Positions 1 through 64,000 of a stretch of 64,000 bases of DNA are shown here, in pieces (the stretch's first letter is position 1; each line of letters opens with the position of its first letter). The position numbers and the translations under genes are program-made. This DNA comes from Brachybacterium kimchii (GTDB lineage: Bacteria > Actinomycetota > Actinomycetes > Actinomycetales > Dermabacteraceae), in the NCBI RefSeq assembly GCF_023373525.1, contig NZ_CP097218.1, forward strand, positions 3,596,001-3,660,000, read 5' to 3'. Under the pieces are notes generated by a model that did no database searches, was not told where the DNA came from, and saw only the letters and a list, made by a program, of their open reading frames with translations.

Positions 1-309
1 GGTGGACCGCACGTCGTCGACGACCCCGAGCGCGGCCGCGCCCGGCGACTCCGGGCAGTCGGCGCGAGTCAGGTGACTGATGCGCCCGCCCTCCTGGTCC
101 ACCCCGACCACGAGATCGTTCTGGTGCTCGCGCATCGCGGCGAGGGCACGGCGGAGCTGAGCCGCCGACCGCACATTGCGGCTGTGGAGGATGACGCCTC
201 CCAGCCCCTGATCGAGCAGCCGCTCGAGCTCGGGAGTGAGGTCCGGGGAGTCCCATCCGACGACGAGCAGTGAGGCGAGGAGCGCGCGCAGGGAAGGATC
301 GTGGCTCAT
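1..309 (-). CDS. Glycoside hydrolase family 3 N-terminus (NagZ-like), partial
   Basis: The first 103 codons of a gene that runs off the left edge of the window. The segment GVDQEGGRISHL is the hallmark of the N-terminal barrel of family 3 beta-N-acetylhexosaminidases (NagZ group), and LDQGLGGVILHSRN precedes it as in that family. The ATG lies inside the stop of the upstream enolase-superfamily gene (ATGA overlap), so the two are translationally coupled. The catalytic His/Asp loop and nucleophile lie outside the window. NagZ-type enzymes remove GlcNAc from muropeptides or chitooligosaccharides; other exo-glycosidase specificities are possible. No signal peptide is visible at the N-terminus. 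Confidence 0.8.
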   Translation of the reverse strand, partial: MSHDPSLRALLASLLVVGWDSPDLTPELERLLDQGLGGVILHSRNVRSAAQLRRALAAMREHQNDLVVGVDQEGGRISHLTRADCPESPGAAALGVVDDVRST

Positions 310-1424
310 CCGGTGAAGTCTCCCTCGCGCTCGTTGAGCTGCGCGTAGTGCGCGAGCTTGTCCTCGTCCACCTCCACGCCCAGGCCGGGGCCGTCGGGCA
401 CGCGCAGGCATCCGTCCTCGAAGGGCAGCGGGTCGATGATGTCGTCGTCGTGCAGGTAGTACATCGAGTCGATCGCGCCCGAGAGCGCCGGGGTGCTCGC
501 GGCGATCGCGAGATGGGCCGCTGTCGCGATCCCCATCTCTCCGCCGCTGTGCAGGTTCATGCCCAGGCCGAAGGCCTCGCAGTGAGCGGCGAGGTGCTTG
601 GTGATCGCCATGCCTCCCCATTTGTAGACGTCCCCGTGGATCACCTGCACGGCATCCAGCCGCACGGCCGGGGCGAGGTCCTCCCATCGCACCACGCACA
701 TGTTGGTGCACAGAGGGATCCGGACGGCCCGCGCCACCTGTGCCATCTGCTCGAGACCCTGGCAGGGGTCCTCGAGGTACTCCAGTCCCAGCGGCTCCAG
801 CGCGTGACCGGCTCTCACGGACTCGGGGACGCTCCAGGCGGCGTTCGGATCCACGCGCAGCTCGACCTCGGGCAGGCGCTCGCGCAGTGCCTCCATGATC
901 GCCACGTCGGCCCGGGCGTCGGTGCTGCCCTTGAGCTTCACCGCCGTGAAGCTGTTCTCCGCGACGATCCGCTCGGTCGCGTCGGCCAATGAGCCGGGAT
1001 AGTCGCGGGAGTCGCCGTCGGACCGGGTGATCAGGGCGGTGAGCGGAATCCGCTCGCGCACCCGGCCGCCCAGCAGGTCCACCACGCCCATCCCGGCGGC
1101 CTTGCCGATGGCGTCCCAGCAGGCGACGTCCACCGCGGCCAGGGCCGCGTAGCCGAGGTACCCGTGGAAGAACGGCAGCATGCGGTGGCGTGCGTGGAAG
1201 GCCTCGAGCTCACGCGGGTCGGTGCCGATCACGTTGTCGGCCAGCTGCCGCACGAGGCGCGCCACCGGTGCGCCCCACATGGTCTCGCCCCAGCCGACGA
1301 CGCCCTGGTCCGTGCGCAGACGCACGATGGTGCGGGTCTCGCCGCGCTTGGTCTCGAACGAGGAGGTGAATCCCTGCTTCATCGGAAGGTTCACCACGTG
1401 GACCTCGAGGTCGACGATCTTCAT
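306..1424 (-). CDS. Enolase-superfamily enzyme, glucarate dehydratase-like (MR/MLE fold)
   Basis: A 372-aa enzyme of the mandelate racemase/muconate lactonizing group. Visible catalytic landmarks are the KxK motif in AVKLKGS, the metal-ligand strand ends LRVDPNAAW and LEYLEDPC, a Asp in VIHGDVYKWGG and the late histidine in NLHSGGEMG. A Lys/Asp-His arrangement of this kind is typical of acid-sugar dehydratases of the GlucD subgroup, so dehydration of a sugar acid is the most likely reaction; an epimerase role is less likely. The gene overlaps the creatininase-family gene upstream by ATGA and the GH3 gene downstream by ATGA, forming a tight three-gene minus-strand operon. The substrate cannot be read from the sequence. 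Confidence 0.85.
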   Translation of the reverse strand: MKIVDLEVHVVNLPMKQGFTSSFETKRGETRTIVRLRTDQGVVGWGETMWGAPVARLVRQLADNVIGTDPRELEAFHARHRMLPFFHGYLGYAALAAVDVACWDAIGKAAGMGVVDLLGGRVRERIPLTALITRSDGDSRDYPGSLADATERIVAENSFTAVKLKGSTDARADVAIMEALRERLPEVELRVDPNAAWSVPESVRAGHALEPLGLEYLEDPCQGLEQMAQVARAVRIPLCTNMCVVRWEDLAPAVRLDAVQVIHGDVYKWGGMAITKHLAAHCEAFGLGMNLHSGGEMGIATAAHLAIAASTPALSGAIDSMYYLHDDDIIDPLPFEDGCLRVPDGPGLGVEVDEDKLAHYAQLNEREGDFTG

Positions 1425-2179
1425 CGGGCTGCTCCTTCAGGGTTCTCGGGGGTCGGGTCGTCAGAGGGGAGGTCCAGGCCGAGGAGGGCGTCCACGCACT
1501 CCCCGAGGCGCGCTGCCGCCTCCGCGAGCGCAGCAGCCCCCGCGGCGGCATCGCCGTCGCCGGGGTCGTCCGTGATGCCCCCGGAGCGCGGCCATTCACC
1601 GTGCCTCTCCACGTGGAGGCCGCGGACCAGTCGGCGGTCGAAGAGCGGGAGCTCTCGTGGCCCGTGCATGGGCGGGCGCACGAGCGCGGGATGTGCGGAG
1701 GCCATGAGGGAGGTCTCGAACGAGCCCGCGTGTCCTGGAGCTCCGGGGCGGGGGTCGAGCAGCTCCCAGTAGCTGCAACAGGCCGCGAGGATCGCGTGGT
1801 CCAGAGCGGCGAGCTTGACGGCCTGGCTCATCATCTCGATGTTCCCGCCGTGGCCGTTGACCACGAGGACCCGCCGGAACCCGGCGGCGACCAGGGAGTC
1901 CAGGAGTGCACCGAGCACGTCCAGCAGGGTCTTCGGCGGCAGGCTGAGCGCGACAGCGAACTGGTGGTGGCCGCTGAATCCGAAGGGGAGCGTGGGGCTC
2001 ACCGCCACGTCCCCGCGATCGTCCAGGGCCCTCTCGATGACCTCCTCGAGGAGCAGCGAGTCGGTGCCCAGCGGGAGGTGGTCCCCGTGCTGTTCGAGGG
2101 AGCCGATGGGAAGCACCGCGACGCCGTGCGCAGCGAGATCGGCGACCTGCTCCCGTGTCATCTCGGCGAGTCGGGGCAT
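1421..2179 (-). CDS. Creatininase-family amidohydrolase
   Basis: A 252-aa protein with the family signature: LPIGSLEQHGDHLPLGTDS near residues 23-42 supplies Glu, His and Asp metal ligands, and LVVNGHGGN in the middle supplies another His. The family cleaves C-N bonds of amide or lactam rings with two metal ions (creatininase, MftE, ArfB and the cyclic inosose hydrolase IolN belong here). Length is normal. First gene of a minus-strand operon with the enolase-family and GH3 genes; it is transcribed divergently from the ROK gene across a 98-base gap. Creatinine itself is unlikely as substrate given the sugar-acid neighbour; a ring-opening hydrolase in carbohydrate breakdown is an inference. Confidence 0.82.
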   Translation of the reverse strand: MPRLAEMTREQVADLAAHGVAVLPIGSLEQHGDHLPLGTDSLLLEEVIERALDDRGDVAVSPTLPFGFSGHHQFAVALSLPPKTLLDVLGALLDSLVAAGFRRVLVVNGHGGNIEMMSQAVKLAALDHAILAACCSYWELLDPRPGAPGHAGSFETSLMASAHPALVRPPMHGPRELPLFDRRLVRGLHVERHGEWPRSGGITDDPGDGDAAAGAAALAEAAARLGECVDALLGLDLPSDDPTPENPEGAAR

Positions 2180-2277
2180 GGGGTCTCCTCCTGCATCGTG
2201 GTGGTCTCTCTCGTGGGGATGGGTGCCGCCGCTCGTGCGCGTGTCCTCGATGTGACCGCTCTCGCTACTGTGACGGG

Positions 2278-3228
2278 ATGACCGCTCGTGTGCTGCCCTT
2301 CGAACCCCCTGCTTCTCGCGAGGGCTCGTTCCTGGCGCTCGAGCTGCTGCCCGGACGCGTGCAGGGCGCGCTCATCGATGCGAGCGGCAGGTTCCGCACT
2401 CGTCGGGAACTCGTGTTCGACCCCTCGGCCGGGCGCGAGCAGATCCTCGCGCAGGTGGATCGGGTGGCTCTGGTGCTCGCGCGCGGCAGCGTGCTGAGCG
2501 GCTGCGTCGTCTCGGCAGGCGGTGTCCTGGACACCGTGGGCGGACGGATGCTGCAGGTCGTGGACATGCCCTCCCTCGAGGGGTGCGAGATCGCCTCGCG
2601 GCTTCGGGAGCTCGTCGGCGCGCCGACCCTGCTCGAGCACCGTGCGCGCCTCCAGGTGCACGGGGATCACTACTTCGGCGCAGGTCAGGGGGAAGAAACC
2701 TTCGCCTCCGTCGCCACCGGCTCCACCCTCGGCGTCGGGATCCTCTATCGAGGGACGATCCTCGCGCCCGACGGCGGCCGCAGCGGCGCCCACATGACCG
2801 TCGCGCGCGGGCAGCTGACGTGCAGCTGCGGCAAGCGGGGATGCTGGCGCACCATCGCCACCACGGCGTGGCTGGACGAGCGCGCCGAGGCGCTGGGCAT
2901 CCCTGCGGTCGGCCTGGCGGAGTGGGAGCGATACGCGGCGGAGGACCCGCGCACGGCGGCCGTCGTCGGCGAGTACGCGGAGAACATCGCGGTGGGCCTC
3001 GCCAACATCCAGCAGCTGTGCACGCCCGGCCTGTTCGTGCTGCACGGTGAGGCGGCGCAGGCGTCCGACGGCTTCCGCGCGCGCATCCTCGCGACGCTGA
3101 GGGACCTCTCGCGCACGGGCGGGGAGACGCAGCCGCGTCTGAGGACGAACCCGATCCCGGAGGATGACGCGACGCTGCTGGGCGGTGTCGCCTACCTGCT
3201 GCACCGCGGGATCCTGCCCGCGTCCTGA
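2278..3228 (+). CDS. Degenerate ROK-family protein without DNA-binding domain
   Basis: A 316-aa ROK fold. The zinc-binding motif is preserved as CSCGKRGCW and the preceding HMTV strand is typical. Key kinase features are not: the N-terminal DxGGT phosphate loop is replaced by LALELLPGRVQG, and the block where kinases have an END-A motif with the catalytic Asp reads EHRARLQVHGDHYFG. There is also no N-terminal helix-turn-helix, unlike NagC/XylR-type repressors. It is therefore likely a ligand-binding or regulatory relative and not an active sugar kinase. The ATG at 2278 gives the usual family length. It lies between two minus-strand operons, divergent from the creatininase gene and convergent with the ATPase gene 17 bases away. 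Confidence 0.75.
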   Translation: MTARVLPFEPPASREGSFLALELLPGRVQGALIDASGRFRTRRELVFDPSAGREQILAQVDRVALVLARGSVLSGCVVSAGGVLDTVGGRMLQVVDMPSLEGCEIASRLRELVGAPTLLEHRARLQVHGDHYFGAGQGEETFASVATGSTLGVGILYRGTILAPDGGRSGAHMTVARGQLTCSCGKRGCWRTIATTAWLDERAEALGIPAVGLAEWERYAAEDPRTAAVVGEYAENIAVGLANIQQLCTPGLFVLHGEAAQASDGFRARILATLRDLSRTGGETQPRLRTNPIPEDDATLLGGVAYLLHRGILPAS

Positions 3229-3245
3229 CCTGGGCGGGACGACGA

Positions 3246-4112
3246 TCATGCGCGCCGCCTGCCGGTCCGCTCGGTGAGCCGCGGATTCGCACGGCGCGGA
3301 TCCGGATGGGCGACCGAGTCCAGGAGTCGTCGCGTGACCTCGGAGGAAGGGGAGGTCAGCACCTCGCGGCAGGGGCCGACCTCCTGCAGGTGCCCCTCGG
3401 CCATGACCGCGATCCGGTCGGCGATCCCGGAGACCACCGCCAGATCGTGGCTGACGAACAGCAGGGCCACACCGGTGCGTTCCTGGAGTTCGGCCAGCAG
3501 CTCCAGGATCTTCGCCTGCACCGAGACGTCGAGTGCGCTCGTGGGCTCGTCCAGCACCAGCAGCCGCGGCTCGAGGGCGAGTGCTCGGGCGATCGCTATG
3601 CGCTGGCGCTGCCCGCCCGAGCACTCGTGCGGATACCGCTGCGCGATCGACGGTTCGAGATCGACGCTCTCGAGGAGCTCGTCGACGCGGCGTCGGATGC
3701 CCGCCGCCCCCAGGGCGGTGCGCCGGTGCGTGCGCAGCGGCTCGGCGATCACATCGCGGATGCGCATGCGCGGGTTCATGCTCGCGTAGGGGTCCTGGAA
3801 GACTATCTGGACCAGCTGTGCACGGGCTGCGGCCGCCTGCTTGTCACGACGGCCGAGGTCCCTGCCCAGCGTGAGGATATGACCCGCGTCGGGATCGGTG
3901 AGCCCCACGACGATGCGGGCCAGGGTCGTCTTGCCGGAGCCGGACTCACCGACCAGGGCAAGGGTCTCGCCCGGGAAGATCTCGAGGTCCACGGCATCGA
4001 GCACGGTGTTCTGGCGGCGGCGCTGTCGATACGTCTTGGAGATGCCCCGCAGGCTCACCACGGCGGCCTCGGTGGCCTCGGGCGATGCGGGCTCGGTGGT
4101 CTGTGCACTCAT
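3246..4112 (-). CDS. Peptide/oligosaccharide ABC transporter ATPase (DppF/OppF type)
   Basis: A 288-aa cytoplasmic ATPase. Walker A is GESGSGKT at 55-62, the Q-loop is QIVFQDPYASMNP, the signature CSGGQRQR starts at 164, Walker B is LLVLDEP at 184-190 and the switch histidine is in VSHDLA near 222. The run QDPYASMNPRMRI is typical of the F-type subunit of dipeptide/oligopeptide importers. Last gene of a five-gene operon; its ATG overlaps the stop of the DppD-type gene by ATGA. Substrate is unknown: this transporter class carries peptides, nickel or oligosaccharides. Confidence 0.93.
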   Translation of the reverse strand: MSAQTTEPASPEATEAAVVSLRGISKTYRQRRRQNTVLDAVDLEIFPGETLALVGESGSGKTTLARIVVGLTDPDAGHILTLGRDLGRRDKQAAAARAQLVQIVFQDPYASMNPRMRIRDVIAEPLRTHRRTALGAAGIRRRVDELLESVDLEPSIAQRYPHECSGGQRQRIAIARALALEPRLLVLDEPTSALDVSVQAKILELLAELQERTGVALLFVSHDLAVVSGIADRIAVMAEGHLQEVGPCREVLTSPSSEVTRRLLDSVAHPDPRRANPRLTERTGRRRA

Positions 4113-4915
4113 GCGGGCTGTCCTGTCTGCAGGCGAGGGGTCGCCTCGAGCAGCGTGCGGGTGTAGGCGTCGCGGGGCTGCTCGAAGACCTGCAGCACCT
4201 CGCCCTGCTCGACCAGTCGGCCCTCGTGCATCACCGCCACCCGGTCGGCGATGGAGGCGACGACTCCCAGATCGTGCGTGATCAGCAAAATCCCCATGCC
4301 CGTCTCCTCCTGGACCGTGCGGAACAGGGCCAGGATCTCGGCCTGGGTGGTCACGTCCAGCGCCGTCGTCGGCTCGTCGGCGATCAGCAGCCGCGGCCGG
4401 CTCATCAGCGCCATCGCGAGCATCGCCCTCTGCCGCAGGCCCCCGGAGAGCTGGTGGGGGTACTGGCGCGATCGCAGCTCGGGATCGGGAACGCGCGCCT
4501 GCTCGAGCGCCTCGAGCGCGCGCCGCCTGCGCTGCGCGCGGGACCCCATGCGATGGATGGCCAGGACCTCCATGAGCTGGCTGCCGATCGTGCGCATCGG
4601 GTTGAGGGTGGTCATCGGGTCCTGGAAGACCATCGAGATGTCGCGGCCGCGCACGGCCCGCAGCTGGCGCGGCGTGAGACGCAGCAGGTCGCGGTCGTCG
4701 AGCAGGATGCGGCCGTGAGGGTAGACGGCGGGCGGCTCGGGGTTCAGGCGCAGCACGGACAGTGCGGTGCTGGATTTCCCGGATCCCGATTCGCCGACGA
4801 GCGCGAGGGTGCGCCCCTCATGGACGGTCAGGTCGATGCCCTGCACGGCAGCGACACTGCCGCGGCGAGAGGCGAAGGAGATGTGGAGGTCCTCGATGGT
4901 GAGCAGTGCGTTCAT
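4109..4915 (-). CDS. Peptide/oligosaccharide ABC transporter ATPase (DppD/OppD type)
   Basis: A 268-aa ATPase starting MNALLTIEDL. Walker A is GESGSGKS at 41-48, the Q-loop is SMVFQDPMTTLNPM, the signature LSGGLRQR begins at 156 and Walker B LLIADEP covers 176-182. The frame is open for another 170 codons upstream, but that stretch is the antisense of the permease gene; the ATG at 4915 gives a 4-base ATGA overlap with the permease stop and a normal ABC length. It is shorter than most D subunits because the C-terminal oligopeptide-family extension is nearly absent. It pairs with the F-type ATPase encoded just downstream. Confidence 0.92.
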   Translation of the reverse strand: MNALLTIEDLHISFASRRGSVAAVQGIDLTVHEGRTLALVGESGSGKSSTALSVLRLNPEPPAVYPHGRILLDDRDLLRLTPRQLRAVRGRDISMVFQDPMTTLNPMRTIGSQLMEVLAIHRMGSRAQRRRRALEALEQARVPDPELRSRQYPHQLSGGLRQRAMLAMALMSRPRLLIADEPTTALDVTTQAEILALFRTVQEETGMGILLITHDLGVVASIADRVAVMHEGRLVEQGEVLQVFEQPRDAYTRTLLEATPRLQTGQPA

Positions 4916-5793
4916 GAGGTGTACGTCCTCGGATCCCACCGGTCGCGCACGGCGTCCCCGGCGACGTTGATCGACAGCACGGTCAGCAGCAGGGCGGAGC
5001 CGGGCAGGACGGCGAGCCACCAGGCGGTGCCCATGTAGAGCTGGCCGTCCGAGAGCATCGAGCCCCAGGTCGCGATGCTGGACGGGACGCCGAGCCCCAG
5101 GAAGCTCAGGGCGGCCTCGGCGAGGATCACCGTCCCCACCTGCAGCGTCAGGATGGTCACCAGGGGACCGGTGACGTTGGGCAGCATGTGGCGCACCATC
5201 ATCCGGTGCCCCGGCACGCCCATCACCCGTGCGGCCTCGACGAACTCCCGGGTGCGCAGCGAGATCACCTCGGAGCGCAGCACCCGGGCGTAGGAGACCC
5301 AGCCGGTGATGCCGAGCACCAGGATCACGTTCCACAGGCCCGGGCCCACGAAGCCGATCACCGCGAGGGCGAGCAGCAGGGTGGGGAATGCCAGCTGGAC
5401 GTCCGTCAGGCGCATGAGCAAGCGATCCGTCCACCCGCCCGTGTATCCGGCGACGATCCCGATCACCGAACCGATCACGCCCGACAGCAGCGCCGCCGTG
5501 ATCCCGACGAGGACGGAGACCCGGCTGCCCACGACCAGCCGGGCGAGCACGTCCCTCCCCAGCTGGTCCGTGCCCAGCAGGTGGCCCGATGATCCGGGCG
5601 GCGCCAGTCGCTGCAGCAGGTTCTGCTCCTCGGGATCGCCGACCAGCAGCGGCCCGAAGAGCGCGAGGAGCACGACGAGGCCGAGGAATCCGGTGGACAG
5701 CACCAGCGCGATGTCCAGTCGGCGCCGTCCAGGGGCCTCGGCGGAGGCGTCTGCCGGCTCCGCGGCGGTCAGGGAGATCTGCGGGGAGCTCAT
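4912..5793 (-). CDS. Peptide/oligosaccharide ABC transporter permease (DppC type)
   Basis: A 293-aa inner-membrane subunit. After a 28-residue cytoplasmic tail comes a first hydrophobic helix (LVLSTGFLGLVVLLALFGP), then the typical GTDQLGRDVLARLVVGSR segment of C-type permeases and the BPD domain with about five more helices. The ATPase-docking EAA loop reads FVEAARVMGVPGHRMMVRH. It overlaps DppB upstream and DppD downstream by ATGA each. Together with DppB it forms the translocation pore. Confidence 0.93.
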   Translation of the reverse strand: MSSPQISLTAAEPADASAEAPGRRRLDIALVLSTGFLGLVVLLALFGPLLVGDPEEQNLLQRLAPPGSSGHLLGTDQLGRDVLARLVVGSRVSVLVGITAALLSGVIGSVIGIVAGYTGGWTDRLLMRLTDVQLAFPTLLLALAVIGFVGPGLWNVILVLGITGWVSYARVLRSEVISLRTREFVEAARVMGVPGHRMMVRHMLPNVTGPLVTILTLQVGTVILAEAALSFLGLGVPSSIATWGSMLSDGQLYMGTAWWLAVLPGSALLLTVLSINVAGDAVRDRWDPRTYTS

Positions 5794-6731
5794 GCGTGAC
5801 TCCGGACTCGAGGATCGATGATCGCGTAGGACAGATCGACCAGCAGGTTCACCACGATGAAGGTGACCGCGAACAGCACGACGGTGCCCTGGACCAGGGG
5901 GAAGTCGCGGGCGCTGATCGCGTCGATCGTGAGGCGGCCGATGCCGGGCCAGTTGAAGATCTGCTCGGTGAGGATCGCCCCGCCCAGCAGGGAGCCGAGC
6001 TCGAGCCCGAGCACGGTGATGACGGGCATGGACGCGTTGCGGAGCGAATGGCCCATCAGCACCCGGGCCTCGCTCGCGCCCTTGGCGCGCGCGGTGCGCA
6101 CATGGTCCTGCCCCATCACCTCGATCAGCGAGGAGCGCAGCAGGCGCGAGACCACGGCGACGGAGAAGATCGCGAGGGTCGTGGCGGGGAGGATCAGGTG
6201 GGCGGGCGTCCCGTAGCCGGCGGCGGGAAGCGCCCGCAGGGTGACGCCGAACAGCAGGACCAGCAGGATCCCCACCCAGAACGCGGGGGTGGACTGTCCG
6301 ACCAGCACCCCGCTCATGACGACCCTGTCCAGCGCGGTGCCGCGGCGCATGGCGCCGATGCTGCCGGCGAGGAACGAGACCACCACGGTGATCAGCAGAG
6401 CGGTGGCGGCGAGCAGGGCCGTGGCCGGGATCCGCTCGATGATCAACGAGGTCACAGGCTCCTTGTAGACCAGCGAGTCGCCGAGGTCGAGATGGACGAG
6501 ACCACCCAGGAAGTCCAGGTACTGCAGGGGCAGCGGGCGGTCGAGCCCGAGGGTCTGTTTCATCTGCGCGACCTGATCGGCGCTCGCATCATCGGGCAGG
6601 AGCAGCGCCACCGGATCGCCGGAGGCGCGCGAGAGTACGAACACCACGGTCACGGCGGCCCAGAGCACCAGGAGGGAGGAGAGCAGGCGGGTGACCGCGG
6701 CGCGCAGGAGCCGGGTCCGGCCGCGGCTCAT
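5790..6731 (-). CDS. Peptide/oligosaccharide ABC transporter permease (DppB type)
   Basis: A 313-aa membrane protein starting MSRGRTRLLRAA. It has an N-terminal helix (LLSSLLVLWAAVTVVFVLS), the B-type periplasmic segment with DQVAQMKQTLGLDRPLPLQ, and five further helices. The EAA loop reads VRTARAKGASEARVLMGHS, and the C-terminus has the common GxAILTEQIFNWPGIGRL segment. The frame is open far upstream, but that part is antisense of the binding-protein gene; the ATG at 6731 overlaps its stop by ATGA. Second gene of the operon. Confidence 0.93.
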   Translation of the reverse strand: MSRGRTRLLRAAVTRLLSSLLVLWAAVTVVFVLSRASGDPVALLLPDDASADQVAQMKQTLGLDRPLPLQYLDFLGGLVHLDLGDSLVYKEPVTSLIIERIPATALLAATALLITVVVSFLAGSIGAMRRGTALDRVVMSGVLVGQSTPAFWVGILLVLLFGVTLRALPAAGYGTPAHLILPATTLAIFSVAVVSRLLRSSLIEVMGQDHVRTARAKGASEARVLMGHSLRNASMPVITVLGLELGSLLGGAILTEQIFNWPGIGRLTIDAISARDFPLVQGTVVLFAVTFIVVNLLVDLSYAIIDPRVRSHA

Positions 6732-8257
6732 CGGGCGGTCTCCATCGCGAGCGTCCCGTTCACATTGGGAGTCCACTCGATGCGCTTGTTCGAGGCGAAG
6801 TTCTGATCCGCCTGGTACAGGAACAGGAAGGGCGCTTCGTCGTGCAGCCATTCCTGCATGCGGCGGAACGTCTTCAGGCGTGCATCCGGGTCGATGGTCT
6901 GCTCGAGCGCGTCGATCATCTCGTCCGCCTCGGGGGACCGGATCCTGCTGCGCTTGCGATCCGAGCGGATGTAGGACTGCATGGTGGCCTCTCCGTCGAG
7001 CGTCCAGCCCGTGCTTCCGGTGAGATACATGGATCCGAGCGACGAGGGATCGTCCGAGGCGAGACGTTCCGCGAAGGTGCCCGGTTCGAGGATCTCGAGC
7101 TCGAGCGTCACGCCGACGTCCTCGAGCATTCCGGCGAGTGCCTGGCTGACGAGCTGGTCCTTGTTCGAGGCGGTGAAGCTCAGCGTGAGGCCGTCGGCGT
7201 GGCCGGCGTCCGCGAGCAGTCTCCGGGCCTCGTCGGGGTCCCTCTCCGGGGGTTTCACGTCCGGGTCGTAGCCGAACGCCTCTCGCGGGACGATCGTGGC
7301 GGCCTCTCGCCCGGAGTCGTTGAGGACCGCACTGATCAGCAGCGGAACGTCCACGGCGTGGTTCAGGGCGCGCCGTACGCGGGCGTCCTTCAGGACCTCG
7401 TGCTCGGTGTCGAGCACCACGAAGTACATGCGGATCCCCGGGTGCGTGGTGAGGGAGACGTCCTTGTAGCCCTCGAGCTGGAGGGCCGCCTCGGGGTCGA
7501 GGGCGGAGACCAGGTCGACGGCGTCGCTCTGGATGCCCGCGAGCGCGGACGCCGGGTTGGGCATCGCGGTGAAGTGGACCTCGTCGAACGCGGGCCTGCC
7601 GTTCCAGTGGTCCGCGTAGGCGGCGAGGCGGAGCAGCTGGGCCTTGCGCCAGGAGACGAAGCGGAACGGGCCTGTGCCGATGGGGTGCGCGGCGAACCCC
7701 TTCGCGCCGACGTCGGCGAAGTGGTCCGCGGGCAGCATCACGCCTCCGAAGAGCGAGACCTTCTCGGGGATGACGGGGTCCGGCTCGGCCATCACGATGT
7801 CGTCGATGATCTCGACGTGGTCCACGGAGCGCAGCTCGACGATCGTGGAGCCGGTGTCCGGGTCGATGAGCCGCTCGATCGAGAACTTCACGCTGCGGGC
7901 GTCGAAGGGCTCGCCGTTGTGGAAGGTGACGCCCTTGCGGAGGCGGAACCTCCAGTGGTGCTCGTCCGTGGCCTCCCAGTGGGTGGCCAGTCGGGGGACC
8001 AGCTCGTTCTCCGTGTCGCGCATGGTGAGCGTGTCGAAGATGTTGATCAGCACGTTCATGCCGTCCAGGCCGCTCTCCAGGTGCGGGTCGAGCCCGGTGG
8101 GCTCGCTGGGCTGGGCGATCCGCAGGGCGCTCGTCCCCTCGGAGTGCGCCGCGGATCCGCAGCCGGCCGTGAGCCCGGCGGCCCCCAGCAGCGAACCTGC
8201 CGCGCCGAGGCGCAGCGCGGTGCGTCGGGTGGGCGCGTGTGGGGCGGTCATGCTCAT
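6728..8257 (-). CDS. Substrate-binding lipoprotein of the Dpp-type ABC transporter (SBP_bac_5)
   Basis: A 509-aa family 5 extracellular binding protein. The N-terminus has an RRTALRL twin-arginine-like motif, a hydrophobic stretch and a lipobox LTAGC, so it is probably Tat-exported and anchored as a lipoprotein. Family landmarks include PTGLDPHLESG, HWRFRLRKGVTFHNGEPFDA and the C-terminal LKTFRRMQEWLHDEAPFLFLY. A GAGGAGG ribosome site sits 12 bases before the ATG at 8257. First gene of the five-gene operon, divergent from the iclR-type gene with a palindromic site between them. The ligand cannot be assigned; peptides or oligosaccharides are both possible. Confidence 0.92.
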   Translation of the reverse strand: MSMTAPHAPTRRTALRLGAAGSLLGAAGLTAGCGSAAHSEGTSALRIAQPSEPTGLDPHLESGLDGMNVLINIFDTLTMRDTENELVPRLATHWEATDEHHWRFRLRKGVTFHNGEPFDARSVKFSIERLIDPDTGSTIVELRSVDHVEIIDDIVMAEPDPVIPEKVSLFGGVMLPADHFADVGAKGFAAHPIGTGPFRFVSWRKAQLLRLAAYADHWNGRPAFDEVHFTAMPNPASALAGIQSDAVDLVSALDPEAALQLEGYKDVSLTTHPGIRMYFVVLDTEHEVLKDARVRRALNHAVDVPLLISAVLNDSGREAATIVPREAFGYDPDVKPPERDPDEARRLLADAGHADGLTLSFTASNKDQLVSQALAGMLEDVGVTLELEILEPGTFAERLASDDPSSLGSMYLTGSTGWTLDGEATMQSYIRSDRKRSRIRSPEADEMIDALEQTIDPDARLKTFRRMQEWLHDEAPFLFLYQADQNFASNKRIEWTPNVNGTLAMETAR

Positions 8258-8290
8258 GGCTCGCAGATCCCTCCTCGGTGAGGAATGCCA

Positions 8291-8312
8291 TTCAACGGTA
8301 CGGTCGTTCCAC
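8291..8312. promoter_or_regulatory. Candidate IclR operator between divergent genes
   Basis: The site reads TTCAACG, a 7-8 base centre, then CGTTCCA; the arms match at AACG/CGTT and the outer bases, giving an imperfect inverted repeat of the size IclR regulators bind. A second nested pair, TGCCATT to the left and AATGGCA to the right (about 8286-8322), surrounds it. It lies between the binding-protein gene and the IclR gene, so it could control both directions. Inferred only from position and symmetry. Confidence 0.45.
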
Positions 8313-8345
8313 TCAATGGCACGAATGTCGATTACCATAGTTGCC

Positions 8346-8993
8346 ATGGGTGACGAGGTCAATGAAGCGGCGCGATCCGTCGCGGACAAGGTGACGGCGC
8401 TCCTGCGCGCCGTGGGTGCCGCCGACGAACCGGTGAGTCTCGCTGCGCTGACGGTCGCGAGCGGCACGAGCAAGTCGACGTGCCGGAGACTGCTCCTGGA
8501 CCTGAGCACCCAGGGGTACGTGCGCTCTCCGCGGCGCGGCATGTACACGGCGGGCCCGCGATTGCAGGGCCTCGCGGCCGCCGTGGTGCGCGGCGACCGG
8601 ATGGGGGGCGTGATCCGGGAATCGCTCGGCGCTCTCGCCCGCGCCACCGGACATGTCGCGCTGCGCGTCAGCGTCATCGACGAACGGGCGGTGGTCCTGG
8701 ATCTCGAGAATCCCCAGAACATCCCGCTCGGCGTCCAGGTGGGGGAGGAGCTCCCGGCGCACAGGATCTGGGCCGACGGGGGCGGAGGGCGGCAGCAGGC
8801 CGATCCGGTGGACGAGTACCCGTCCCGATCGCTGTGGACGCTCAGCGCGCCCATCGACGACCAGGGGCAGGAGCGGCTCGCGCTCGTGGGTCTCGCCTTC
8901 ATGCGGCCGCAGAGCACGAGCGCCTCCGACCTCCTGGCCGCTCACGCGAGGACGCTGCGGGACATCGGATCGCGGGCTCGCGATGCCGGCTGA
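8346..8993 (+). CDS. IclR-family transcriptional regulator
   Basis: A 215-aa protein: a winged helix-turn-helix at about residues 12-60 (SLAALTVASGTSKSTCRRLLLDLSTQGYV) followed by a short GAF-like ligand domain with RESLGALARATGHVALRVSV. The ligand domain is shorter than in typical 250-aa IclR proteins, mainly at its C-terminal half. The ATG at 8346 is the closest to the family start but has no good ribosome site; an ATG at 8325 (MSITIVAMGDEV) is an alternative. It is divergent from the Dpp-type operon, which it probably controls, and overlaps the downstream hydrolase gene by 11 bases. Confidence 0.85.
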   Translation: MGDEVNEAARSVADKVTALLRAVGAADEPVSLAALTVASGTSKSTCRRLLLDLSTQGYVRSPRRGMYTAGPRLQGLAAAVVRGDRMGGVIRESLGALARATGHVALRVSVIDERAVVLDLENPQNIPLGVQVGEELPAHRIWADGGGGRQQADPVDEYPSRSLWTLSAPIDDQGQERLALVGLAFMRPQSTSASDLLAAHARTLRDIGSRARDAG

Positions 8994-10026
8994 CGCCGCC
9001 GAGGAGCTGGAGTCCCTCCTCGACAGCGCTCGCTCCGAGGGGCAGTTCAGCGCCGCCTCATGGGCGGTCGGATCGTCGACGAGGACGCTCGGCGGCGGCG
9101 CGCTCGGCACGCCGAGTGAGAGCGATGAGATCGGGATCGGCCCGCGCACCCTCTTCGACCTCGCGTCGGTGACCAAGCCGATCGTGGGGCTCACCCTGCT
9201 GCGGCTGGTGGACCGCGGTCTCGTCGCCCTGGATACGACCGTGGGCGAGGTGCTCGTGGACTGGCCGGACGGCCCGATGGCGCGCGCTGACCTCCGGTCG
9301 CTCCTCACGCACACCTCAGGAGCACCGGGACCGACCCCTCTGTTCCGCGAGCACGGAGATCGGGAGTCCCTGCTGCACGCCCTCGCGCGTCTGGAGTTCA
9401 CGGCGCCGGGACAGTGGTGCTATTCCTCGATGGGCTTCATCGCGCTGGGGCTCGTGGCGGAGCACGTGGGCGGAGCGGGGCTGGATGATCTGGTGCATCG
9501 CGAGATCACGGGGCCGCTGGGGATGCGTGACACCCGCTACGGCCCGGTGGACCGCGGCGACGCCGTCGCCACGGAACGCTGTCCGTGGCGCGGACGGCTC
9601 GTGCGAGGCACGGTGCATGACGAGAACGCGGAGGTGCTGGGCGGCGTCGCCGGCCACGCCGGCCTGTTCGGCACGGCCGAGGATCTGGGGAGGCTCGGCG
9701 CGGCCCTCCTGCGGGAGAGTCTGCTCGAGCCTGCGCTGCAGGACGCGATGACCGGGCGGAGGGACGGCCGCCCCCTGGGGTGGTGGCCGCGCGAGCGCTG
9801 CAGCTTCCTCGACGGCACCTTCGACGAGCGCGCGTACGGCCACACAGGCTTCACGGGCACGAGCCTGGTGATCGACCCGAGCCGGGACCGCTGGTTCTGT
9901 CTGCTGACCAATCGCGTGCACCCGATGCGCGAGCCCCGTGGCTTCGAGCGCGTGCGCGCCGACTTCCACGCGGCGGCCGCGCGCGGGGCGTGGGGGACCG
10001 AGGGGTCGCCCGATTCACATCGGTGA
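8983..10026 (+). CDS. Beta-lactamase-fold serine hydrolase (class C/esterase family)
   Basis: A 347-aa protein. The class C active-site motifs are present: SVTK at 62-65 (nucleophile Ser and base Lys), YSS at 147-149 in place of YxN, and GHTGFTG at 286-292 in place of KTG. It has no signal peptide, so it is a cytoplasmic esterase or peptidase and not a secreted resistance enzyme. It starts inside the end of the IclR gene and is probably co-transcribed with it. Context next to a peptide-type transporter and a NagZ-like enzyme suggests an ester, amide or D-peptide substrate, but this is inference. Confidence 0.85.
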   Translation: MPADAAEELESLLDSARSEGQFSAASWAVGSSTRTLGGGALGTPSESDEIGIGPRTLFDLASVTKPIVGLTLLRLVDRGLVALDTTVGEVLVDWPDGPMARADLRSLLTHTSGAPGPTPLFREHGDRESLLHALARLEFTAPGQWCYSSMGFIALGLVAEHVGGAGLDDLVHREITGPLGMRDTRYGPVDRGDAVATERCPWRGRLVRGTVHDENAEVLGGVAGHAGLFGTAEDLGRLGAALLRESLLEPALQDAMTGRRDGRPLGWWPRERCSFLDGTFDERAYGHTGFTGTSLVIDPSRDRWFCLLTNRVHPMREPRGFERVRADFHAAAARGAWGTEGSPDSHR

Positions 10027-10273
10027 ATCGCCGCGCGCCATCACCGCCCTCCAGTCATGCCAGACAGTGCCACGACGCGTATCAGGCCGCTTGCCACCAG
10101 GGCGTCCTGTCGGCAACTTCGTACGATCCCCACCTGAGACCACCGCCGCGCGTCGGAGGCCGGAGAATGGCACGGACCCGAACGCGCCCGGACGGGCCGA
10201 CGGGAACCTGTCGGCCGAGGGGGCGACGACGGACCATCGACGACGGACCGGCGACGACGAAGCGGAGCGCACC

Positions 10274-11230
10274 ATGACCCATCGGACCGACGACCCCCGC
10301 AGGATCATCCTGGACTGCGACCCAGGCCACGACGACGCCGTCGCGATCATGCTCGCGCTCGGCTCCCCGGCGATCGAGCTGCTGGGCGTCACGACCGTCG
10401 GCGGGAACCAGACGGTCGAGAAGATCACGCGCAACGCCCAGAGCGTGCTCGAGATGTGCCGACGCCAGGACGTGCCCGTGCACCGGGGGAGTGCCCGGCC
10501 GCTGCTGCGCGAGGTGCACGTCGCGGGGGACATCCACGGCGAGAGCGGCCTGGACGGCGTCGAGCTGCCGGAGCCCACGGTGCCCGTCGCCGCGCAGCGC
10601 GCGGTCGAGTTCCTCGTGCAGACCGTGATGGAGTCCGAGCCCGGGGAGATCACCCTCGTCGGCACCGGCCCGCTCACCAACATCGCGCTCGCCGCGCGGC
10701 TCGAGCCCGCGATCATCGACCGCGTCCGCGAGGTCGTGATCATGGGCGGCGGCTACCACGAGGGCAACGTGACGCCGGTGGCCGAGTTCAACATCTGGGC
10801 CGATCCGGAGGCCGCGGCGATCGTCGTCGACGCCGGCTGGGAGCTCACCATGGTGGGCCTCGACCTCACCCACCAGGCCCTCGCCACTGCGGACGTCGAG
10901 CAGCGGATCGCGGAGATCGGCACCGACCTCGCCGAGTTCTTCCTGGGGCTGATGGCGTTCTTCCGCCGCGCCTACCAGGAGAACCAGGGCTTCGACGACC
11001 CGCCCGTGCACGACGCCTGCACGATCGCCCACCTCATCGACCCCTCCGTGGTGCAGACGCGTCGTGCACCCCTGCACGTCGAGATCCGCGGGGACCTCAC
11101 CCGCGGCATGACCGTCGCGGATCTGCGGCCCGGCACGGACCTCGAGGGGTGCCGCACGCAGGTCGCGACCGTGCTCGATGCGGAGGGCTTCTGGCGGCTC
11201 GTCGTCGATGCCGTGCGCACACTGGGGTGA
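10274..11230 (+). CDS. Inosine-uridine-type nucleoside hydrolase
   Basis: A 318-aa enzyme with the defining calcium- and ribose-binding motif DCDPGHDD at residues 14-21. Other family blocks are LVGTGPLTNIALAARL, VIMGGGYHEGNVTPVAEFN with the WADPEAA loop, and a late VHDACTIAHL carrying the metal-binding Asp. It hydrolyses N-glycosidic bonds of nucleosides to base and ribose in the cytoplasm. The start ATG gives a normal length; 247 bases separate it from the upstream hydrolase gene, and a stem-loop follows directly. Base preference cannot be read. Confidence 0.92.
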   Translation: MTHRTDDPRRIILDCDPGHDDAVAIMLALGSPAIELLGVTTVGGNQTVEKITRNAQSVLEMCRRQDVPVHRGSARPLLREVHVAGDIHGESGLDGVELPEPTVPVAAQRAVEFLVQTVMESEPGEITLVGTGPLTNIALAARLEPAIIDRVREVVIMGGGYHEGNVTPVAEFNIWADPEAAAIVVDAGWELTMVGLDLTHQALATADVEQRIAEIGTDLAEFFLGLMAFFRRAYQENQGFDDPPVHDACTIAHLIDPSVVQTRRAPLHVEIRGDLTRGMTVADLRPGTDLEGCRTQVATVLDAEGFWRLVVDAVRTLG

Positions 11231-11237
11231 GCGCCGA

Positions 11238-11267
11238 GGGCGTCGGCGCACGGAGGCGCCGGCGCCC
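11238..11267 (+). terminator. Stem-loop terminator after the nucleoside hydrolase gene
   Basis: Arms GGGCGTCGGCGC and GCGCCGGCGCCC form a 12-pair stem with one G-U wobble around a 6-base loop, beginning 8 bases after the stop codon. No U-tract follows, as is common in high-GC actinobacteria. Confidence 0.6.
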
Positions 11268-11329
11268 GCACAGGCCATGCACAGCGCGGCCATGCGGGAG
11301 GGCTAAGGGGGCTCCGTAGCGTCCTCGGC

Positions 11330-12988
11330 ATGTCTTCACACCGCTCCAGCACCTCGACGTCTCCTCTCACCACGTCCCTCACCAGGCCCACCCGGCGCGG
11401 TCTGCTCGCCGCCGGCGGGATCGGCGGCATCGCCCTCCTCGCCGCGGGCTGCAAGGGGTCGTCCTCCTCCACGGCGGCCGCGACGCTCGACGGCGACTCC
11501 GTGAGCGGGGCCGTGGACGGCGACTTCTGGGACCAGAAGAGCATCCACACGCTGTCCGTCGTCTTCGACGAGGACGACTACGACGAGATGATCGAGGCCT
11601 ACGCCTCGAGCCAGGAGAAGAACTGGATCGAGGCCGACGTCGAGATCGACGGCAAGGTCTTCACGAAGGCCGGCATGAAGCTCAAGGGCAACTCCAGCCT
11701 GCGCAGCCTCTCCGGCGGGCAGGGGCAGGGCGGTGGGCCCGGCGGAGCCTCGGCGTCCGACGGGGGCGGCGACTCCGCGTCGGACGGCGGCGGAGATGCC
11801 GCCACCTCCGACACGTCCGCCGCGGCCTCCGACGGAGGTGGCGCCGCGGACGGGAGCGGCGCCTCGGACGCGGGTGGCGCCGCGGCCGGAGGCGCGCCCG
11901 GCGGCGACGAGGGCGACGGCAGCATCTCGAAGGACGATCCGACCGGGCTGCCCTGGATGATCCGCCTGGACAAGTACACGGACGGCCAGAGCTACAGCGG
12001 CCGCAGCCGCTTCGTGGTGCGCGGCAACAACACGGAGACCTCGATGAACGAGGCGGTCGCGCTGGACGTGCTCGCGCTCGCCGAGGTCCCCGCCGAGAAG
12101 TACGCCTTCACACGGTTCAGCGCCAACGGGGCCGATGCCCAGCTGCGCCTGGTGCTCGACGTCCCGGACGACGACCAGTGGAACGACGACGCCTTCGACG
12201 GCACCGGCGCGACCCTCAAGGCCGACTCCGAGGGCGACTACTCCTACCGCGGGGACACGGCCGACGACTACGAGGACGCCTTCGACGCGAAGTTCGTGGC
12301 CGACGGCCTCGACGAGGACGACGTGTTCGCCGCGCTCGGCAGCTTCCTGAAGTTCGTCAACGACTCCGAGGACGACGAGTTCGCCTCCGGCCTGGACGAC
12401 AGGTTCGACGTCGACGGCTTCGCGACCTACCTCGCGGTCCAGGAGCTCGTGCAGAACACCGACGATATCGACGGCCCGGGGAACAACTCCTACCTCCACT
12501 ACGATCCCTCCTCGAAGAAGTGGTCGGTGGTCGCCTGGGACCAGAACCTCTCCTTCGGCGGCATGGGCATGGGCGGCGGAGGCGGCGCTCCCGGCGGGGG
12601 CGATGCGGCCGGCGACAGCGCCGCGGCCAGCGACGGCGGCGGCGACGACACGAGCGACAGTGGCGACGACGCCGGCGGCCAGATGCCGGGCGGCGGCCAG
12701 ATGCCCGACCAGGGCGAGATGCCCCAGGGCGGCGGCCAGGGCAGCGGCGCAGGCGGCGGTGGCATGGGCGGGAACATCCTCGCCGAGCGCTTCATGGACG
12801 ACGACACCTTCTCCGACCTCTACGACTCGACGCTCGCGTCGGTGCGCAAGGCCGTCTATACCTCCGGCGACGCGACCGCGCGGGTGAAGACGCTGACCTC
12901 CTTGCTGAAGAAGGACGCGAGCGACCTGGTCAGCAGCGACGACATCACGTCGGACGCGAAGACGATCACCGACGTGATCGACGGCTGA
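11330..12988 (+). CDS. CotH-kinase-family surface lipoprotein with low-complexity inserts
   Basis: A 552-aa protein. The N-terminus has RRGLLAAGG, a hydrophobic core and lipobox LLAAGC, suggesting a twin-arginine-exported lipoprotein. CotH-like features follow: LSVVFDEDDYDEMIEAY, KAGMKLKGNSS, LPWMIRLDKY, the FVVRGNNTETSMNEAVALDVL block, and WSVVAWDQNLSF with the DQN metal site. CotH proteins are atypical kinases that phosphorylate spore-coat or surface proteins; catalysis here is unproven. Two Gly/Ser/Asp/Ala-rich inserts (about residues 130-195 and 405-480) interrupt the fold and are likely flexible loops or a translocated linker. It precedes a FucU-like gene by 43 bases. Confidence 0.82.
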   Translation: MSSHRSSTSTSPLTTSLTRPTRRGLLAAGGIGGIALLAAGCKGSSSSTAAATLDGDSVSGAVDGDFWDQKSIHTLSVVFDEDDYDEMIEAYASSQEKNWIEADVEIDGKVFTKAGMKLKGNSSLRSLSGGQGQGGGPGGASASDGGGDSASDGGGDAATSDTSAAASDGGGAADGSGASDAGGAAAGGAPGGDEGDGSISKDDPTGLPWMIRLDKYTDGQSYSGRSRFVVRGNNTETSMNEAVALDVLALAEVPAEKYAFTRFSANGADAQLRLVLDVPDDDQWNDDAFDGTGATLKADSEGDYSYRGDTADDYEDAFDAKFVADGLDEDDVFAALGSFLKFVNDSEDDEFASGLDDRFDVDGFATYLAVQELVQNTDDIDGPGNNSYLHYDPSSKKWSVVAWDQNLSFGGMGMGGGGGAPGGGDAAGDSAAASDGGGDDTSDSGDDAGGQMPGGGQMPDQGEMPQGGGQGSGAGGGGMGGNILAERFMDDDTFSDLYDSTLASVRKAVYTSGDATARVKTLTSLLKKDASDLVSSDDITSDAKTITDVIDG

Positions 12989-13031
12989 GAGGTCGCTACG
13001 CTCGAGTCTCCACCCACGGAAGGACGCGAAG

Positions 13032-13466
13032 ATGCTCACCGGAATCGACCCCCTGCTCAGCGGCGACCTGCTGCGCCTGCTCGACCACATGGGCCACGAC
13101 GACACCCTGCTGGTCGCCGATGCGCATTACCCCTCGTACCGCTCGGGGGCGCCGGTCATCGACCTGCCCGTGACCTCGCCCGAGGCCGTGCGCGCGATCC
13201 GCACCGTGCTGCCGCTGGATCTGTACGCGGGGCCGTCGGCCACGCTCATGAACCCCGAGCCGGGCACCGGCGAGGAGGTCCAGAAGCAGCTCAAGGAGGC
13301 GATCGCCGCGCCGAGCGAGGACCGCTTCGAGTGGATCGACCGCTTCGCGTTCTACGAGCGCGCGGGCTCGATGTTCGCGGTCATCCGCACCACCGAGGTC
13401 CGCAAGTACGGCTGCATCATGATCCGCAAGGGCGTCGTCGGCGACGAGGAGTCGCGCGGGGCGTGA
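13032..13466 (+). CDS. RbsD/FucU-family sugar mutarotase
   Basis: A 144-aa protein of the usual family length. LDHMGHDDTLLVADAHYPS near residues 17-35 holds the conserved His and Asp of the family, and KYGCIMIRKGVV at the C-terminus matches the FucU tail. The family interconverts anomers of free sugars such as fucose or ribose, which speeds entry into kinase or isomerase reactions; no ribose or fucose operon is visible here. It follows the CotH-like gene closely and is followed by a long palindrome that may end transcription. Confidence 0.88.
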   Translation: MLTGIDPLLSGDLLRLLDHMGHDDTLLVADAHYPSYRSGAPVIDLPVTSPEAVRAIRTVLPLDLYAGPSATLMNPEPGTGEEVQKQLKEAIAAPSEDRFEWIDRFAFYERAGSMFAVIRTTEVRKYGCIMIRKGVVGDEESRGA

Positions 13467-13518
13467 GGCGGCCGGCGGCGGTCGCGCCGCGGCCGCGTCG
13501 GCCACGGATTCCGGGCTT

Positions 13519-13579
13519 CGATGTCGCTGGGTGAGGTCTCGACGCATATACGGGCGTGAGACCTCACCCAGCGACATCG
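13519..13579. repeat. Perfect 22-bp inverted repeat, possible bidirectional terminator or repeat element
   Basis: Arms at 13519-13540 and 13558-13579 are perfectly complementary over 22 bases (left arm starts CGATGTCGCTGGGTGAGG), with a 17-base loop containing CGCATATACG. The hairpin follows the FucU-like gene by 52 bases and precedes the antitoxin operator by 63 bases, so it may end transcription. Length and perfection exceed a normal terminator; a dispersed palindromic element is an alternative. Confidence 0.7.
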
Positions 13580-13642
13580 GCGGTCGGGCGTTCGAGTGCT
13601 CACCGGGGCGCTCGGCCGTGGCCGGGTTGTCCACGGCCGATG

Positions 13643-13656
13643 TACTAGAACTAGTA
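13643..13656. promoter_or_regulatory. Candidate antitoxin autoregulatory operator
   Basis: TACTAGAACTAGTA is a 14-base site symmetric except for its central two bases, 21 bases before the antitoxin ATG. Phd/YefM antitoxins usually bind a palindrome of this kind to repress their own operon. Assignment is by symmetry and position. Confidence 0.6.
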
Positions 13657-13676
13657 GACGCGCGTACCTTGCTGGC

Positions 13677-13940
13677 ATGAGCGATGTGACCCGCACCGAA
13701 CTGAATCAGCAGACCGCCCGGGTGCTCGCACGCGTCCAGGCCGGTGAGTCCATGACCGTGACAGACCGGGGGCGGCCGATCGCCCACATCACGCCTGCAC
13801 CGGTGGACCGCCGCGCACGCCGGATCGCCAGCGGCGCTCTGCGCCCTGCGAAGACCGGTGGGGTGCCGACCATCAGCACCCCGATCACGCAGTGGAGCAC
13901 GGAGCAGATGGTCGAGGACATGAGGGGCGACCGGTCGTGA
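13677..13940 (+). CDS. Type II antitoxin, Phd/YefM family
   Basis: An 87-aa antitoxin. The N-terminal DNA-binding half reads VTRTELNQQTARVLARVQAGESMTVTDRGRPIAHI in pieces typical of the family (RTELNQQ, GESMTVTDRGRPIA). The C-terminal part, after about residue 55, is the toxin-wrapping tail. Its stop overlaps the toxin start by GTGA, and a palindrome lies just upstream, which fits autoregulation. Confidence 0.9.
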   Translation: MSDVTRTELNQQTARVLARVQAGESMTVTDRGRPIAHITPAPVDRRARRIASGALRPAKTGGVPTISTPITQWSTEQMVEDMRGDRS

Positions 13941-14320
13941 TCTACCTCGACACATCCGCCGCCTTCACGCTGCTGAGCCGTGAACCGGGGGTCGCGGACG
14001 TCGAGCAGCTCTTCGCCTCGGGAGAGCTGCTCGTGGCGTCGCGCCTGCTGGAGCTCGAACTGCATGCGACCGTCGACCGCCGCGGCGGGGCTCACGCGGA
14101 TGTCGATGCGATCGTCGACCGCGTGGAGATCGACGCCGTCGACGACGAGGTGATGGACCATGCGCTGTCGCTGCGGTCAGGTCTGCGGGCCATGGATGCT
14201 CTGCATCTGTCGACCGCGCTCCTCTACGGGGACCAGGTGGAGGGGGTCGCGACCTTCGATCGCGAGCTGGCCAGCGCCGCGCAGGGATTCGGACTGGAGA
14301 TCCTGCCAGCGCGGGCGTGA
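13937..14320 (+). CDS. VapC-type PIN-domain toxin
   Basis: A 127-aa ribonuclease toxin with a GTG start that overlaps the antitoxin stop. The PIN acidic residues are visible: D5 in YLDTSA, E39/E41 in LLELELHA, D87 in RAMDALHLSTA and D108 in VATFDREL. These coordinate magnesium for RNA cleavage. All key residues are intact, so the toxin should be active. VapC is normally paired with VapB-fold antitoxins, but Phd-type partners are common in actinobacteria. Its RNA target cannot be inferred. Confidence 0.9.
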   Translation: MIYLDTSAAFTLLSREPGVADVEQLFASGELLVASRLLELELHATVDRRGGAHADVDAIVDRVEIDAVDDEVMDHALSLRSGLRAMDALHLSTALLYGDQVEGVATFDRELASAAQGFGLEILPARA

Positions 14321-14359
14321 ACCGGAGCCCGGCCCATACATCGGCGAGCCGACGGCTCC

Positions 14360-16693
14360 TCACTCGCCCCAGGCCCTCACCGCCACCACGTGCGCTGCGG
14401 GCGCGCCGTTCGTCTCCTCGACGACCATGCGCAGCGACCTGGTCGTGACGGGACTCCGGAGGGGAAGCACCCGGTGGCGACGGCGGTTGTCGTCGAGTCG
14501 CGCGATCTCCTCCCAGGCGCCCTCGCGCAGCACCTCGAGTCGAGCCGCGCGCACCAGGGTGGGCATGATCTCGGCCTCGGTGCGGTGATGGTGGAGGTTG
14601 ATGAGGTCCTCGTTGACATCGTCGTCCAGCAGCAGATCGACGGATGCGATGGTCTGCGGCTCCTCCCATTCGAGCGTCACCACAGGCTGCGGGTCCTCGG
14701 CGAGCGGCGCCGAGACCCACATGTTCGGCCCGCCGTAGGGCCGCGCGAAACCGCCGACGACCCGGCACGGGGCGAAGGCCTCCGTGGGTGCGGTCGACCG
14801 GAAGCAGATGCCGGACCCGTGGAGAGTCTCCTTCCACTCGCGCCACTGCGCCGAGTACCTCTCCTCGGGCGGCAGGTCACGGTGCAGCATCGTGACGGTC
14901 CCGGGCTCGGCGTGATCGCCGCGGTGCACGCTGAGCGACGGGTTGGCGCGGAGGACGACGAAGGCGTTGCCCGGGGAGCCGGGTGTCCAGTCGAGCTGCG
15001 CCCGCACCCAGCTGCGCCCGGGAAGGGCGGGGACGCGCACGCTGCGCCGGCGCTCGTGGGGGAGGTAGTTCTGCGGCTTGCTCGTGCTGTGCACTTCGAG
15101 GACCAGCTCGGTCTCCTGCTCGGCGTCGACGAGGATCTCCAGGGCGTCCAGGTCCGGATCGACCGGGAGGACGAGCCCCAGGTCATGGTCCAGTGGGAGT
15201 CGGCCCGTGCTCCGTGTCGAGGCGAGCGTCTGCTTGCTCGAGCTGGCGGAGGCACGGGCCCGCAGGGCGAGGTTCGACGGGTCCTCGTCCCGGACGCCGA
15301 GGACCGACGCGTCGGCGCGCACGAGGGCCCTCCGCAGCTCGGTGAGGTGGTCGGCGGCCAGATCGCGGGGAGCGACGCCGAGACGTCCGGCGAGGGCGGA
15401 GGCGATCCCCGCCGCCTCCCCGAGGATGGCGCACGTGGCCATCACGCGGGTCGTGCCGAAGGCGACGTGGCTCGCGCTGATGTCGCGCCCGGCCATCCAC
15501 AGGTTCGTGACGTTGCGGGAGAACAGCGAGCGCAGGGGGATGTGGTAGTTCCCGTCGGGGTGCCAATGGCGTGAGCCGCGTTCACTGGCGTAGACGCCGC
15601 CCACGGGATGCAGGTCGATCGACCAGCCGCCGAAGGCCACGCGATCCTCGAACTCGGTCTGGCCCAGCACGTCGTGCTGGGTGAGCACGTGGTCGCCGAC
15701 GAACCGCCGGTACTCGCGCTTGCCCGGCACCGCGCCGATCCACTCGAGGGAGAGGTTCTCGGCATCGAAGCGGCCGGAGTTCTTGATGTGGTCCCAGATC
15801 CCGTAGCAGACGGCCTGGAGCTCGTCGCGGATCCGCTCGTTGTCGCGCACGATATCGAGGTCGCCGCCCCATTCGATCCACCAGTACGCGCAGCCGTTCA
15901 TGTCCTGGCGGATGACGCGGTTCTCGGGGATCGAGGTCTTCTCGATGTCGATCGCGAAGGAGGGGGCGACGAATCTCTGCGGGTGGCCGACGTCCTTCGT
16001 GTAGAAGAGGATCGTCGAGCCGAGCATGTCGTCCTCGGGATGCTCCGGTGCCCAGGACTCGCCGTAGGTCTCGCGGTCCTCGCTGCCGCGCATGGATTCG
16101 GCCCCTGCGAGGTGTCCGACGAGCCCGTCGCCGCTGCAGTCGATGAACGCGGGCGCGGCGAAGCGGATCCGCCGCTCGGACCCGCTCATCCAGCCGGTGA
16201 CCGAAAGGACCGTGCGGTGGCCGGCCGGGCCGTCGGCCTCGACCTCTGTGACATCGGTGTTCAGGAAGAGGGAGATGTTCGGCTCTGCGCGCACCGTCTC
16301 GAGCAGCAGCAGGTCCCAGTAGTAGGGGTTGCCGTCGGGATTGCGGTACTGGTTCTCCACGAACAGCTCGCCCATGATGCCGGTCTCGCGCGCGAACATG
16401 TGGACGCCGTGGGCGGTCGCGCCGCACACCCAGACCCGGACCTCGCTCGAGGAGTTCCCGCCCAGCACGGGCCGGTTCTGCACGAGGGTGACGCGGCTGC
16501 CCTGCCGGGCGGCGCCGACCGCGGCGCAGATGCCTGCGAGGCCTCCGCCCACGACGACGATGTCCGCCGTGATGCTCTCGGTGGGGACCGCGGGAATCTC
16601 GGGGATCTCGGGGATCTCGGGGACCGTGGAGATCTCGGGACGGGCCGCGGGCGTGCCGGTGCTGTCGCCGCTCATGGTCGTGTCCGTGCTCAT
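14360..16693 (-). CDS. Large FAD-dependent oxidoreductase (FAD_oxidored family) with C-terminal beta domain
   Basis: A 777-aa protein. Residues about 15-35 are a Pro-Glu-Ile repeat linker; the Rossmann FAD motif IVVVGGGLAGICAAVGAARQ follows, with the family-typical PVLGGNSSSEVRV loop soon after. The C-terminal FAD contact is WMAGRDISASHVAFGTTRVMATCAILG near residues 450-480. The last 280 residues look like beta-sandwich material of unknown role. Family members are often found with glycan-degrading enzymes; no reaction is established for most of them. It starts 7 bases after the RpiR gene and is the last gene of the sugar ABC operon. Confidence 0.82.
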   Translation of the reverse strand: MSTDTTMSGDSTGTPAARPEISTVPEIPEIPEIPAVPTESITADIVVVGGGLAGICAAVGAARQGSRVTLVQNRPVLGGNSSSEVRVWVCGATAHGVHMFARETGIMGELFVENQYRNPDGNPYYWDLLLLETVRAEPNISLFLNTDVTEVEADGPAGHRTVLSVTGWMSGSERRIRFAAPAFIDCSGDGLVGHLAGAESMRGSEDRETYGESWAPEHPEDDMLGSTILFYTKDVGHPQRFVAPSFAIDIEKTSIPENRVIRQDMNGCAYWWIEWGGDLDIVRDNERIRDELQAVCYGIWDHIKNSGRFDAENLSLEWIGAVPGKREYRRFVGDHVLTQHDVLGQTEFEDRVAFGGWSIDLHPVGGVYASERGSRHWHPDGNYHIPLRSLFSRNVTNLWMAGRDISASHVAFGTTRVMATCAILGEAAGIASALAGRLGVAPRDLAADHLTELRRALVRADASVLGVRDEDPSNLALRARASASSSKQTLASTRSTGRLPLDHDLGLVLPVDPDLDALEILVDAEQETELVLEVHSTSKPQNYLPHERRRSVRVPALPGRSWVRAQLDWTPGSPGNAFVVLRANPSLSVHRGDHAEPGTVTMLHRDLPPEERYSAQWREWKETLHGSGICFRSTAPTEAFAPCRVVGGFARPYGGPNMWVSAPLAEDPQPVVTLEWEEPQTIASVDLLLDDDVNEDLINLHHHRTEAEIMPTLVRAARLEVLREGAWEEIARLDDNRRRHRVLPLRSPVTTRSLRMVVEETNGAPAAHVVAVRAWGE

Positions 16694-16700
16694 CGGGCTG

Positions 16701-17726
16701 TCATCCTCTCGGAGGTGCGGGGGCCGTGGGAGTCCTGGGGAACTGGGGATCGTCAGGGTCGGCGAAGGTGCCGTCGTCGATGAAGCGCATGCTCGGGTCC
16801 GACGAGCGGCTCTGCGCGACGAGCACCCACAGCAGGCTGGTGGCGAGGATGTCGCTCGCACGCCCTGCGTAGTACTGGGTCCACACGGAGCCGTTGCGGA
16901 TTCCGGTGTACAGAGGGATGTCCGAGACCGCGGCGAAGGGCGAGTCGGGATCTCCGTGCAGGGCGATCGTGCAGGCGCCGGCGGTCTTCGCCCGTTGCAG
17001 GAAGTCGACGGTCGCCCCGTCTGTGCCCGAACGGCCCAGGACGATCACCGCGTCGCGGTCGGTGAGCGTGTTGGCGACGGCCCGCAGGGTGTTGCCGCCC
17101 GCCTCGTGGAACCAGGCCGCGATGCCGATGCGCAGCAGCCGCATCTGCAGCTCCCGCAGGGCGATCGCATCGCCCCACTCCCCATGGAGGTGCACGTGCT
17201 CGGCGTGGGCGACCGTCGTGGCGGCGCGTCGGAAGGGACGCACGTCGATCGTGTCGGCGGCGTCGCGCAGGGAACGCGCGGCGGTGCCGGCGAGGATGGC
17301 CAGGACGTCGTCGGGGGAGTCGGACGGGCTGATCGCCGAGCCGATGTCGCGCTCCCAGCCGGACTGCGTCGTCCTCCCGTTGTCCAGGGCGATCGCGGAG
17401 CGGAAGGCGGGGAACCCCGAATAACCGAGCCGCGTCGCCAGACGCGAGACGGTCGCGGCGGACGCCTTCGACCGCGCGGCGATCTGTGTGATCGAGTCGC
17501 CGCCCGCGCGCAGAGGATCCTCCAGGATCACGTCTGCGATGCGGCGGGCGGTCGGGTTCAGCTGGTCGGCGATGTTCCGCAGTCGCTGGAGGGCTGAGGC
17601 GGAGGGGTTCGGGTCATCGGGTGAGGACGTCGTCTCGGTGTTCACGGGTGCTCGTTCGTCGTAGGGGGAGGGCGGATCGTCTCGAGGGCGGCAGGACGGT
17701 GAGGCCACCGCTCGAGGCGTGCTCAT
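16701..17726 (-). CDS. RpiR/MurR-family transcriptional regulator (HTH + SIS)
   Basis: A 341-aa regulator from the ATG at 17726, or 314 aa from a GTG at 17645. The ATG is preferred because it overlaps the permease stop by ATGA. The HTH_6 domain covers LNPTARRIADVILEDPL and ITQIAARSKASAATVSRLATRLGYSGFPAFR. The SIS domain follows with VHLHGEWGDAIALRELQMRL and VIVLGRSGTDGATVDFLQRAKTAG in place of the common SGxT sugar-phosphate loop. RpiR proteins sense phosphosugars and usually control the adjoining transporter; a matching inverted repeat lies at the operon promoter near 20961-21015. Confidence 0.87.
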   Translation of the reverse strand: MSTPRAVASPSCRPRDDPPSPYDERAPVNTETTSSPDDPNPSASALQRLRNIADQLNPTARRIADVILEDPLRAGGDSITQIAARSKASAATVSRLATRLGYSGFPAFRSAIALDNGRTTQSGWERDIGSAISPSDSPDDVLAILAGTAARSLRDAADTIDVRPFRRAATTVAHAEHVHLHGEWGDAIALRELQMRLLRIGIAAWFHEAGGNTLRAVANTLTDRDAVIVLGRSGTDGATVDFLQRAKTAGACTIALHGDPDSPFAAVSDIPLYTGIRNGSVWTQYYAGRASDILATSLLWVLVAQSRSSDPSMRFIDDGTFADPDDPQFPRTPTAPAPPRG

Positions 17727-18637
17727 TTCAGGGCGCTCTCGGTCATCGCGCGGATGAAGCGGCGCTGGAAGATCAGGAAGACCAGGAGGATCGGGATGAT
17801 CGAGATGACGGCGGCTGCCATCGAGAGCCCGGGCGCCATCGCGCCCGTCTCGTCGACGAAGTTCGTGAGCCCCAGGGGGAGGGTGAAGCGCGCGGGATCG
17901 GAGATGAACACCAGCGGGGTCTCGTAGTCGTTCCACGACCAGACGAAGGTGAGGATCGCGAGCGCGCTGATCATGGGAATCGCGTTGGGGAGGTAGATCC
18001 GGAAGAAGATCTGGAACTCGCCCGCACCGTCCAGGCGCGCGGCCTCGGCGAACTCGTCGGGCTGGGAGATGAAGTACTGGCGCATGAGGAACGTGCCCAG
18101 CACCGTGAACATGCCCGGCAGGATCAGCGCCCACAGGGTGTCGTAGAGCCCGAGCTGCTGGAAGTAGACGAAGCGCGGCACCAGCAGCAGCTGCGCGGGG
18201 ATCAGGGAGGTCGCGAGATAGGCGATGAAGACCCTGGTGCGGCCGGGGAAGCGCAGCTTGGCGAAGGAGTACCCGGCCAGAGTCGCCGTCGCCAGCTCGC
18301 CCAGCACGCGCAGCACCGCGACGACCACCGAGTTCATGAAGGCGGGCAGGATCGAGGCCTCGCCGAGGAGGACCTCGCGGTAGTTCTCCCAGCGGGGCTG
18401 GTCGGGGATCCACTGCATCGGGATCAGGAAGGCCTCCGAGTCCGGCTTGAGCGAGGTGGAGATCATCCATGCGAAGGGGAGCAGGAAGAGCAGGGCGAGG
18501 ATCCACAGGGGGATGCCCCAGGCGAGCCGTCGGATGCGACGGCGCCGACGGTGCTGTGCCCTGCGGGCTTCGAACGTCGCCTGCGGGGGCGTCGGGTCGG
18601 CGGATGCGGCGCCCGGGCTGCGTGCCGTGTCAGTCAT
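17723..18637 (-). CDS. CUT1 sugar ABC transporter permease (MalG type)
   Basis: A 304-aa inner-membrane protein with six predicted helices; the first is GIPLWILALLFLLPFAWMIS. The EAA loop reads DEFAEAARLDGAGEFQIFFRIYLP, the standard contact with the MsmK/MalK-type ATPase. No ATPase gene is present in this operon, as usual for actinobacterial CUT1 importers that share one ATPase. It overlaps the partner permease by 8 bases and the RpiR gene by ATGA. Confidence 0.93.
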   Translation of the reverse strand: MTDTARSPGAASADPTPPQATFEARRAQHRRRRRIRRLAWGIPLWILALLFLLPFAWMISTSLKPDSEAFLIPMQWIPDQPRWENYREVLLGEASILPAFMNSVVVAVLRVLGELATATLAGYSFAKLRFPGRTRVFIAYLATSLIPAQLLLVPRFVYFQQLGLYDTLWALILPGMFTVLGTFLMRQYFISQPDEFAEAARLDGAGEFQIFFRIYLPNAIPMISALAILTFVWSWNDYETPLVFISDPARFTLPLGLTNFVDETGAMAPGLSMAAAVISIIPILLVFLIFQRRFIRAMTESALK

Positions 18638-19604
18638 GGAGGGCCCTCCCTCGCTGCGCGCGCCACATGATGAGCATGATGGCGAAGATGCCGATGAAGG
18701 TCACCAGCCCGACTGCCGAGGCGTAGCCGAAGCGGTAGAACTGGAAGCTCGTCTGGTACATGTAGAACGACAGCGTGGTGGTCGAGTCGCCGGGGCCGCC
18801 GTTGGTGATCAGGGCGATCATCCCGAAGGTCTGCGAGATGCCGACGAAGAGCGTGACCAGGAGGAAGATCGTGGTCGGCAGCAGTGCGGGCAGAGTGATG
18901 GTGCGGAAGGCGCGCCACCGTCCCGCGCCGTCGATCTGCGCGGCCTCGTAGAGCTGGGCGGGAGCGTCCTGGAGAGCCGAGAGGTAGATGAGGTTGGCGT
19001 AGCCGGCCTGAGCCCAGACCGTGACGAGGATCAGGGCGGGCAGCGCCCAGCGCGACGAGGCGAACCACTGGGGGAGATGCTCGAGGCCGAACATCCCCAG
19101 GAACTGGTTCATCACCCCGGCGGAGGGGTCCAGCAGCATCTGCCAGGTCATCCCGATCGCCACGATGTTCACGATGTAGGGGACGAAGAATGCCGCGCGC
19201 AGGAGTCCCCGCGCCGGGACGTCCCGGTTCAGGGCGAGCGCGAGGGCGAGCCCGACGACGAGGGTCAGGGGCACGGCGACGCCCGCGTAGACGATCGTGA
19301 GGACCATCGCGTGCCAGAAGGACGGATCCTTGAGGACGGCGAGGAAGTTCCCGAGGCCCACGAACCTGATGCCGCCGAAGCCCGAGACCAGGTCCCATTC
19401 GGTGAAGGACAGGAGGATCACCGAGATCAGCGGGATGAAGGTGAAGGCCAGCACCCCGAGCAGGTTCGGTGCGATGAAGAGCCAGCCCACGTGGGGCTTC
19501 GGATCGGACGGGGCGCGGCCCGGCCGGTGCTCCCGGCGGCGGGCCGGCTCGGGCACGTCGTCGGGTCCCGTCGACGGGGCGAGGGCGGTGCTCTGCGTCT
19601 GCAC
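18630..19604 (-). CDS. CUT1 sugar ABC transporter permease (MalF type)
   Basis: A 324-aa membrane subunit. After about 40 polar residues comes the first helix, WLFIAPNLLGVLAFTFIPLI, then five more. The EAA loop reads AQLYEAAQIDGAGRWRAFRTITLP. The GTG at 19604 is chosen because AGGAGG lies 6 bases upstream; an open frame further upstream is antisense of the binding-protein gene. Only one base separates it from the binding-protein stop. Confidence 0.92.
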   Translation of the reverse strand: MQTQSTALAPSTGPDDVPEPARRREHRPGRAPSDPKPHVGWLFIAPNLLGVLAFTFIPLISVILLSFTEWDLVSGFGGIRFVGLGNFLAVLKDPSFWHAMVLTIVYAGVAVPLTLVVGLALALALNRDVPARGLLRAAFFVPYIVNIVAIGMTWQMLLDPSAGVMNQFLGMFGLEHLPQWFASSRWALPALILVTVWAQAGYANLIYLSALQDAPAQLYEAAQIDGAGRWRAFRTITLPALLPTTIFLLVTLFVGISQTFGMIALITNGGPGDSTTTLSFYMYQTSFQFYRFGYASAVGLVTFIGIFAIMLIMWRAQRGRALHD

Positions 19605-19605
19605 G

Positions 19606-20913
19606 TCAGGCCTCCTCGTACCGGTCGATGAGGGCCTGCGCGTTCTCGTCGATGGTGTCGATCGCCTTCTGCGGACTTCGTTCGAGCAGCCAGCACACGT
19701 CCCTCTGCTGCTCGTACTTCTGTGTGATCTCGCTGTAGGCGGTGAGGTCGGTGTCCATGTGCAGGCGGGGCCGGGCATCGAACAGCGCGTGCTTGAAGGA
19801 CTCGAGGTCGAAGTACTTCTCGGCGCCCTCGCCCATGATCCCGGCGAGGATGTCGTCCTCGTCGACGTCGCTGATGATCGACATGTAGCCGGCCTTGAGC
19901 AGGTCCGGGGCGCCCTCGAGCTGCCAGAACCTGCAGAACTCCCAGGCCATCTCCTGCTTCTCGCTCTTGGCGTTGATCTGGATGAACGCCCCGTACTCGC
20001 CCGTGTTCCAGTCGTTCCCGTCGACGGTCGGCATCGGCGCGGCGGAGACCGTGAAGTCGTGGGGGTATGCCTCCTGATCGCTGAGGAAGCGCAGGGAGTA
20101 GGGCGCGGTCATCCAGGAGACGAAGTCCTCGGCGATGAAGTTGTTCTGCTGGTAGGCCTCGACGTGGCGGGCCAGGGCCTGCGACCACGGATAGAGCGTG
20201 CCGCTGCGGATCAGGTCCGAGGAGAGCTCGAGGTGGCGCAGGAACGCCGGGTTCTGGAAGTTCGAGTCGCCGCTGTCGGTGAAGCGGTAGTTCGGGCCGA
20301 GTTCGATGCGGGAGAGGTCCGGGAGCGTGTAGGAGCCGTGGTGTCCCGTGCTCGCGAGCCGGTCGAGCACGTCGAGGTACTCCTCGAGCTCCCAGGAGGA
20401 GGGGAGGTCGACCCCGGCCTTCGTGCGCAGGTCGTCGTTGAACAGGATCATGTTCGGGATCCGCGTGGTCGCCAGCGCGGATATCCGGTCGCCGTCGATC
20501 AGTGCCATCGGCTCCTCGGTGTCCAGGAAGCCGGAGAGCTCCGGGGTCTCGCGGACCCGCTTGCCGAGATCGGCGGCGAGCTCCGGGCCGGAGCGCATGG
20601 CGAGGTTCTCGATGCCGTAGGTGAAGAAGACGTCGATGTCGACGTCGCCCTGCAGAGCGGTGTTCACCTTGAGGTTGCCGCGGTCGTCGTTGACGTAGCG
20701 GGTGTAGACGACGGGGATGTCCGGGTGCTTCTTCTGGAAGCGATCGACGACCTGCTGCGGGCCGCTCTCACCGGGGACGCCGCCCCAGACCTGCAGGGTG
20801 TGCGGATCCTTCGAGGAGCTCGCGCTGCAGCCGGCGAGGGCTGTCGTGGCGGCGGTCGCTCCGAGACCGCCGAGCTGCCTGCGGCTGAGGCGCGGGGATG
20901 GACGTGTGTGCAT
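19606..20913 (-). CDS. CUT1 sugar-binding lipoprotein
   Basis: A 435-aa extracellular binding protein of the SBP_bac_1 type. The N-terminus RLSRRQLGGLGA resembles a twin-arginine signal and is followed by lipobox ALAGC. The mature part shows the expected LQVWGGVPGESGPQQVVDRF opening, FNDDLRTKAGVDLPSSWEL in the middle and repeated aromatic residues for sugar stacking. The ATG at 20913 has GGAAGG 7 bases upstream. First gene of the operon, behind a strong inverted-repeat operator. The sugar cannot be assigned. Confidence 0.92.
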   Translation of the reverse strand: MHTRPSPRLSRRQLGGLGATAATTALAGCSASSSKDPHTLQVWGGVPGESGPQQVVDRFQKKHPDIPVVYTRYVNDDRGNLKVNTALQGDVDIDVFFTYGIENLAMRSGPELAADLGKRVRETPELSGFLDTEEPMALIDGDRISALATTRIPNMILFNDDLRTKAGVDLPSSWELEEYLDVLDRLASTGHHGSYTLPDLSRIELGPNYRFTDSGDSNFQNPAFLRHLELSSDLIRSGTLYPWSQALARHVEAYQQNNFIAEDFVSWMTAPYSLRFLSDQEAYPHDFTVSAAPMPTVDGNDWNTGEYGAFIQINAKSEKQEMAWEFCRFWQLEGAPDLLKAGYMSIISDVDEDDILAGIMGEGAEKYFDLESFKHALFDARPRLHMDTDLTAYSEITQKYEQQRDVCWLLERSPQKAIDTIDENAQALIDRYEEA

Positions 20914-20960
20914 GGGGGACCTTCCGACGCGACGGTGCGTAGAGGTGGCCTCTAGGGCAT

Positions 20961-21015
20961 GCACAAGATTTGCGTACTCGCGCTCGCAGGTCAAGGGTGG
21001 ACGCAAATCTTATGC
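20961..21015 (-). promoter_or_regulatory. Promoter with 15-bp inverted-repeat operator for the sugar ABC operon
   Basis: Half-sites GCACAAGATTTGCGT (20961-20975) and ACGCAAATCTTATGC (21001-21015) are inverted copies matching at 14 of 15 bases with a 25-base spacer. Read toward the operon, a TTGACC -35 box at about 20990-20995 falls between them and the downstream half-site covers the expected -10 region, so binding should block RNA polymerase. The RpiR protein of the operon is the likely ligand-controlled repressor. Confidence 0.6.
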
Positions 21016-21068
21016 GCCCCGAAAGGGGGGGCACGCCCCCTCGACCCTCCCGGTCTCGCCCCCAGGTC

Positions 21069-22628
21069 TCACCCGTCCGAGCGCGAGAACCGGTTCGTCA
21101 TCAGGTTCGACGCCGTGAACAGCACGGAGCTCAGCAGCTGATCGGTCTCGGTGCGGATCTGCTCGGCGAACTCGGTGTTGGCCTCCGCGAGCAGGGCGGG
21201 GATCGAACCCTCCGGCGCGCCCGCGGCGACCTGCTCGTCGGCCGCATGCACGGCCGAGTGGCCGAGCGCCAGGGTCTTCTGCTGGTACCGCTCGATCGTG
21301 GGGATGATCTGCGCGAAGTGGGCGTCCGTCAGGGCGGCGATGAGACGCGAGGACCAGTAGAAGCTGTCCGTGCTCACCTCGGCCGTGGTCGTGCCGAGGT
21401 ACGCGGGAGCCTCGTCGACGTTCGTGAACATCGGGATCAGAGTGTTGAACGGGTTCGAGGCGAAGGAGATCCACTGCAGCGCACGGGATGCCTCAGGCAG
21501 GTCGGGGCGGATCTGGAGGATCGCGAGCGCGTTGTGCCGGTTGATGCCGATGGGGCGGAAGGCGCGGCGCTCGGCGTCGGTGCCGCGCGGGGAGTAGGGG
21601 TCGAAGACCGTGCCCTGGTAGTGGGAGCTCAGCACGTCCTTGACGTCCTCGATCGTCAGCTTCCGCTCGGGCCGGCGGCTCCACGGGAGGTCGTCCGAGT
21701 CCGGGCGGTGCGGGGCGTCCGGGGCGTCCCAGTCCTCGCTCGTGGGGTTCAGCGTGCGCTGCATGTACCAGGCGCGGGGCGTGTTGTACATGTGGTCGTG
21801 CTCGGAGTGCGAGCCGAAGGCCTCGCGCGGGTTGAAGGTGCTGCCGGCCGTGTCGGCCCCCGTCGGCCCCGCGCCGGAGAAGCCCGCTGAGCCGGAGCGG
21901 CGCAGGGTGAGGTCCAGATGGTGGGTCGCGAGGAAGTCGCGCAGGTCGGGGCTCGCGAGGTGGTCGCGGCCCGCGCCCTCGGCGTCCTCGAGGTCGAAGG
22001 AGTCGATGCCCAGCTGGTTGGGCATGGTCACGTAGTGGTCCTCGGGAACGCGCCGCGCGATCCAGTGGTGGCCGCCCACCGTCTCGAGCCACCAGATGTC
22101 CTGGGCGTCGGAGAACGCGATGCCGTTCATCTCGTAGGTGCCGTGCTCGGTGAGCAGGGCGCCCAGGCGCTCGACGCCCTCGCGGGCCGAGCGGATGTAC
22201 GGCAGGACCAGCGTCACGAAGTCCTCCTCTCCGAATCCGCCCGGCTGCTCCGGCCGATGCCCGGGCTCGCCCTCGGCGCCGACGGCGGGGACGAGCTCCA
22301 CGAGCGGGTCCGCGCCCAGCACCCGGGGGTTGGAGGTGAGGGTCTCGGTCGCGCTCATCGCGACGTTCGCCGCGTTGATCCCCGCGCACCCCCAGATGCC
22401 CTCGTCGGGCAGGGCGTTGGGGACGGACGTGTATCGCAGCGGATCGTCGGGCAGGTCGATGGTCCGATGGCCGAGGACGCTGGTGTACGTGCGCGGCTGG
22501 TCCTCCGGGCGCACCACGACCACGCGCTTGGGATCGAAGGACCCGTTCGAGGAGTCCTCGGTGCGGGCGCCGATGGGCGAGCCGTCGGCGCTGGCCTTCC
22601 GGCCGACGAGGAGCGTGGTGCAGGGCAT
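21069..22628 (-). CDS. Peptidase family C69 dipeptidase
   Basis: A 519-aa Ntn-hydrolase. The start MPCTTLLVGRKASADGSP carries the catalytic Cys at residue 3, exposed after autoproteolysis or Met removal; ARTEDSS follows as in PepDA-like dipeptidases. WGCAGINAANVAMSATETL, GIAFSDAQDIWWLETVGGHHW and a C-terminal FYWSSRLIAAL are family blocks. An AGGAGG site lies 5 bases before the ATG. No export signal, so it probably acts on imported dipeptides in the cytoplasm. It stands alone, 126 bases after the cyclase gene on the same strand. Confidence 0.9.
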   Translation of the reverse strand: MPCTTLLVGRKASADGSPIGARTEDSSNGSFDPKRVVVVRPEDQPRTYTSVLGHRTIDLPDDPLRYTSVPNALPDEGIWGCAGINAANVAMSATETLTSNPRVLGADPLVELVPAVGAEGEPGHRPEQPGGFGEEDFVTLVLPYIRSAREGVERLGALLTEHGTYEMNGIAFSDAQDIWWLETVGGHHWIARRVPEDHYVTMPNQLGIDSFDLEDAEGAGRDHLASPDLRDFLATHHLDLTLRRSGSAGFSGAGPTGADTAGSTFNPREAFGSHSEHDHMYNTPRAWYMQRTLNPTSEDWDAPDAPHRPDSDDLPWSRRPERKLTIEDVKDVLSSHYQGTVFDPYSPRGTDAERRAFRPIGINRHNALAILQIRPDLPEASRALQWISFASNPFNTLIPMFTNVDEAPAYLGTTTAEVSTDSFYWSSRLIAALTDAHFAQIIPTIERYQQKTLALGHSAVHAADEQVAAGAPEGSIPALLAEANTEFAEQIRTETDQLLSSVLFTASNLMTNRFSRSDG

Positions 22629-22753
22629 GGGGCCTCCTGGAGATCGAGCGGGGTGCGGCTGTCGCGCGGAACCGCGGGAGCCGTCTCTGCATTCCACGGT
22701 AGTCCGGCCCGATGTCCGAGCGGGCAGTCGTCGCCCGCTCGGACGTCGGCCGC

Positions 22754-23647
22754 TCAGAACACCGCGAGCGGATTCACCGCGAGCCCCGTCGTGCCGAGGA
22801 TCCGCGGTGGGGCGAGGACCAGCATGAAGCTCCAGCGCTGCAGGTCGGCGCAGGTCCGGGAGAGCTCGTCGAGCTGGGCGACGTCCACGAGCGGGAGGCC
22901 CAGGCGCCCGAGCGCGACCTGGTGCATCGGCATGGGGAGGGTCGGCGGGCGGGCGTCCCCGATGTCGCCGACGTAGAGGGCGGCGCCGTGCGCGTCCAGC
23001 CACTGAACGGCGCTCAGGTCCAGGCCCGGCGCGGGCGCGGTCATCGAGTCGTTCAGGTCCCAGTCCCCGCGCACGACGATCGCGTCGCCCGCATGGACCT
23101 CGGTGCCCTGCCGTTCGAGCGCGGCGTCGAGATCACCGCCTCCGATCCGGTCCTCGGCGGTCAGCGGCGAGCCCGCCGGCGCTATGTCGAGCAGGACGCC
23201 GCGCGTGATGATCCCGCGGGTGAACGGGTCGGCCGAGCCGTGACGCACGCCCACGGGGGTGACGGCGTCCGCGAGCGGCACGCCGGGGTAGACGCGGCCG
23301 TCCACGGGGATGTGGGCGAGGGCGTCGAGGTGCGTCAGGCCCGCGTTGTGCGTGTTGACCAGCAGGGAGTCGGTGGTCGCCATGGGTGTGAAGCCGTTGA
23401 AGTTCACCATCTGCATGACGGGCGCAGGGATCATCTCCGGGGTGCCGACGGGGGAGAGCGCCGTGGTCAGCGGCGTGGGCGAGGTGGGGCGCGCGAGGCT
23501 GACCGAGGTGCCGTCGCGCACCTCCGCGGCGGCGCGGGCGCGGGCCGCGTCGTCGATGAGGTTCAGGGTGCCGAGCTGGTCGTCCTCGCCCCATCGGCCC
23601 CAGTTGGAGGGAAGGTTCTCGCGTGCGGGGAGGTCGTTCCGGGTCAT
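22754..23647 (-). CDS. Cyclase-family metal hydrolase (kynurenine formamidase-like)
   Basis: A 297-aa protein with the cyclase family metal motif: THNAGLTHLDALAHI near residues 98-112, matching HxGTHxDxxxH with the first His shifted. WGRWGEDDQLGTLNLI at the start and AIVVRGDWD in the middle are also typical. The family opens formamides, lactones or cyclic intermediates. It overlaps the flavin monooxygenase gene by ATGA, which suggests a two-step aromatic or related degradation controlled by the divergent MarR protein. Confidence 0.85.
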   Translation of the reverse strand: MTRNDLPARENLPSNWGRWGEDDQLGTLNLIDDAARARAAAEVRDGTSVSLARPTSPTPLTTALSPVGTPEMIPAPVMQMVNFNGFTPMATTDSLLVNTHNAGLTHLDALAHIPVDGRVYPGVPLADAVTPVGVRHGSADPFTRGIITRGVLLDIAPAGSPLTAEDRIGGGDLDAALERQGTEVHAGDAIVVRGDWDLNDSMTAPAPGLDLSAVQWLDAHGAALYVGDIGDARPPTLPMPMHQVALGRLGLPLVDVAQLDELSRTCADLQRWSFMLVLAPPRILGTTGLAVNPLAVF

Positions 23648-25452
23648 CGTCGTCCTCCCGCGGTCATGTGGTCGATCGCCGCGTGCAGCGCCTCATGGCC
23701 GACGCCGCGGGCGCTGAGGTAGCCGTCGGGGCGCACGAGGATCCACTCCTCGTCGCCGAGCGCCAGGGTGCCGCTGACCAGTGCATCGGCGTCCGGGATG
23801 CGGTGCGCAGCGCCCTGTGCGGAAGGATCCGTGGCGCCGCGGAGTGCACCGGGGTCCGACGGCCGGCCCGCTCCGGATCCGTCGCGGCCGACGAGCGCCA
23901 CCGTCTCGAGCCAGTCGGGCAGCCCCGAAGCATCGACCGTGCCCCGCGCGCCCTCGCGGACGACGAGGTGCCAGGCGGGGCTGCGCAGCGCCGCGCGCAG
24001 CATCGTCCAGCCGGGCGACTGCGCCTGGTGGGCCCAGACCTGCCCGATGCGCTCCCCGGGCTGCGGGCCCGTCGGGCCGTCGGCCGCGTGGGTCGGGGCC
24101 GACTCGCCCGACGCGAGGGTCAGCGCGCTGTCGGGGTAGCCGATCGCGAGGCCGGACATGCCGCGGATCAGGCCGCGCTCGAACTCCTTGTGCTTGCGCT
24201 CCGCCTCGGCCGCGGCGTCCGCCTCCGCCCCGGCCGCCGCGTCCGCCTCTCCTTCTGCGCGCGAATCCACCTCGGCCTGCGCACCGGCGCCGGCGGGCGT
24301 CTCCTGCGCCGTCGCGCTCGTCGGGTCGTCGACCATGACGGTCGCCATCACGCGGCTCGTGGAGGCGAGCAGCGCCTGGCCCACCGGCACGCGCTCCGCG
24401 TCGTAGGTGTCCAGCAGGGATGCGTCGGCCTGGCCGCGCAGCACCATGGCGAGCTTCCAGGCGAGGTTGTAGGCCTCCTGGACGCCGGTGTTCAGCCCCT
24501 GCCCGGAGGCGGGGGAGTGCACGTGGGCGGCATCCCCCGAGACGAAGCAGCGGCCCACGTGCATCGCGGGCACCGCGCGCTGCTGGATCGTGAAGCGGGA
24601 GACCCAGCTGGGCGGCTCGACGACCGTCTCGCGGCCGAGCGCCTGGGTGAGCTTGGCGCTGAACTGTCGAGCGATCTGCGCGGGGTCCGACGGATCACCC
24701 TCACCGGTCGTGTCCAGCAGGCGCCACGTGCCCGCCTCCGGGAACGGGAAGAGCATGAGGGCGCCGCCCTCGGGGAACATCCAGTGCACGCCGTCGCGGT
24801 CCACGTCGGTGTGCACGACCGCGTCGGCGATCAGCCAGGTGTGGGCGGACTCGCCGGTCAGGGGCAGGCCGAGCGCCTTGCGGACGGTCGAATGGCCGCC
24901 GTCGCACCCCCACAGGTACCGCGCGCGCACGGTCTCGGACGTGGCCGACGCGGCGCTCTGCGGGACGCTCTCCGCGGTGCTCCCCGCGTCGGTCCCGGAG
25001 GCGGGATCTGGCTGGCGGCCGAGCACGGCGGTGACGCCGTCGGCGTCCTGCTCGAAGGACTCGAGGGTCGTGCCCCACTCGATCTCGACACCGAGCATCG
25101 CGGCCGCGGCACGCAGCGCGCGTTCGATGATCACCTGGTCGACGTTGAGCATGAAGGGGAAGCGCGTGGCGAGGTCCCCGAAGTCGAAGTCGAGACGGTT
25201 GGTGCCCTCCGCCTCGTGACGGACGAAGGCGTTGACGCGCGTGCCGTGGGGAGCGATCTCGCCGAGGATCCCGATCTGGTCGTAGACCTCCAGGCTGCGT
25301 GCGTGCGCCCCGAGGGCCCGGCTCGTCGTGGCCGGTTCGCGCGCGGCGTCCACGAGCCGCACGGACACGCCCGAGCGGGCCAGGTTCACCGCCGCCATGA
25401 GGCCGACGGGCCCGGCACCCGCCACGAGGACATCGACATCGTGATCAGTCAT
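23644..25452 (-). CDS. FAD-dependent aromatic hydroxylase (PheA/TfdB-like monooxygenase)
   Basis: A 602-aa class A flavoprotein. The dinucleotide motif GAGPVGLMAAVNLARSG is at residues 12-28, the DG motif is WGCDGGHSTVRKALG, and the GD motif reads VSGDAAHVHSPASGQGLNTG. The C-terminal thioredoxin-like part ends WILVRPDGYLSARG, as in phenol hydroxylase relatives. An Ala/Glu-rich insert at about residues 365-420 is unusual and probably a flexible loop. First gene of the operon with the cyclase; a 19-base palindrome lies directly upstream. Substrate is likely a phenolic ring, not provable here. Confidence 0.88.
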   Translation of the reverse strand: MTDHDVDVLVAGAGPVGLMAAVNLARSGVSVRLVDAAREPATTSRALGAHARSLEVYDQIGILGEIAPHGTRVNAFVRHEAEGTNRLDFDFGDLATRFPFMLNVDQVIIERALRAAAAMLGVEIEWGTTLESFEQDADGVTAVLGRQPDPASGTDAGSTAESVPQSAASATSETVRARYLWGCDGGHSTVRKALGLPLTGESAHTWLIADAVVHTDVDRDGVHWMFPEGGALMLFPFPEAGTWRLLDTTGEGDPSDPAQIARQFSAKLTQALGRETVVEPPSWVSRFTIQQRAVPAMHVGRCFVSGDAAHVHSPASGQGLNTGVQEAYNLAWKLAMVLRGQADASLLDTYDAERVPVGQALLASTSRVMATVMVDDPTSATAQETPAGAGAQAEVDSRAEGEADAAAGAEADAAAEAERKHKEFERGLIRGMSGLAIGYPDSALTLASGESAPTHAADGPTGPQPGERIGQVWAHQAQSPGWTMLRAALRSPAWHLVVREGARGTVDASGLPDWLETVALVGRDGSGAGRPSDPGALRGATDPSAQGAAHRIPDADALVSGTLALGDEEWILVRPDGYLSARGVGHEALHAAIDHMTAGGRR

Positions 25453-25470
25453 CGGTTCCTTCTCCCTGCA

Positions 25471-25489
25471 GTGTTAGCTAAGCTGACAC
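25471..25489. promoter_or_regulatory. Candidate MarR operator
   Basis: The 19-base site GTGTTAGCTAAGCTGACAC is a near-perfect palindrome (two outer mismatched positions and the centre). It sits between the hydroxylase start at 25452 and the MarR start at 25523, so the MarR protein can repress both directions. Size and symmetry match MarR sites. Confidence 0.7.
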
Positions 25490-25522
25490 AGGGGAGTGTT
25501 CCACCAGGAGGACGAGAGGGCA

Positions 25523-25993
25523 ATGCCGGACGAGACGCAGAAGACATCCGCACCGGGCGGCGACGCGCTCCCGCTGCTCGCGCTCCTGCAGCGCGGCCTG
25601 CGCGTGCTGACCGACGAGTTCGTGCAGCGCATGGGGGTCGCTGGCGTCGACCCCATCACCCCGGCGCACGCGATCGTGCTCATGCACCTGGGGCAGGAGT
25701 CCCCGTTGACCGTCGCCGAGCTCGCGCGGCGGGCCGACGTCACCCGCCAGACCATGCATCGCGCCGTCATGCAGCTGGTCGACGAGGGGATCCTGACCAG
25801 CGCGCCGGGAACGGGCTTCCCCCGCAGCACGCGGATCGGGCTGACGGAGGCGGGTGAGCGGCGCCGCGATCTCGCGCGCGGCATCCTCGACGAGCTCGAT
25901 CGCGAGCTCGCGGAGGAGGTCGGCCAGGGCGTCGTCGAGGAGCTGCGTGGGGCGCTCGGGCGGGTGTGGGGGAGAGCCGCTTCCGGTGGGTGA
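25523..25993 (+). CDS. MarR-family transcriptional regulator
   Basis: A 156-aa regulator. The winged helix is visible as LTVAELARRADVTRQTMHRAVMQL followed by the wing VDEGILTSAPGTGFPRSTRIGLTEAG, with helices on both sides for dimerisation. The ATG at 25523 follows GAGAGGG; an in-frame ATG at 25496 is less well placed. It is divergent from the hydroxylase/cyclase operon and probably releases it on binding a phenolic compound. Confidence 0.9.
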   Translation: MPDETQKTSAPGGDALPLLALLQRGLRVLTDEFVQRMGVAGVDPITPAHAIVLMHLGQESPLTVAELARRADVTRQTMHRAVMQLVDEGILTSAPGTGFPRSTRIGLTEAGERRRDLARGILDELDRELAEEVGQGVVEELRGALGRVWGRAASGG

Positions 25994-26009
25994 TCGCGCG
26001 GCGTCGTCG

Positions 26010-26081
26010 GTCGCCGACGGGACGTGGGCGGACCTCTCTGCCGTGGGTGGCAGAGAGGTCGCGCATACGCCGGTCGGCGAC
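26010..26081. terminator. 72-base imperfect palindrome, bidirectional terminator between convergent genes
   Basis: Inner arms GACCTCTCTGCC and GGCAGAGAGGTC (12 perfect pairs, 6-base loop) are flanked by a mismatched 12-base interior and then outer arms GTCGCCGAC and GTCGGCGAC. It lies between the convergent MarR and SMR genes. The CGCATA motif beside GAGGTC recalls the palindrome at 13519. Confidence 0.6.
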
Positions 26082-26148
26082 ACGGCACTGCGGCGCCGCC
26101 GCACTTCGAGCCACCGCGCTCGCGAGCCGCCGCGCTGCCGCGCCCGGC

Positions 26149-26463
26149 CTACGCGGCCCCAGTCTCGATCAGCAGCACCCCGCCGATGATGAGCGCGACG
26201 CCCAGCCCCATCAGCCAGGTGAACGGCTCCTTGAAGACCACGCGTCCGAGCAGCGCGGTGAGGGCGACGCCGGCGGCCGCCCAGATGCCGTAGGCGGCGC
26301 CGAGCGGGATGCCGTGGGAGAGGGCGAGCGAGAGCAGGGTGAAGGCGCTGAGGTAGCCGAGCGCGACGCCCGCGTACCAGGGGCGTCGTCCGATGGCCAG
26401 GCGCAGGGACATCGTCCCGAAGACCTCGGAGACGATCGCGCCGACGAGCAGCATCCAGGCCAT
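26149..26463 (-). CDS. Small multidrug resistance (SMR) transporter subunit
   Basis: A 104-aa four-helix membrane protein. The essential glutamate is in AIVSEVFGTMSLRLA near residue 13. GIPLGAAYGIWAAAGVALTALLG in helices 3 is the SMR hallmark, and LGVALIIGGVLLIE forms helix 4. Its ATG overlaps the stop of the second SMR gene. Paired SMR genes usually make an antiparallel heterodimer that exports cationic drugs or guanidinium-type metabolites. Confidence 0.9.
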   Translation of the reverse strand: MAWMLLVGAIVSEVFGTMSLRLAIGRRPWYAGVALGYLSAFTLLSLALSHGIPLGAAYGIWAAAGVALTALLGRVVFKEPFTWLMGLGVALIIGGVLLIETGAA

Positions 26464-26951
26464 CAGCGCTCCTCCTCCGGCGCCGCCGAGCGGGTCGTGC
26501 GATCGAGCGGATCGAGGGGGTCGGCAGACCCCGGCCCTGCGGCGGACTCGGGCCATACGGCGAACTCGGGCCCGACGTCGGACTCAGGCCCGACGCCGGA
26601 GGCGGGAGGCGCCGGCGACCCCAGCTCCACGCACAGCACCCCTGCGATGACCAGGACGATGCCGATGATCATCGGCGCCGTGAGCGCTTCGCCGAAGAGG
26701 ATCAGGGACATGATCGCGGTCAGCGCGACGCCGGACGCTCCCCAGACCCCGTAGGCGACGCCGAGCGGCATGCCCTCGCGCAGCACGAGGGCGAGGGCGA
26801 TGAACGCCCCCACGTATCCGACCAGGACGAGGGCGTAGAGGGCGGGCCGCTCGAGGGCGCCTTTGAGCGACAGCGAGGCCGTGACCTCCGCGCCGATCGC
26901 GAGGAGCAGGAACGTCCAGCCGCGCGAGGGCGCGTTCGCCTCGGCGCTCAC
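26463..26951 (-). CDS. Second SMR transporter subunit with Pro/Gly-rich C-terminal tail
   Basis: A 162-aa protein: residues about 10-112 are a normal SMR subunit (AIGAEVTASLSLKGALERP with the essential Glu, then GMPLGVAYGVWGASGVALTAI). The remaining 50 residues are a repetitive tail with GPESDVGPEF and WPESAAGPG units, absent from typical SMR proteins. The GTG start overlaps the TetR stop by GTGA. It likely pairs with the SMR subunit downstream. Confidence 0.88.
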   Translation of the reverse strand: MSAEANAPSRGWTFLLLAIGAEVTASLSLKGALERPALYALVLVGYVGAFIALALVLREGMPLGVAYGVWGASGVALTAIMSLILFGEALTAPMIIGIVLVIAGVLCVELGSPAPPASGVGPESDVGPEFAVWPESAAGPGSADPLDPLDRTTRSAAPEEER

Positions 26952-27487
26952 TCGCCAGCCCCTTCGTCCACGAGCTCCATGGCCAGGGCGAACAGCTCCT
27001 CGCGCTCGTCGTCCCGCACCGTGGGGATGTCGAGCGAGGCGTTGAACCAGGCGCCGTCGGCCAGGAGTCGGGCGGCCCGCAGCGCCGCGCGGCGGCGCGG
27101 GCTCCCCTCGAGCTCGAAGCCGAACCACGGGTCGAGCCTGCGCGACCACTGCTCGCACAGCATGTCCCGTAGCTGCGCATCGGCGATCAGCGCGAGGTCG
27201 CTGTGCGCGAACTCCCCGCACAGCGCGTGGGACACGTAGGCGCGCAGGCGGTCGGCGGGGTCCTTGAGCTCGGCATGTTCCTGCTCCAGGCGCCCCTGGA
27301 GGTCCGCCTCCCAGAGTTCCACGATGCGATCGACGACCGCGACGAGCAGCTTCTGCTTGGTGCCCACGTGATGGACGACCCCGGGTTTGGTCAGCCCCGT
27401 CTCGCGGGCCACGGCGTCGAGAGTGAGCGGCTCGTGCTGGGCGAGCACGGCGATCGCGGCGTCCAGGACCTCGGATCTCGTCGGCAT
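26948..27487 (-). CDS. TetR-family regulator of the SMR pair
   Basis: A 179-aa repressor. The helix-turn-helix covers about residues 5-45 (LDAVARETGLTKPGVVHHVGTKQKLL), followed by an all-helical ligand domain. It is the first gene of a three-gene operon with both SMR subunits, joined by GTGA and ATGA overlaps. A 22-base palindrome begins 12 bases upstream of its start codon, so autoregulation with drug release is likely. Confidence 0.9.
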   Translation of the reverse strand: MPTRSEVLDAAIAVLAQHEPLTLDAVARETGLTKPGVVHHVGTKQKLLVAVVDRIVELWEADLQGRLEQEHAELKDPADRLRAYVSHALCGEFAHSDLALIADAQLRDMLCEQWSRRLDPWFGFELEGSPRRRAALRAARLLADGAWFNASLDIPTVRDDEREELFALAMELVDEGAGE

Positions 27488-27498
27488 ACGAGCAGACT

Positions 27499-27520
27499 AC
27501 CTACCATCCGTATGGTCGGT
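27499..27520. promoter_or_regulatory. Candidate TetR operator
   Basis: ACCTACCAT and ATGGTCGGT are inverted copies matching at 8 of 9 bases around CCGT. The site lies just upstream of the TetR gene, where a repressor would autoregulate the efflux operon. Confidence 0.65.
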
Positions 27521-27693
27521 CCACATCGCGGGACCGTCGAACGTCGCCGAGACCGTCGCGGTGCCGCCGCCTTCGGGAACATCTCGAGCGCATGGCGGCA
27601 CCAGGCGGACGCCCAGGAGACTGGCATCGCGCGCGGTCTTGACCCTGTTCCGACCACACGGTCTCGGATGGCGTCACTCGACAAGGAGGACGC

Positions 27694-28722
27694 ATGACTG
27701 CCGCCGAGACCTACACCGCCGAGGACCACCAGGCGATGATGTCGACGATCACCGGGTTCTGGGTCAGCCAGCTCACCGCCACACTGGCCCATCTCGAGAT
27801 CGCCGAGCACCTGCACGACGGACCGAAGACCGCCGCCCGGATCGCCGAGCTCGCGGGGAGTGACCCCCATGCGACCTTCCGGCTGCTCCGCGCCGCCGTG
27901 GATCCCGGGCTCGTGAGCCACGATCCCGAGACTGACTGCTTCGCGAGCACCTCGCTGCTGGACCGTCTGCGCGCCTCCGCGCCGGACTCCCTGCGGAACG
28001 TCGCGCTGGTCTGGAACGCACCGCTGCACTGGCAGGCCTGGGGCCGCTTCACCGAGTGCGTGCGCACCGGCGAGAACCAGGTGGGCTCGGCCGTCGGTCG
28101 ATCGACCTTCGACTACCTCGCCGAGCATCCCGTGGAGGCGGACCAGTTCAGCCGCGCGATGGCCGAGCTGTCCACTCCGACCATCCGCGAGGCCGTCGTC
28201 GCGATCGAGGCGGGGCCGGGGACCACGATCGTCGACGTCGGCGGCGCCACCGGGGCGTTCGTCCTGGGCATGCTGGCCGAGCATCCGGGGACCGACGGCC
28301 TCGTCCTGGATCTCCCGCACGTGACCGCCGCCGCGGAGCGGGAGATCGCGGCGCGCGGGATGCAGGAGCGATGCCGGGCAGTTCCCGGCGACTTCTTCGA
28401 GGCGGTCCCCGAGGCCGACCTGTACCTGGTGAAGTTCGTCCTCCACGACTGGGGTGACGACGCCTGCATCCGGGTCCTCCAGCGGTGCCGGCAGGCCATG
28501 AGGCCCGGCGCCCGCGTGGTCGTGGTCGACATGGTCACGGGCGCGCCCGACGATCCCGGCACGGCCGCGCTGATGGACCTCAACATGCTGGCGATCGCAC
28601 CGGGCGCGCGCGAGCACGATCTCGCCGACTTCGACCGCTTCTTCGCCGCCGCCGGCCTCGCCCGCACGGCCACGACCGAGCTGTCGCCCCCGTACTGCGT
28701 GCTGGAGGTCGAAGCGGTGTGA
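27694..28722 (+). CDS. SAM-dependent O-methyltransferase (COMT/plant-type dimerised family)
   Basis: A 342-aa enzyme with an N-terminal dimerisation/winged-helix part (about 15-110, AHLEIAEHLHDGPKTAARIAELAG in pieces) and a C-terminal Rossmann methyltransferase. The SAM motif I is TIVDVGGATGAF and the catalytic His is in LVKFVLHDWGDDAC. AAGGAGG lies 5 bases before the ATG. Members methylate hydroxyls on aromatic or polyketide metabolites. No biosynthetic partner is adjacent, so the substrate is open. Confidence 0.9.
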   Translation: MTAAETYTAEDHQAMMSTITGFWVSQLTATLAHLEIAEHLHDGPKTAARIAELAGSDPHATFRLLRAAVDPGLVSHDPETDCFASTSLLDRLRASAPDSLRNVALVWNAPLHWQAWGRFTECVRTGENQVGSAVGRSTFDYLAEHPVEADQFSRAMAELSTPTIREAVVAIEAGPGTTIVDVGGATGAFVLGMLAEHPGTDGLVLDLPHVTAAAEREIAARGMQERCRAVPGDFFEAVPEADLYLVKFVLHDWGDDACIRVLQRCRQAMRPGARVVVVDMVTGAPDDPGTAALMDLNMLAIAPGAREHDLADFDRFFAAAGLARTATTELSPPYCVLEVEAV

Positions 28723-28911
28723 TGCCGCCCTCGCGCCGGATCGTGACCCATTCGAGACCGTCCAGGTGACGCACGCACTACCCGCTGAGCAGGAGACTCG
28801 CCGACACTGAGCCTGAGGGGACCACCCCGCATCGACGACGCTGCGGGAGCACCGAGGCCGGTGCCGCGGCGACCTCTTCCTCTCCTCGGCTCTTCTCCTC
28901 GAAGGACACTG

Positions 28912-30240
28912 ATGGCTCCTCGTCTCGGCGCGCTCACCGACAAGCTCACCGGCAGGAAGAAGGTGGGCGTCATCTCCGCGCTCTCCTGCTGCGGCTGCGG
29001 CGGTCTCGCATTCCTCCTGCTCATGACGCTCGGCGTCATCGGCGTGTTCGTCGCGCCGATGACGCCCACCCCGAGCGATGACCCCACGGTGGTCGCCCAG
29101 TCCGCCGACCGCGACGCCCAGGCATCGCAGGAGCCCGCGCCGTCGGCCTCCGAGTCGGCGACCCCGACCGAGACGCCGAGCGCGAGCGCGACGCCCGATG
29201 CGTCGACGGCGGCGGCCACGTCGACCGCGCCGTCGGCATCTGCCAGCGCGTCGGCGACCCCCGACGCCTCCACGGCGCTCGGCATGCTGGAGACGCTCGA
29301 GGTGAAGGGGCGCGCGCCGAAGACCGGCTACGACCGGGACCTGTTCGGCTGGCGCGACGACGTCGACCACAACGGCTGCGACACCCGCAACGACGTGCTG
29401 CGCCGGGACCTGTCCGACGTGGTCCTCAAGCACGGCACCGACGGCTGCGTCGTGCTCTCCGGGACGCTCAGCCCCTCGCCCTACAGCGGCGACGACGTCT
29501 CCTTCGACCAGCAGGACGACAACTCCCTGGACATCGACCACCTGGTCGCGCTCTCTGACGCCTGGCAGACGGGCGCCTCGGGCTGGGACGAGGAGACCCG
29601 CCACGCGTTCGCCAACGACCCGCTGAACCTGGTGGCCGTCGAGAGCGGCCTGAACAGGAAGAAGGGCGACGGTGACGCCGCGACCTGGCTGCCGCCCCGG
29701 AAGGCGTACCGCTGCGAGTACGTCGCCCGCCAGATCGCCGTGAAGGCCGAGTACGAGCTGTGGGTCAAGCCCGCGGAGAAGGACGCGATGCGCTCCGTGC
29801 TCGAGGGCTGCGAGGACACCCCGGCGTTCGCCGGAGCCGTCGCCACCCCCGACCGGTGGGAGGGCGACAACGTCCGGGAGGCGCCGGCGCCGACGAAGAA
29901 GCCCGCGACGTCCTCGAAGAGCTCCGGGTCCTCGTCGAAGGGGTCGTCGTCCTCGAAGAAGTCCTCGTCCTCGACATCGTCGAAGTCTTCGGGCTCGTCC
30001 TCGAAGAAGTCGTCGAAGTCCTCATCGGGCTCCTCGACGTCGTCGTCCTCGAGCTCGCCGGGCTCCGGCTCGTCCTCGGGCTCCAGCTCATCGGGTTCCG
30101 GCTCCAGCGGGGGCTCGGGGAGCACGTATTACAAGAACTGCGACGCGGTGCGGGCCGCGGGCAAGGATCCGATCTATGCGGGCGAGCCGGGCTACTCGCG
30201 GAAGCTGGATCGCGACGGCGACGGCGTCGGCTGCGAATGA
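28912..30240 (+). CDS. Membrane-anchored HNH nuclease with Excalibur calcium-binding domain
   Basis: A 442-aa surface protein. An N-terminal helix (about 28-48) with a cysteine cluster CCGCGG anchors or exports it; a Ser/Thr/Pro/Ala-rich spacer follows. The DUF1524/HNH nuclease domain spans about 125-300, with LDIDHLVALSDAW, FANDPLNLVAVESGLNRKKGD and WLPP as the His-Asn-His core. A 70-residue Ser/Lys/Gly spacer leads to a C-terminal Excalibur domain ending LDRDGDGVGCE, whose DxDxDGxGCE motif binds calcium. GAAGGA lies before the ATG at 28912. It probably degrades extracellular DNA; it ends in a strong terminator. Confidence 0.87.
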   Translation: MAPRLGALTDKLTGRKKVGVISALSCCGCGGLAFLLLMTLGVIGVFVAPMTPTPSDDPTVVAQSADRDAQASQEPAPSASESATPTETPSASATPDASTAAATSTAPSASASASATPDASTALGMLETLEVKGRAPKTGYDRDLFGWRDDVDHNGCDTRNDVLRRDLSDVVLKHGTDGCVVLSGTLSPSPYSGDDVSFDQQDDNSLDIDHLVALSDAWQTGASGWDEETRHAFANDPLNLVAVESGLNRKKGDGDAATWLPPRKAYRCEYVARQIAVKAEYELWVKPAEKDAMRSVLEGCEDTPAFAGAVATPDRWEGDNVREAPAPTKKPATSSKSSGSSSKGSSSSKKSSSSTSSKSSGSSSKKSSKSSSGSSTSSSSSSPGSGSSSGSSSSGSGSSGGSGSTYYKNCDAVRAAGKDPIYAGEPGYSRKLDRDGDGVGCE

Positions 30241-30246
30241 CGAAGA

Positions 30247-30273
30247 GCGCGGGACCACTCGGTGGTCCCGCGC
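30247..30273 (+). terminator. Terminator of the HNH-Excalibur gene
   Basis: GCGCGGGACCAC and GTGGTCCCGCGC form a perfect 12-pair stem around TCG, 6 bases after the stop codon. Confidence 0.8.
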
Positions 30274-30279
30274 CCTCGC

Positions 30280-30330
30280 CCTGCCGTGCAGGGCCCTGTG
30301 CCGGCGGGATCCTGCACGGCAGGATCCCGC
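30280..30330. terminator. Overlapping alternative hairpins between convergent genes
   Basis: CCTGCCGTGCAGG (30280-30292) pairs perfectly with CCTGCACGGCAGG (30311-30323), while GCGGGATCCTGC (30304-30315) pairs perfectly with GCAGGATCCCGC (30319-30330). The two stems share bases and cannot form together. The second stem is the likely terminator for the minus-strand gene ending at 30349. Confidence 0.65.
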
Positions 30331-30348
30331 GCGGCGACGATGTCCGCG

Positions 30349-30756
30349 TCAGCGCACCTGGTCCACCAGGTGGTCGCCGTGCATGTTCGTCGAGGTCTTC
30401 ACGCCGATGGTCATCTGCGCGTCGGTCTCGGTGTTCACGTAGGTGACGTAGACGTGGCCCGCGGCGCCCTCGGCATCCAGGCGCTTCCAGTGCTTGGCGG
30501 CCGTGGCGTGGTCGACGAGGTCGGCGCGCGCACTCCTGGTGGTGTCGCGCTGCAGGTCGATGTCGTCGCCGACGCCGAACTCCCGGACCGTGCGGTCCGC
30601 GTAGTCGACGGGGCTGGTGGTGCTCTGCGAGCTCTGGGTGGTCTCCGAGCCCCGCGCGGAGTCGGCGGTGGTCGGCGCGGCGAGGGCGGCGGGGGCGCTG
30701 AGCGCTCCGGCGAGGCCGACGGTGGCGACGATGGCGAGCTTCCGAGTGCGGGTCAT
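30349..30756 (-). CDS. Small secreted protein of unknown function
   Basis: A 135-aa protein with a clear Sec signal peptide: KLAIVATVGLAGALSAPAALAAP, cleavage probably after ALA at about residue 26. The mature part has a Ser/Thr-rich stretch, then a mixed alpha/beta segment with HWKRLDAEGAAGHVYVTYVN and QMTIGVKTST. I recognise no family. AAGGAAGG lies 11 bases before the ATG. It is a monocistronic gene; upstream are two palindromes at 30825 and 30862. Confidence 0.72.
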   Translation of the reverse strand: MTRTRKLAIVATVGLAGALSAPAALAAPTTADSARGSETTQSSQSTTSPVDYADRTVREFGVGDDIDLQRDTTRSARADLVDHATAAKHWKRLDAEGAAGHVYVTYVNTETDAQMTIGVKTSTNMHGDHLVDQVR

Positions 30757-30824
30757 ACTGGATCAGACCTTCCTTCGAGGTGACGAGATGCCCCGGGGAG
30801 GGAAGAGTCCGGATGACCGACCCC

Positions 30825-30837
30825 GTGCATCATGCAC
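30825..30837. promoter_or_regulatory. GTGCAT-C-ATGCAC palindrome upstream of the small secreted protein
   Basis: A perfect 13-base palindrome 69 bases before the start of the secreted-protein gene. Likely a regulator site; its factor is unknown. Confidence 0.4.
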
Positions 30838-30861
30838 TGTCGTTGACCCACTCTTTGCCTA

Positions 30862-30882
30862 CGTTTGACCCGTTGTCAAACG
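30862..30882. promoter_or_regulatory. CGTTTGAC/GTCAAACG inverted repeat with a consensus -35 box
   Basis: Perfect 8-base arms around a 5-base centre. On the minus strand the left arm contains TTGACA, a consensus -35 hexamer, so the repeat may be an operator over the promoter of the secreted-protein gene; the -10 is weak. Confidence 0.4.
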
Positions 30883-30926
30883 CCAGGCACGACACGTGGA
30901 CGCTCACGCGGGTGCTCACGCGGACG

Positions 30927-32189
30927 TCAGAGGGCGTCGGCCGCCGTCCTCGACGCGCGACGATGCACCCCGTACGAGATCCCCACGATCCCGAGTCCCA
31001 GCACGGCGAGCAGCATGCCCGTCCACGCGGGGGCGAGCAGGCCCCAGCCGGCGGCCAGCACCGCGGCCCCGAGCGCCGCGCCGAGCGAGTTGCCGATGTT
31101 CAGCGCCGAATGGTGCAGGGACGCGGCGAGCGAGGGCGCGTCGGGCGAGGCATCGAGCAGGAACAGCTGCAGGGACGGGCCCATGAGCTGGGACGTCACG
31201 GCGATCACGAAGAGCATGATCATGCCGGCGACGGCCCAGTGCGCCACGAGCGCGAACACCGCGAAGCTCGCCGCCATGCCCACCAGGCCCAGGAGGATCG
31301 TGCCGTAGATCGAGCGGTCGGTGAGGCGCCCGGCGACGATGTTGCCCACGGTCATGCCGACGCCGAAGACGAACAGCGCCACGGGCACCGCGCGCTCGGG
31401 GAGCCCCAGCACGCCGGGGACGATCTCGCCGATGTAGCTGTAGACGGCGAACATGCCGCCGAAGCCGATCGCGCCGATGCCCAGACCCAGCCACACCTGC
31501 GCGCGGCGCAGCGCGCGCAGCTCGCCGAGCATCGAACCGGTCGTGCCGGACCCCTCGGGCTCGGGCACGAGACGCCAGATCGCGAGCGTGCTCGCGAGCG
31601 CCAGGACGACGACGATCCAGTAGGCGGCGCGCCAGCCGACGCTCTGGCCGAGCGCGGTCGAGGCGGGCACCCCGAGCATGGTCGCGATCGTCAGGCCCAG
31701 CATGACCTTGGAGACCGAGCGGGCGCGCCGGCCGGGAGGGGAGAGGCGGGAGGCGACGAGCGCGGCGACGCCGAAGAAGGCGCCATGGGGGAGTCCGGCG
31801 ACGAAGCGCGCGATCGCGAGGATCGAGAACGTGGGCGCGATCGCCGAGATCAGGTTCCCCGCGCCGATCAGGGCGATGAGCAGCACGAGCAGCCGGGCGC
31901 GCGGCATCCTCGCGGCGGCGATCGTCACCACGGGCGCGCCGATCACCACGCCCAGCGCGTAGAGGGTGATGAGCATGCCGGCCTGTGGGACGCTCACCTC
32001 GACCGAGCGCGCGATCTGCGGCAGCAGCCCCATCGAGGCGAACTCGGTGGTGCCGATCGCGAAGGCGCCGAGGGCCATCGCGAGGATCACCAGGCGCAGA
32101 CGCTCGGGCGCGAGCGGGGCGGGCGACGCGGTCGCGGCCGGTGGGGTCTGGGGCGACGGGGTCTGGCTCGACGGGGAGGGCAGGGTCAC
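30927..32189 (-). CDS. MFS exporter of the DHA1/AraJ type
   Basis: A 420-aa transporter with 12 predicted helices after a Pro/Ser-rich cytoplasmic N-terminus. FAIGTTEFASMGLLPQIA in helix 1 and ARFVAGLPHGAFFGVAAL in helix 4 are typical of the AraJ/YdhP sugar and drug efflux group. Its start is at 32189; no partner genes on the strand. Substrate unknown. Confidence 0.9.
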   Translation of the reverse strand: MTLPSPSSQTPSPQTPPAATASPAPLAPERLRLVILAMALGAFAIGTTEFASMGLLPQIARSVEVSVPQAGMLITLYALGVVIGAPVVTIAAARMPRARLLVLLIALIGAGNLISAIAPTFSILAIARFVAGLPHGAFFGVAALVASRLSPPGRRARSVSKVMLGLTIATMLGVPASTALGQSVGWRAAYWIVVVLALASTLAIWRLVPEPEGSGTTGSMLGELRALRRAQVWLGLGIGAIGFGGMFAVYSYIGEIVPGVLGLPERAVPVALFVFGVGMTVGNIVAGRLTDRSIYGTILLGLVGMAASFAVFALVAHWAVAGMIMLFVIAVTSQLMGPSLQLFLLDASPDAPSLAASLHHSALNIGNSLGAALGAAVLAAGWGLLAPAWTGMLLAVLGLGIVGISYGVHRRASRTAADAL

Positions 32190-32278
32190 GGCATCTCCAG
32201 CGGAACGGGGCGGATCATCGCTGCCGACGCTGGGAGCGGTGGGGACCGATCGATCGTATAGGCCTGCGCCCCGACGCG

Positions 32279-32737
32279 TCAGTCCGCGCTCAGCGGACGC
32301 GACCAGGCGACCTCCCGCTCCAGCTGGCCCGTCTCCCGGAAGAGCCGCACCTGATGGGTCTGTGCGAGGGCTTCGGCGAGGTCCTCGCGGTGCGCGGGGG
32401 CGAACCCCAGGGACTGCCAGAACGGTCCGGACCGGCGGCTGAACAGCCAGGCGGTCCGCGCGCCCTCCTGCGCCGCGCGCTCCAGGGCGAAGCGCGCGAG
32501 CGCGGTGCCGCGGCCGCGCGAGCGGTGCGTAGGGCTCACGGCGACGCTGCGGATGAGCGCGTGGCGGCCGTCGGCGCTGATCTCGAATCCCGTGCTCGCG
32601 ACGATCGCGCCCTGCTCATCGCGCTGGGTCCACAGTCGGACGGTCGGCGCATCCAGGCCGCTCAGGGTCAGATCGACCTCGCGCAGGAACGTGGTGAGCG
32701 CCGGCGCGTCGGCCGCCGTGCGGGGGTGAAGATCCAT
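32279..32737 (-). CDS. GNAT-family N-acetyltransferase
   Basis: A 152-aa protein. The acetyl-CoA binding motif A appears as ALIRSVAVSPTHRSRGRGTALARFALERA, with the usual R/Q-x-x-G-x-G/A turn reading RSRGRGT. A late FWQSLGF block is typical of the fold. Similar ArsN2-like proteins share MDLHPRTAADAPAL-type starts, but no arsenic genes are nearby. The ATG at 32737 is chosen by family length; the lipoprotein gene ends 59 bases upstream. Confidence 0.85.
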   Translation of the reverse strand: MDLHPRTAADAPALTTFLREVDLTLSGLDAPTVRLWTQRDEQGAIVASTGFEISADGRHALIRSVAVSPTHRSRGRGTALARFALERAAQEGARTAWLFSRRSGPFWQSLGFAPAHREDLAEALAQTHQVRLFRETGQLEREVAWSRPLSAD

Positions 32738-32796
32738 CCGAGCGAGTACATCAGGGGCCCGGCTGAGCGCCGGGTCGCGTCCAGTCGTCGACACGG

Positions 32797-33237
32797 TCAG
32801 CGCCCCGTCTGCCGCACCGCCACATGCACGACGGGCTCGTCCTCCTGCCCGACCACGACGACGAACGCCGCCGACCCCTCGACGCCCTCCGCGATGCGGT
32901 CGCCCTTCTTCTGCGTGCCGTCCCCCAGACGCTCCGTCGCCGCAGCCATGTCGTCCTTGAAGGCGCGGGACTCGATGCCGCCGGAAAAGTTGTCCGCCAC
33001 CCATGCGTCGATCACGTCGGCGGGGCCGGAGAAGGTGACGACCCTGCTCCATGTCTCGTCGCCCTTCAGGGGTGCGTCGGCCACGGAGGCCTCCAGATCC
33101 GGGGCGCTGAGGCCCGCAGCGTCGAGCACGGTCTCGGCATCCATCTCGGTCTCCTCGAGGTCGGAGTTCCCGCAGGCGGCCAGCAGCATCGTGCCGACCG
33201 CGAGGGGGAGCAGGGTGAGAAGAGCTCGTCGTCTCAC
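32797..33237 (-). CDS. Putative lipoprotein of unknown function
   Basis: A 146-aa protein with a signal of Arg-rich start, hydrophobic core LLTLLPLAVGTMLLAAC and lipobox LLAAC. The mature part contains WSRVVTFSGPADVIDAWV and a C-terminal AAFVVVVGQEDEPVVHVAV strand pair. No known family recognised. GTG start at 33237 with GGAAGG 11 bases upstream. Divergent from the flotillin gene. Confidence 0.7.
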   Translation of the reverse strand: MRRRALLTLLPLAVGTMLLAACGNSDLEETEMDAETVLDAAGLSAPDLEASVADAPLKGDETWSRVVTFSGPADVIDAWVADNFSGGIESRAFKDDMAAATERLGDGTQKKGDRIAEGVEGSAAFVVVVGQEDEPVVHVAVRQTGR

Positions 33238-33540
33238 GTCACGGACCCTTCCGAGTGCTGGGCGGAGGATGACCCGACCAGGTCGTGCTCCCGGGCGAGG
33301 CGGCTGCGCATCCGACGCCGAGCTGAACGCGCGGAGCTGGTGGGTGACTGCTCCCGAGAATCCCGACATCGTCCCCTCGCAGCGCCGCTTCCTGATCTGC
33401 CCGTGCCGACGTCAACCTACGGCTCCCGACACCGCCGGTCCATGGGGACTTCTGCCCATCCACAGGTTCTCTCGGCGCCGTTGTCCCGCACGGATCCATG
33501 GGATCCTTGCCCCACTGTCCCCTCCCCAGAAGGAACTCCC
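33238..33540. other. Intergenic region between lipoprotein and flotillin genes
   Basis: About 300 bases between divergent starts, so it must hold both promoters. I see no convincing gene, hairpin or repeat; a pyrimidine-rich leader ending CCCCAGAAGGAACTCCC gives the flotillin ribosome site (AAGGA). Confidence 0.5.
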
Positions 33541-35082
33541 ATGGGAAGCACATTCCTCGGCATCGGGATCGCAGGCTTCATCGCCGTGGTCGTCGTCGCC
33601 CTCCTCGTCATCGCGGTGATCGCGTTCTTCCTGGTCCGCGGTTGGATCAAGGTCGCCCGCGCCGACGAGGCGCTGGTCATCTCCGGCAAGAGCCAGAAGA
33701 ACGAGGACGGCTCCACCTCCGCGACCACGGTGGTCGTCAACGGCAAGGCGATCGTCAACCCGATCACCCAGCGCCACGAGGTCATCTCGCTGCGCCAGCG
33801 CCAGGTGAACATGCGCGCGGAGGCGCAGTCCGCGGACAACGTGACGCTCGCCGTCGAGGCCGTGGCGCTCGTGAAGATCGGCTCGGACCGCGAGCTGGTG
33901 CGCCGGGCGGCCGAGCGCTTCGCCTCCCAGGACGAGGCCATCGAGTCCTTCACCCAGGACCAGCTCGAGGGCGTGCTGCGCGGCGTGATCGCCCAGCAGT
34001 CCGTCATCTCGCTCATGCGCGACCGCAAGGTCTTCTCCGAGCAGATCGCCGAGACCGTGATCCCCGAGCTGCGCGAGCAGGGCCTGATCCTGGACTCCTT
34101 CCAGATCCGCGGGATCACCGACGGCGTCGGCTACATCCAGTCCCTCGGCGCCCCGGAGATCGAGGACAAGCGCCAGGCGGCCGAGATCAGCCAGACCAAC
34201 GCCGAGCGCGCCGTCGCCAAGGAGCGCATCCGCAACGAGGAGCAGAACCTCGTCGAGCAGCAGGCGCTGGACACGAACAAGGCGAACGCGCAGGCCGAGG
34301 TCGGGCGCGCGCAGGCGCAGGCCGAGCAGGCCCAGGCCCTGGCGGGAGAGAAGTCCCGCCAGGAGGTCCTCCAGCAGCAGGCCGAGAACAAGCAGGCGCA
34401 GCTCGACGCCGACGTCAAGCGCGTCGCGGACGCCGAGCTCTACCGCAGGCAGAAGGACGCGGAGGCCTCCGCATTCGAGCAGCGCCGCCAGGCCGAGGCC
34501 CGCGCCGAGGTCGCCGAGGCCGACGCCCGCGCCGTGAAGCTGCGCGCCGAGGCCGACGCCGAGTCCGAGCGACTGGCCGGCGAGGCCCGCGCCGACGCCA
34601 TGCGCGCCGAGGCCGAGGCGCTGCGCGAGAACCAGGAGGCGCTGCTCGCGCAGCGCGTCGTCGACCAGCTGCCCACCCTCATGGAGACCTTCGCCAAGGG
34701 CTACGCGCAGATCGGCGAGATCACCGTGGTCAGCTCCGGCGGCAACGACGGCGACGTCGCCGGCAAGCAGTTCTCCGGCGAGTCCGCCGGGGCCCTGCGC
34801 GGTGTCTTCGACACCGTCGAGGCGACGCTCGGCCTGAGCATCCCCGACCTCATCCAGGGCCGCGTCTCCGGCGAGGCCCAGGGCCGCGCCCAGGGCGAGG
34901 CGATCGGCGAGGCGCTGCGGGGGCAGGGCACGAGCGGGACGGACGGATCGCACCGTGCCGGCGGGGTCGCCGGGAAGAGTGGGGCTGGCGAGCCGCGACC
35001 GACGGGCGAGACGGGAGCGCAGACCGCGGACGAGGCTCCGGCCTCGCCGCGCCCGGAGCAGAATGGGGCGGGCACCGACTGA
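33541..35082 (+). CDS. Flotillin-like SPFH membrane scaffold protein
   Basis: A 513-aa protein. An N-terminal helix (about 5-33) inserts in the membrane; the SPFH domain follows with ADEALVISGKSQ, ISLRQRQVNMRAEAQSADNV and LEGVLRGVIAQQSV. Residues about 205-390 form a long Ala/Glu/Gln-rich coiled coil with AQAEVGRAQAQAEQAQA, then a C-terminal region with a disordered tail. Flotillins organise membrane microdomains. AAGGA precedes the ATG. Two small genes follow on the same strand; the second is a possible membrane partner. Confidence 0.92.
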   Translation: MGSTFLGIGIAGFIAVVVVALLVIAVIAFFLVRGWIKVARADEALVISGKSQKNEDGSTSATTVVVNGKAIVNPITQRHEVISLRQRQVNMRAEAQSADNVTLAVEAVALVKIGSDRELVRRAAERFASQDEAIESFTQDQLEGVLRGVIAQQSVISLMRDRKVFSEQIAETVIPELREQGLILDSFQIRGITDGVGYIQSLGAPEIEDKRQAAEISQTNAERAVAKERIRNEEQNLVEQQALDTNKANAQAEVGRAQAQAEQAQALAGEKSRQEVLQQQAENKQAQLDADVKRVADAELYRRQKDAEASAFEQRRQAEARAEVAEADARAVKLRAEADAESERLAGEARADAMRAEAEALRENQEALLAQRVVDQLPTLMETFAKGYAQIGEITVVSSGGNDGDVAGKQFSGESAGALRGVFDTVEATLGLSIPDLIQGRVSGEAQGRAQGEAIGEALRGQGTSGTDGSHRAGGVAGKSGAGEPRPTGETGAQTADEAPASPRPEQNGAGTD

Positions 35083-35197
35083 TCGGTCCGCCGGGCGCCG
35101 CGCTGCTGCGGGCCCGGCGACACCGTCGGTCCATCCGCCACCGCCCGGCGACGCCGCCGGGGCAGACACCGCCGCCCGAGCCCGAGAGGACGCACCC

Positions 35198-35515
35198 GTG
35201 GAACTTATCTCCGTCGCCGGCCATCCGGAGCCGGTCCCCGCATCGGCCGCCGCCGAGCGGATGCTGCGCGACCGCCTCGAGACGGCCCGCGAGTCCCGCG
35301 GTCAGCAGGCGGCCGACGGGCTCGAGGTGCTGGTCGGCGAGAGGATCGGCGTGCTGCTCGGGGGAGGGATGCCCAGCATCGACGTCGCCACCATGCGCGC
35401 GATCGTCGACCACGTGGAGCTGCCGTCCGAGGACGAGGACGAGCCCACCGGGATCAAGGGCGCCTTCCAGGGGTTCAAGGACAAGCTCGCGCAGCGGGGC
35501 GGACCGGCGCGGTGA
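35198..35515 (+). CDS. Hypothetical protein downstream of flotillin
   Basis: A 105-aa soluble protein with GTG start and GAGAGGA 8 bases upstream. It is acidic, with a helical N-terminal half (AAERMLRDRLETARESRG) and a GVLLGGGMPSIDVATMRAIVDHVELP segment. No family recognised. It overlaps the next gene by GTGA and follows the flotillin gene by 115 bases, suggesting a three-gene unit. Confidence 0.6.
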   Translation: MELISVAGHPEPVPASAAAERMLRDRLETARESRGQQAADGLEVLVGERIGVLLGGGMPSIDVATMRAIVDHVELPSEDEDEPTGIKGAFQGFKDKLAQRGGPAR

Positions 35516-35787
35516 GCGGGCTCGGGAACGGGGCGGCGGGCGCCTCGGGGAACGGAGAGGCGCAGTACGGCTCGCAGCCCACGTCGCCGGACGGTTCGCA
35601 GTACGCGTCGGGCGTGCCCGGACCGGAGGACCCGGAGATGCAGGAGCGCGCGCGGCGCGCCTCGAGCACCAGCCCCTACAGCATCTGGGATCTGTTCCTG
35701 GTGCCCTGGTCCGCGATCGCCTGGGTGGGCCGCGGGATCTGGTGGCTGATCAAGCTGCCGTTCCGGATGCTGAGCATCTTCGACTGA
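35512..35787 (+). CDS. Small C-terminally anchored membrane protein
   Basis: A 91-aa protein with a Gly/Ser-rich disordered first half and a hydrophobic Trp-rich end (IWDLFLVPWSAIAWVGRGIWWLIKLPF). GTG start overlaps the upstream stop. It may be a tail-anchored partner of the flotillin-like protein; this is inference from position only. Confidence 0.6.
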   Translation: MSGLGNGAAGASGNGEAQYGSQPTSPDGSQYASGVPGPEDPEMQERARRASSTSPYSIWDLFLVPWSAIAWVGRGIWWLIKLPFRMLSIFD

Positions 35788-35948
35788 CGGGGCGGAGCGC
35801 GGGGTCGGACCTCCGGCTGCTTGCTGCGTGTGCCGATCACTTCCGCCACCAGTGAGACCGCGACAGCCGCGACGATGACGCTCGCGGCGATCAACGGGAC
35901 GACCACTCGGCGAAGCACGGTCGTAGCCGAGGCGCAGAACCGGTTCAC
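35676..35948 (-). CDS. Possible small membrane protein, convergent overlap with its neighbour
   Basis: A 90-codon frame with GTG start at 35948. Its first 40 residues have coding-like third positions and a strong membrane helix after basic residues (LRRVVVPLIAASVIVAAVAV), unlike a random frame. The last 37 codons are antisense to the plus-strand membrane-protein gene, so the true end may be degraded. Its GTG overlaps the stop of a peptide that resembles the tail of the helicase at 40.3 kb. Confidence 0.35.
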   Translation of the reverse strand: MNRFCASATTVLRRVVVPLIAASVIVAAVAVSLVAEVIGTRSKQPEVRPRAPPRQSKMLSIRNGSLISHQIPRPTQAIADQGTRNRSQML

Positions 35949-35950
35949 GC

Positions 35951-35981
35951 CCCCGCCGGAAGCCAGTCCGTCCCGAGCAGC
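35951..35981. repeat. Left copy of a 31-bp direct repeat (helicase tail)
   Basis: Begins CCCCGCCGGAAGCCAGTCCG and matches 40331-40361 at 29 of 31 bases in the same orientation. Both encode LLG(A/T)DWLPAG on the minus strand. Possible attachment-site-like or recombination scar. Confidence 0.6.
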
Positions 35982-36043
35982 CGCGGCCCCATGCACCAGC
36001 CGGAGGTGTGGCCCTCGTGGATCCGGAGGCGCACGATGGGCAC

Positions 36044-36358
36044 ATGGCCGATCCGAAGAAGACCTTGACCGCATCGGAGATCAGCGAGGCCGCCCCGGCG
36101 GGGTGGACGCTCGACGGTGAGCAGCTCACCGCCCGCTTCGCCACGGGCGACTTCGCCACCGGGCTCGCCCTCGTGGACCGCATCGGCGCCTCGGCAGAGG
36201 AGGCGAATCACCACCCGGACATCGTGCTGACGTATCCGGAGGTCACGGTGACGCTGTCCAGCCACGACGTCGGCGGCATCACCTCGCGGGACATCGACCT
36301 CGCACGGCTGGCCAGCGGGCACGCGGAGGCGTTGGGTGTCGCGGTGGGCGAGGGGTGA
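36044..36358 (+). CDS. Pterin-4a-carbinolamine dehydratase (PCD/DCoH)
   Basis: A 104-aa protein. The catalytic signature EEANHHPDIVLTYPEVTVTL, with the conserved double His, and SSHDVGGITSRDIDLA match the family. It dehydrates the 4a-carbinolamine of tetrahydropterin after aromatic amino acid hydroxylation, and some actinobacterial copies have other roles. It stands alone on the plus strand at the left edge of the defence-like island. Confidence 0.9.
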   Translation: MADPKKTLTASEISEAAPAGWTLDGEQLTARFATGDFATGLALVDRIGASAEEANHHPDIVLTYPEVTVTLSSHDVGGITSRDIDLARLASGHAEALGVAVGEG

Positions 36359-36515
36359 CGCAGGCCTTCCTGCCCCGTCGATCGTGAGGCTCGGGACGGA
36401 CGCAGGGATCGTCGACCGCTGCGGAGACGGCGGATAGCAAGCGGAGAGCACGGGCGTCGGGTGACACAGAGTCCGCCATCGGCACAGCAGGAGATCCGCG
36501 CGAATCGGCGGAGGT

Positions 36516-37904
36516 TCAGAGACCGCTCGCCAGCTGCTCCCAAGTCTCCTCGAGGCCGCGCGCGATCCGGCGGTCGCGAGCCGAGGACTCACGCAGCCAC
36601 GCGAGAGACGTCGGCCCCATGGCGAGGAGCTGCGAGTAGTTCAGGGCCAGCGGGTTCATGCCGAACAGCACGCCGGTCTTGAGCAGCGTGCCCGACGTCG
36701 CGAGGGAGTGGCCCATCAGCAGCATGGAGCGCAACTTGAGCGTCTCGCGCTTGCGCTGCGCCGGGTCGACTCCTCGGGCGAAGCCGTCGAGCAGCCAGTA
36801 GGCGTGGATGATCATCTCGACAGTGCCGGGGACGACGCCCATCGAGAAGCAGTGCCGCAGGTCGTAGCCGTGCGTGTACATGAACCGCGCGACGTCGGTC
36901 CAGGGCACCTTCACCCCGGACGGGCCGAGCGCGAAGGGCGACGCGACGGTGCCGAGCTGGAGCAGGGAGAACAGGGGAGCGGGCAATCCCGCGGGTGTGT
37001 ACACGTCCGAGAGCAGATGTCGGATCTGCATCAGGAGCGCGGAGATCAGATCGACCGGGACGCTGCCGGTGGCCACCTGCACGACCTTCCCCGCCTTGTC
37101 GACGTACGTGCCCGTGCCGTGCATGATGTCCGCGACGCCGCAGAGGAAACCGAGCAGGGGATCATGCCCGAAGCTCTGCAGTCGGTGCGTCGCGGGCCGC
37201 ATCCCGTCCACCAGCCCTCCGGTGGCAGCGTTCGTCGCCGCGTCGTACGGGACCTTCGCGGTGGCCTCGAAGCGGCGCAGGAACCGTGCATGGATCGACG
37301 CGGCCCGTTGCTTGTCCTGGAGCCAGCCGGTGAGCGGTGAGCCAGTCTGTCCCCGGCCCAGAAAGTGGGTATCGCGCGGGATCCGCACGAGCACGATGTC
37401 CAGGAGGGTGGCGATCGCTCCCGCGGCGAGGACGACGCCCCAGTCGCTGCTGCGCCAGGAGACGTCCCCGTGCTCGCGGGAGAAGGCTTCCAGGGAGGAA
37501 GCGATCCGGGAATCCGGGAGGACCTGCTGCAGAGGGTCTCGGGAGAGGTCGATGCCGAGACGTTCGAGGTGCGCTTCGGCCCGTCGGGAGAGCTGCTCGA
37601 CATCCGTCTCACGGATCGTCTCCGGCACCGGGTAGCGCGGGACGGACGGCTCGGTGAAGTCGGGGCCGGTGGGCAGGCGAGTTCGCCGCACGCCCCGTGC
37701 CTGGATCCCGAGGGCCGCGAGCCGTGCGCGCACGGCGTCCATCTCCGAGGACGTCTCGCGCAGCGAGCGCGCCACGCTCTCCTCCCGGAGGAGGACGCCC
37801 TCGAGATCGACGTCGATCTGATCGAACAGCCCACGCAACCGGCCGAGCGTCACGTCCTGGTAGGCGACCGCGGTGGACGAGTGGGAGAGGGGGCGGCGCG
37901 TCAT
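36516..37904 (-). CDS. Unknown 462-aa protein of the TerB/Mrr module
   Basis: I recognise no family. Residues about 20-60 look coiled (LRGLFDQIDVDLEGVLL and VARSLRETSSEMDAVRARL). A hydrophobic stretch GVVLAAGAIATLLDIVLV lies near 160-180. The middle and C-terminal half hold clustered His/Asp motifs, CGVADIMHGTGTYVD, QIRHLLSDVYTPAG and YTHGYDLRHC, which could bind metal, and several short hydrophobic helices. The start ATG overlaps the TerB-like stop by ATGA, so the two products are made together. Context with TerB-like, Mrr and helicase genes suggests a defence role; a metal-dependent membrane hydrolase is speculative. Confidence 0.7.
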   Translation of the reverse strand: MTRRPLSHSSTAVAYQDVTLGRLRGLFDQIDVDLEGVLLREESVARSLRETSSEMDAVRARLAALGIQARGVRRTRLPTGPDFTEPSVPRYPVPETIRETDVEQLSRRAEAHLERLGIDLSRDPLQQVLPDSRIASSLEAFSREHGDVSWRSSDWGVVLAAGAIATLLDIVLVRIPRDTHFLGRGQTGSPLTGWLQDKQRAASIHARFLRRFEATAKVPYDAATNAATGGLVDGMRPATHRLQSFGHDPLLGFLCGVADIMHGTGTYVDKAGKVVQVATGSVPVDLISALLMQIRHLLSDVYTPAGLPAPLFSLLQLGTVASPFALGPSGVKVPWTDVARFMYTHGYDLRHCFSMGVVPGTVEMIIHAYWLLDGFARGVDPAQRKRETLKLRSMLLMGHSLATSGTLLKTGVLFGMNPLALNYSQLLAMGPTSLAWLRESSARDRRIARGLEETWEQLASGL

Positions 37905-39115
37905 GCGCCGGCCGCCTGCTCCTCGACGGCCGTCTTGCTGGCCTGGAGGTCAGCGAGCGCCATTTGGAACGCCTCGAGGTCGCTGCGGAGGTCGGCAAGG
38001 TTCTGCTCGTTGGCCGTGGTGCGCGCGAGCTGCTGTTCCATCCGACGGGCGAGGGCGCCGATGTCGTCGGTCAGGTCGGCGATCGCTCGCTGGTGCTGAC
38101 CGATCACCTGCTGCATGAGATGTTCGCGACGGGTGTCCCGGCTGCGTTCGTTCGTGCCGAGCACGTATCGGGTGCCCTGGTGGACGAGCACGCCGAGGAT
38201 CACGACGGTGCCGATCCCCGTCATCATCGAACTCAGCCCCAGGACGCCGCCGAACCCGAGTGCTGCCAGGCCCGACGTGATCCCGGCTGCTCCGAGTCCG
38301 GTCACGCTGCCGAAGAGGGAGATAGCCGCGATCGGCGTGCCGAAGGCGGCGGCCTTCGCGGCGATGTCCTTCGTCGCCGTCTCGAACTGGCTGGTGGTGA
38401 TGCGGCCGGCCAGGAACTCGGATTCCTTCTCGACGAGACGCTCGATGGACGCCACCAGGTGCGGACCCCGCTCATCGAAGACCCTCGTGGCGACCTCGTC
38501 GATCACCGCGCGCTCCATGTCGCTGATGTCTCCGTCGGAGAGCGCCAGACTCACCATCTGGTGGACGACAGCGGTGGCGACGGCCTCACGATGCTCTTCG
38601 GCGATGTCGTCGAGGAAGGCTCCCGGTGCGTGCCCGGCGTCGAGGGCGTCGTCGCGAGGCGAGGTGCCGACGGGCGTGTGCTGGGCGGCGGCGATGAGCC
38701 CGCGGAGCTCGGTGCGTGCCTCGGGGTCCAGATCCATCGTGGTCAGCAACAGGTACAGCGCAGAGATCTCACTGGGATGCAGCGCGCCGTCGGCCTGTGC
38801 GAGGGCCACCAGTTCCCGACAGAGGCTCAGCTTCACGTCGGCAGACAGTTCCGACGGCGTGATCTCCGCTCGAAGTGCACGATCCCGGGAGAGCGGAAGC
38901 CTCTTCAATGCGTCGGAGGCGGTGGATTGGGCGCTGCCGGCCGCGGTCTTCACGTGAGCGCTCGTCGTGCCGGCCGCCTCGACCAGCCGTGAGCGCGCTG
39001 CGCGGGTGGTCGTCGCGAGGCGCGACTGCGCTGCCGCACCCGCGTCGACGGCACGTCGTCGCAGCTTCTCCGTGGACCGGATCGCCCTGGTCGGCGTCTT
39101 CTCGATGTCGTTCAT
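37901..39115 (-). CDS. TerB-like membrane protein with C-terminal coiled coil
   Basis: A 404-aa protein. Two TerB-like units are visible: LVALAQADGALHPSEISALYLLL at about 105-130 and MVSLALSDGDISDMERAVIDEV at about 190-212, each with the DG-x-x-xxE acidic metal-like loop. A Gly/Ala-rich hydrophobic region (about 262-325, with GVLGLSSMMTGIGTVVILGVL) likely forms membrane helices, and the last 70 residues are a coiled coil. TerB proteins occur in stress and phage-resistance systems. It overlaps the unknown 462-aa gene by ATGA. Confidence 0.75.
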   Translation of the reverse strand: MNDIEKTPTRAIRSTEKLRRRAVDAGAAAQSRLATTTRAARSRLVEAAGTTSAHVKTAAGSAQSTASDALKRLPLSRDRALRAEITPSELSADVKLSLCRELVALAQADGALHPSEISALYLLLTTMDLDPEARTELRGLIAAAQHTPVGTSPRDDALDAGHAPGAFLDDIAEEHREAVATAVVHQMVSLALSDGDISDMERAVIDEVATRVFDERGPHLVASIERLVEKESEFLAGRITTSQFETATKDIAAKAAAFGTPIAAISLFGSVTGLGAAGITSGLAALGFGGVLGLSSMMTGIGTVVILGVLVHQGTRYVLGTNERSRDTRREHLMQQVIGQHQRAIADLTDDIGALARRMEQQLARTTANEQNLADLRSDLEAFQMALADLQASKTAVEEQAAGA

Positions 39116-39197
39116 GGCTCCCCTTGTTCCCCTGGGGAAAGGATAGTGAGGGAGGGGGACATCCAGGCGCGGTCCTGGCGCCGACCTTGAAGAGGAG

Positions 39198-40250
39198 TCA
39201 GGAGTCCTTGAGCATCCAGACTCGCCGCAGAGGAACGCGCTCCGTGATGCTCTCGGGAAGCTTCTCGTAGTTGCGGAAGAATGCCTCGACGATGTCTGAC
39301 GAGTTCCAGACCTTCACCCGGAATCGCTGGTGCTTCACCACGTCGCGCGCAGGCTTGGACAAGCCGGCCCATGTAGCGAGCAAGCCATAGTCCGCGCCAT
39401 GAGTGTGGACCAGACCGTTGAGCTGCGACACCACTTCTGAGCCGATCTGCGGCGTTTTCACCTGAACGATCAGTTTCGGGGACTCGAGCCCGAGCGGGCC
39501 GCGCCCCGCGGTGATGTCGATGCCGCCATCTGCACCGGGCGGTGCCTCGTCGGCTTCGAAGCCTTCGGCTCGCAGGAGCTCGGCCACGAGATGGGCGAAG
39601 GAGTGCCCGGAGAACTCCTCGGCGATCCGCGACGTGATCTGATCGTGCGCGATGACCTCGATATCGGGCTCGGACTCGGGATCGTCGACGACCTCCGCCT
39701 GCCCGATGTTCGAGCGCTCGCTCGGCGGGATCGGGGTAGGTGAGGTGAGACCAATTGAGCCCACGTCCTCGCCCGTCCTGAGCACGTGCTCAAGGCGCGC
39801 GGCAGCGTTGTTGCGGCTCGGAGAGAAGATTGTCAGCGCACTGCCCAGGGTATAGAGCAGGTCCTGCTTCATCGCGGATCGCGGCACCTGGCGCTGCCAG
39901 TCGACGCGCACCACGTGCTGGTGGTCCGGCTCGTTGCCCGCGATGTACTCGTACGACGAGGTCACTCGTCCCAGAGCTATCTCGCGCGTGGTCTTCATGG
40001 GCATCGCCATCAGGTCACCGACGGAGATGCGCCCGCGCAACGCCCAGAGCTGGGATACAGAATTGGTGCGGGCCTTGGAAGAATCCTGCCCGTACGCCTC
40101 ATCGACAAACACTTGGATGTCTTCGCGCGATGTGGCGCCGGTCAGGTCAGGGACCTCGCGCCATCCGCCACCGGAGCACCCATTCTCAAGTGCCCACTCA
40201 TCTCGCTCCCCATAGCGCCCTGACCGGATCACCCATGCTGTGCTGACCAT
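39198..40250 (-). CDS. Mrr-type restriction nuclease with N-terminal reader-like domain
   Basis: A 350-aa protein. The N-terminal part (about 1-160) with VGDLMAMPMKTTREIALGRV and YEYI resembles PUA/EVE-like modified-base reader domains. The C-terminal Mrr catalytic domain has the PD-(D/E)xK core: D241/D245 in GADGGIDITAGRG and Q263-V-K265 in LIVQVKT, after FAHLVAELLRAEGFEAD. Such type IV enzymes cut modified foreign DNA. It lies 82 bases before the TerB-like gene and 56 bases after the helicase on the same strand. Confidence 0.85.
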   Translation of the reverse strand: MVSTAWVIRSGRYGERDEWALENGCSGGGWREVPDLTGATSREDIQVFVDEAYGQDSSKARTNSVSQLWALRGRISVGDLMAMPMKTTREIALGRVTSSYEYIAGNEPDHQHVVRVDWQRQVPRSAMKQDLLYTLGSALTIFSPSRNNAAARLEHVLRTGEDVGSIGLTSPTPIPPSERSNIGQAEVVDDPESEPDIEVIAHDQITSRIAEEFSGHSFAHLVAELLRAEGFEADEAPPGADGGIDITAGRGPLGLESPKLIVQVKTPQIGSEVVSQLNGLVHTHGADYGLLATWAGLSKPARDVVKHQRFRVKVWNSSDIVEAFFRNYEKLPESITERVPLRRVWMLKDS

Positions 40251-40306
40251 GAGCGCACCTTACGTGAGAGCGCCGGCGCCTTGAAGAAATCGACGCTCCG
40301 TGCGAG

Positions 40307-42046
40307 TCACCCCGCCCCGTCCGCCAGGCTCCCCGCCGGCAGCCAGTCCGCCCCGAGCAGCTGTGCGACGTCGGTCAACTGTTCGGTGTCCCCGCCCACG
40401 GTGTCCGACGCGGCGGCGATGCGCTCCACCATCACCTTGCTGACCTGCTCCTCGACGGTGTCCTGCGCATAGGCGATGTGCCAGGGCGAGACCTGGTGGT
40501 CGCGGTGGGTGCGGCCAGTGACCTGCCGGCCGGCGATGCCCGAGAAGCGGGCCTGGTGGAAGACACCGACGCGCGGCTCCGTGCTGGCCTGCCGACCATC
40601 GGGCAGGGTTTCGCCGGCGTGGAGGCTGATCGAGGCGACCGAGGTGAACACGCAGACCTTCGCCTCGCCCCTCTGGAACTTCAGTCGCTCGGCCTCGACG
40701 TCGAAACGGTCCCGTCCGAAGATCGTCGCGACCTCCAGTCCAGCATCCTGCAGACGCTCGGTGATCGGGTCGGCCGCGGTGCCCACGAACTCGACCGAGC
40801 ATGCCACCTGCCGCTCCGCCTCGACCTGCTGGGCGATCCAGGCGACCGTCGAGTCGACGCGGATCAGCCCGGCCTTCTGGCGGAACCTCAGCAGGGCCGC
40901 GCGGCCCTTCGCGGTGTTGCGTCCGCGCCGGGCCAGGTCCATCTCGCGGCAGAACTCGCCCCATTCGGCTTCGTACGCCGCGCGCTCGGCCTGCGTGAGC
41001 GCCACCGGCATTCCCGAGATCGGCACAGGTCCCCAGGGCGCGGCGCGGTGCAGCATGGCGGGCGGCTGCGCGTCCTCGAGCCAGGTGCGCACCCGCGCAA
41101 GATCCTCGGCCCGGCGTGCGGGGTCCGTCGTCCAGGTGGCGCCGTAGCGCCCTCGCTCCAGGCCGATCCCGTGGCGCTCGAGGGCATCGGCGAAGGACGC
41201 GTCGATCTTCGAAGCCGAGGTCCACTCCTTCATCGACTCGCCGTGCACCTGCGCGTAGGCAGGAGCGAGATAGGGGAGCTCGAGGGGAGTGTGGCCGGGC
41301 GTCGCGGTCGTCGCGATGACGAACGGCACCGCATCGTGTGACTTCGTGTGCCCGGAGATCTTCGCCCAGAGCCTCCAGCGCTTCGTCGTAGTGCGGCGCA
41401 GGGCGTGCGCCTCGTCCGCGATGATCACGTCCCACTCGTACTCCGCGACCTTCTCCAGACGGTCCCAGGTGATCACAACCCACTCCAGGCCGCTGTCGCC
41501 GAGCGCAGTGATGGTGCGGCACCAGTGGCCGATCGTGATCGCCGCCGGACGGTCCGCCACCACGAGCACGCGCTGAGCGTCGCGCAGAGACCCCACCGCG
41601 CTCGCGCCGAGCACCGCGGAGATCGTCTTGCCGACGCCCGGCTCGTCGGCCAGCAGGAACTGCCGGCCACCGGCCGCGGCGCGCTCGGCGATCGCGTCTG
41701 CCGCCTCGTACTGGTTCTGCCGGGGCTCGAAGTCCTCGGAGGGTTCGGGGATCGGCGCGAGGGAGTCGGGGTTCAGCGTGTTCTCGAGGAACCGGCCCAG
41801 GGTGTGGGGGCCGGGGGCGAAGTGCTCGAGATGCTGGGGGAGGGTGCGGCCGACGTGCAGGTGCATGCGGACGGCGGGGTGCCACGTGGCGCCCTCGATA
41901 TGGGTGCCGTAGGGGACGTCGAGGACCCAGAGGCGTTCGCCGGGGCCGACGAAGGGCAGGTCCTTCAGTGCGTGGCGCGAGCCGCTCGAGGTGCGACGGC
42001 GCGAGGACTTGCGATGGCGAGTGGTGGAGCGACGGGGAGCAAGCAC
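40307..42046 (-). CDS. SNF2-like (SF2) DNA helicase/translocase
   Basis: A 579-aa protein with both RecA-like lobes: Q-x-N-Q-Y segment (PRQNQYEAADAIA), Walker A DEPGVGKT at 134-141, DEAH box at 211-214, VIATTATPGHTPLE, and a C-terminal GIAGRQVTGRTHRDHQ with the arginine-finger motif. It is smaller than typical chromatin-type SNF2 proteins and resembles restriction- or phage-associated translocases. GTG start at 42046 with only a weak ribosome site. Its last residues, LLGADWLPAG, recur in a fragment at 35.95 kb. Confidence 0.85.
   Translation of the reverse strand: MLAPRRSTTRHRKSSRRRTSSGSRHALKDLPFVGPGERLWVLDVPYGTHIEGATWHPAVRMHLHVGRTLPQHLEHFAPGPHTLGRFLENTLNPDSLAPIPEPSEDFEPRQNQYEAADAIAERAAAGGRQFLLADEPGVGKTISAVLGASAVGSLRDAQRVLVVADRPAAITIGHWCRTITALGDSGLEWVVITWDRLEKVAEYEWDVIIADEAHALRRTTTKRWRLWAKISGHTKSHDAVPFVIATTATPGHTPLELPYLAPAYAQVHGESMKEWTSASKIDASFADALERHGIGLERGRYGATWTTDPARRAEDLARVRTWLEDAQPPAMLHRAAPWGPVPISGMPVALTQAERAAYEAEWGEFCREMDLARRGRNTAKGRAALLRFRQKAGLIRVDSTVAWIAQQVEAERQVACSVEFVGTAADPITERLQDAGLEVATIFGRDRFDVEAERLKFQRGEAKVCVFTSVASISLHAGETLPDGRQASTEPRVGVFHQARFSGIAGRQVTGRTHRDHQVSPWHIAYAQDTVEEQVSKVMVERIAAASDTVGGDTEQLTDVAQLLGADWLPAGSLADGAG
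40331..40361. repeat. Right copy of the 31-bp direct repeat, inside the helicase 3' end
   Basis: Begins CCCCGCCGGCAGCCAGTCCG and lies within the last codons of the intact helicase gene, exactly 4,380 bases from its copy at 35951. Confidence 0.6.
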
Positions 42047-42079
42047 CCGTCGACGATAGCGAGGCGGAGCGAGCTGCGG

Positions 42080-42370
42080 TTAGGGGCGGGGTGCAGGAGC
42101 CATGCGCTTGTACAGGTCGCGAACCAGAGTGAAATCGCCATCGCTGACCGCGAAGTAGAGCAGATGGGTCCCGATGACGTGACGGAGGAACCCCTTTTGC
42201 ATTTGTTCCACGTGGCGTCCGCGCTCGGGCATCCCAATGACGCCCATAACGGCCGTGTAGCGCACGTGGACGTAGATGTCGACTTTCGCGCAGTGCCAAC
42301 ACCCTTCGGTGTGGTCCCAGATCGTGGAGAGGTCGGGCCGAGCAACGTTACTGATACGCGGAGTGACCAT
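42080..42370 (-). CDS. Small hypothetical protein upstream of the helicase
   Basis: A 96-aa frame with lower third-position G+C than the genome norm but coding-like usage. It contains STIWDHTEGCWHCAKVDIYV and LRHVIGTHLLYFAVSDGDFTLV; no family recognised. An adjacent frame upstream (about 42400-42624, with INDAGSGPAEPLDVDMHLDD) also looks coding, so the two may be pieces of one frameshifted gene. Confidence 0.4.
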   Translation of the reverse strand: MVTPRISNVARPDLSTIWDHTEGCWHCAKVDIYVHVRYTAVMGVIGMPERGRHVEQMQKGFLRHVIGTHLLYFAVSDGDFTLVRDLYKRMAPAPRP

Positions 42371-42909
42371 TGTCGCTTGTCGTCTAGGTGCATGTCCACG
42401 TCGAGCGGCTCGGCTGGTCCGCTCCCAGCATCGTTGATGAGTGTAGACCGCAGCGTGCGCATTTTAATCTTCTGCTCTTGGGAAGCCAAAGTCCCGCGCG
42501 GATCATCTCGTCGAGTTGCGGTGTCGCACGGACCCGAACTCCTCGGAGAGAAGGCGACATACCGCCAGTTCAGATCTATTGTGACCCTTCTTGGTATATT
42601 ACGAAACAGTGAATAGGTGGCCACAAGGGAAAAGGATTACGAGGTGTGCAAGCGGCACGCGCAGGGAGCCCACAGCGCCCCTGCCCTCGCCGCCGCCCAC
42701 GTCCGAGGTAGACAGGGGTTTGCGGAGCGGCTCCCCTTTAGAGGCCAAGCAGAGCACTAGCGCGCCAGGGGTTTCCGCGAGCAGGTCGGAGACCTGCAGC
42801 GGCACGCAGGAGAAAGTTCCCGCGCTGGGCGAATATGGGGTCGCGGATTCGTGCATATCGCGTACCTACGAATTCCTTTGCGATGTTTGCGCCCAGTCGG
42901 TAAGTCAGA
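42371..42909. other. Lower-GC gap between helicase region and STAND gene
   Basis: About 540 bases with visibly lower G+C, including AT-rich stretches around 42580-42640. Apart from the possible gene fragment near 42400-42624 on the minus strand, I see no gene. The composition supports foreign origin of the island. Confidence 0.5.
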
Positions 42910-44112
42910 TCAGGTGTTATCTATCGGTGCAATGTCCCCCTCGACGACAATGGTTTGCGTCACTGGGGTGTTTATGGTGCGGGAGAGGATGTTCACTGCT
43001 TCTAACTGGATGGTCAGCTGTTGACCGGTGCCCCTCAGTGCCGAGACGAGGGCGTCTTCGCGCACCAGGACGGCGTGGGGCGCATCCTGGCCGACTGCGG
43101 GATCGGTGATGACGAGGGTCCCCGACCCATCAACGCAGTCCAGGCCATCGCCCGACCACCGTGCGTTCAGCAGCTCGAGTGCATCGGCAGTGGGTGGAGC
43201 CACGTTTCCGTCGCTCCGGGTGCTCACCATTTCTCCGCCGTCAGAGGGGAGCACGAAGCTGTCCGCGAAGCGGAGTCTTCTACTGCGCGCGGGAGACTGT
43301 GTCTCGAAAGCCGCTGAGCGCGGAGACAAGGTGGCGCCGTCGACGCGCAAGACCTCGTGCCGGGTTCGGCCTGGCAGGGGGCGGCCGTCATCTGTGCTCT
43401 CGATGGACCAGCGAGAGCGCCCGAGCCGTGGAGTGGGTCGCGACGATGCCGCACGGGGTGGGGTGAGAAACCGAAAACGACCATCGATGACGATCCAAGT
43501 GACACCATCTGGCGCGGTCACACGAAGATCGGCGACCGAGCCTGAGGCGGGCATGGAGCGAAGTGCCCACCAGGTGCCCGAGTGCACTGTGTCGTCAGCA
43601 TGGAGTAGCAGGTCCATTGGTGCCGTTGGGTCGACGTAGAAGTCCCATGCGCCGCCGGGGTGTTCCAGGAGATCGCCCGCCGGGTTCGCGGCAGTGCCAG
43701 CTTTGATGGTGCCTTCCCGCATCGAGAACATCCGTGCGCCGGCGCGGTGCTCGGCGTACTGCCGTGCGAGCCATCGACCGAACACTAGCGAACCGATGTG
43801 GTCATGTTGGGAATCTGTTTGACCGCCTTTCGCAAGGCATTGGTGGTATCCCCCCGCGATACCGAGCGAGGACAGGATGCGCGATTCGAAGACCATTGCC
43901 TTGTAAGGCCCTCGTCCGTCTGCGAACATTCCTCGATCCTCATCGCCGATGAGCGGTCGCAGTCGCAGTGAGCGGCGTCGTTTTAGGGGCGGTAACGATT
44001 GGCTGAGGAATTCGTGCATGGGTTGCTCGGATTGAATTACGGTGTGGATCGCGGCTAGTGATCGATAGGACTGCGGACGGGGGGGTGCAATACAGTGCGC
44101 GCGAGCAGACAC
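42910..44112 (-). pseudogene. C-terminal part of the STAND protein, out of frame with the main gene
   Basis: A 400-codon frame (GTG at 44112, or ATG at 44019) that overlaps the end of the STAND gene by 172 bases. The last 50 codons of the STAND frame look non-coding, while this frame reads as plausible protein across the overlap, joining cleanly if one base of the seven-C run at 44079-44085 is skipped. Motifs include FESRILSSLGIAGGYHQCLAKGG, a beta-rich C-terminal half and no recognised domain. Either the 3' part of one 1,279-aa gene or a separate gene of unknown role. Confidence 0.55.
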
Positions 44113-46726
44113 TGCGCATGGTCCGTGCAGCGGCGGATTCCGGCCACCGGGCGGCTACCCCTGCTGCTGCGGTGAATAGTGCGTCGTGCGGGTGATCGTC
44201 GTCGACGTCCCGGAGTCGGTGCAGCACGGGCTCGAGCGTCGAAGGGTCACGGTGGAGTATCTCGACTAGGCTGCAGACGGCGAGTTCGGGCAATCCCGTG
44301 CCGGATGCGGCGCACCCCATCCAGGCGAGCAGTTCAACGGCTGATTCTGAACCATTTTCGGTGAGGGACTTCCAGCGGTTTGAAACATACCAACCCAGCA
44401 GCGATTCGAGGTTCTTCTGATCGAACTGTGACGCCTCGCTGAGACTCTCCAGGGCTTGTGGCCAGAAACGAGCGCGCCGGCGCAAGGGGGTCCCTCGCAA
44501 GAACTGGTTCAGCCAGCGAGCGCCTAGCATCTTGCGGTGCGGCAAATCGAGCACCGACCTCACGATGATCTCACTCATCTCGCCGCCGCTGTCGAGCAGT
44601 CGTTCTGCGAGCTGTCGTGTCCTGGGGGTGATCTCACCGTCGGCGCGAGAACCGAGAGACAGTGCAAACGCCACATCGCTTTCCTCAGCCGAAATCGACG
44701 TTAGCTTGAGATCGGGTAGTTCATGGGCGGGGTTCTCTTTGGGGGCGAGTTCGGCAGCCAAGCTCGACAAGGCGAACCTGCGGTCTTCATCACGCGCCGA
44801 GAGAAGGGCGTCGAGCCTGCCCGCCTGGATCGCATGGCGCATCTGCAACATGTCGTTCATCGCGTCCCAGCGGAAGCGCACGGTGTCCCGCGCGGGCGAG
44901 TCCAACTCCAGGAAACCGTCGTCTGCGAGCTGCTGGACGATGCGGTCCACACGGTCTGAATGGAGTCGCGTCTCGGCTGACAGCTCGATGATGCTCCGTT
45001 CGCCGCCGACCTCCGCAAGATTGTCGATCAGTCGCCGGATCGTTGCCACGGGCACGTCGAGAACTGCAGATGCCTCCGCTGCGAGCAGTTCCACCCAAGC
45101 GTCGAACAGGGTTGTGCGGCTGAGCAGGCGATCGGATGCCCCCGGGTCGGCCGTGAGCACGAGGACCGCTACGGAAGCCAGCAGCGGATTGGTGAGCGCA
45201 GCGTGCCACCTCGTCCCGGGGCGAGCTTGGAGGGCGAGTTCCACGGATCGAGCCATGGTCACCCGGTCAGGCGACTTGTGGACCAGTTCAGGTAGCGAGT
45301 CGTCCGCCATTTCCATACGATCTCTGCGACTCGAGAGGATGAGCCGCAGATTCGGGAAGCGCTGGATCATCTCCTGGAGATGGCGCAGCGCCGCTGCGGG
45401 GTCTTCAATAGACGATTCGTTCAGCCCGTCGATGATGATAAAGAGCGGATGATTACTGCGGCGACCGATGGCATCGAGCATTGCTGCTACGGCTGCGGTT
45501 TCGGCGTTCTCATTGTCGAGTCCATTACGCCATGGCTGGGAAAGTATCGGTGCGTCCGGTCGAGTGAAATCGCGTCCCCGCAGCAACAGCACCGGCACAC
45601 CTGCAGCTAATGCACGACGGGTTAGCATCGCGAGCTGAAAGCTCTTACCGGTGCCCCATCGCCCTGTTATTAGGAGCGTGCGAGACAGCACTGCGTCGAT
45701 CATGCAGTTGATCAACTCCACATCGGCGAGCAAGGCGATCAATGATCTCGCGCACCGTTTGACTTCATCCGCGTATAACCAATTCTGGTAGTCACCAGAA
45801 GAGATCTCTGACGCGGCGGCTGTTGCACCCTCAAGAATATCGATCGCGTCATTCAGTGTAGACTGCACATGGTTTTGCAGAGTGCGAACTCGGAGGGCCT
45901 CATCCCGAGATGCGACGACAGGTTGGGATGTCAAATGCGAGGCCTCGTGCGTGAGGGTGCGCACGCTCGCCGCCAATTTTTCGCAGAGCGGTTGATCCGA
46001 GTGCAGGCACCGGGCTCGCTGTTCGAGCTCGTTGAGCATCACTCCTATCTCCTTGCCCTCCACATAGCGAGGCGCATTAGAGGCTGCGATAAACCGGTCG
46101 AGGAATGTTGCGGTCTGCTGGATCGGGAACTCGATCCGTGGTGCGCTATCGCTGCCAAGGCGGGAAAGTATCTGCGATGCCTGCCACTTAGAGTGCCGGT
46201 CCACTGCTGCACGCTGCAGTGGGGATTTCGCCGAGATGACAGCGAAATACTCTGGGCGCCGCTCTCGGAGTATTCGGTCGAGATCGTCGGCGAAAAGGAC
46301 GGTTACCGTGACCTTGCGCTGCTTAGCTGTTGCCGCAGCATGCATCGACCGGATTGCGTCAGTCGCTTTCGAATCATTCCCGGTCTTGCGTCCGGCTGGC
46401 GGACCGGTACCACTCGTTCTGCGTGCTGTGGAACACCAGACGTACCGGTTCACGGTGACGTGTTCGGGGCTATCCAGAAATGTCGCAAAAGAGGACTTGA
46501 TGCTTCTGGTCTCACTCGCGAAGTCGTTGTATGCTTTGCATTGTACCGCGAGATACCCGGACTTAGTCTGCACCTTTGCTTCAATGCCGCCGTCGTGACT
46601 TGGGGCCATCAATTCTGGTAGGTCAGCAGGGCATTCGTCGAGATCCGTGGCGATATCTCGGATGATTCCGCCGCAAACCCACTCGAGCTCGGCTGGTTTG
46701 AGTCCGTGTGCAATTCCCTCGTGCAT
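43940..46726 (-). CDS. Mrr-STAND NTPase (Avs-like), frameshifted at its 3' end
   Basis: A 928-aa frame from the ATG at 46726, which has GAGGGG just upstream. Residues about 1-150 are a PD-(D/E)xK nuclease of the Mrr type: D45 in SHDGGIEAK and Q62-C-K64 in LAVQCKAY. A STAND/NACHT-like ATPase follows: Walker A GRWGTGKS at 355-362, Walker B LFIIIDGLNE at 428-437 and LRLILSSRRD at 460-469, then winged-helix and helical regions. Proteins with this order include antiviral Avs sensors that cut DNA on sensing phage proteins. The last 50 codons look spurious because of the seven-C run. Lower G+C than neighbours suggests transfer. Confidence 0.8.
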   Translation of the reverse strand: MHEGIAHGLKPAELEWVCGGIIRDIATDLDECPADLPELMAPSHDGGIEAKVQTKSGYLAVQCKAYNDFASETRSIKSSFATFLDSPEHVTVNRYVWCSTARRTSGTGPPAGRKTGNDSKATDAIRSMHAAATAKQRKVTVTVLFADDLDRILRERRPEYFAVISAKSPLQRAAVDRHSKWQASQILSRLGSDSAPRIEFPIQQTATFLDRFIAASNAPRYVEGKEIGVMLNELEQRARCLHSDQPLCEKLAASVRTLTHEASHLTSQPVVASRDEALRVRTLQNHVQSTLNDAIDILEGATAAASEISSGDYQNWLYADEVKRCARSLIALLADVELINCMIDAVLSRTLLITGRWGTGKSFQLAMLTRRALAAGVPVLLLRGRDFTRPDAPILSQPWRNGLDNENAETAAVAAMLDAIGRRSNHPLFIIIDGLNESSIEDPAAALRHLQEMIQRFPNLRLILSSRRDRMEMADDSLPELVHKSPDRVTMARSVELALQARPGTRWHAALTNPLLASVAVLVLTADPGASDRLLSRTTLFDAWVELLAAEASAVLDVPVATIRRLIDNLAEVGGERSIIELSAETRLHSDRVDRIVQQLADDGFLELDSPARDTVRFRWDAMNDMLQMRHAIQAGRLDALLSARDEDRRFALSSLAAELAPKENPAHELPDLKLTSISAEESDVAFALSLGSRADGEITPRTRQLAERLLDSGGEMSEIIVRSVLDLPHRKMLGARWLNQFLRGTPLRRRARFWPQALESLSEASQFDQKNLESLLGWYVSNRWKSLTENGSESAVELLAWMGCAASGTGLPELAVCSLVEILHRDPSTLEPVLHRLRDVDDDHPHDALFTAAAGVAARWPESAAARTMRSVCSRALYCTPPSAVLSITSRDPHRNSIRATHARIPQPIVTAPKTTPLTATATAHRR

Positions 46727-46976
46727 GATCCCCCTCGTGACGGCTCGCACCTATCCTAGCCGAGGCGAGCCTTGGGTGTTGCTCAGGTGGAATGCAAATC
46801 CTTGGTCGAACGTTATGAAAGTGAGGGATCGCCGCCCCGATGCCTTCGGTTGCCGATCGCCCGGCATCAGCCCCTCTTCGATCAACAGGTGTGGCTAAGA
46901 CTCCTATAACCTGTTGAAGGGTAACCACGACCCTGACCCGGGGTCATCCCGAAATCCGTGCGTCGTGGCGGCCTGT

Positions 46977-48638
46977 CTATACCACCCACGACAGCACACT
47001 CACCGAGTGCGCCGGTGCCGTGAACCTCCCATCCTCCAGCTCCACCGACCGTTCCCGCAGGGCGACGGTGTCGGGTTCCTCGATCGTGTTCACCGCGAAC
47101 AGGTCCTCGACCCCGTCGCCGAGGCTGTGCACGGTGACGGGCCCGGCCACGAGCTCGCCCTCGACGCTCAGGGTGGCCTCGACGTCCTGGTCGGCCGAGC
47201 GGTTGATGACCGCGAGGTAGCGACGTGAGCCGTCGGCCGACTCCGTGGCGCTGACGTCCAGCAGCGCGACGGAGGTGAGCACGTCGACGCACTGCGCCTC
47301 GCCGCCCCAGCCCTGCTCGTGGCGCACGGGCAGGGTCACGGCGGGGCCGGACACCGATGCCCGCAGGGGCCGGGTGCCGAAGTGGTTCAGGTACAGGTCC
47401 CACACGTGGAAGGTCGCCGACTTCACCAGGCCTCCCTCGCGCACAGCGAGCAGGGCGTTGGCGTTGACGAGGTTGACGGTGTTCGCCATGGTCACCGGCA
47501 CGCGGTTGCCGGCGGTGCGGTGGATCGCGTGGAAGACCCCGGCGTAGAACAGTGCGTCGGCGAGCGTCCTGGGGGAGTACCGATTGACCTTCCAGCCGAC
47601 GTCGGCCGCGACGCCGGGAGCGTCGGCCGGGCCGGAGGTGTCCCGGGGTGCGATGCCGCCGTCGGCGCCGGGCTGCGGCTCGGGCCAGCTGCGCGGCTCG
47701 TAGTGGCGCATGTTCCACTCGTCGAAGGCGATCTGCAAGGGGCTGGTGATGCCGTGCCTGTTCGCCGCGGCGGCGACCTTCTGCGAGAAGCCCTGCAGCA
47801 CCTGCTCCATGTGGATCGCCTGGGCGACGATCGCGTCGAACTCCTCGCGGCTGGGATCCACCAGGTGGAAGCCGGCGCCGTAGGCGTGCACCGAGAACCA
47901 GTCGGTGAGCTCGCCGAGCTCGCGCACCACCACGTCCGTCCAGCGGTCGTCGTCGAGCCCCACGCACACGAAGCGGATCGAGCCGTCCACGGCGCGCATG
48001 AAGCGGGCGTGCTCGCGGGCGTCGTGCGCGTACTGCTCGGCGCTGCGATGGCCCATCTGCCAGGGACCGTAGACCTCGTTCCCGATGCCCCAGATCGGGA
48101 CGGGGCGCGGGGAGTCGAGGCCGTCGGCCGAGCGCTGGCGGGTCATCGCGGTGTCGCCGGTGTGGTTGCAGTACTCGACCCAGCGGGCGGCGTCCTCGAC
48201 GCTGCGGCAGCTGTGGGCGAGGTACGGGGTCGCGCCGGTCGCCTCGCACCAGGCGAGGAACTCCGGGGTGCCGAACCTGTTGGTCTCCTCCGAACCCCAG
48301 GCGAGCTCGAGCCGGCGCGGACGCTCGTCCCGCGGCCCGGTGCCGTCCTGCCACCAGTAGGCCGACGTGAAGTTCCCGCCCGGCCAGCGCACCACCGGCA
48401 TGCCCAGCTCGCGGCAGGCGTCGATCACGTCCTGTCGGCAGCCGTCGAGCGGGCCGTCGCCGGTCACCGAGAGCGGCGAGCCCTCGTCGAAGACGCCGCC
48501 CTCGATGTTCCCGAAGAAGGCGGACTCGAGGAAGTGGCCGTAGATCTTGGAGTCGAGGGCGGCGGAGTCGGGGGAGTGGGTGAGAGCGATCTGGGCAGTG
48601 GGGGTGACCGTGGTGGTGGGGGTGGAGGGGGAATGCAC
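46977..48638 (-). CDS. GH51 alpha-L-arabinofuranosidase
   Basis: A 553-aa intracellular enzyme. IYGHFLESAFFGNIEGGVFDEGS and VVRWPGGNF are GH51 landmarks; the acid/base is E188 in WGIGNEVYG and the nucleophile is E307 in IAFDEWNMR. The C-terminal beta-sandwich domain carries LAVINRSADQDVEATLSVEG. It trims arabinose from plant arabinan or arabinoxylan oligosaccharides. The GTG at 48638 follows GAGAGGA; an upstream ATG at 48720 adds a basic non-conserved tail. No arabinose transporter is adjacent. Confidence 0.92.
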   Translation of the reverse strand: MHSPSTPTTTVTPTAQIALTHSPDSAALDSKIYGHFLESAFFGNIEGGVFDEGSPLSVTGDGPLDGCRQDVIDACRELGMPVVRWPGGNFTSAYWWQDGTGPRDERPRRLELAWGSEETNRFGTPEFLAWCEATGATPYLAHSCRSVEDAARWVEYCNHTGDTAMTRQRSADGLDSPRPVPIWGIGNEVYGPWQMGHRSAEQYAHDAREHARFMRAVDGSIRFVCVGLDDDRWTDVVVRELGELTDWFSVHAYGAGFHLVDPSREEFDAIVAQAIHMEQVLQGFSQKVAAAANRHGITSPLQIAFDEWNMRHYEPRSWPEPQPGADGGIAPRDTSGPADAPGVAADVGWKVNRYSPRTLADALFYAGVFHAIHRTAGNRVPVTMANTVNLVNANALLAVREGGLVKSATFHVWDLYLNHFGTRPLRASVSGPAVTLPVRHEQGWGGEAQCVDVLTSVALLDVSATESADGSRRYLAVINRSADQDVEATLSVEGELVAGPVTVHSLGDGVEDLFAVNTIEEPDTVALRERSVELEDGRFTAPAHSVSVLSWVV

Positions 48639-48994
48639 GGGGTCCTCTCGGATGCGTGGGTGTGTACGACGGCGTGCGAGCGGGCATCGCGTCTCAGGAG
48701 ACCCGTCATCGGGGCGCATGGAATCCGGCGTCCCTGCCGTGATCACCGATGACGCACGTTCTCCGCGTGCCGCAGGGAAGGCACTGCTCCATCCTGCCCC
48801 AGAGCGCATCGCCCCGCAGAGGGAACCACGGAAAGGGCGAGGGATGCGTGGACGCTACCTGCGCACCCGTGGAAACGGCCGACGGCGGAGTCGACGCGCA
48901 CCCGTGGCACGCCTTTGACCGGCGCGAACTCCGAGGACCATGATCAGTGAGGAACCTTCTCAACGCCGAGCAGAGAGACCCCGAGGTGCCCGCT
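48639..48994. promoter_or_regulatory. Divergent intergenic region with a 12-bp direct repeat
   Basis: Holds promoters for the GH51 and alcohol dehydrogenase genes. GCGCACCCGTGG occurs at 48862-48873 and again at 48897-48908, a 35-base period that would place two bound proteins on nearly the same DNA face, upstream of the dehydrogenase. No gene is seen. Confidence 0.4.
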
Positions 48995-50134
48995 ATGCCG
49001 CAGCACGTTCCTGCCTTCGTCTTGGAGCCCGCCGAGGACTCGACCGCCGTCGGCCCTGAGCGACTCCACGCCGACGAGATCGACGTCGCCGCCCCGCACC
49101 CCGGCGAGGTGCTGGTCGACGTCGCCGCCTGCGGGGTCTGCCACACGGACCTCCACGTCATGAAGGACGAGGTCGCCTTCCCGACCCCGGCCGTGCTCGG
49201 CCACGAGGTCTCCGGCGTGGTGCGGGAAGTGGGCGAAGGCGTCACCCATGTCGCCCCGGGCGACCGCGTGGCCTGCAGCTTCATCATGCCCTGCGGCACC
49301 TGCCGGCACTGCGAGAAGGGACTCGAGGACCTCTGCGAGACCTTCTTCCAGCAGAACAGACTGGCCGGCCACCTCTACGACGGCACCACCCGGTACAGTC
49401 GCGAGGGCGAGGACGTGGCGATGTACTCCATGGGCGGCCACGCCCGCAGTTGCGTGGTGCCCGGCCGGGCCGTGTTCCCGCTGCCCGACGAGGTGCCGCT
49501 GCACGACGCGGCGATTCTGGGCTGCAGCCTGTTCACCGGCTATGGAGCCGTGCGCGGCGTCGCAGACGTGCAGCCCGGGGAGAACGTCGCCGTGGTCGCC
49601 ACCGGCGGGGTGGGGCTGAGCATCATCCACCTCGCGCGGGCCGCGGGCGCGCAGCGCGTCATCGCCGTCGACATCGACGACGAGAAGCTCGCGCTCGCCG
49701 CGGAGCTCGGCGCCACCGACGTCATCAACTCCAGCACCCAAGATGCGGCCGACGAGGTGCGACGACTCCTCGGCCACGGCGTCGACGTCGCCTTCGAGGC
49801 CCTCGGCTCCGTGGCCACCGTGTCCCTCGCCGTGGACCTGCTGGACGACGGCGGCCGCGCCGTCCTCGCCGGGATCGCCCCGGCCGGGCAGACCCTCGAC
49901 GTGGAGATCGCCAAGCTGGTGCGACGCAAGCTGCGGATCCTCGGCTCCTTCGGTGCCCCCGCCTCGACCACGATGCCCGAGGTGATCCGCCTGGCCGCCG
50001 AGGGCAACATCGACCTCGAGCGGCTGATCACCGATCGGTTCACGTTCGAGGAGATCGGTGAGGCGTACCGGAAGCTGAACGACCGCGAGATCCGTGGGCG
50101 GGGGCTGGTTGTGGTGCGGCCGGAACTCAGGTGA
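48995..50134 (+). CDS. Zinc-dependent alcohol dehydrogenase (MDR family)
   Basis: A 379-aa enzyme. Catalytic zinc ligands are C46/C49 with His in ACGVCHTD and GHE at 69-71; the structural zinc site is C100, C103, C106 and C114 in MPCGTCRHCEKGLEDLC. The NAD-binding turn is VVATGGVGLSIIHLA. The Cys-rich pattern matches class III-like or NDMA-type alcohol dehydrogenases. ATG at 48995 follows GAGGTG; a GTG at 48947 is less likely. Substrate unknown. Confidence 0.9.
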   Translation: MPQHVPAFVLEPAEDSTAVGPERLHADEIDVAAPHPGEVLVDVAACGVCHTDLHVMKDEVAFPTPAVLGHEVSGVVREVGEGVTHVAPGDRVACSFIMPCGTCRHCEKGLEDLCETFFQQNRLAGHLYDGTTRYSREGEDVAMYSMGGHARSCVVPGRAVFPLPDEVPLHDAAILGCSLFTGYGAVRGVADVQPGENVAVVATGGVGLSIIHLARAAGAQRVIAVDIDDEKLALAAELGATDVINSSTQDAADEVRRLLGHGVDVAFEALGSVATVSLAVDLLDDGGRAVLAGIAPAGQTLDVEIAKLVRRKLRILGSFGAPASTTMPEVIRLAAEGNIDLERLITDRFTFEEIGEAYRKLNDREIRGRGLVVVRPELR

Positions 50135-50186
50135 CCTCCGCGACTGGAGTCCGAGCAGAACGTGGAGTCGCTCCTGTCGAGCGCCC

Positions 50187-50201
50187 TTTTTTTTTGGGGG
50201 G
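50187..50201. other. T9-G6 homopolymer tract
   Basis: Nine T followed by six G directly after GCGCCC. Very unusual in a 70% GC genome; it can fold as a short GCCC/GGGC stem with a T loop and may end transcription of the alcohol dehydrogenase gene. Confidence 0.4.
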
Positions 50202-50229
50202 CGTCCGGTTGTCGGGAGACGTGAAACCT

Positions 50230-50620
50230 TCATGATTCGTTCGGAACAGAGGAGTTCGCTTCGCCGGGTAGGTGCCGGCGGGGGACCATCACAGACAAGA
50301 GAGCGAAGCGATGCGCAGTGGGCGGCGTAGAGGCATCGGCATCTGGCCGTGACCTCAGAGACGTGCCTCGGAACGTGATCACTTCAGCGGATGCAGCGGA
50401 GGCTCGGCGACCGGTGAGGACCGTGAAGTCGGATGCAGAGAAGTACCGCAGGATGGTGACGCCGACGATGAGGCCGGCGGCGACCCCAAGCCCGACAGGG
50501 AGCTCAGGCCCAAGGCGATCATTGCGATGGAGACGCTGACGAGCGAACCCGCCTGCGCAGGATCACCGTCTACCTCGAGGCGCGGGCCCTCATCTTCGTG
50601 AAGCTCGCGGCCCGCGTGGG
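50230..50620 (-). pseudogene. Remnant of a membrane-protein gene
   Basis: Two minus-strand frames read as one protein if one base is added near 50513: first HEDEGPRLEVDGDPAQAGSL then SVSIAMIALG, continuing in the next frame as ELPVGLGVAAGLIVGVTILR and YFSASDFTVL. That gives two adjacent membrane helices with typical linker residues. No full-length frame or start exists, so this is a decayed gene or an assembly-damaged one. Family not recognised. Confidence 0.35.
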
Positions 50621-51107
50621 CGCTGGCGTCGTCGCCGGGGGGGCACTGCAGCGGGATGCCCAGAGTCTCGCCGGTGGCATCGGGCGCGTCCCGCTCCTGA
50701 ACTCCGAGCAGCCCTGCCCGTGTGGGACGGCAGGAGCAGTTGCAGAATCCAAGCAGCGGCATCTCGGCACGTGGCTCCTCCTATCGTCGCTACGGCTGTC
50801 GAGCGGTCGAGCTGTCGCGCGGATCGCGATTGCACGGGCCGCTCGACGGGCCCCCCGATCACTCCCTGGCACAACCGAGCGTGGTGCTTTTTCGCGCCGT
50901 ATACACGAGGCTCTCCGGGAGAGCGCACGTTCGTCGAGACCGTCGAGCCCCTCGCCGTCAACGTCGAGGGCCTCTATGCACTCAGGAAGTTGACTCCCGT
51001 TCTCGCCAGGACGACGAGGGACGCGATGACTTCGGGTGGGCGGCGGAGGCCGGAGTAGCGAGATGGGGATCGCGGCAAGTCCGCCAACTGACGCAAGGAT
51101 CGGTCGC

Positions 51108-51151
51108 TTGACAGATATCTGATATCCGCTATCTACTGTGGTGTATGACAC
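51108..51151 (+). promoter_or_regulatory. Promoter and operator of the sialic-acid operon, probably leaderless
   Basis: TTGACA at 51108-51113, a 16-base spacer and TATCTA at 51130-51135 form a good sigma-70-type promoter. Transcription would start about 51142, next to the ATG at 51145, and no ribosome site is present, so the mRNA is likely leaderless. CAGATATCTG lies in the spacer and GTGT-ATG-ACAC (51141-51151) spans the start codon with the GTNNNAC core of FadR-type sites. Confidence 0.6.
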
Positions 51152-51873
51152 GCACCGAAGGCGATGAGGGGCGGCTTCCGCTGTCCCACCAGGCTCAGCA
51201 GGCGATCCGACAGCACATCGTCGACAACGGCCTGCACCCGGGTGACCCCCTCCCCAGCGAGGGGGAGTTCTGCCAGCTGCTGGGCATGAGCAAGTCCTCG
51301 GTCCGGGAAGGGATCCGCCGTCTGGAGATGCTCGGCATCGTCGACGTGCGTCGAGGACGCGGCCTCTACGTGGGTGCTTTCAGCCTGCGCCCCGTCGTCG
51401 ACGCGCTGCCCTACCAGCTCACTGTCAACGACACCTCGCTGCGAGAGATCCTGCAGGTCCGGGCTGCGATCGAGGAGGCTCTCATCGTCCAGGCGAGCAA
51501 GGAGCTCAGCGAAGCCCAGCTCGACGCCCTCGATGAGCTGGTCGCGCAGATGCGTGAGAAGTCGATGGCGGGCGAGGTGCCGCGGGGGTTCGACCACACC
51601 TTCCACCTGGCCCTGTTCGAGCCGCTCAGGAACCAGATGCTGAACCAGCTCATCGAGACGTTCTGGGAGGTCCACGCCCGGTTCGCCGCGATCGCTCCGG
51701 CGCCGATCAACCACCATGCGGTTGAGGACCACCAGGAGATCATCGACGCGATCCGCAGCGGCGACGCCCAGCGGATGACCCGAGCGGTGGCCGTGCACTT
51801 CGCACCGATCCAGAGCAACGTCGAGGCCGCCCCTACCTCCCCAGCCTCCGCACCCGAGGGGCGGCCGGCATGA
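51145..51873 (+). CDS. GntR/FadR-type regulator of the sialic-acid operon
   Basis: A 242-aa regulator: winged helix at about 10-75 (AIRQHIVDNGLHPGDPLPSE and MSKSSVREGIRRLEMLG) and a helical FCD ligand domain with RAAIEEALIVQASKEL and the metal-binding FDHTFHLALF and HHAVEDHQEII. This is the NanR/FadR architecture, and NanR repressors of this family sense sialic acid. It is the first gene of the operon and overlaps nanA by ATGA. Name withheld because orthology to a characterised NanR is not shown. Confidence 0.88.
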   Translation: MTRTEGDEGRLPLSHQAQQAIRQHIVDNGLHPGDPLPSEGEFCQLLGMSKSSVREGIRRLEMLGIVDVRRGRGLYVGAFSLRPVVDALPYQLTVNDTSLREILQVRAAIEEALIVQASKELSEAQLDALDELVAQMREKSMAGEVPRGFDHTFHLALFEPLRNQMLNQLIETFWEVHARFAAIAPAPINHHAVEDHQEIIDAIRSGDAQRMTRAVAVHFAPIQSNVEAAPTSPASAPEGRPA

Positions 51874-52763
51874 GGCTCGCCGGCATCCATGCGGCGCTGA
51901 TCGCCGCCTACGACGATCACGGCGAACTCAGTCTCGAGCGGCAGGCGGAGCTGATAGACCACGTTCTCGACCAGGGCGTGGACGGGCTCTTCGTCTCCGG
52001 CTCCACCGGCGAGGCCTACCTGCAGAGCGCCGACGAACGACGCGCCACCATCACCGGAGCCGTCGAGCAGGTCGCCGGGCGCGGACCCGTGATCGCCCAC
52101 ACCGGCTGCCTGGACACCCGCACCTCGCTGTCCCTCACCGAGCACGCCGTCCAGGCGGGCGCCGACGCGGTCAGCGCTGTCACCCCGATCTACTACAACT
52201 TCGACGAGGCCCAGCTCGCCGCGTACTTCCGCGAGCTCTCCGCCGCGGCCGGCCCGACACCCCTGATCGCGTACCACATCCCCGGCCGCAGCCACGTCGA
52301 CCTCTCGCCGGACTTCTTCCTCCGGCTCGCCGACGAAGGGATCCTCCAGGGCCTGAAGTACACCTCGACCGATCTCCACCCTCTCGTCGAGATCATCCGC
52401 CAGTCCCCTCCGGACTTCGTAGTCTTCAACGGTTCCGACGAGGTGCTGATCGGCGGCCTCGCCCTCGGCGCCGACGGCGGGATCGGATCCACCTACAACG
52501 TGATCGGCGGCGTCTACCGGCAGGTCGCGGACCACGTCGCGGACGGGGACCTCGCCGCTGCCCTCCGCCGGCAGGGCATCGCCAACGAGTTCATCGCCCA
52601 CATGGGCCGCTACGACTTCCTGCTCTTCCTCCGCGAGGCGCTGCGGCGCGCGGGCATCGAGACCGGTCATGGTCGAGCCCCGCTGCCCGCCATCACCGAT
52701 TTCCAGCGGCGCGAGATCGACGACCTCCTGTCCACCCTTCTCACCCAGGAGCATTCCTCGTGA
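51870..52763 (+). CDS. nanA: N-acetylneuraminate lyase (DHDPS/NAL family)
   Basis: A 297-aa aldolase. The substrate-binding motif GSTGE is at 44-48, the active-site Tyr is Y135 in YHIPGR and the Schiff-base lysine is K163 in GLKYTSTDLH. SDEVLIGGLALGADGGIGSTYNVIG is the block that separates sialate lyases from dihydrodipicolinate synthases. It cleaves N-acetylneuraminate to N-acetylmannosamine and pyruvate. Context with sialidase and a sugar ABC transporter supports this. No ManNAc kinase or epimerase is in the window. Confidence 0.88.
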   Translation: MRLAGIHAALIAAYDDHGELSLERQAELIDHVLDQGVDGLFVSGSTGEAYLQSADERRATITGAVEQVAGRGPVIAHTGCLDTRTSLSLTEHAVQAGADAVSAVTPIYYNFDEAQLAAYFRELSAAAGPTPLIAYHIPGRSHVDLSPDFFLRLADEGILQGLKYTSTDLHPLVEIIRQSPPDFVVFNGSDEVLIGGLALGADGGIGSTYNVIGGVYRQVADHVADGDLAAALRRQGIANEFIAHMGRYDFLLFLREALRRAGIETGHGRAPLPAITDFQRREIDDLLSTLLTQEHSS

Positions 52764-54163
52764 CCACGACCGACGATGCCGTCCAACCTCTCCAGGTCTC
52801 CGGCGTGTTCCCCTCCCTTGCCCAGATCGCCGACTTCGGCCCGCCCCGCACCGAGATCGGGGTCGGTGCGCTCATGCCCTGGAACGGGGCCCTCTACGTC
52901 CAGAACTACACCTCGCATAAGGCCCGCAGCGGCTCCGGGGTGAGCCTGCGCCGGATCCAGCCGGACATGAGCATGGAGGTGGTGCCCGAGACCGTCGGCG
53001 TCGACGGCACCTACACCAACCGCTTCGTGCACTACCCGACGGGCCGGCTGGTCATCGGGCCGCAGGTGATCGAGCAGGACCACACCATCCACGTGGTGCC
53101 CGAGCTTCAGGAGCACCGGCTGTGCGGCACCGCCCACCACCTTCGCACCCCTGAGACCCACGTCTACGTGCTGACGATGGAGGGGCTGGTCTTCGAGCTG
53201 GACGTGCTCACCCTGGAGACCGCCCTGGTGTGGGACCTGAACGACGAGCTGACCACCGAGGGCGAGTGGAAGGTCCACTACAAGGACTGCTACACCGCCT
53301 ACGGGCGCTTCCTCGTCTGCTCGAACGAGTACGGCGAGGCGGAATGGGCGGGCGAGCGCGCTCGTGGTCGGCTCGCCGAGTTCGACGGCGAGTCCTGGCG
53401 GATCCTGGAGCGGAAGCCCTTCACCGCCATCGGCGGCCGCGGAGAATTCGCCGGCACGATCTTCGCCAGCGGCTGGGACCGGGCCTCCGCGATCCTCCAG
53501 GTCTTCAGCGAGTCCGACCAGACGTGGACCCGCTACCGGCTGCCGAAGGCCTCGCACACCTTCGACCACAAGTGGCAGACGGAGTGGCCGCGCATCCGCG
53601 AGACCGAGCACGAGCGCCTGCTGCTGGACCACCACGGGATGTACTACGAGCTCTCGCCGTGGGCCTACGGCGGCCGAGTCTGGGGAGTGCGACCGATCTC
53701 CACCCACCTGTGGGTGCTGGGCGACTTCTGCTCCTGGCTCGGCATGCTGGTGATGGGCGCGGACAACGCCTCCCCGAGCACCGGCCACAACGTGACCACT
53801 GCGGAACCGCAGTCCGGCCTCTGGTTCGGGAAGACCGATGACCTGTGGTCCTACGGCAAGGCGGCCGGCTGGGGCGGTCCGTGGTGGGAGGACGAGGTCT
53901 CAGCCGGAGAGCCTTCGGATCCCTACCTGATGACCGGCTTCGACCGAAAGGTGCTGCACCTGCAGAACCACGGCGGTGCCGACGTCACGGTCACGATCCA
54001 GATCGACCCCCGCGGGGACGCCGCCTTCGGGACCCATACGGTGCTCACCGTGGCTCCGGGCGCACTCGAGTCCTACGTCTTCCCCGCCGGATTCTCCGCG
54101 CACTGGCTTCGGTTGATCAGCGACCAGGACTCCGTGCTCACCGCGCAGCTGTTCTACACCTGA
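52760..54163 (+). CDS. Unknown 467-aa cytoplasmic protein of the sialic-acid operon
   Basis: GTG start overlapping the nanA stop by GTGA. No signal peptide and no membrane helix. The sequence is beta-rich with repeated short strands and aromatic turns (MPWNGALYVQNYTSHKARSG, FVHYPTGRLVIGPQVI, HVYVLTMEGLVFELDVL, FLVCSNEYGEAEWAGER, GTIFASGWDRASAILQVF), suggesting a beta-propeller, and a C-terminal beta-sandwich (DVTVTIQIDPRGDAAFG). I recognise no characterised family. Its fixed place between the lyase and the transporter points to a step in sialic-acid use, for example mutarotation, deacetylation or handling of a modified sialate. Confidence 0.75.
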   Translation: MTTTDDAVQPLQVSGVFPSLAQIADFGPPRTEIGVGALMPWNGALYVQNYTSHKARSGSGVSLRRIQPDMSMEVVPETVGVDGTYTNRFVHYPTGRLVIGPQVIEQDHTIHVVPELQEHRLCGTAHHLRTPETHVYVLTMEGLVFELDVLTLETALVWDLNDELTTEGEWKVHYKDCYTAYGRFLVCSNEYGEAEWAGERARGRLAEFDGESWRILERKPFTAIGGRGEFAGTIFASGWDRASAILQVFSESDQTWTRYRLPKASHTFDHKWQTEWPRIRETEHERLLLDHHGMYYELSPWAYGGRVWGVRPISTHLWVLGDFCSWLGMLVMGADNASPSTGHNVTTAEPQSGLWFGKTDDLWSYGKAAGWGGPWWEDEVSAGEPSDPYLMTGFDRKVLHLQNHGGADVTVTIQIDPRGDAAFGTHTVLTVAPGALESYVFPAGFSAHWLRLISDQDSVLTAQLFYT

Positions 54164-54172
54164 GGTGCCACG

Positions 54173-55096
54173 ATGACGAGCACAGCGGCCAGCCGCCCCA
54201 CCCCGTCCGCCCGACGTCGCCGTCAGGGCAGGGACCGGCACGGTGCCACCGGCTGGTGGTTTCTCACCCCGTTCCTCATCGTCTTCCTGATCAGCTTCAT
54301 CGCGCCCATCGTCTACGCCCTCTACCTCAGCGTGTTCCGCAGCCGGCTGATCGGCGGGACGGTGTTCGTCGGACTGGAGAACTACGCGAGCGCTCTGCAG
54401 GACCCTCAGTTCTGGTCCAGCGTCAGCCGGGTGACCGTGCTACTGGTCATCCAGGTCCCGCTGCTCCTGGTCATCGCTCTCGCCGCAGCACTCGCGCTGG
54501 ACAGCCGGAAGCTGCACGGAATGGCATTCTTCCGGATCTCGATCTTCATGCCCTACGCCGTCCCCGCCGTGGTCGCAACCCTCATCTGGGGATTCATGTA
54601 CGGCTCGAACTTCGGCCTGGTCGCCAACCTCAACGACCTCTTCAGCACGACGCTGCCGAACCCGCTCTCCCCGAAGCACGTGCTCGCCGCGATCGCGAAC
54701 ATCCTGATCTGGGGGAACGTCGGCTACAACATGCTCATCTTCTACGCGGCACTGCGAGTCATCCCCACCGAGCTGTACGAGGCGGCGGCGATCGACGGCG
54801 CCGGACAGCTCCGGATCATCACCGCGATCAAGCTCCCCGCGATCCGCGGCGCCCTCGTGATCGCGGCGATCTTCTCGATCATCGGGAGCTTCCAACTGTT
54901 CAACGAGCCGCAGATCCTGCAGGCCATGGCGCCGAACGCGGTCAGCACCTACTTCAGTCCCAACCTGTACTCCTACAACCTGGCTTTCAGCGGCGGGCAG
55001 CAGAACTACTCCGCGACGGTCGCCATCATCATGGGCGTGGCCACCATGATCGTCGCCTATGCCGTGCAGCTCCGCGGCATGCGGAAGGGGGACTGA
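54173..55096 (+). CDS. CUT1 ABC permease of the sialic-acid operon (MalF type)
   Basis: A 307-aa membrane protein with six helices, the first GWWFLTPFLIVFLISFIAPI. The EAA loop reads TELYEAAAIDGAGQLRIITAIKLP. It starts 9 bases after the unknown gene and is followed 2 bases later by the partner permease. Likely imports free sialic acid or a sialoside with the shared ATPase encoded elsewhere. Confidence 0.9.
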   Translation: MTSTAASRPTPSARRRRQGRDRHGATGWWFLTPFLIVFLISFIAPIVYALYLSVFRSRLIGGTVFVGLENYASALQDPQFWSSVSRVTVLLVIQVPLLLVIALAAALALDSRKLHGMAFFRISIFMPYAVPAVVATLIWGFMYGSNFGLVANLNDLFSTTLPNPLSPKHVLAAIANILIWGNVGYNMLIFYAALRVIPTELYEAAAIDGAGQLRIITAIKLPAIRGALVIAAIFSIIGSFQLFNEPQILQAMAPNAVSTYFSPNLYSYNLAFSGGQQNYSATVAIIMGVATMIVAYAVQLRGMRKGD

Positions 55097-55098
55097 CC

Positions 55099-55998
55099 AT
55101 GGCAGTCGTGACCTCGCGGGCTCGTCGGAGTCGCGGTCGTGTGCGCCACCGGATCGGCATCCGGCGCAGCTGGGGACTGACCCTGGGGACCGGCGTGCTG
55201 CTGCTCTACAGCCTCCTTCCGCTGGTGTGGCTCCTGGTCAACGCCACCAAGACGCAAGAGGGGCTGCGCGCCTCCTTCGGACTCTGGTTCGCCTCCGACT
55301 TCGCCCTTTTCGACAACATCGCCCGCGTGCTGACCTACGACGACGGCGTCTTCCTGCGGTGGCTGCTGAACACGCTGCTGTATGTCGTCGTCGGCGCCGG
55401 GGGAGCCACCCTCATCTCCACCATCGGCGGCTACGGTCTCGCCAAGTTCGACTTCGCGGGCAAGAAGATCGTGTTCGCCGTGATCATCGGCGCCGTGGCG
55501 GTTCCGGGAACTGCGCTGGCCGTTCCGACCTTCCTGCTGTTCAGCTCGGCGCAGCTGACCAACAACCCGCTCGCGGTCATCATCCCCTCCCTGGTCGCAC
55601 CCTTCGGTCTCTATCTGATGTGGGTCTACAGCACCGACGCGATACCCAACGACCTGCTGGACGCCGCTCGGGTGGACGGTGCCTCGGAGCTGCGGACGTT
55701 CCGCACCATCGGCCTGCCGCTGCTGGGCCCCGGCGTCGTCACGGTGCTGCTGTTCACCACGGTGTCCAACTGGAACAACTACTTCCTGCCGCTCATCATG
55801 ATCCGGAATCCGGACTGGTACCCACTCACGGTCGGGATCAACTCGTGGAACATGCAGGCCTCCACGGCCGGGGGTGAAGCGATCTTCGACCTGGTCATCA
55901 CCGGTTCGTTGCTGATGATCATCCCGATCATCGCGATCTTTCTCGTCCTGCAACGCTATTGGCAATCAGGGTTGGCCGCGGGAGGTGTGAAGCAGTAA
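55099..55998 (+). CDS. CUT1 ABC permease of the sialic-acid operon (MalG type)
   Basis: A 299-aa membrane protein. Basic N-terminus, then six helices; the EAA loop is NDLLDAARVDGASELRTFRTIGLPLL, and NWNNYFLPLIMIRN follows as in MalG proteins. ATG at 55099 is two bases after the upstream stop. The pair has no ATPase in the operon, consistent with use of a shared MsmK-type ATPase. Confidence 0.9.
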   Translation: MAVVTSRARRSRGRVRHRIGIRRSWGLTLGTGVLLLYSLLPLVWLLVNATKTQEGLRASFGLWFASDFALFDNIARVLTYDDGVFLRWLLNTLLYVVVGAGGATLISTIGGYGLAKFDFAGKKIVFAVIIGAVAVPGTALAVPTFLLFSSAQLTNNPLAVIIPSLVAPFGLYLMWVYSTDAIPNDLLDAARVDGASELRTFRTIGLPLLGPGVVTVLLFTTVSNWNNYFLPLIMIRNPDWYPLTVGINSWNMQASTAGGEAIFDLVITGSLLMIIPIIAIFLVLQRYWQSGLAAGGVKQ

Positions 55999-56053
55999 CA
56001 CCGGGCACGACCGCCCGGCCTCTAGTTCACAACGACGTGAAAGGAACGGGACC

Positions 56054-57395
56054 ATGCCATTCACCACCACACGACGCAGCGCGCTCGCAGTCGCCGGCCT
56101 CGGCGCCTCAGCACTCCTTCTTGCCGCGTGCGGCTCCGACTCCGACAAGAAGTCCACCTCCGACGCCCAACCGATCGACTCCGACGCCATCGCCACTGAG
56201 GGAGGAAAGCTCCTCGTCTGGGGATGGGGCGGCGCCATGGAGCCGATGGTCAAGGGCTTCATGAAGGCCTACCCGGACGTGAAGGCCGAACTGGTCAACG
56301 TCGGGACCGGCATCGACCATTACACCGCCGTGCAGAACGCCATCCAGGCCGGATCGGGGATCCCCGACGTCATTGTCATGGAGTACCAGGCGGTGAACCA
56401 GTTCGCCCTGGACGGCACCCTCGCCGACCTTTCCGGGTACGCCGCGGACGAGCACGCGAAAGAGTTCACGACCGGCACCTGGGAGGCCGTCCAGTTCGAC
56501 GGCGGCATCTACAGCATGCCGATGAGCTCGGGCCCGATGGCACTGTTCTACAACAAGAAGGTGTTCGACAAGCACGAGCTCGAGGTCCCCGAGACCTGGG
56601 AACAGTTCCTGGAGACAGGGCGGGCCCTGAAGAAGGCGGACCCGAAGGCCTACATCGCCAACGACACCGGCTCGGCCAACCTGTTGCAGGGACTGCTGTG
56701 GCAGCAGGGCTACACCCCCGTACACGGTGGACGGGGAGAAGGTCCGCATCGCCCTCGACGGTCCCGAGGTCGAGAAGTACACCGATCTGTGGCAGCAGCT
56801 GATCGACGACGAGCTGCTGGCACCGATCGAGGACTGGAGCGACGAGTGGTACCAGGGGCTCGCCAACGGCACCATCGCGAGTCTGGTCTCCGGCGCCTGG
56901 ATGCCCGGGAACTTCGAGTCCGGGGTCGCCGGCGGCAAGGGCGACTGGCGTGTGGCTCCGATGCCGCAGTGGGAGTCCGGGGAGAAGAGCTCGGCGGAGA
57001 ACGGAGGATCCGGTCTGGGCGTCGTGGATGCCTCGAAGAACAAGGAGCTCGCCTACGCCTTCGTCGAGTGGGCCACCACCGGCGACGGGGTCGAGACCCG
57101 CATCAATGCGACCTTCCCGTCCACCGTCGCTGACCTGGAGTCGGCGAAGTTCCTGGACCTGGAGTCCGACTACTTCGGGGGCCAGAAGATCAACGAGGTG
57201 TTCGCCGAGTCCGCCGCGAACGTCCCGAAGGACTGGTCCTTCCTGCCCTACCAGGTGTACGCCAACTCGATCCTGCACGACAACATCGGCGGTGCGTACG
57301 AGGGCGACGAGAGCCTTGCGGACGGGCTGCAGAGCTGGCAGCAGGCCCTCGTGAAGTACGGCAAGGACCAGGGCTTCACGGTGGAGGAGGGATGA
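56054..57395 (+). pseudogene. Sialic-acid ABC substrate-binding lipoprotein, frameshifted
   Basis: Two frames form one 446-aa SBP_bac_1 protein. The first half runs from the ATG at 56054 with signal and lipobox LLAAC, then KLLVWGWGGAMEPMVKGF and FALDGTLADLSGY. After LLWQQGYTP the frame breaks; the rest continues in another frame as VDGEKVRIALDGPEVEKY to QGFTVEEG. The break sits at five C (56715-56719); four C would restore GYTPYTVDGEKV. Either an inactivated gene or a homopolymer sequencing error. Last gene before the sialidase, which it overlaps by ATGA. Confidence 0.85.
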
Positions 57396-59368
57396 GCGCC
57401 ATGGACCGCACCGCCTCCGCCCGTCCCGCCTCCGCACACCGATGGTCGACCGGCGCCCGAGCACTGCTCGCCTCCCTCACCGTCGCAGTCCTCGCCCTCG
57501 CGCTGGGACTCGCCCCGACCACCACCGCGCAGGCCGCACCGGTGACTCCCACCGAGAAGGACGCTAAGCCCCGGTTCGACGAGAGCACCATCTTCCAGCG
57601 CGAGCAGGCCGGCTACTTCTGCTTCCGCATCCCAGCCGTCGTCGAGACGAAGGACGGCACCCTGCTCGCCTTCGCCGAGGGCCGCAAGGACAGCGGCTGC
57701 GGCGACTCCGGCAACATCGATACCGTCGTGCGCCGATCGCACGACGGCGGGAAGACCTGGGGAGCTGTCGAACTCATCGACGATGCCGGCGTGGACACCA
57801 TCGGGGGCCCGCTGCCGATCGTCGACCAGAAGACCGGTCGGATCGTGCTGATCACGACGCACAACCCGGCGACGAACCACAATCTGCGCACTCCGTACGT
57901 CCAGTACTCCGATGACGACGGCAAGACCTGGAGCAAGCGGAAGAACATCAAGGACGACATCATGGATCCGTCCTGGCAGAAGTGGTTCGCCACCGGCCCC
58001 GGCCACGGGATCCAGCTGAAGCACGGCCCGCACGCTGGCCGCATGCTGATCGGACTGAACCACGAGGGCTACATCTCCGGGTCGGAGTCGCATGACACCG
58101 GCGCCGCCCTCGCCTACAGCGACGATGGCGGGGTGACCTGGCAGCTCGGGGCTGATGAGGGCTTCGTCCCGGAGGAGTTGAAGCCCCAGGAGCTGAGCCT
58201 CGCCGAGCTGCCCGACGGGAAGATCCTCGTCTCCGCCCGCGAGCAGCACGGCTCCGCCGAGGGCAATCGGGCCTTCACCACCAGCTCCGACGGCGGGGAG
58301 AGCTACGACGGCACTTTCAAGACCGACCCCGATCTGGCGACGCCCGTCTCACAGGGCGCGATCGAGACGTACATCGACGACCAGGGCCGGGACCGGGTGC
58401 TCTACGCCGGCGAATCCCATCCGCGGGCACGCAAAGTGCTCTCGATCCGGTCCTCCTTCGACCAGGGGAAGACCTGGCAGTCCTGGGAGGAGGGCAAGGT
58501 CATCAACTGGGGCAACGCCGCGTACTCCGACATCCTGCCGCTGACGGACGAGGAGCTCGCCCTCGTCTACGAGACCGGCGACGAGGACGCCTACCAGGAG
58601 ATCCGCTTCGCCCGCTTCGACAACGCATACCTCGACTCCCCGAACGACGAGGCACCCGGCGTGATCAAGCATCCCGACGGGCCGACCACCCCGGACGTCT
58701 CCGGACGGGAGAACACCGCCTACGTGCGCGGCAACCCCGACCTGGTCGACGGCGTGCATGGCAAGGCCCTCGAGATGGACATGGAGCCCGCCGACAACGG
58801 CGACAACGATCGGGTGGACGTGCCGTACGGGGAGGAAGTGGACCTCGACGACTCGGACTTCACCATCTCGACCTGGTTCCGCTACGGGGACGAACCTCAT
58901 GACCAGGCCCTCTTCTGGGCCTACAACATGGGCAGCGGCCTGCCCGGCCTCTGGGTCCGCGGCGAACCGGGAGCGGACCGGCTCCGCGCGATGATCGGCA
59001 CCGAGACCGGTGATCTCTCACTGACCACGAAGAGCGCTTATAACGACAAGGCGTGGCATCACCTCGCGATGACCCGCACGGATGACGTCGTCCAGCTGTG
59101 GGTCGATGGAGTGAAGACGGCCGAGGGAAAGACCCCGCCCGGATCGCTCACCCGCGGTGGTGATCTGCTGGGGATCGATGGTTTCTTCCTCGGCCAGCGA
59201 CTCGACGGGAACAACAAACTCGCCGGTGCACTGGACGACGTGCGCGTCTACGACACGGCGCTCGACGGTGATCAGATCGGTGCGCTCGCCGACGGGAAGA
59301 TGCTGCTCGGGGACGACTCCGATCTGCGCCTTCACCTGCCTTTGGATGAGGTGAGCGATGCGGACTGA
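57392..59368 (+). CDS. Secreted sialidase (GH33) with C-terminal lectin-like domain
   Basis: A 658-aa exo-alpha-sialidase. Signal peptide: ARALLASLTVAVLALALGLA with likely cleavage after AQA near residue 48. Catalytic propeller features: FRIP at 78-81, acidic EGRKDSGCGD, and five Asp boxes (SHDGGKTW, SDDDGKTWS, SDDGGVTW, SSDGGESY, SFDQGKTW). A laminin-G/concanavalin-like domain covers about 430-650. The ATG at 57392 touches the upstream stop; an ATG at 57401 has a better-spaced AGGAGG site. It cleaves terminal sialic acid outside the cell. No LPxTG sorting signal is visible, and the C-terminal tail appears truncated. Confidence 0.93.
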   Translation: MSAMDRTASARPASAHRWSTGARALLASLTVAVLALALGLAPTTTAQAAPVTPTEKDAKPRFDESTIFQREQAGYFCFRIPAVVETKDGTLLAFAEGRKDSGCGDSGNIDTVVRRSHDGGKTWGAVELIDDAGVDTIGGPLPIVDQKTGRIVLITTHNPATNHNLRTPYVQYSDDDGKTWSKRKNIKDDIMDPSWQKWFATGPGHGIQLKHGPHAGRMLIGLNHEGYISGSESHDTGAALAYSDDGGVTWQLGADEGFVPEELKPQELSLAELPDGKILVSAREQHGSAEGNRAFTTSSDGGESYDGTFKTDPDLATPVSQGAIETYIDDQGRDRVLYAGESHPRARKVLSIRSSFDQGKTWQSWEEGKVINWGNAAYSDILPLTDEELALVYETGDEDAYQEIRFARFDNAYLDSPNDEAPGVIKHPDGPTTPDVSGRENTAYVRGNPDLVDGVHGKALEMDMEPADNGDNDRVDVPYGEEVDLDDSDFTISTWFRYGDEPHDQALFWAYNMGSGLPGLWVRGEPGADRLRAMIGTETGDLSLTTKSAYNDKAWHHLAMTRTDDVVQLWVDGVKTAEGKTPPGSLTRGGDLLGIDGFFLGQRLDGNNKLAGALDDVRVYDTALDGDQIGALADGKMLLGDDSDLRLHLPLDEVSDAD

Positions 59369-59702
59369 GAGACAGATCCTCCCGACGCCGTCCACGGGCT
59401 CTCCGACCCTTCGGACGCCTTCCAGGAATACGAGGAGTCGGGCGCCATGTCCGGTCCTGTCCTCGACCGGTTGACTGTTGATCTGGAGAGGGCCTCGATC
59501 ACCTCGCGGACCGGGGGAAGCCCTGGGTGCCCTGGAGGAGTTCGTCGGGGATCTGGACGACCCGGAGAAGGGCGATTCCGTGACGGATGGGGCCTGGATT
59601 GACCTGGTCAACAGGAGACGATGCATGCGAATGCCGCCTGGCAGAGCCGACGTGTCCGACCTGTGGTCGGAGCGGTGGTGCGGGTGCTGCTTCGGCCTCT
59701 AG
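59369..59702 (+). pseudogene. Decayed C-terminal extension of the sialidase
   Basis: Directly after the sialidase stop, in the same frame, the sequence reads SDAFQEYEESGAMSGPVLDR and LTVDLERA; after a frame change it continues ALEEFVGDLDDPEKGDSVTDG and AWIDLVNRRR. These lines match the helical FIVAR-like repeats often found at the end of large actinobacterial glycosidases. A nonsense codon and a frameshift separate it from the enzyme, so it is a remnant or an error. Confidence 0.5.
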
Positions 59703-61429
59703 CTGTCGTGTTCGAGGAGGTGCCTGATGCGGCACCTCAACGATGGGTCGGCCACGTAAATGTAGGTCCCCCGCATCCCCCGCGTCAGCAGCACCCGGTA
59801 CACATTGGTGATGTAGCGGAGCAGATCCTCGTCGGTGGTGGTCTGACCACGCGTCCTGTTGTCGATCTTTCCATTTCTGTCGAAGTAGTTCTTGCGGTCG
59901 GCGACGAGCCTGCCGGTCTCGGGGTCGATGCGCAGGTCGCCGCCGATGATGACGCCGGCGTAGTTGAGGTCGTATCCCTGGACGGTGTGGATCGAGCCGA
60001 CCTCCTCGAGCGAGGTCTTCGAGGCGATCCAGTCGACGTCGGACCTGTTCCAGTCCAGGGCGACGCCGTCGAGCTCGATGTCGTGGAGTCCAGTCTTGCC
60101 CTTGCTCCGCCACTTCCAGGCATAGCCAGCGACGAGTCGTGCGAGCCCGAACTGAGCGTCACGTTCGCGGATCCTCTGGTGCATCGCACCGAGGTCGTCG
60201 AACAGCTCGAACTCGTAGTCGCCGAGATCCGGGATCTTCCAGGGCGGGTCATCGGAGATGAGTGCACGCGCGAACTCGAGGTACTCCTTGCCGCCCTTCA
60301 CCCGCATCTGGGTGTCCAAGGGGTACAGGCGCTTCTGCTCCCTGGTCTCTGCAAGCACGCGCTCGAAGACCTCGGGCTCGATGTCCATCGGTCGCACGCT
60401 CTGGGCGGTGTCGAGCAGGAGGATGGTGTGGCGGGAGCGCTTGCGGATCCAGTCGAGTTGATTGATCGAGAGGTCGTCCTCACCGAAGAGTCGGCGGGTG
60501 ATCTCGCCATAGCGCGCGGTGAGCGTGCCATGAGCCTGGGCGCCGCGCTGGGTGAGGCGGTGGGCCTCGTCGACCACGATGACGTCGAAGTCCTCCTCGG
60601 CCTCGGCCACCTCGTACGGCGTGAGCACCTGTGCATCGCTCAGCGCGGGCACCTTCTTGAACACCTTGCTGATGGACTTGCGCAGGGACTTCTGCGGGAT
60701 GACGAGGCCGATGCGCAGGTCGCTGAAGAGCCCGCGGTTCCCCTCGACGAAGAGGTCGGAGAACATCGAGTCGCCCTCGACCTCGTCGGTCGGGTCGAAG
60801 ACGGCGAGGTCGCGCATGAGCTTCATGAGGTAGATGCCGACGATCGTCTTGCCAGTCCCGGGATCGCCCTGGATCGCCGCGATGGTGCGCACATCGGGGT
60901 GCTGGAGGTCCTCGACCAGTCCCTCCATGATGTCCAGGACGGCGATGCCCTGTTCCGTGTTGAGCGCCTTGAACGGGGAGAGCTTGAACAGGTCGGAGTT
61001 CTCGATCTCGGGGATCGAGCGCTCGAAGTATCCGCGACCGCGGAGCTCCTCGAAGATCTCCTTGAAGGTGTCGTTGTACTCGCTGCGCTGGAAGTAGTCC
61101 TGGTTGGTGATGCCCTCGTTGCGGTTCAGCACCTCGTACTTGCCGTCACCGCCCAGCAGGCGGATGAGGAGGGATTCGAGGTCCAGGCAGGCGGATCCGT
61201 TGAAGCGCTCATCGAAGACGATGCGCACCTCCTTGAGGTGCTGCTTCTGCTCGGACTTGAGGTGCTGGCGCATACGACGGTCTGCACTGCCCGTCTCGCC
61301 GACGTAGATGTCGTGACCGTCCTCGATGAGGTAGACGACCGGCCAGTTGGAGAAGCGGGGGAGTCGTCCTCGCGTCTCCTCGACGGAGTCGGGGGTGAAG
61401 CGGAGCTCTTCGATCTCAAAGCCGGTCAT
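59699..61429 (-). CDS. GIY-YIG nuclease fused to a DUF2075/Schlafen-type helicase
   Basis: A 576-aa protein. Residues about 28-95 are a GIY-YIG nuclease: VVYLIEDGHDIYVGETGSADR with Tyr33, Tyr42, Gly44 and Arg residues, and a later Glu in LDLESLLIRLL. A superfamily 1-like helicase follows: Walker A GDPGTGKT at 188-195, Walker B VVDEAH at 285-290, VHTVQGYDLNYAGVIIG as motif V and the DUF2075 end VYRVLLTRGMRGTYIYV. This fusion is common in defence islands. It starts 14 bases inside the end of the MazG-like gene, so the two are coupled. Target is unknown. Confidence 0.87.
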   Translation of the reverse strand: MTGFEIEELRFTPDSVEETRGRLPRFSNWPVVYLIEDGHDIYVGETGSADRRMRQHLKSEQKQHLKEVRIVFDERFNGSACLDLESLLIRLLGGDGKYEVLNRNEGITNQDYFQRSEYNDTFKEIFEELRGRGYFERSIPEIENSDLFKLSPFKALNTEQGIAVLDIMEGLVEDLQHPDVRTIAAIQGDPGTGKTIVGIYLMKLMRDLAVFDPTDEVEGDSMFSDLFVEGNRGLFSDLRIGLVIPQKSLRKSISKVFKKVPALSDAQVLTPYEVAEAEEDFDVIVVDEAHRLTQRGAQAHGTLTARYGEITRRLFGEDDLSINQLDWIRKRSRHTILLLDTAQSVRPMDIEPEVFERVLAETREQKRLYPLDTQMRVKGGKEYLEFARALISDDPPWKIPDLGDYEFELFDDLGAMHQRIRERDAQFGLARLVAGYAWKWRSKGKTGLHDIELDGVALDWNRSDVDWIASKTSLEEVGSIHTVQGYDLNYAGVIIGGDLRIDPETGRLVADRKNYFDRNGKIDNRTRGQTTTDEDLLRYITNVYRVLLTRGMRGTYIYVADPSLRCRIRHLLEHDS

Positions 61430-61736
61430 ACTTCGTGCTCCGTCCCTTGGCCTTCTCGACCGGGTACTTCCGGCCGGTGCGCTCGAGCTTGTCGAGGACG
61501 ATCTGCTCAGGGTCCAGGTCGAGCCTGTCCGCGAGGAGCAGCGCGTAGGTGAGGACGTCGGCGAGCTCGCCGGTGACCTCGTCGCGATCGGCATCGCCGT
61601 CCCACTGGTAGCACTCGAGGAGCTCGGCGGCCTCGATCGAGATCGACTTGGCGAGGTTCTCGGGGGAGTGGAACTGTCCCCAGTCGCGCTCGGCCATGAA
61701 GGTTCTCAGGGCCTCGATCGTGCGCTCTGTCGACAT
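61416..61736 (-). CDS. MazG-like nucleotide pyrophosphohydrolase
   Basis: A 106-aa all-helical protein with the family EEXXE-type magnesium motif: ISIEAAELLECYQW and ELADVLTYALLLADRL. Members hydrolyse (d)NTPs to monophosphates. It is the first gene of a pair with the GIY-YIG/DUF2075 helicase. A role in nucleotide depletion during defence is inference. The ribosome site is weak (AGG, 9 bases upstream). Confidence 0.88.
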   Translation of the reverse strand: MSTERTIEALRTFMAERDWGQFHSPENLAKSISIEAAELLECYQWDGDADRDEVTGELADVLTYALLLADRLDLDPEQIVLDKLERTGRKYPVEKAKGRSTKYDRL

Positions 61737-61832
61737 GATGGTGAACCTAACAGCATTCGTCGACCGTGCGGGAGGCTCTGAAGTCGTTCTGGACGGCTGC
61801 CGCTCTGCGTGCGGTGCCTTGGAAGGGACCGC

Positions 61833-63857
61833 TCAGATCACCTCCAACAACCCCCGGATGAACTCCTCGTACGTCCCCGCCCGCCCCGCGAGCCGCTCCA
61901 CGTTCTCCCGCTTGGACAGCACGCGTATCAGCGCCTCGAAGAGCTCGCCGAACTCCTCGCGGCTGTCCTTGCTGAAGGCCATCATCGCGACGATCGAGAC
62001 CTCGTCCTCGCCCCACACGATCGGCTCGTCCGGCACGTAGACGGCGATCGAGGAGGTGTGAGCGTCGATCACCATCGAGTGGGGGATCGCGACGCCCGTG
62101 CCCAGCGACGTCGAGGACATCTCCTCGCGCTCCAGCACGCCCCGGTGAAAGCCCGGCTCGACCATCCCCGCTTTGCCGAGGGCCGCGCACATCTGCGCGA
62201 TCGTGTCCTCGCGGGTCGTCGCCTCGAGGTCCAGGAACAGCTGCGGTTCGATGAGGTTCACGAGGGAGGCACCGACGCGGCTGCGCCGCTTCTCCGCGGC
62301 GATCTCGAGGACGCTCCGGCGCACCTGCTCGAGGTCCTGGGCACCGGGCAGGGCGCTGAGGTGCAGCACGGGGGAGGCGAGCTCCCGCTGCAGACCCTGC
62401 AGGGGGACGGTCGAGACGATGAGGTCGGGCGCCGAGGGGCCGGTCGCGATCTCGGCCTCGTCGAAGGCGATGGTCTCGATCTCTCCGACCCCGGCGATCG
62501 CGGACTGCAGGAGGCTGCGCGCGGAGTCCTGCAGGTCGAGGTAGGTCGGCGAGATCATCGCGATCCGCACCAGGCGCTCGCGCGCATAGACGCTCTGGAA
62601 GTGCGCGCCCACGTGGAAGGAGATGAGGCCGATCTCGTCGGCCCGGATCTCCACGCCCAGCGCCAGCTCGAGCCGGCGCGCGATGAAGATCCCGACCTCG
62701 TAGATCAGCGGATGCGTGTCCTTGATCGACTGGCCGACGGGGATGTGGGCGCTCTGGCGCCGGCGGGCCCGCCGCACCAGGTTCCGCGCGTGCAGGCTGA
62801 GGAAGGCTATGAAGCGCTCGTTGTCCAGGTCGATCAGGTAGTTCTCGCCCACCTGCGCGACGATCCGCCGCACCACGGCCACGAAGTCGACCTCGGCGTC
62901 GGCCGTCGTCTCCGGCACCCGTTCGCGCGGGGCGAGGCGTCCGGCGACCACGAGCGAGAGGTCCTCCGGGGTCGTGTTCTCGTCCAGCAGCCCCACCAGA
63001 TAGTCCTCTTCGCCGGTGGGGAGGCGCAGCTCGAAGGTGGTCTCGATGAGCTCGGCGATGCGGCGGGCGGCGTCGCGGCGCAGGTCGTCGGCGGTGCTGG
63101 TGGATGCGGGCGCGTCGAACTGGTGGCCCTGGCGCACGCGCCCCACCATCACGGCGACGTGCGCGAGGATCGCGTGCTGGTTGTTCTCGGTCGCGAGCAG
63201 GCCCAGCTCGCGGAGGATCCGGGTGAGGCCCTCGCGGAACCCCATGAGCGACGGCTCCGAGGACTCGATCGCGAGCTCGCGCACGGAGACGAACTGGGCG
63301 CGCGAGCGGGCGGCGTCGGTCATGATCTGGCGGACCAGGCGGCGCTTGGCGAGCTCGGGGCCGTCGATCCTCACGCGGGGTCCGCTGCGCTCCAGGCGCA
63401 GGTGGTGGATGGCGAGCAGCGCGCGGCCCTTGGTGAGGTCGGCCTCGAGGGTGGAGTCGCTGACGCGCAGGTCCTCGGCGAGCTCGAAGACGTCGGCGCC
63501 GTCGTCCGCGGTGACGATCGAGCGCAGCAGCGCGGAGAGCCGCTCGCCGGGGCTCAGCACGCGCCGGCCAGGATCGGGCCGCTCGGTGCCGGCGCCGGCG
63601 GAGGCGAGACGGGCGTGGTCCAGGGTGTAGCCGGCGCGGGAGGAGGAGACGACCTCCGCGTCGTGCTCGGCGTTCAACCGGGAGACGTACGTGCGGATGC
63701 TGCGGGTGGAGACGCCGAGACGCCGGGACAGGTCCTCGGCGGAGACCGCGCCCGGTCCCGCCTCGACCAGCGCGCCCAGCAGGCGCTGGCGCGTGGCCTC
63801 CCATGGGTCGCGACGGGTGGGCGCGGGTGCGGCAGAGACGGTGCGGGACGGGGTCAT
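61833..63857 (-). CDS. PTS regulation domain transcriptional activator (MtlR/LicR-like) with EIIA domain
   Basis: A 674-aa regulator. Order: two helix-turn-helix parts (LSRRLGVSTRSIRTYVSRLN near 45-64 and the second near 110-150), PRD1 with NNQHAILAHVAV, PRD2 with IKDTHPLIYEVGIF and GLISFHVGAHF, an EIIB-like domain (about 430-520) lacking the usual active-site Cys, and a C-terminal EIIA with phospho-His motif GVAIPHSM. Such proteins activate PTS operons according to phosphorylation state. Its ATG overlaps the stop of an upstream gene, so it is the second gene of an operon with a probable PTS component. Confidence 0.9.
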   Translation of the reverse strand: MTPSRTVSAAPAPTRRDPWEATRQRLLGALVEAGPGAVSAEDLSRRLGVSTRSIRTYVSRLNAEHDAEVVSSSRAGYTLDHARLASAGAGTERPDPGRRVLSPGERLSALLRSIVTADDGADVFELAEDLRVSDSTLEADLTKGRALLAIHHLRLERSGPRVRIDGPELAKRRLVRQIMTDAARSRAQFVSVRELAIESSEPSLMGFREGLTRILRELGLLATENNQHAILAHVAVMVGRVRQGHQFDAPASTSTADDLRRDAARRIAELIETTFELRLPTGEEDYLVGLLDENTTPEDLSLVVAGRLAPRERVPETTADAEVDFVAVVRRIVAQVGENYLIDLDNERFIAFLSLHARNLVRRARRRQSAHIPVGQSIKDTHPLIYEVGIFIARRLELALGVEIRADEIGLISFHVGAHFQSVYARERLVRIAMISPTYLDLQDSARSLLQSAIAGVGEIETIAFDEAEIATGPSAPDLIVSTVPLQGLQRELASPVLHLSALPGAQDLEQVRRSVLEIAAEKRRSRVGASLVNLIEPQLFLDLEATTREDTIAQMCAALGKAGMVEPGFHRGVLEREEMSSTSLGTGVAIPHSMVIDAHTSSIAVYVPDEPIVWGEDEVSIVAMMAFSKDSREEFGELFEALIRVLSKRENVERLAGRAGTYEEFIRGLLEVI

Positions 63858-64000
63858 GGCGTGTGCTCCGTCCTCTCCGACGTCGGGCGGGTCCCGTTCT
63901 GCGATGGTGCGTCCTGGTTGTCGGCTCCGTTGATCGCGCCCTCCACGCGCTCCGCATCCGCCGCGGCCTTCGTGTCGTTCCCGTCGCCCCGGCGGACCGC
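63854..64000 (-). CDS. C-terminal end of a gene upstream of the PRD regulator, partial
   Basis: The last 48 codons of a minus-strand gene entering from the right edge. The visible end is hydrophilic and disordered (GNDTKAAADAERVEGAING and ending RTEHTP). Its stop overlaps the regulator ATG. Given the neighbour, a PTS permease tail is plausible, but no motif shows it. Confidence 0.55.
   Translation of the reverse strand, partial: AVRRGDGNDTKAAADAERVEGAINGADNQDAPSQNGTRPTSERTEHTP

Follow-up and report, generated by a model that had tools for sequence, protein, structure and literature searches.

Three genes lie on the minus strand between positions 36516 and 40250 of the window, by which we mean the whole 64,000-nucleotide stretch of the Brachybacterium kimchii contig that was analysed. 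In the order of transcription, a gene for an Mrr-type nuclease is followed 82 bp on by bnzA and then by bnzB, and the latter two overlap by ATGA at 37901-37904. The open reading frames (ORFs) thus confirm the arrangement described in an earlier note on this DNA, namely three same-strand genes, two of them joined by ATGA, beside a translocase and a STAND nuclease: both a helicase (40307-42046) and Avs2-like STAND ORFs (42910-46750) are present. GC at the third codon position was 0.80 in the Mrr gene, 0.85 in bnzA and 0.90 in bnzB. The features are:

36516 to 37904, minus strand: bnzB, 462 aa, ATG start (ORF list).
36981 to 37187, minus strand: BnzB residues 240-308, including H240, H247, D259, H296, D300 and HxxxDxxTxxGLP (alignments A1 and A3).
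37901 to 39115, minus strand: bnzA, 404 aa, ATG start (ORF list).
37907 to 38149, minus strand: predicted C-terminal long helix/coiled coil, BnzA residues 323-403 (AlphaFold2, block pLDDT ~61-92).
38159 to 38365, minus strand: Gly/Ala-rich hydrophobic putative hairpin with the GLGAAGITSGLAALG motif, BnzA residues 251-319 (hydropathy).
38489 to 38812, minus strand: TerB domain, BnzA residues 102-209 (Pfam TerB, E=8.7e-14).
39198 to 40250, minus strand: Mrr-type nuclease gene (PDC-S02), 350 aa, ATG start (ORF list).
39285 to 39620, minus strand: Mrr_cat domain, nuclease residues 211-322 (Pfam, E=5.4e-24), with DGGID ... VQVK, which we take to be the motif as in PD-(D/E)xK nucleases.
40307 to 42046, minus strand: SNF2/ResIII-type helicase, 579 aa (Pfam ResIII, E=6.8e-9).

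The 462-aa protein matched the PADLOC profile BnzB (PDLC03834; E=4.1e-81) with its residues 6-459 over profile positions 9-501 of 504. The 404-aa protein matched BnzA (PDLC03833; E=2.5e-66) at profile positions 156-458 of 544, that is, without the first ~155 and the last ~85 positions. The locus therefore has the features of Bunzi: a BnzA-family protein, a BnzB-family protein, adjacency on one strand and a TerB domain in BnzA. Judged by these profile matches, bnzA and bnzB almost certainly constitute the Bunzi anti-phage system, so that the pair is a published system and not the undescribed one proposed earlier. PMC10952713 places Bunzi beside TerB in its listing and attributes the system to Millman et al. 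2022, and the name also appears in studies of E. coli, Salmonella and Aeromonas. An excerpt of a 2026 review (PMC12926258) gives the mechanism as unknown, and no mechanism was found in the excerpts of the literature searched. A match of the 462-aa protein to a housekeeping enzyme, named in the earlier note as evidence against its proposal, was not found in the libraries searched, which gave no Pfam family at E≤1 and no NCBIfam family for the BnzB of the window.

The 350-aa protein was a PDC-S02 match (PADLOC; E=3.3e-127, positions 2-343 of 346). The position of its gene is consistent with a three-gene system in which the Mrr nuclease, as the killing part, acts together with the TerB-membrane protein and BnzB, given the shared strand, the 82-bp gap, the ATGA overlap and the fact that nuclease and pair both belong to defence families. 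However, PDC-S02 relatives were found in none of the 115 other loci that carry BnzB as a whole or fragmentary gene (phmmer, E≤1e-3; flanks of up to 10 kb, often shorter), and the eight other genomes in which PDC-S02 was matched over nearly its full length (394 genomes scanned) had no BnzB. Likewise, PDC-S02 did not stand next to BnzAB in any of the four nearest regions (three genomes, 5.9 to 19.9 kb), and the 13 plasmid records that carry PDC-S02 were all absent from the BnzB plasmid matches listed (of 490). A joint system of three genes is highly improbable on these counts, and the nuclease does not appear to be its third component. We conclude that the Mrr gene is very probably an unrelated single-gene candidate nuclease that lies upstream in the same direction by chance.

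The helicase has a copy in one same-genus genome that is 94% identical over 552 aa. Helicase, Mrr gene and BnzAB were considered as one island unit, and this was rejected because the 19.9-kb same-genus stretch carries the helicase without Mrr or BnzAB. A defence hotspot at the same-genus helicase was rejected as well: the PADLOC hits mad3, mad8 and E1-E2 were, on reading, an ABC transporter, a flavoprotein and an MFS-type transporter.

With near-copies at 90% removed, the viral and genome contigs gave 67 non-redundant loci, and in 64 of these BnzB had a hairpin-type partner upstream, which supports the earlier view of the coupled genes as a defence-type pair. Separate occurrence of the genes, named in the earlier note as evidence against its proposal, was thus true of the nuclease and untrue of the pair. 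Among all 115 loci, an upstream partner was detected by motif or phmmer in 95. The hairpin motif occurred in 86/402 nearby same-strand ORFs, the partners that define the motif included, versus 0/1878 distant ones. Of the 20 loci without a detected upstream partner, six had a hairpin protein of another type up- or downstream (L008, L011, L012, L016, L017, L086). BnzB and hairpin were fused in a single chain in L057 (PDC-M09A match) and L059 (by eye), L060 was a TerB-BnzB chain, and L136 had a hairpin ORF missed by the search pattern. The remaining ten were broken, at contig ends or unexplained (L015, L035, L036, L058, L062, L085, L120, L124, L138, L140).

We aligned 61 of the 64 non-redundant partners (L013, L030 and L031 were left out) with the BnzA of the window and three fused chains (A4, 65 rows). 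The glycines of the hairpin were near-invariant across these 65 partners, and likewise across 23 partners. The hairpin shape of residues 251-319 is a prediction from the sequence; the AlphaFold2 model of BnzA was poor (mean pLDDT 65) and did not resolve the region (~35-52). The BnzA profile was matched at E≤0.001 by 55/65 partners, many of them weakly; in TerB-less partners the match, wherever its extent was given, was confined to the hairpin region. Pfam domains found in A4 were TerB (5/65), ADP_ribosyl_GH (2/65) and Sel1 (1/65); the figure of 5/65 is no population frequency of TerB, because the alignment that supplied the genome scan patterns contained many TerB-less gut bacteria.

On a BnzB tree of 41 hand-picked rows, the TerB label changed at least four times on the starred branches, three times without the long-branch row L060 and twice if L012 was also unlabelled. 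The labels of L034, L012 and L060 in these counts come from PADLOC coverage (L012), a small custom HMM and reading, not from row-by-row Pfam searches; the custom TerB HMM detected L034 (E=1.2e-8) and L011, a near-copy of L012 (E=3e-5), and did not find L060. TerB rows were more clustered on the tree than shuffled labels, and free exchange of TerB is therefore not established. Among 72,556 plasmid records, 490 also held BnzB relatives, and 435 of these 490 were predicted to be conjugative; the partner was TerB-less in both intact enterobacterial plasmid BnzB loci examined (L010, L013). We considered whether TerB-less loci have a separate TerB gene in place of the fused domain: on an IncHI2 plasmid, terZ, terB and terC lay ~8 to 12 kb from a hairpin-BnzB pair. 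When the IncHI2 TerB was used as a phmmer query against the 115 loci it gave no match, but it missed the fused TerB domains too and was thus too weak a probe to bear on this idea.

To judge from these sequences, the constant core of Bunzi may be the membrane hairpin protein with its putative metal-site partner, and not TerB, which is possibly a new finding. Bunzi could then be one branch of a wider membrane-acting family with a fixed core of BnzB and a glycine-zipper hairpin, exchangeable sensors and an optional TerB, a reading to which we give slightly less than an even chance. The sensors would be TerB (in this genome and some others), ADP-ribosylglycohydrolase, Sel1 repeats or the product of an upstream trypsin-like protease gene; we put the odds below even because the TerB label has to change just two to four times on the tree, according to which rows are counted.

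BnzB was mostly helical in its AlphaFold2 model (mean pLDDT 78). It had two hydrophobic stretches by Kyte-Doolittle hydropathy, just one of them strong (residues 152-177), and is probably membrane-associated. Alignment A1 comprised 11 rows with 20-29% identity to the BnzB of the window, and D154, D169, H240, H247, D259, H296, D300, D348 and E363 were invariant in all of them. We also aligned 67 of 89 full-length BnzB of viral and genome contigs with that of the window (A3); all 68 rows matched the PADLOC BnzB profile. H240, H247, H296, D300 and E363 were invariant in A3 (68/68), D259 was kept in 66 rows and D348 in 67. H262 of HGTGT was kept in only 4/68 rows, and in HGYDLRH the first histidine (H345) was kept in 3/68 and the last (H351) in 61/68. 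The motifs HGTGT, RHLLSD and HGYDLRH, which had been said to look like a metal site, are thus all present, with H296, D300, D348 and H351 largely kept but H262 and H345 variable. The resemblance to a metal site is favoured by the conserved His/Asp/Glu set, which could bind metal, whereas the motifs first pointed out are conserved in part.

Foldseek returned no PDB or BFVD match to the BnzB model at E≤0.001, and VIA-align no match at Z≥8 (best Z 5.3, of little meaning for helical models); we do not take this as evidence of a new fold. Nothing meaningful came from PDB sequence searches with BnzB, BnzA, the L034 BnzA, the BnzB profile and the Mrr protein. Single-sequence searches found no close relative of BnzB in genome or viral contigs and no relative of BnzA in viral contigs, and a DNA search of E. 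coli genomes found no bnzAB pair.

We considered two other explanations of how the pair works. According to one, BnzB is a chaperone or antitoxin-like holder that keeps a pore-forming hairpin protein inactive, and the His/Asp set is structural. The hairpin is indeed the part that the partner types have in common, and its region resembles LeoBC, presumably of the dynamin-type defence family Eleos, in 18/65 partners; this resemblance may be mere composition plus coiled coil, and nine His/Asp/Glu residues kept in 11/11 rows at 20-29% identity are more than one would expect of a holder. We regard this explanation as unlikely.

According to the other, BnzB is a toxic membrane metal hydrolase, similar to YdjM/DUF457 (PF04307), that acts on lipids and is restrained by the BnzA hairpin until infection. 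Our YdjM set covered 16 of 17 loci (L050 was omitted, being under the Pfam cut-off); its rows were mostly of one genus, and two were halves of one protein. The motif HxxxDxx[TA]xxG[ILV]P was found in 60/68 BnzB rows, 14/16 YdjM rows and 0/7207 other ORFs. The best profile alignment of BnzB with YdjM sat precisely on this motif, and by eye a further HR...H pattern was seen upstream of it. That alignment was weak (hhalign, probability 4.6%, P 0.0088), and the match stayed below significance in every setting: other settings gave 0.6% (P 0.093), global alignment P 0.87 and alignment with A1 P 0.46, with reversed decoys at P 0.24 and 0.61. Furthermore, no Pfam YdjM was found in the BnzB of the window (E≤1) or in five relatives (E≤5), and a motif so short may be convergent. 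BnzB shares HxxxDxxTxxG[ILV]P with YdjM/DUF457 but has roughly double the length of the YdjM stretches examined, and its profile match is not significant. We regard this explanation, too, as unlikely.

Our own model, a sensor-gated membrane effector with a metal-site membrane partner, is tentative, and we rate its chances as clearly below even. BnzA would combine an infection sensor (TerB) with a glycine-rich hairpin that inserts into the membrane and with a coiled coil. Its regular partner BnzB, helical and membrane-associated, would probably be either a gate held by metal or a metal-dependent hydrolase. Upon infection, the sensor part would free the hairpin, the assembly of BnzA and BnzB would work at the inner membrane, and cell growth would halt ahead of phage production. 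What the sequences show is family membership by profile, a conserved gene pairing, the hairpin sequence, N-terminal parts that vary, fusions and conserved residues; that the hairpin enters the membrane, that metal is bound, that hydrolysis takes place, what the trigger is and that growth stops are inferred.

Taken together, a Bunzi pair next to an independent Mrr nuclease is the best overall explanation of the locus, with a probability of roughly 0.75; the membrane-acting model is our preferred but tentative view of how the pair works. Beyond TerB, the hydrophobic hairpin and the nine conserved acidic and histidine residues of BnzB offer targets for work on the Bunzi mechanism. Detection rules based on full-length BnzA may overlook TerB-less relatives. 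If sensors are indeed interchangeable while the membrane core stays fixed, domain swaps would separate the trigger from the effector and so make the mechanism testable.

Among known systems, PDC-S02, a PADLOC candidate single-gene system of the Mrr type, has in the nuclease of the window an ordinary, near-full-length member, with no difference seen. Shango (TerB, ATPase and helicase) is likewise a phage defence operon with a TerB-like protein (PMC10250203), but the pair described here is without an ATPase and the neighbouring helicase occurs without BnzAB in a relative; PADLOC found no Shango protein at E≤1 among the four window proteins scanned. The PADLOC candidate PDC-M09A is matched by the hairpin partners of some BnzB relatives (up to E=4e-70), whereas the BnzA of the window matches the BnzA profile and not PDC-M09A. 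With Bunzi itself, the locus shares adjacent, overlapping genes and a BnzA composed of TerB plus a hydrophobic hairpin; it differs in that its BnzA matches part of the profile and in that an Ala-rich N-terminal helix precedes the TerB domain.

The earlier note proposed an undescribed system of three genes. All three genes are present where it placed them, on one strand:

Genes of the proposed system and their PADLOC profile matches
36516-37904, minus: bnzB, 462 aa; BnzB, E 4.1e-81, nearly full length
37901-39115, minus: bnzA, 404 aa; BnzA, E 2.5e-66, profile positions 156-458 of 544
39198-40250, minus: PDC-S02 nuclease, 350 aa; PDC-S02, E 3.3e-127, nearly full length

The nuclease gene lies 82 bp ahead of bnzA, which overlaps bnzB by ATGA, and all three look coding (third-position GC 0.80-0.90). 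By Pfam, the 404-aa protein carries TerB and the 350-aa protein Mrr_cat; the 462-aa protein had no match. Judged by their profile matches, the 462-aa and 404-aa proteins are BnzB and BnzA, the two proteins of the known system Bunzi, and the pair is thus not new.

The nuclease had been proposed as the third member, yet in a phmmer search it had no match among the 7327 ORFs of 115 other loci with a BnzB gene or fragment, whose flanks span at most 10 kb and less on small contigs. Among 394 genomes of the class, BnzB occurred in two (the window's own and one with the gene's last third only) and PDC-S02-like matches (E <= 1e-3) in 133, most of the matches listed covering the profile partially. Matches were near full length in nine genomes including the window's own; the score exceeded 380 bits in four genomes (G000, G248, G104 and G367) and was 200-228 bits in five (G028, G273, G305, G178 and G350). 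BnzB was found in none of the eight other genomes with a near-full-length match, and the four nearest fetched BnzB-relative regions (three genomes) contained no PDC-S02 gene. At the sequence level there is no sign that the Mrr/PDC-S02 nuclease is a Bunzi component. In a same-genus genome, the upstream helicase is 94% identical over 552 aa (L195:13005-14771) and the arabinofuranosidase region is also kept (91% DNA identity to the window); the 19.9 kb fetched there contain no Mrr and no BnzAB, with transporter and metabolic genes instead.

Elsewhere in the window, an Avs2-like STAND gene (42910-46750, minus; GC 0.60-0.63, under the window's 0.69) is split over two frames. A 936-aa ORF covers the first third of an Avs2 profile, and an overlapping 400-aa ORF has a weak match to the C-terminal end of that profile; the gene looks frameshifted or broken. 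A Schlafen-type helicase is encoded at 59699-61594 (minus), preceded by a weak match to a GIY-YIG nuclease. The 97-bp tRNA-Ser called by ARAGORN within this gene, on the opposite strand, is probably false.

The BnzB profile was matched by all 68 rows of our larger BnzB alignment. An upstream partner, recognised by motif or BnzA similarity, was present in 95 of 115 BnzB loci, sometimes with one small gene between; with near-copies removed and viral and genome contigs only, it was upstream of BnzB in 64/67. The part common to the partners is not TerB; it is a Gly/Ala-rich hydrophobic hairpin with the motif GLSAAGITSGLA...GGGM.AG and, after it, a probable coiled coil. This motif, itself defined on such partners, occurred in 86 of 402 same-strand ORFs near BnzB versus 0 of 1878 farther ORFs. 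Pfam assigned ADP-ribosylglycohydrolase to two of 65 partners, Sel1 repeats to one and TerB to five, a proportion (5/65) that means little because sampling was skewed to TerB-less gut bacteria.

ADP-ribosylglycohydrolase-like part fused ahead of a BnzA-type hairpin, beside BnzB
L027:6256-7635
L129:7834-9852

In four loci of the enterobacterial branch (L010, L013, L018, L032), a gene annotated as a trypsin-like protease lies upstream of the hairpin gene. On a tree of 41 hand-picked BnzB proteins, the TerB label changes at least four times on well-supported branches, at least three times without L060 (a very long branch) and at least twice with L012 also unlabelled; TerB rows cluster beyond chance. 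TerB therefore appears to be an optional front end, with more than one gain or loss in the family.

Hairpin gene and BnzB are separated by 200-400 bp in 18 of 64 loci, and a small coiled-coil-like gene (~85-130 aa) lies between them in L019, L021, L023, L028, L099, L127 and others. Of 65 partners, 18 have a hairpin and coiled-coil region similar to LeoBC (e.g. L056:294-1367; E 4.7e-7 at best), a likeness that may reflect composition only.

In an 11-row BnzB alignment, some rows being near-copies, D154, D169, H240, H247, D259, H296, D300, D348 and E363 are kept throughout. In the 68-row alignment, H240, H247, H296, D300 and E363 are invariant, D348 is kept in 67 rows, and D169 and D259 are each kept in 66. 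Position 154 is D in 62 rows and E in the remaining six. This conserved His/Asp/Glu set makes the metal site suspected earlier plausible, although two of the histidines then named vary (H262, 4/68; H345, 3/68). The AlphaFold2 model of BnzB is mostly helical (mean pLDDT 78, core parts >90) and had no clear match among solved and viral structures.

The most likely mechanism goes beyond the architecture, which is what the data show; how infection is sensed, entry into the membrane, the metal and its chemistry, and the fate of the cell are inferred. BnzA would detect infection via TerB or another front end, and its hairpin would enter the inner membrane. BnzB, bound to BnzA, would hydrolyse a membrane substrate by its metal site or gate the hairpin, and the cell would be disabled ahead of phage release. 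Contact between BnzB and the hairpin protein is suggested by their fusion in one chain in two proteins (L057, by profile; L059, by reading). The scheme takes two main forms: BnzB may be a toxic hydrolase, or the hairpin may be a pore with BnzB as its holder. We give the whole mechanism little more than one chance in three.

BnzB was found in none of 23 other same-genus genomes examined, some incomplete, and two relatives (L196, L197) were read as lying near integrase genes; for these reasons the BnzA-BnzB pair is probably mobile. BnzB relatives occurred in 490 of 72,556 plasmid records (E <= 1e-3), 3 of 50,697 phages (E <= 1e-5), 18 loci in viral contigs, 78 loci in genome contigs and, counting the window's own, 7 of 396 genomes of the phylum. 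On the IncHI2 plasmid pE-33-mcr-9 (L200:14412-27770), a TerB-less hairpin and BnzB lie ~8-12 kb from terZ, terB and terC; for the IncHI2 plasmid R478, an excerpt of PMC12054061 states that phage inhibition was mapped to the ter cluster (Whelan et al. 1995). On two contigs of one genome (L198, L199), BnzA-BnzB pairs were read amid TrpF-like and TrpC-like tryptophan biosynthesis genes.

A literature search by the names Bunzi, BnzA and BnzB found no paper on their mechanism. The discovery paper of Bunzi is reportedly that of Millman et al. from 2022. In excerpts of later work, a table assigns the TerB domain to both Shango and Bunzi and enters the function as 'N/A' (PMC10952713, citing Millman et al. 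2022); Bunzi is listed among unknown-mechanism systems in a 2026 review (PMC12926258), is named in E. coli (PMC10121019) and Aeromonas (PMC11206119) studies, and is frequently plasmid-associated in Salmonella (PMC11305592). The open-licence literature, searched with 'hydrophobic' as the sole hairpin-type term, yielded no description of TerB as optional in the wider BnzB-hairpin family.

The motif HxxxDxx[TA]xxG[ILV]P is common to BnzB (60/68 rows) and YdjM/DUF457 (14/16), versus 0 of 7207 other ORFs. The best BnzB-YdjM profile alignment falls on this stretch (P 0.0088; decoy 0.24 at the same setting); other settings gave P 0.093 (local; decoy 0.61), 0.87 (global) and 0.46 (11-row alignment). 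As evidence of homology the comparison was not significant in any setting, and we treat the likeness as a lead. Part of the wider BnzB-hairpin family is already captured by PADLOC as BnzA and the candidate system PDC-M09A. By profile comparison the window locus is a further example of Bunzi, differing in that its BnzA matches just part of the profile (positions 156-458 of 544).
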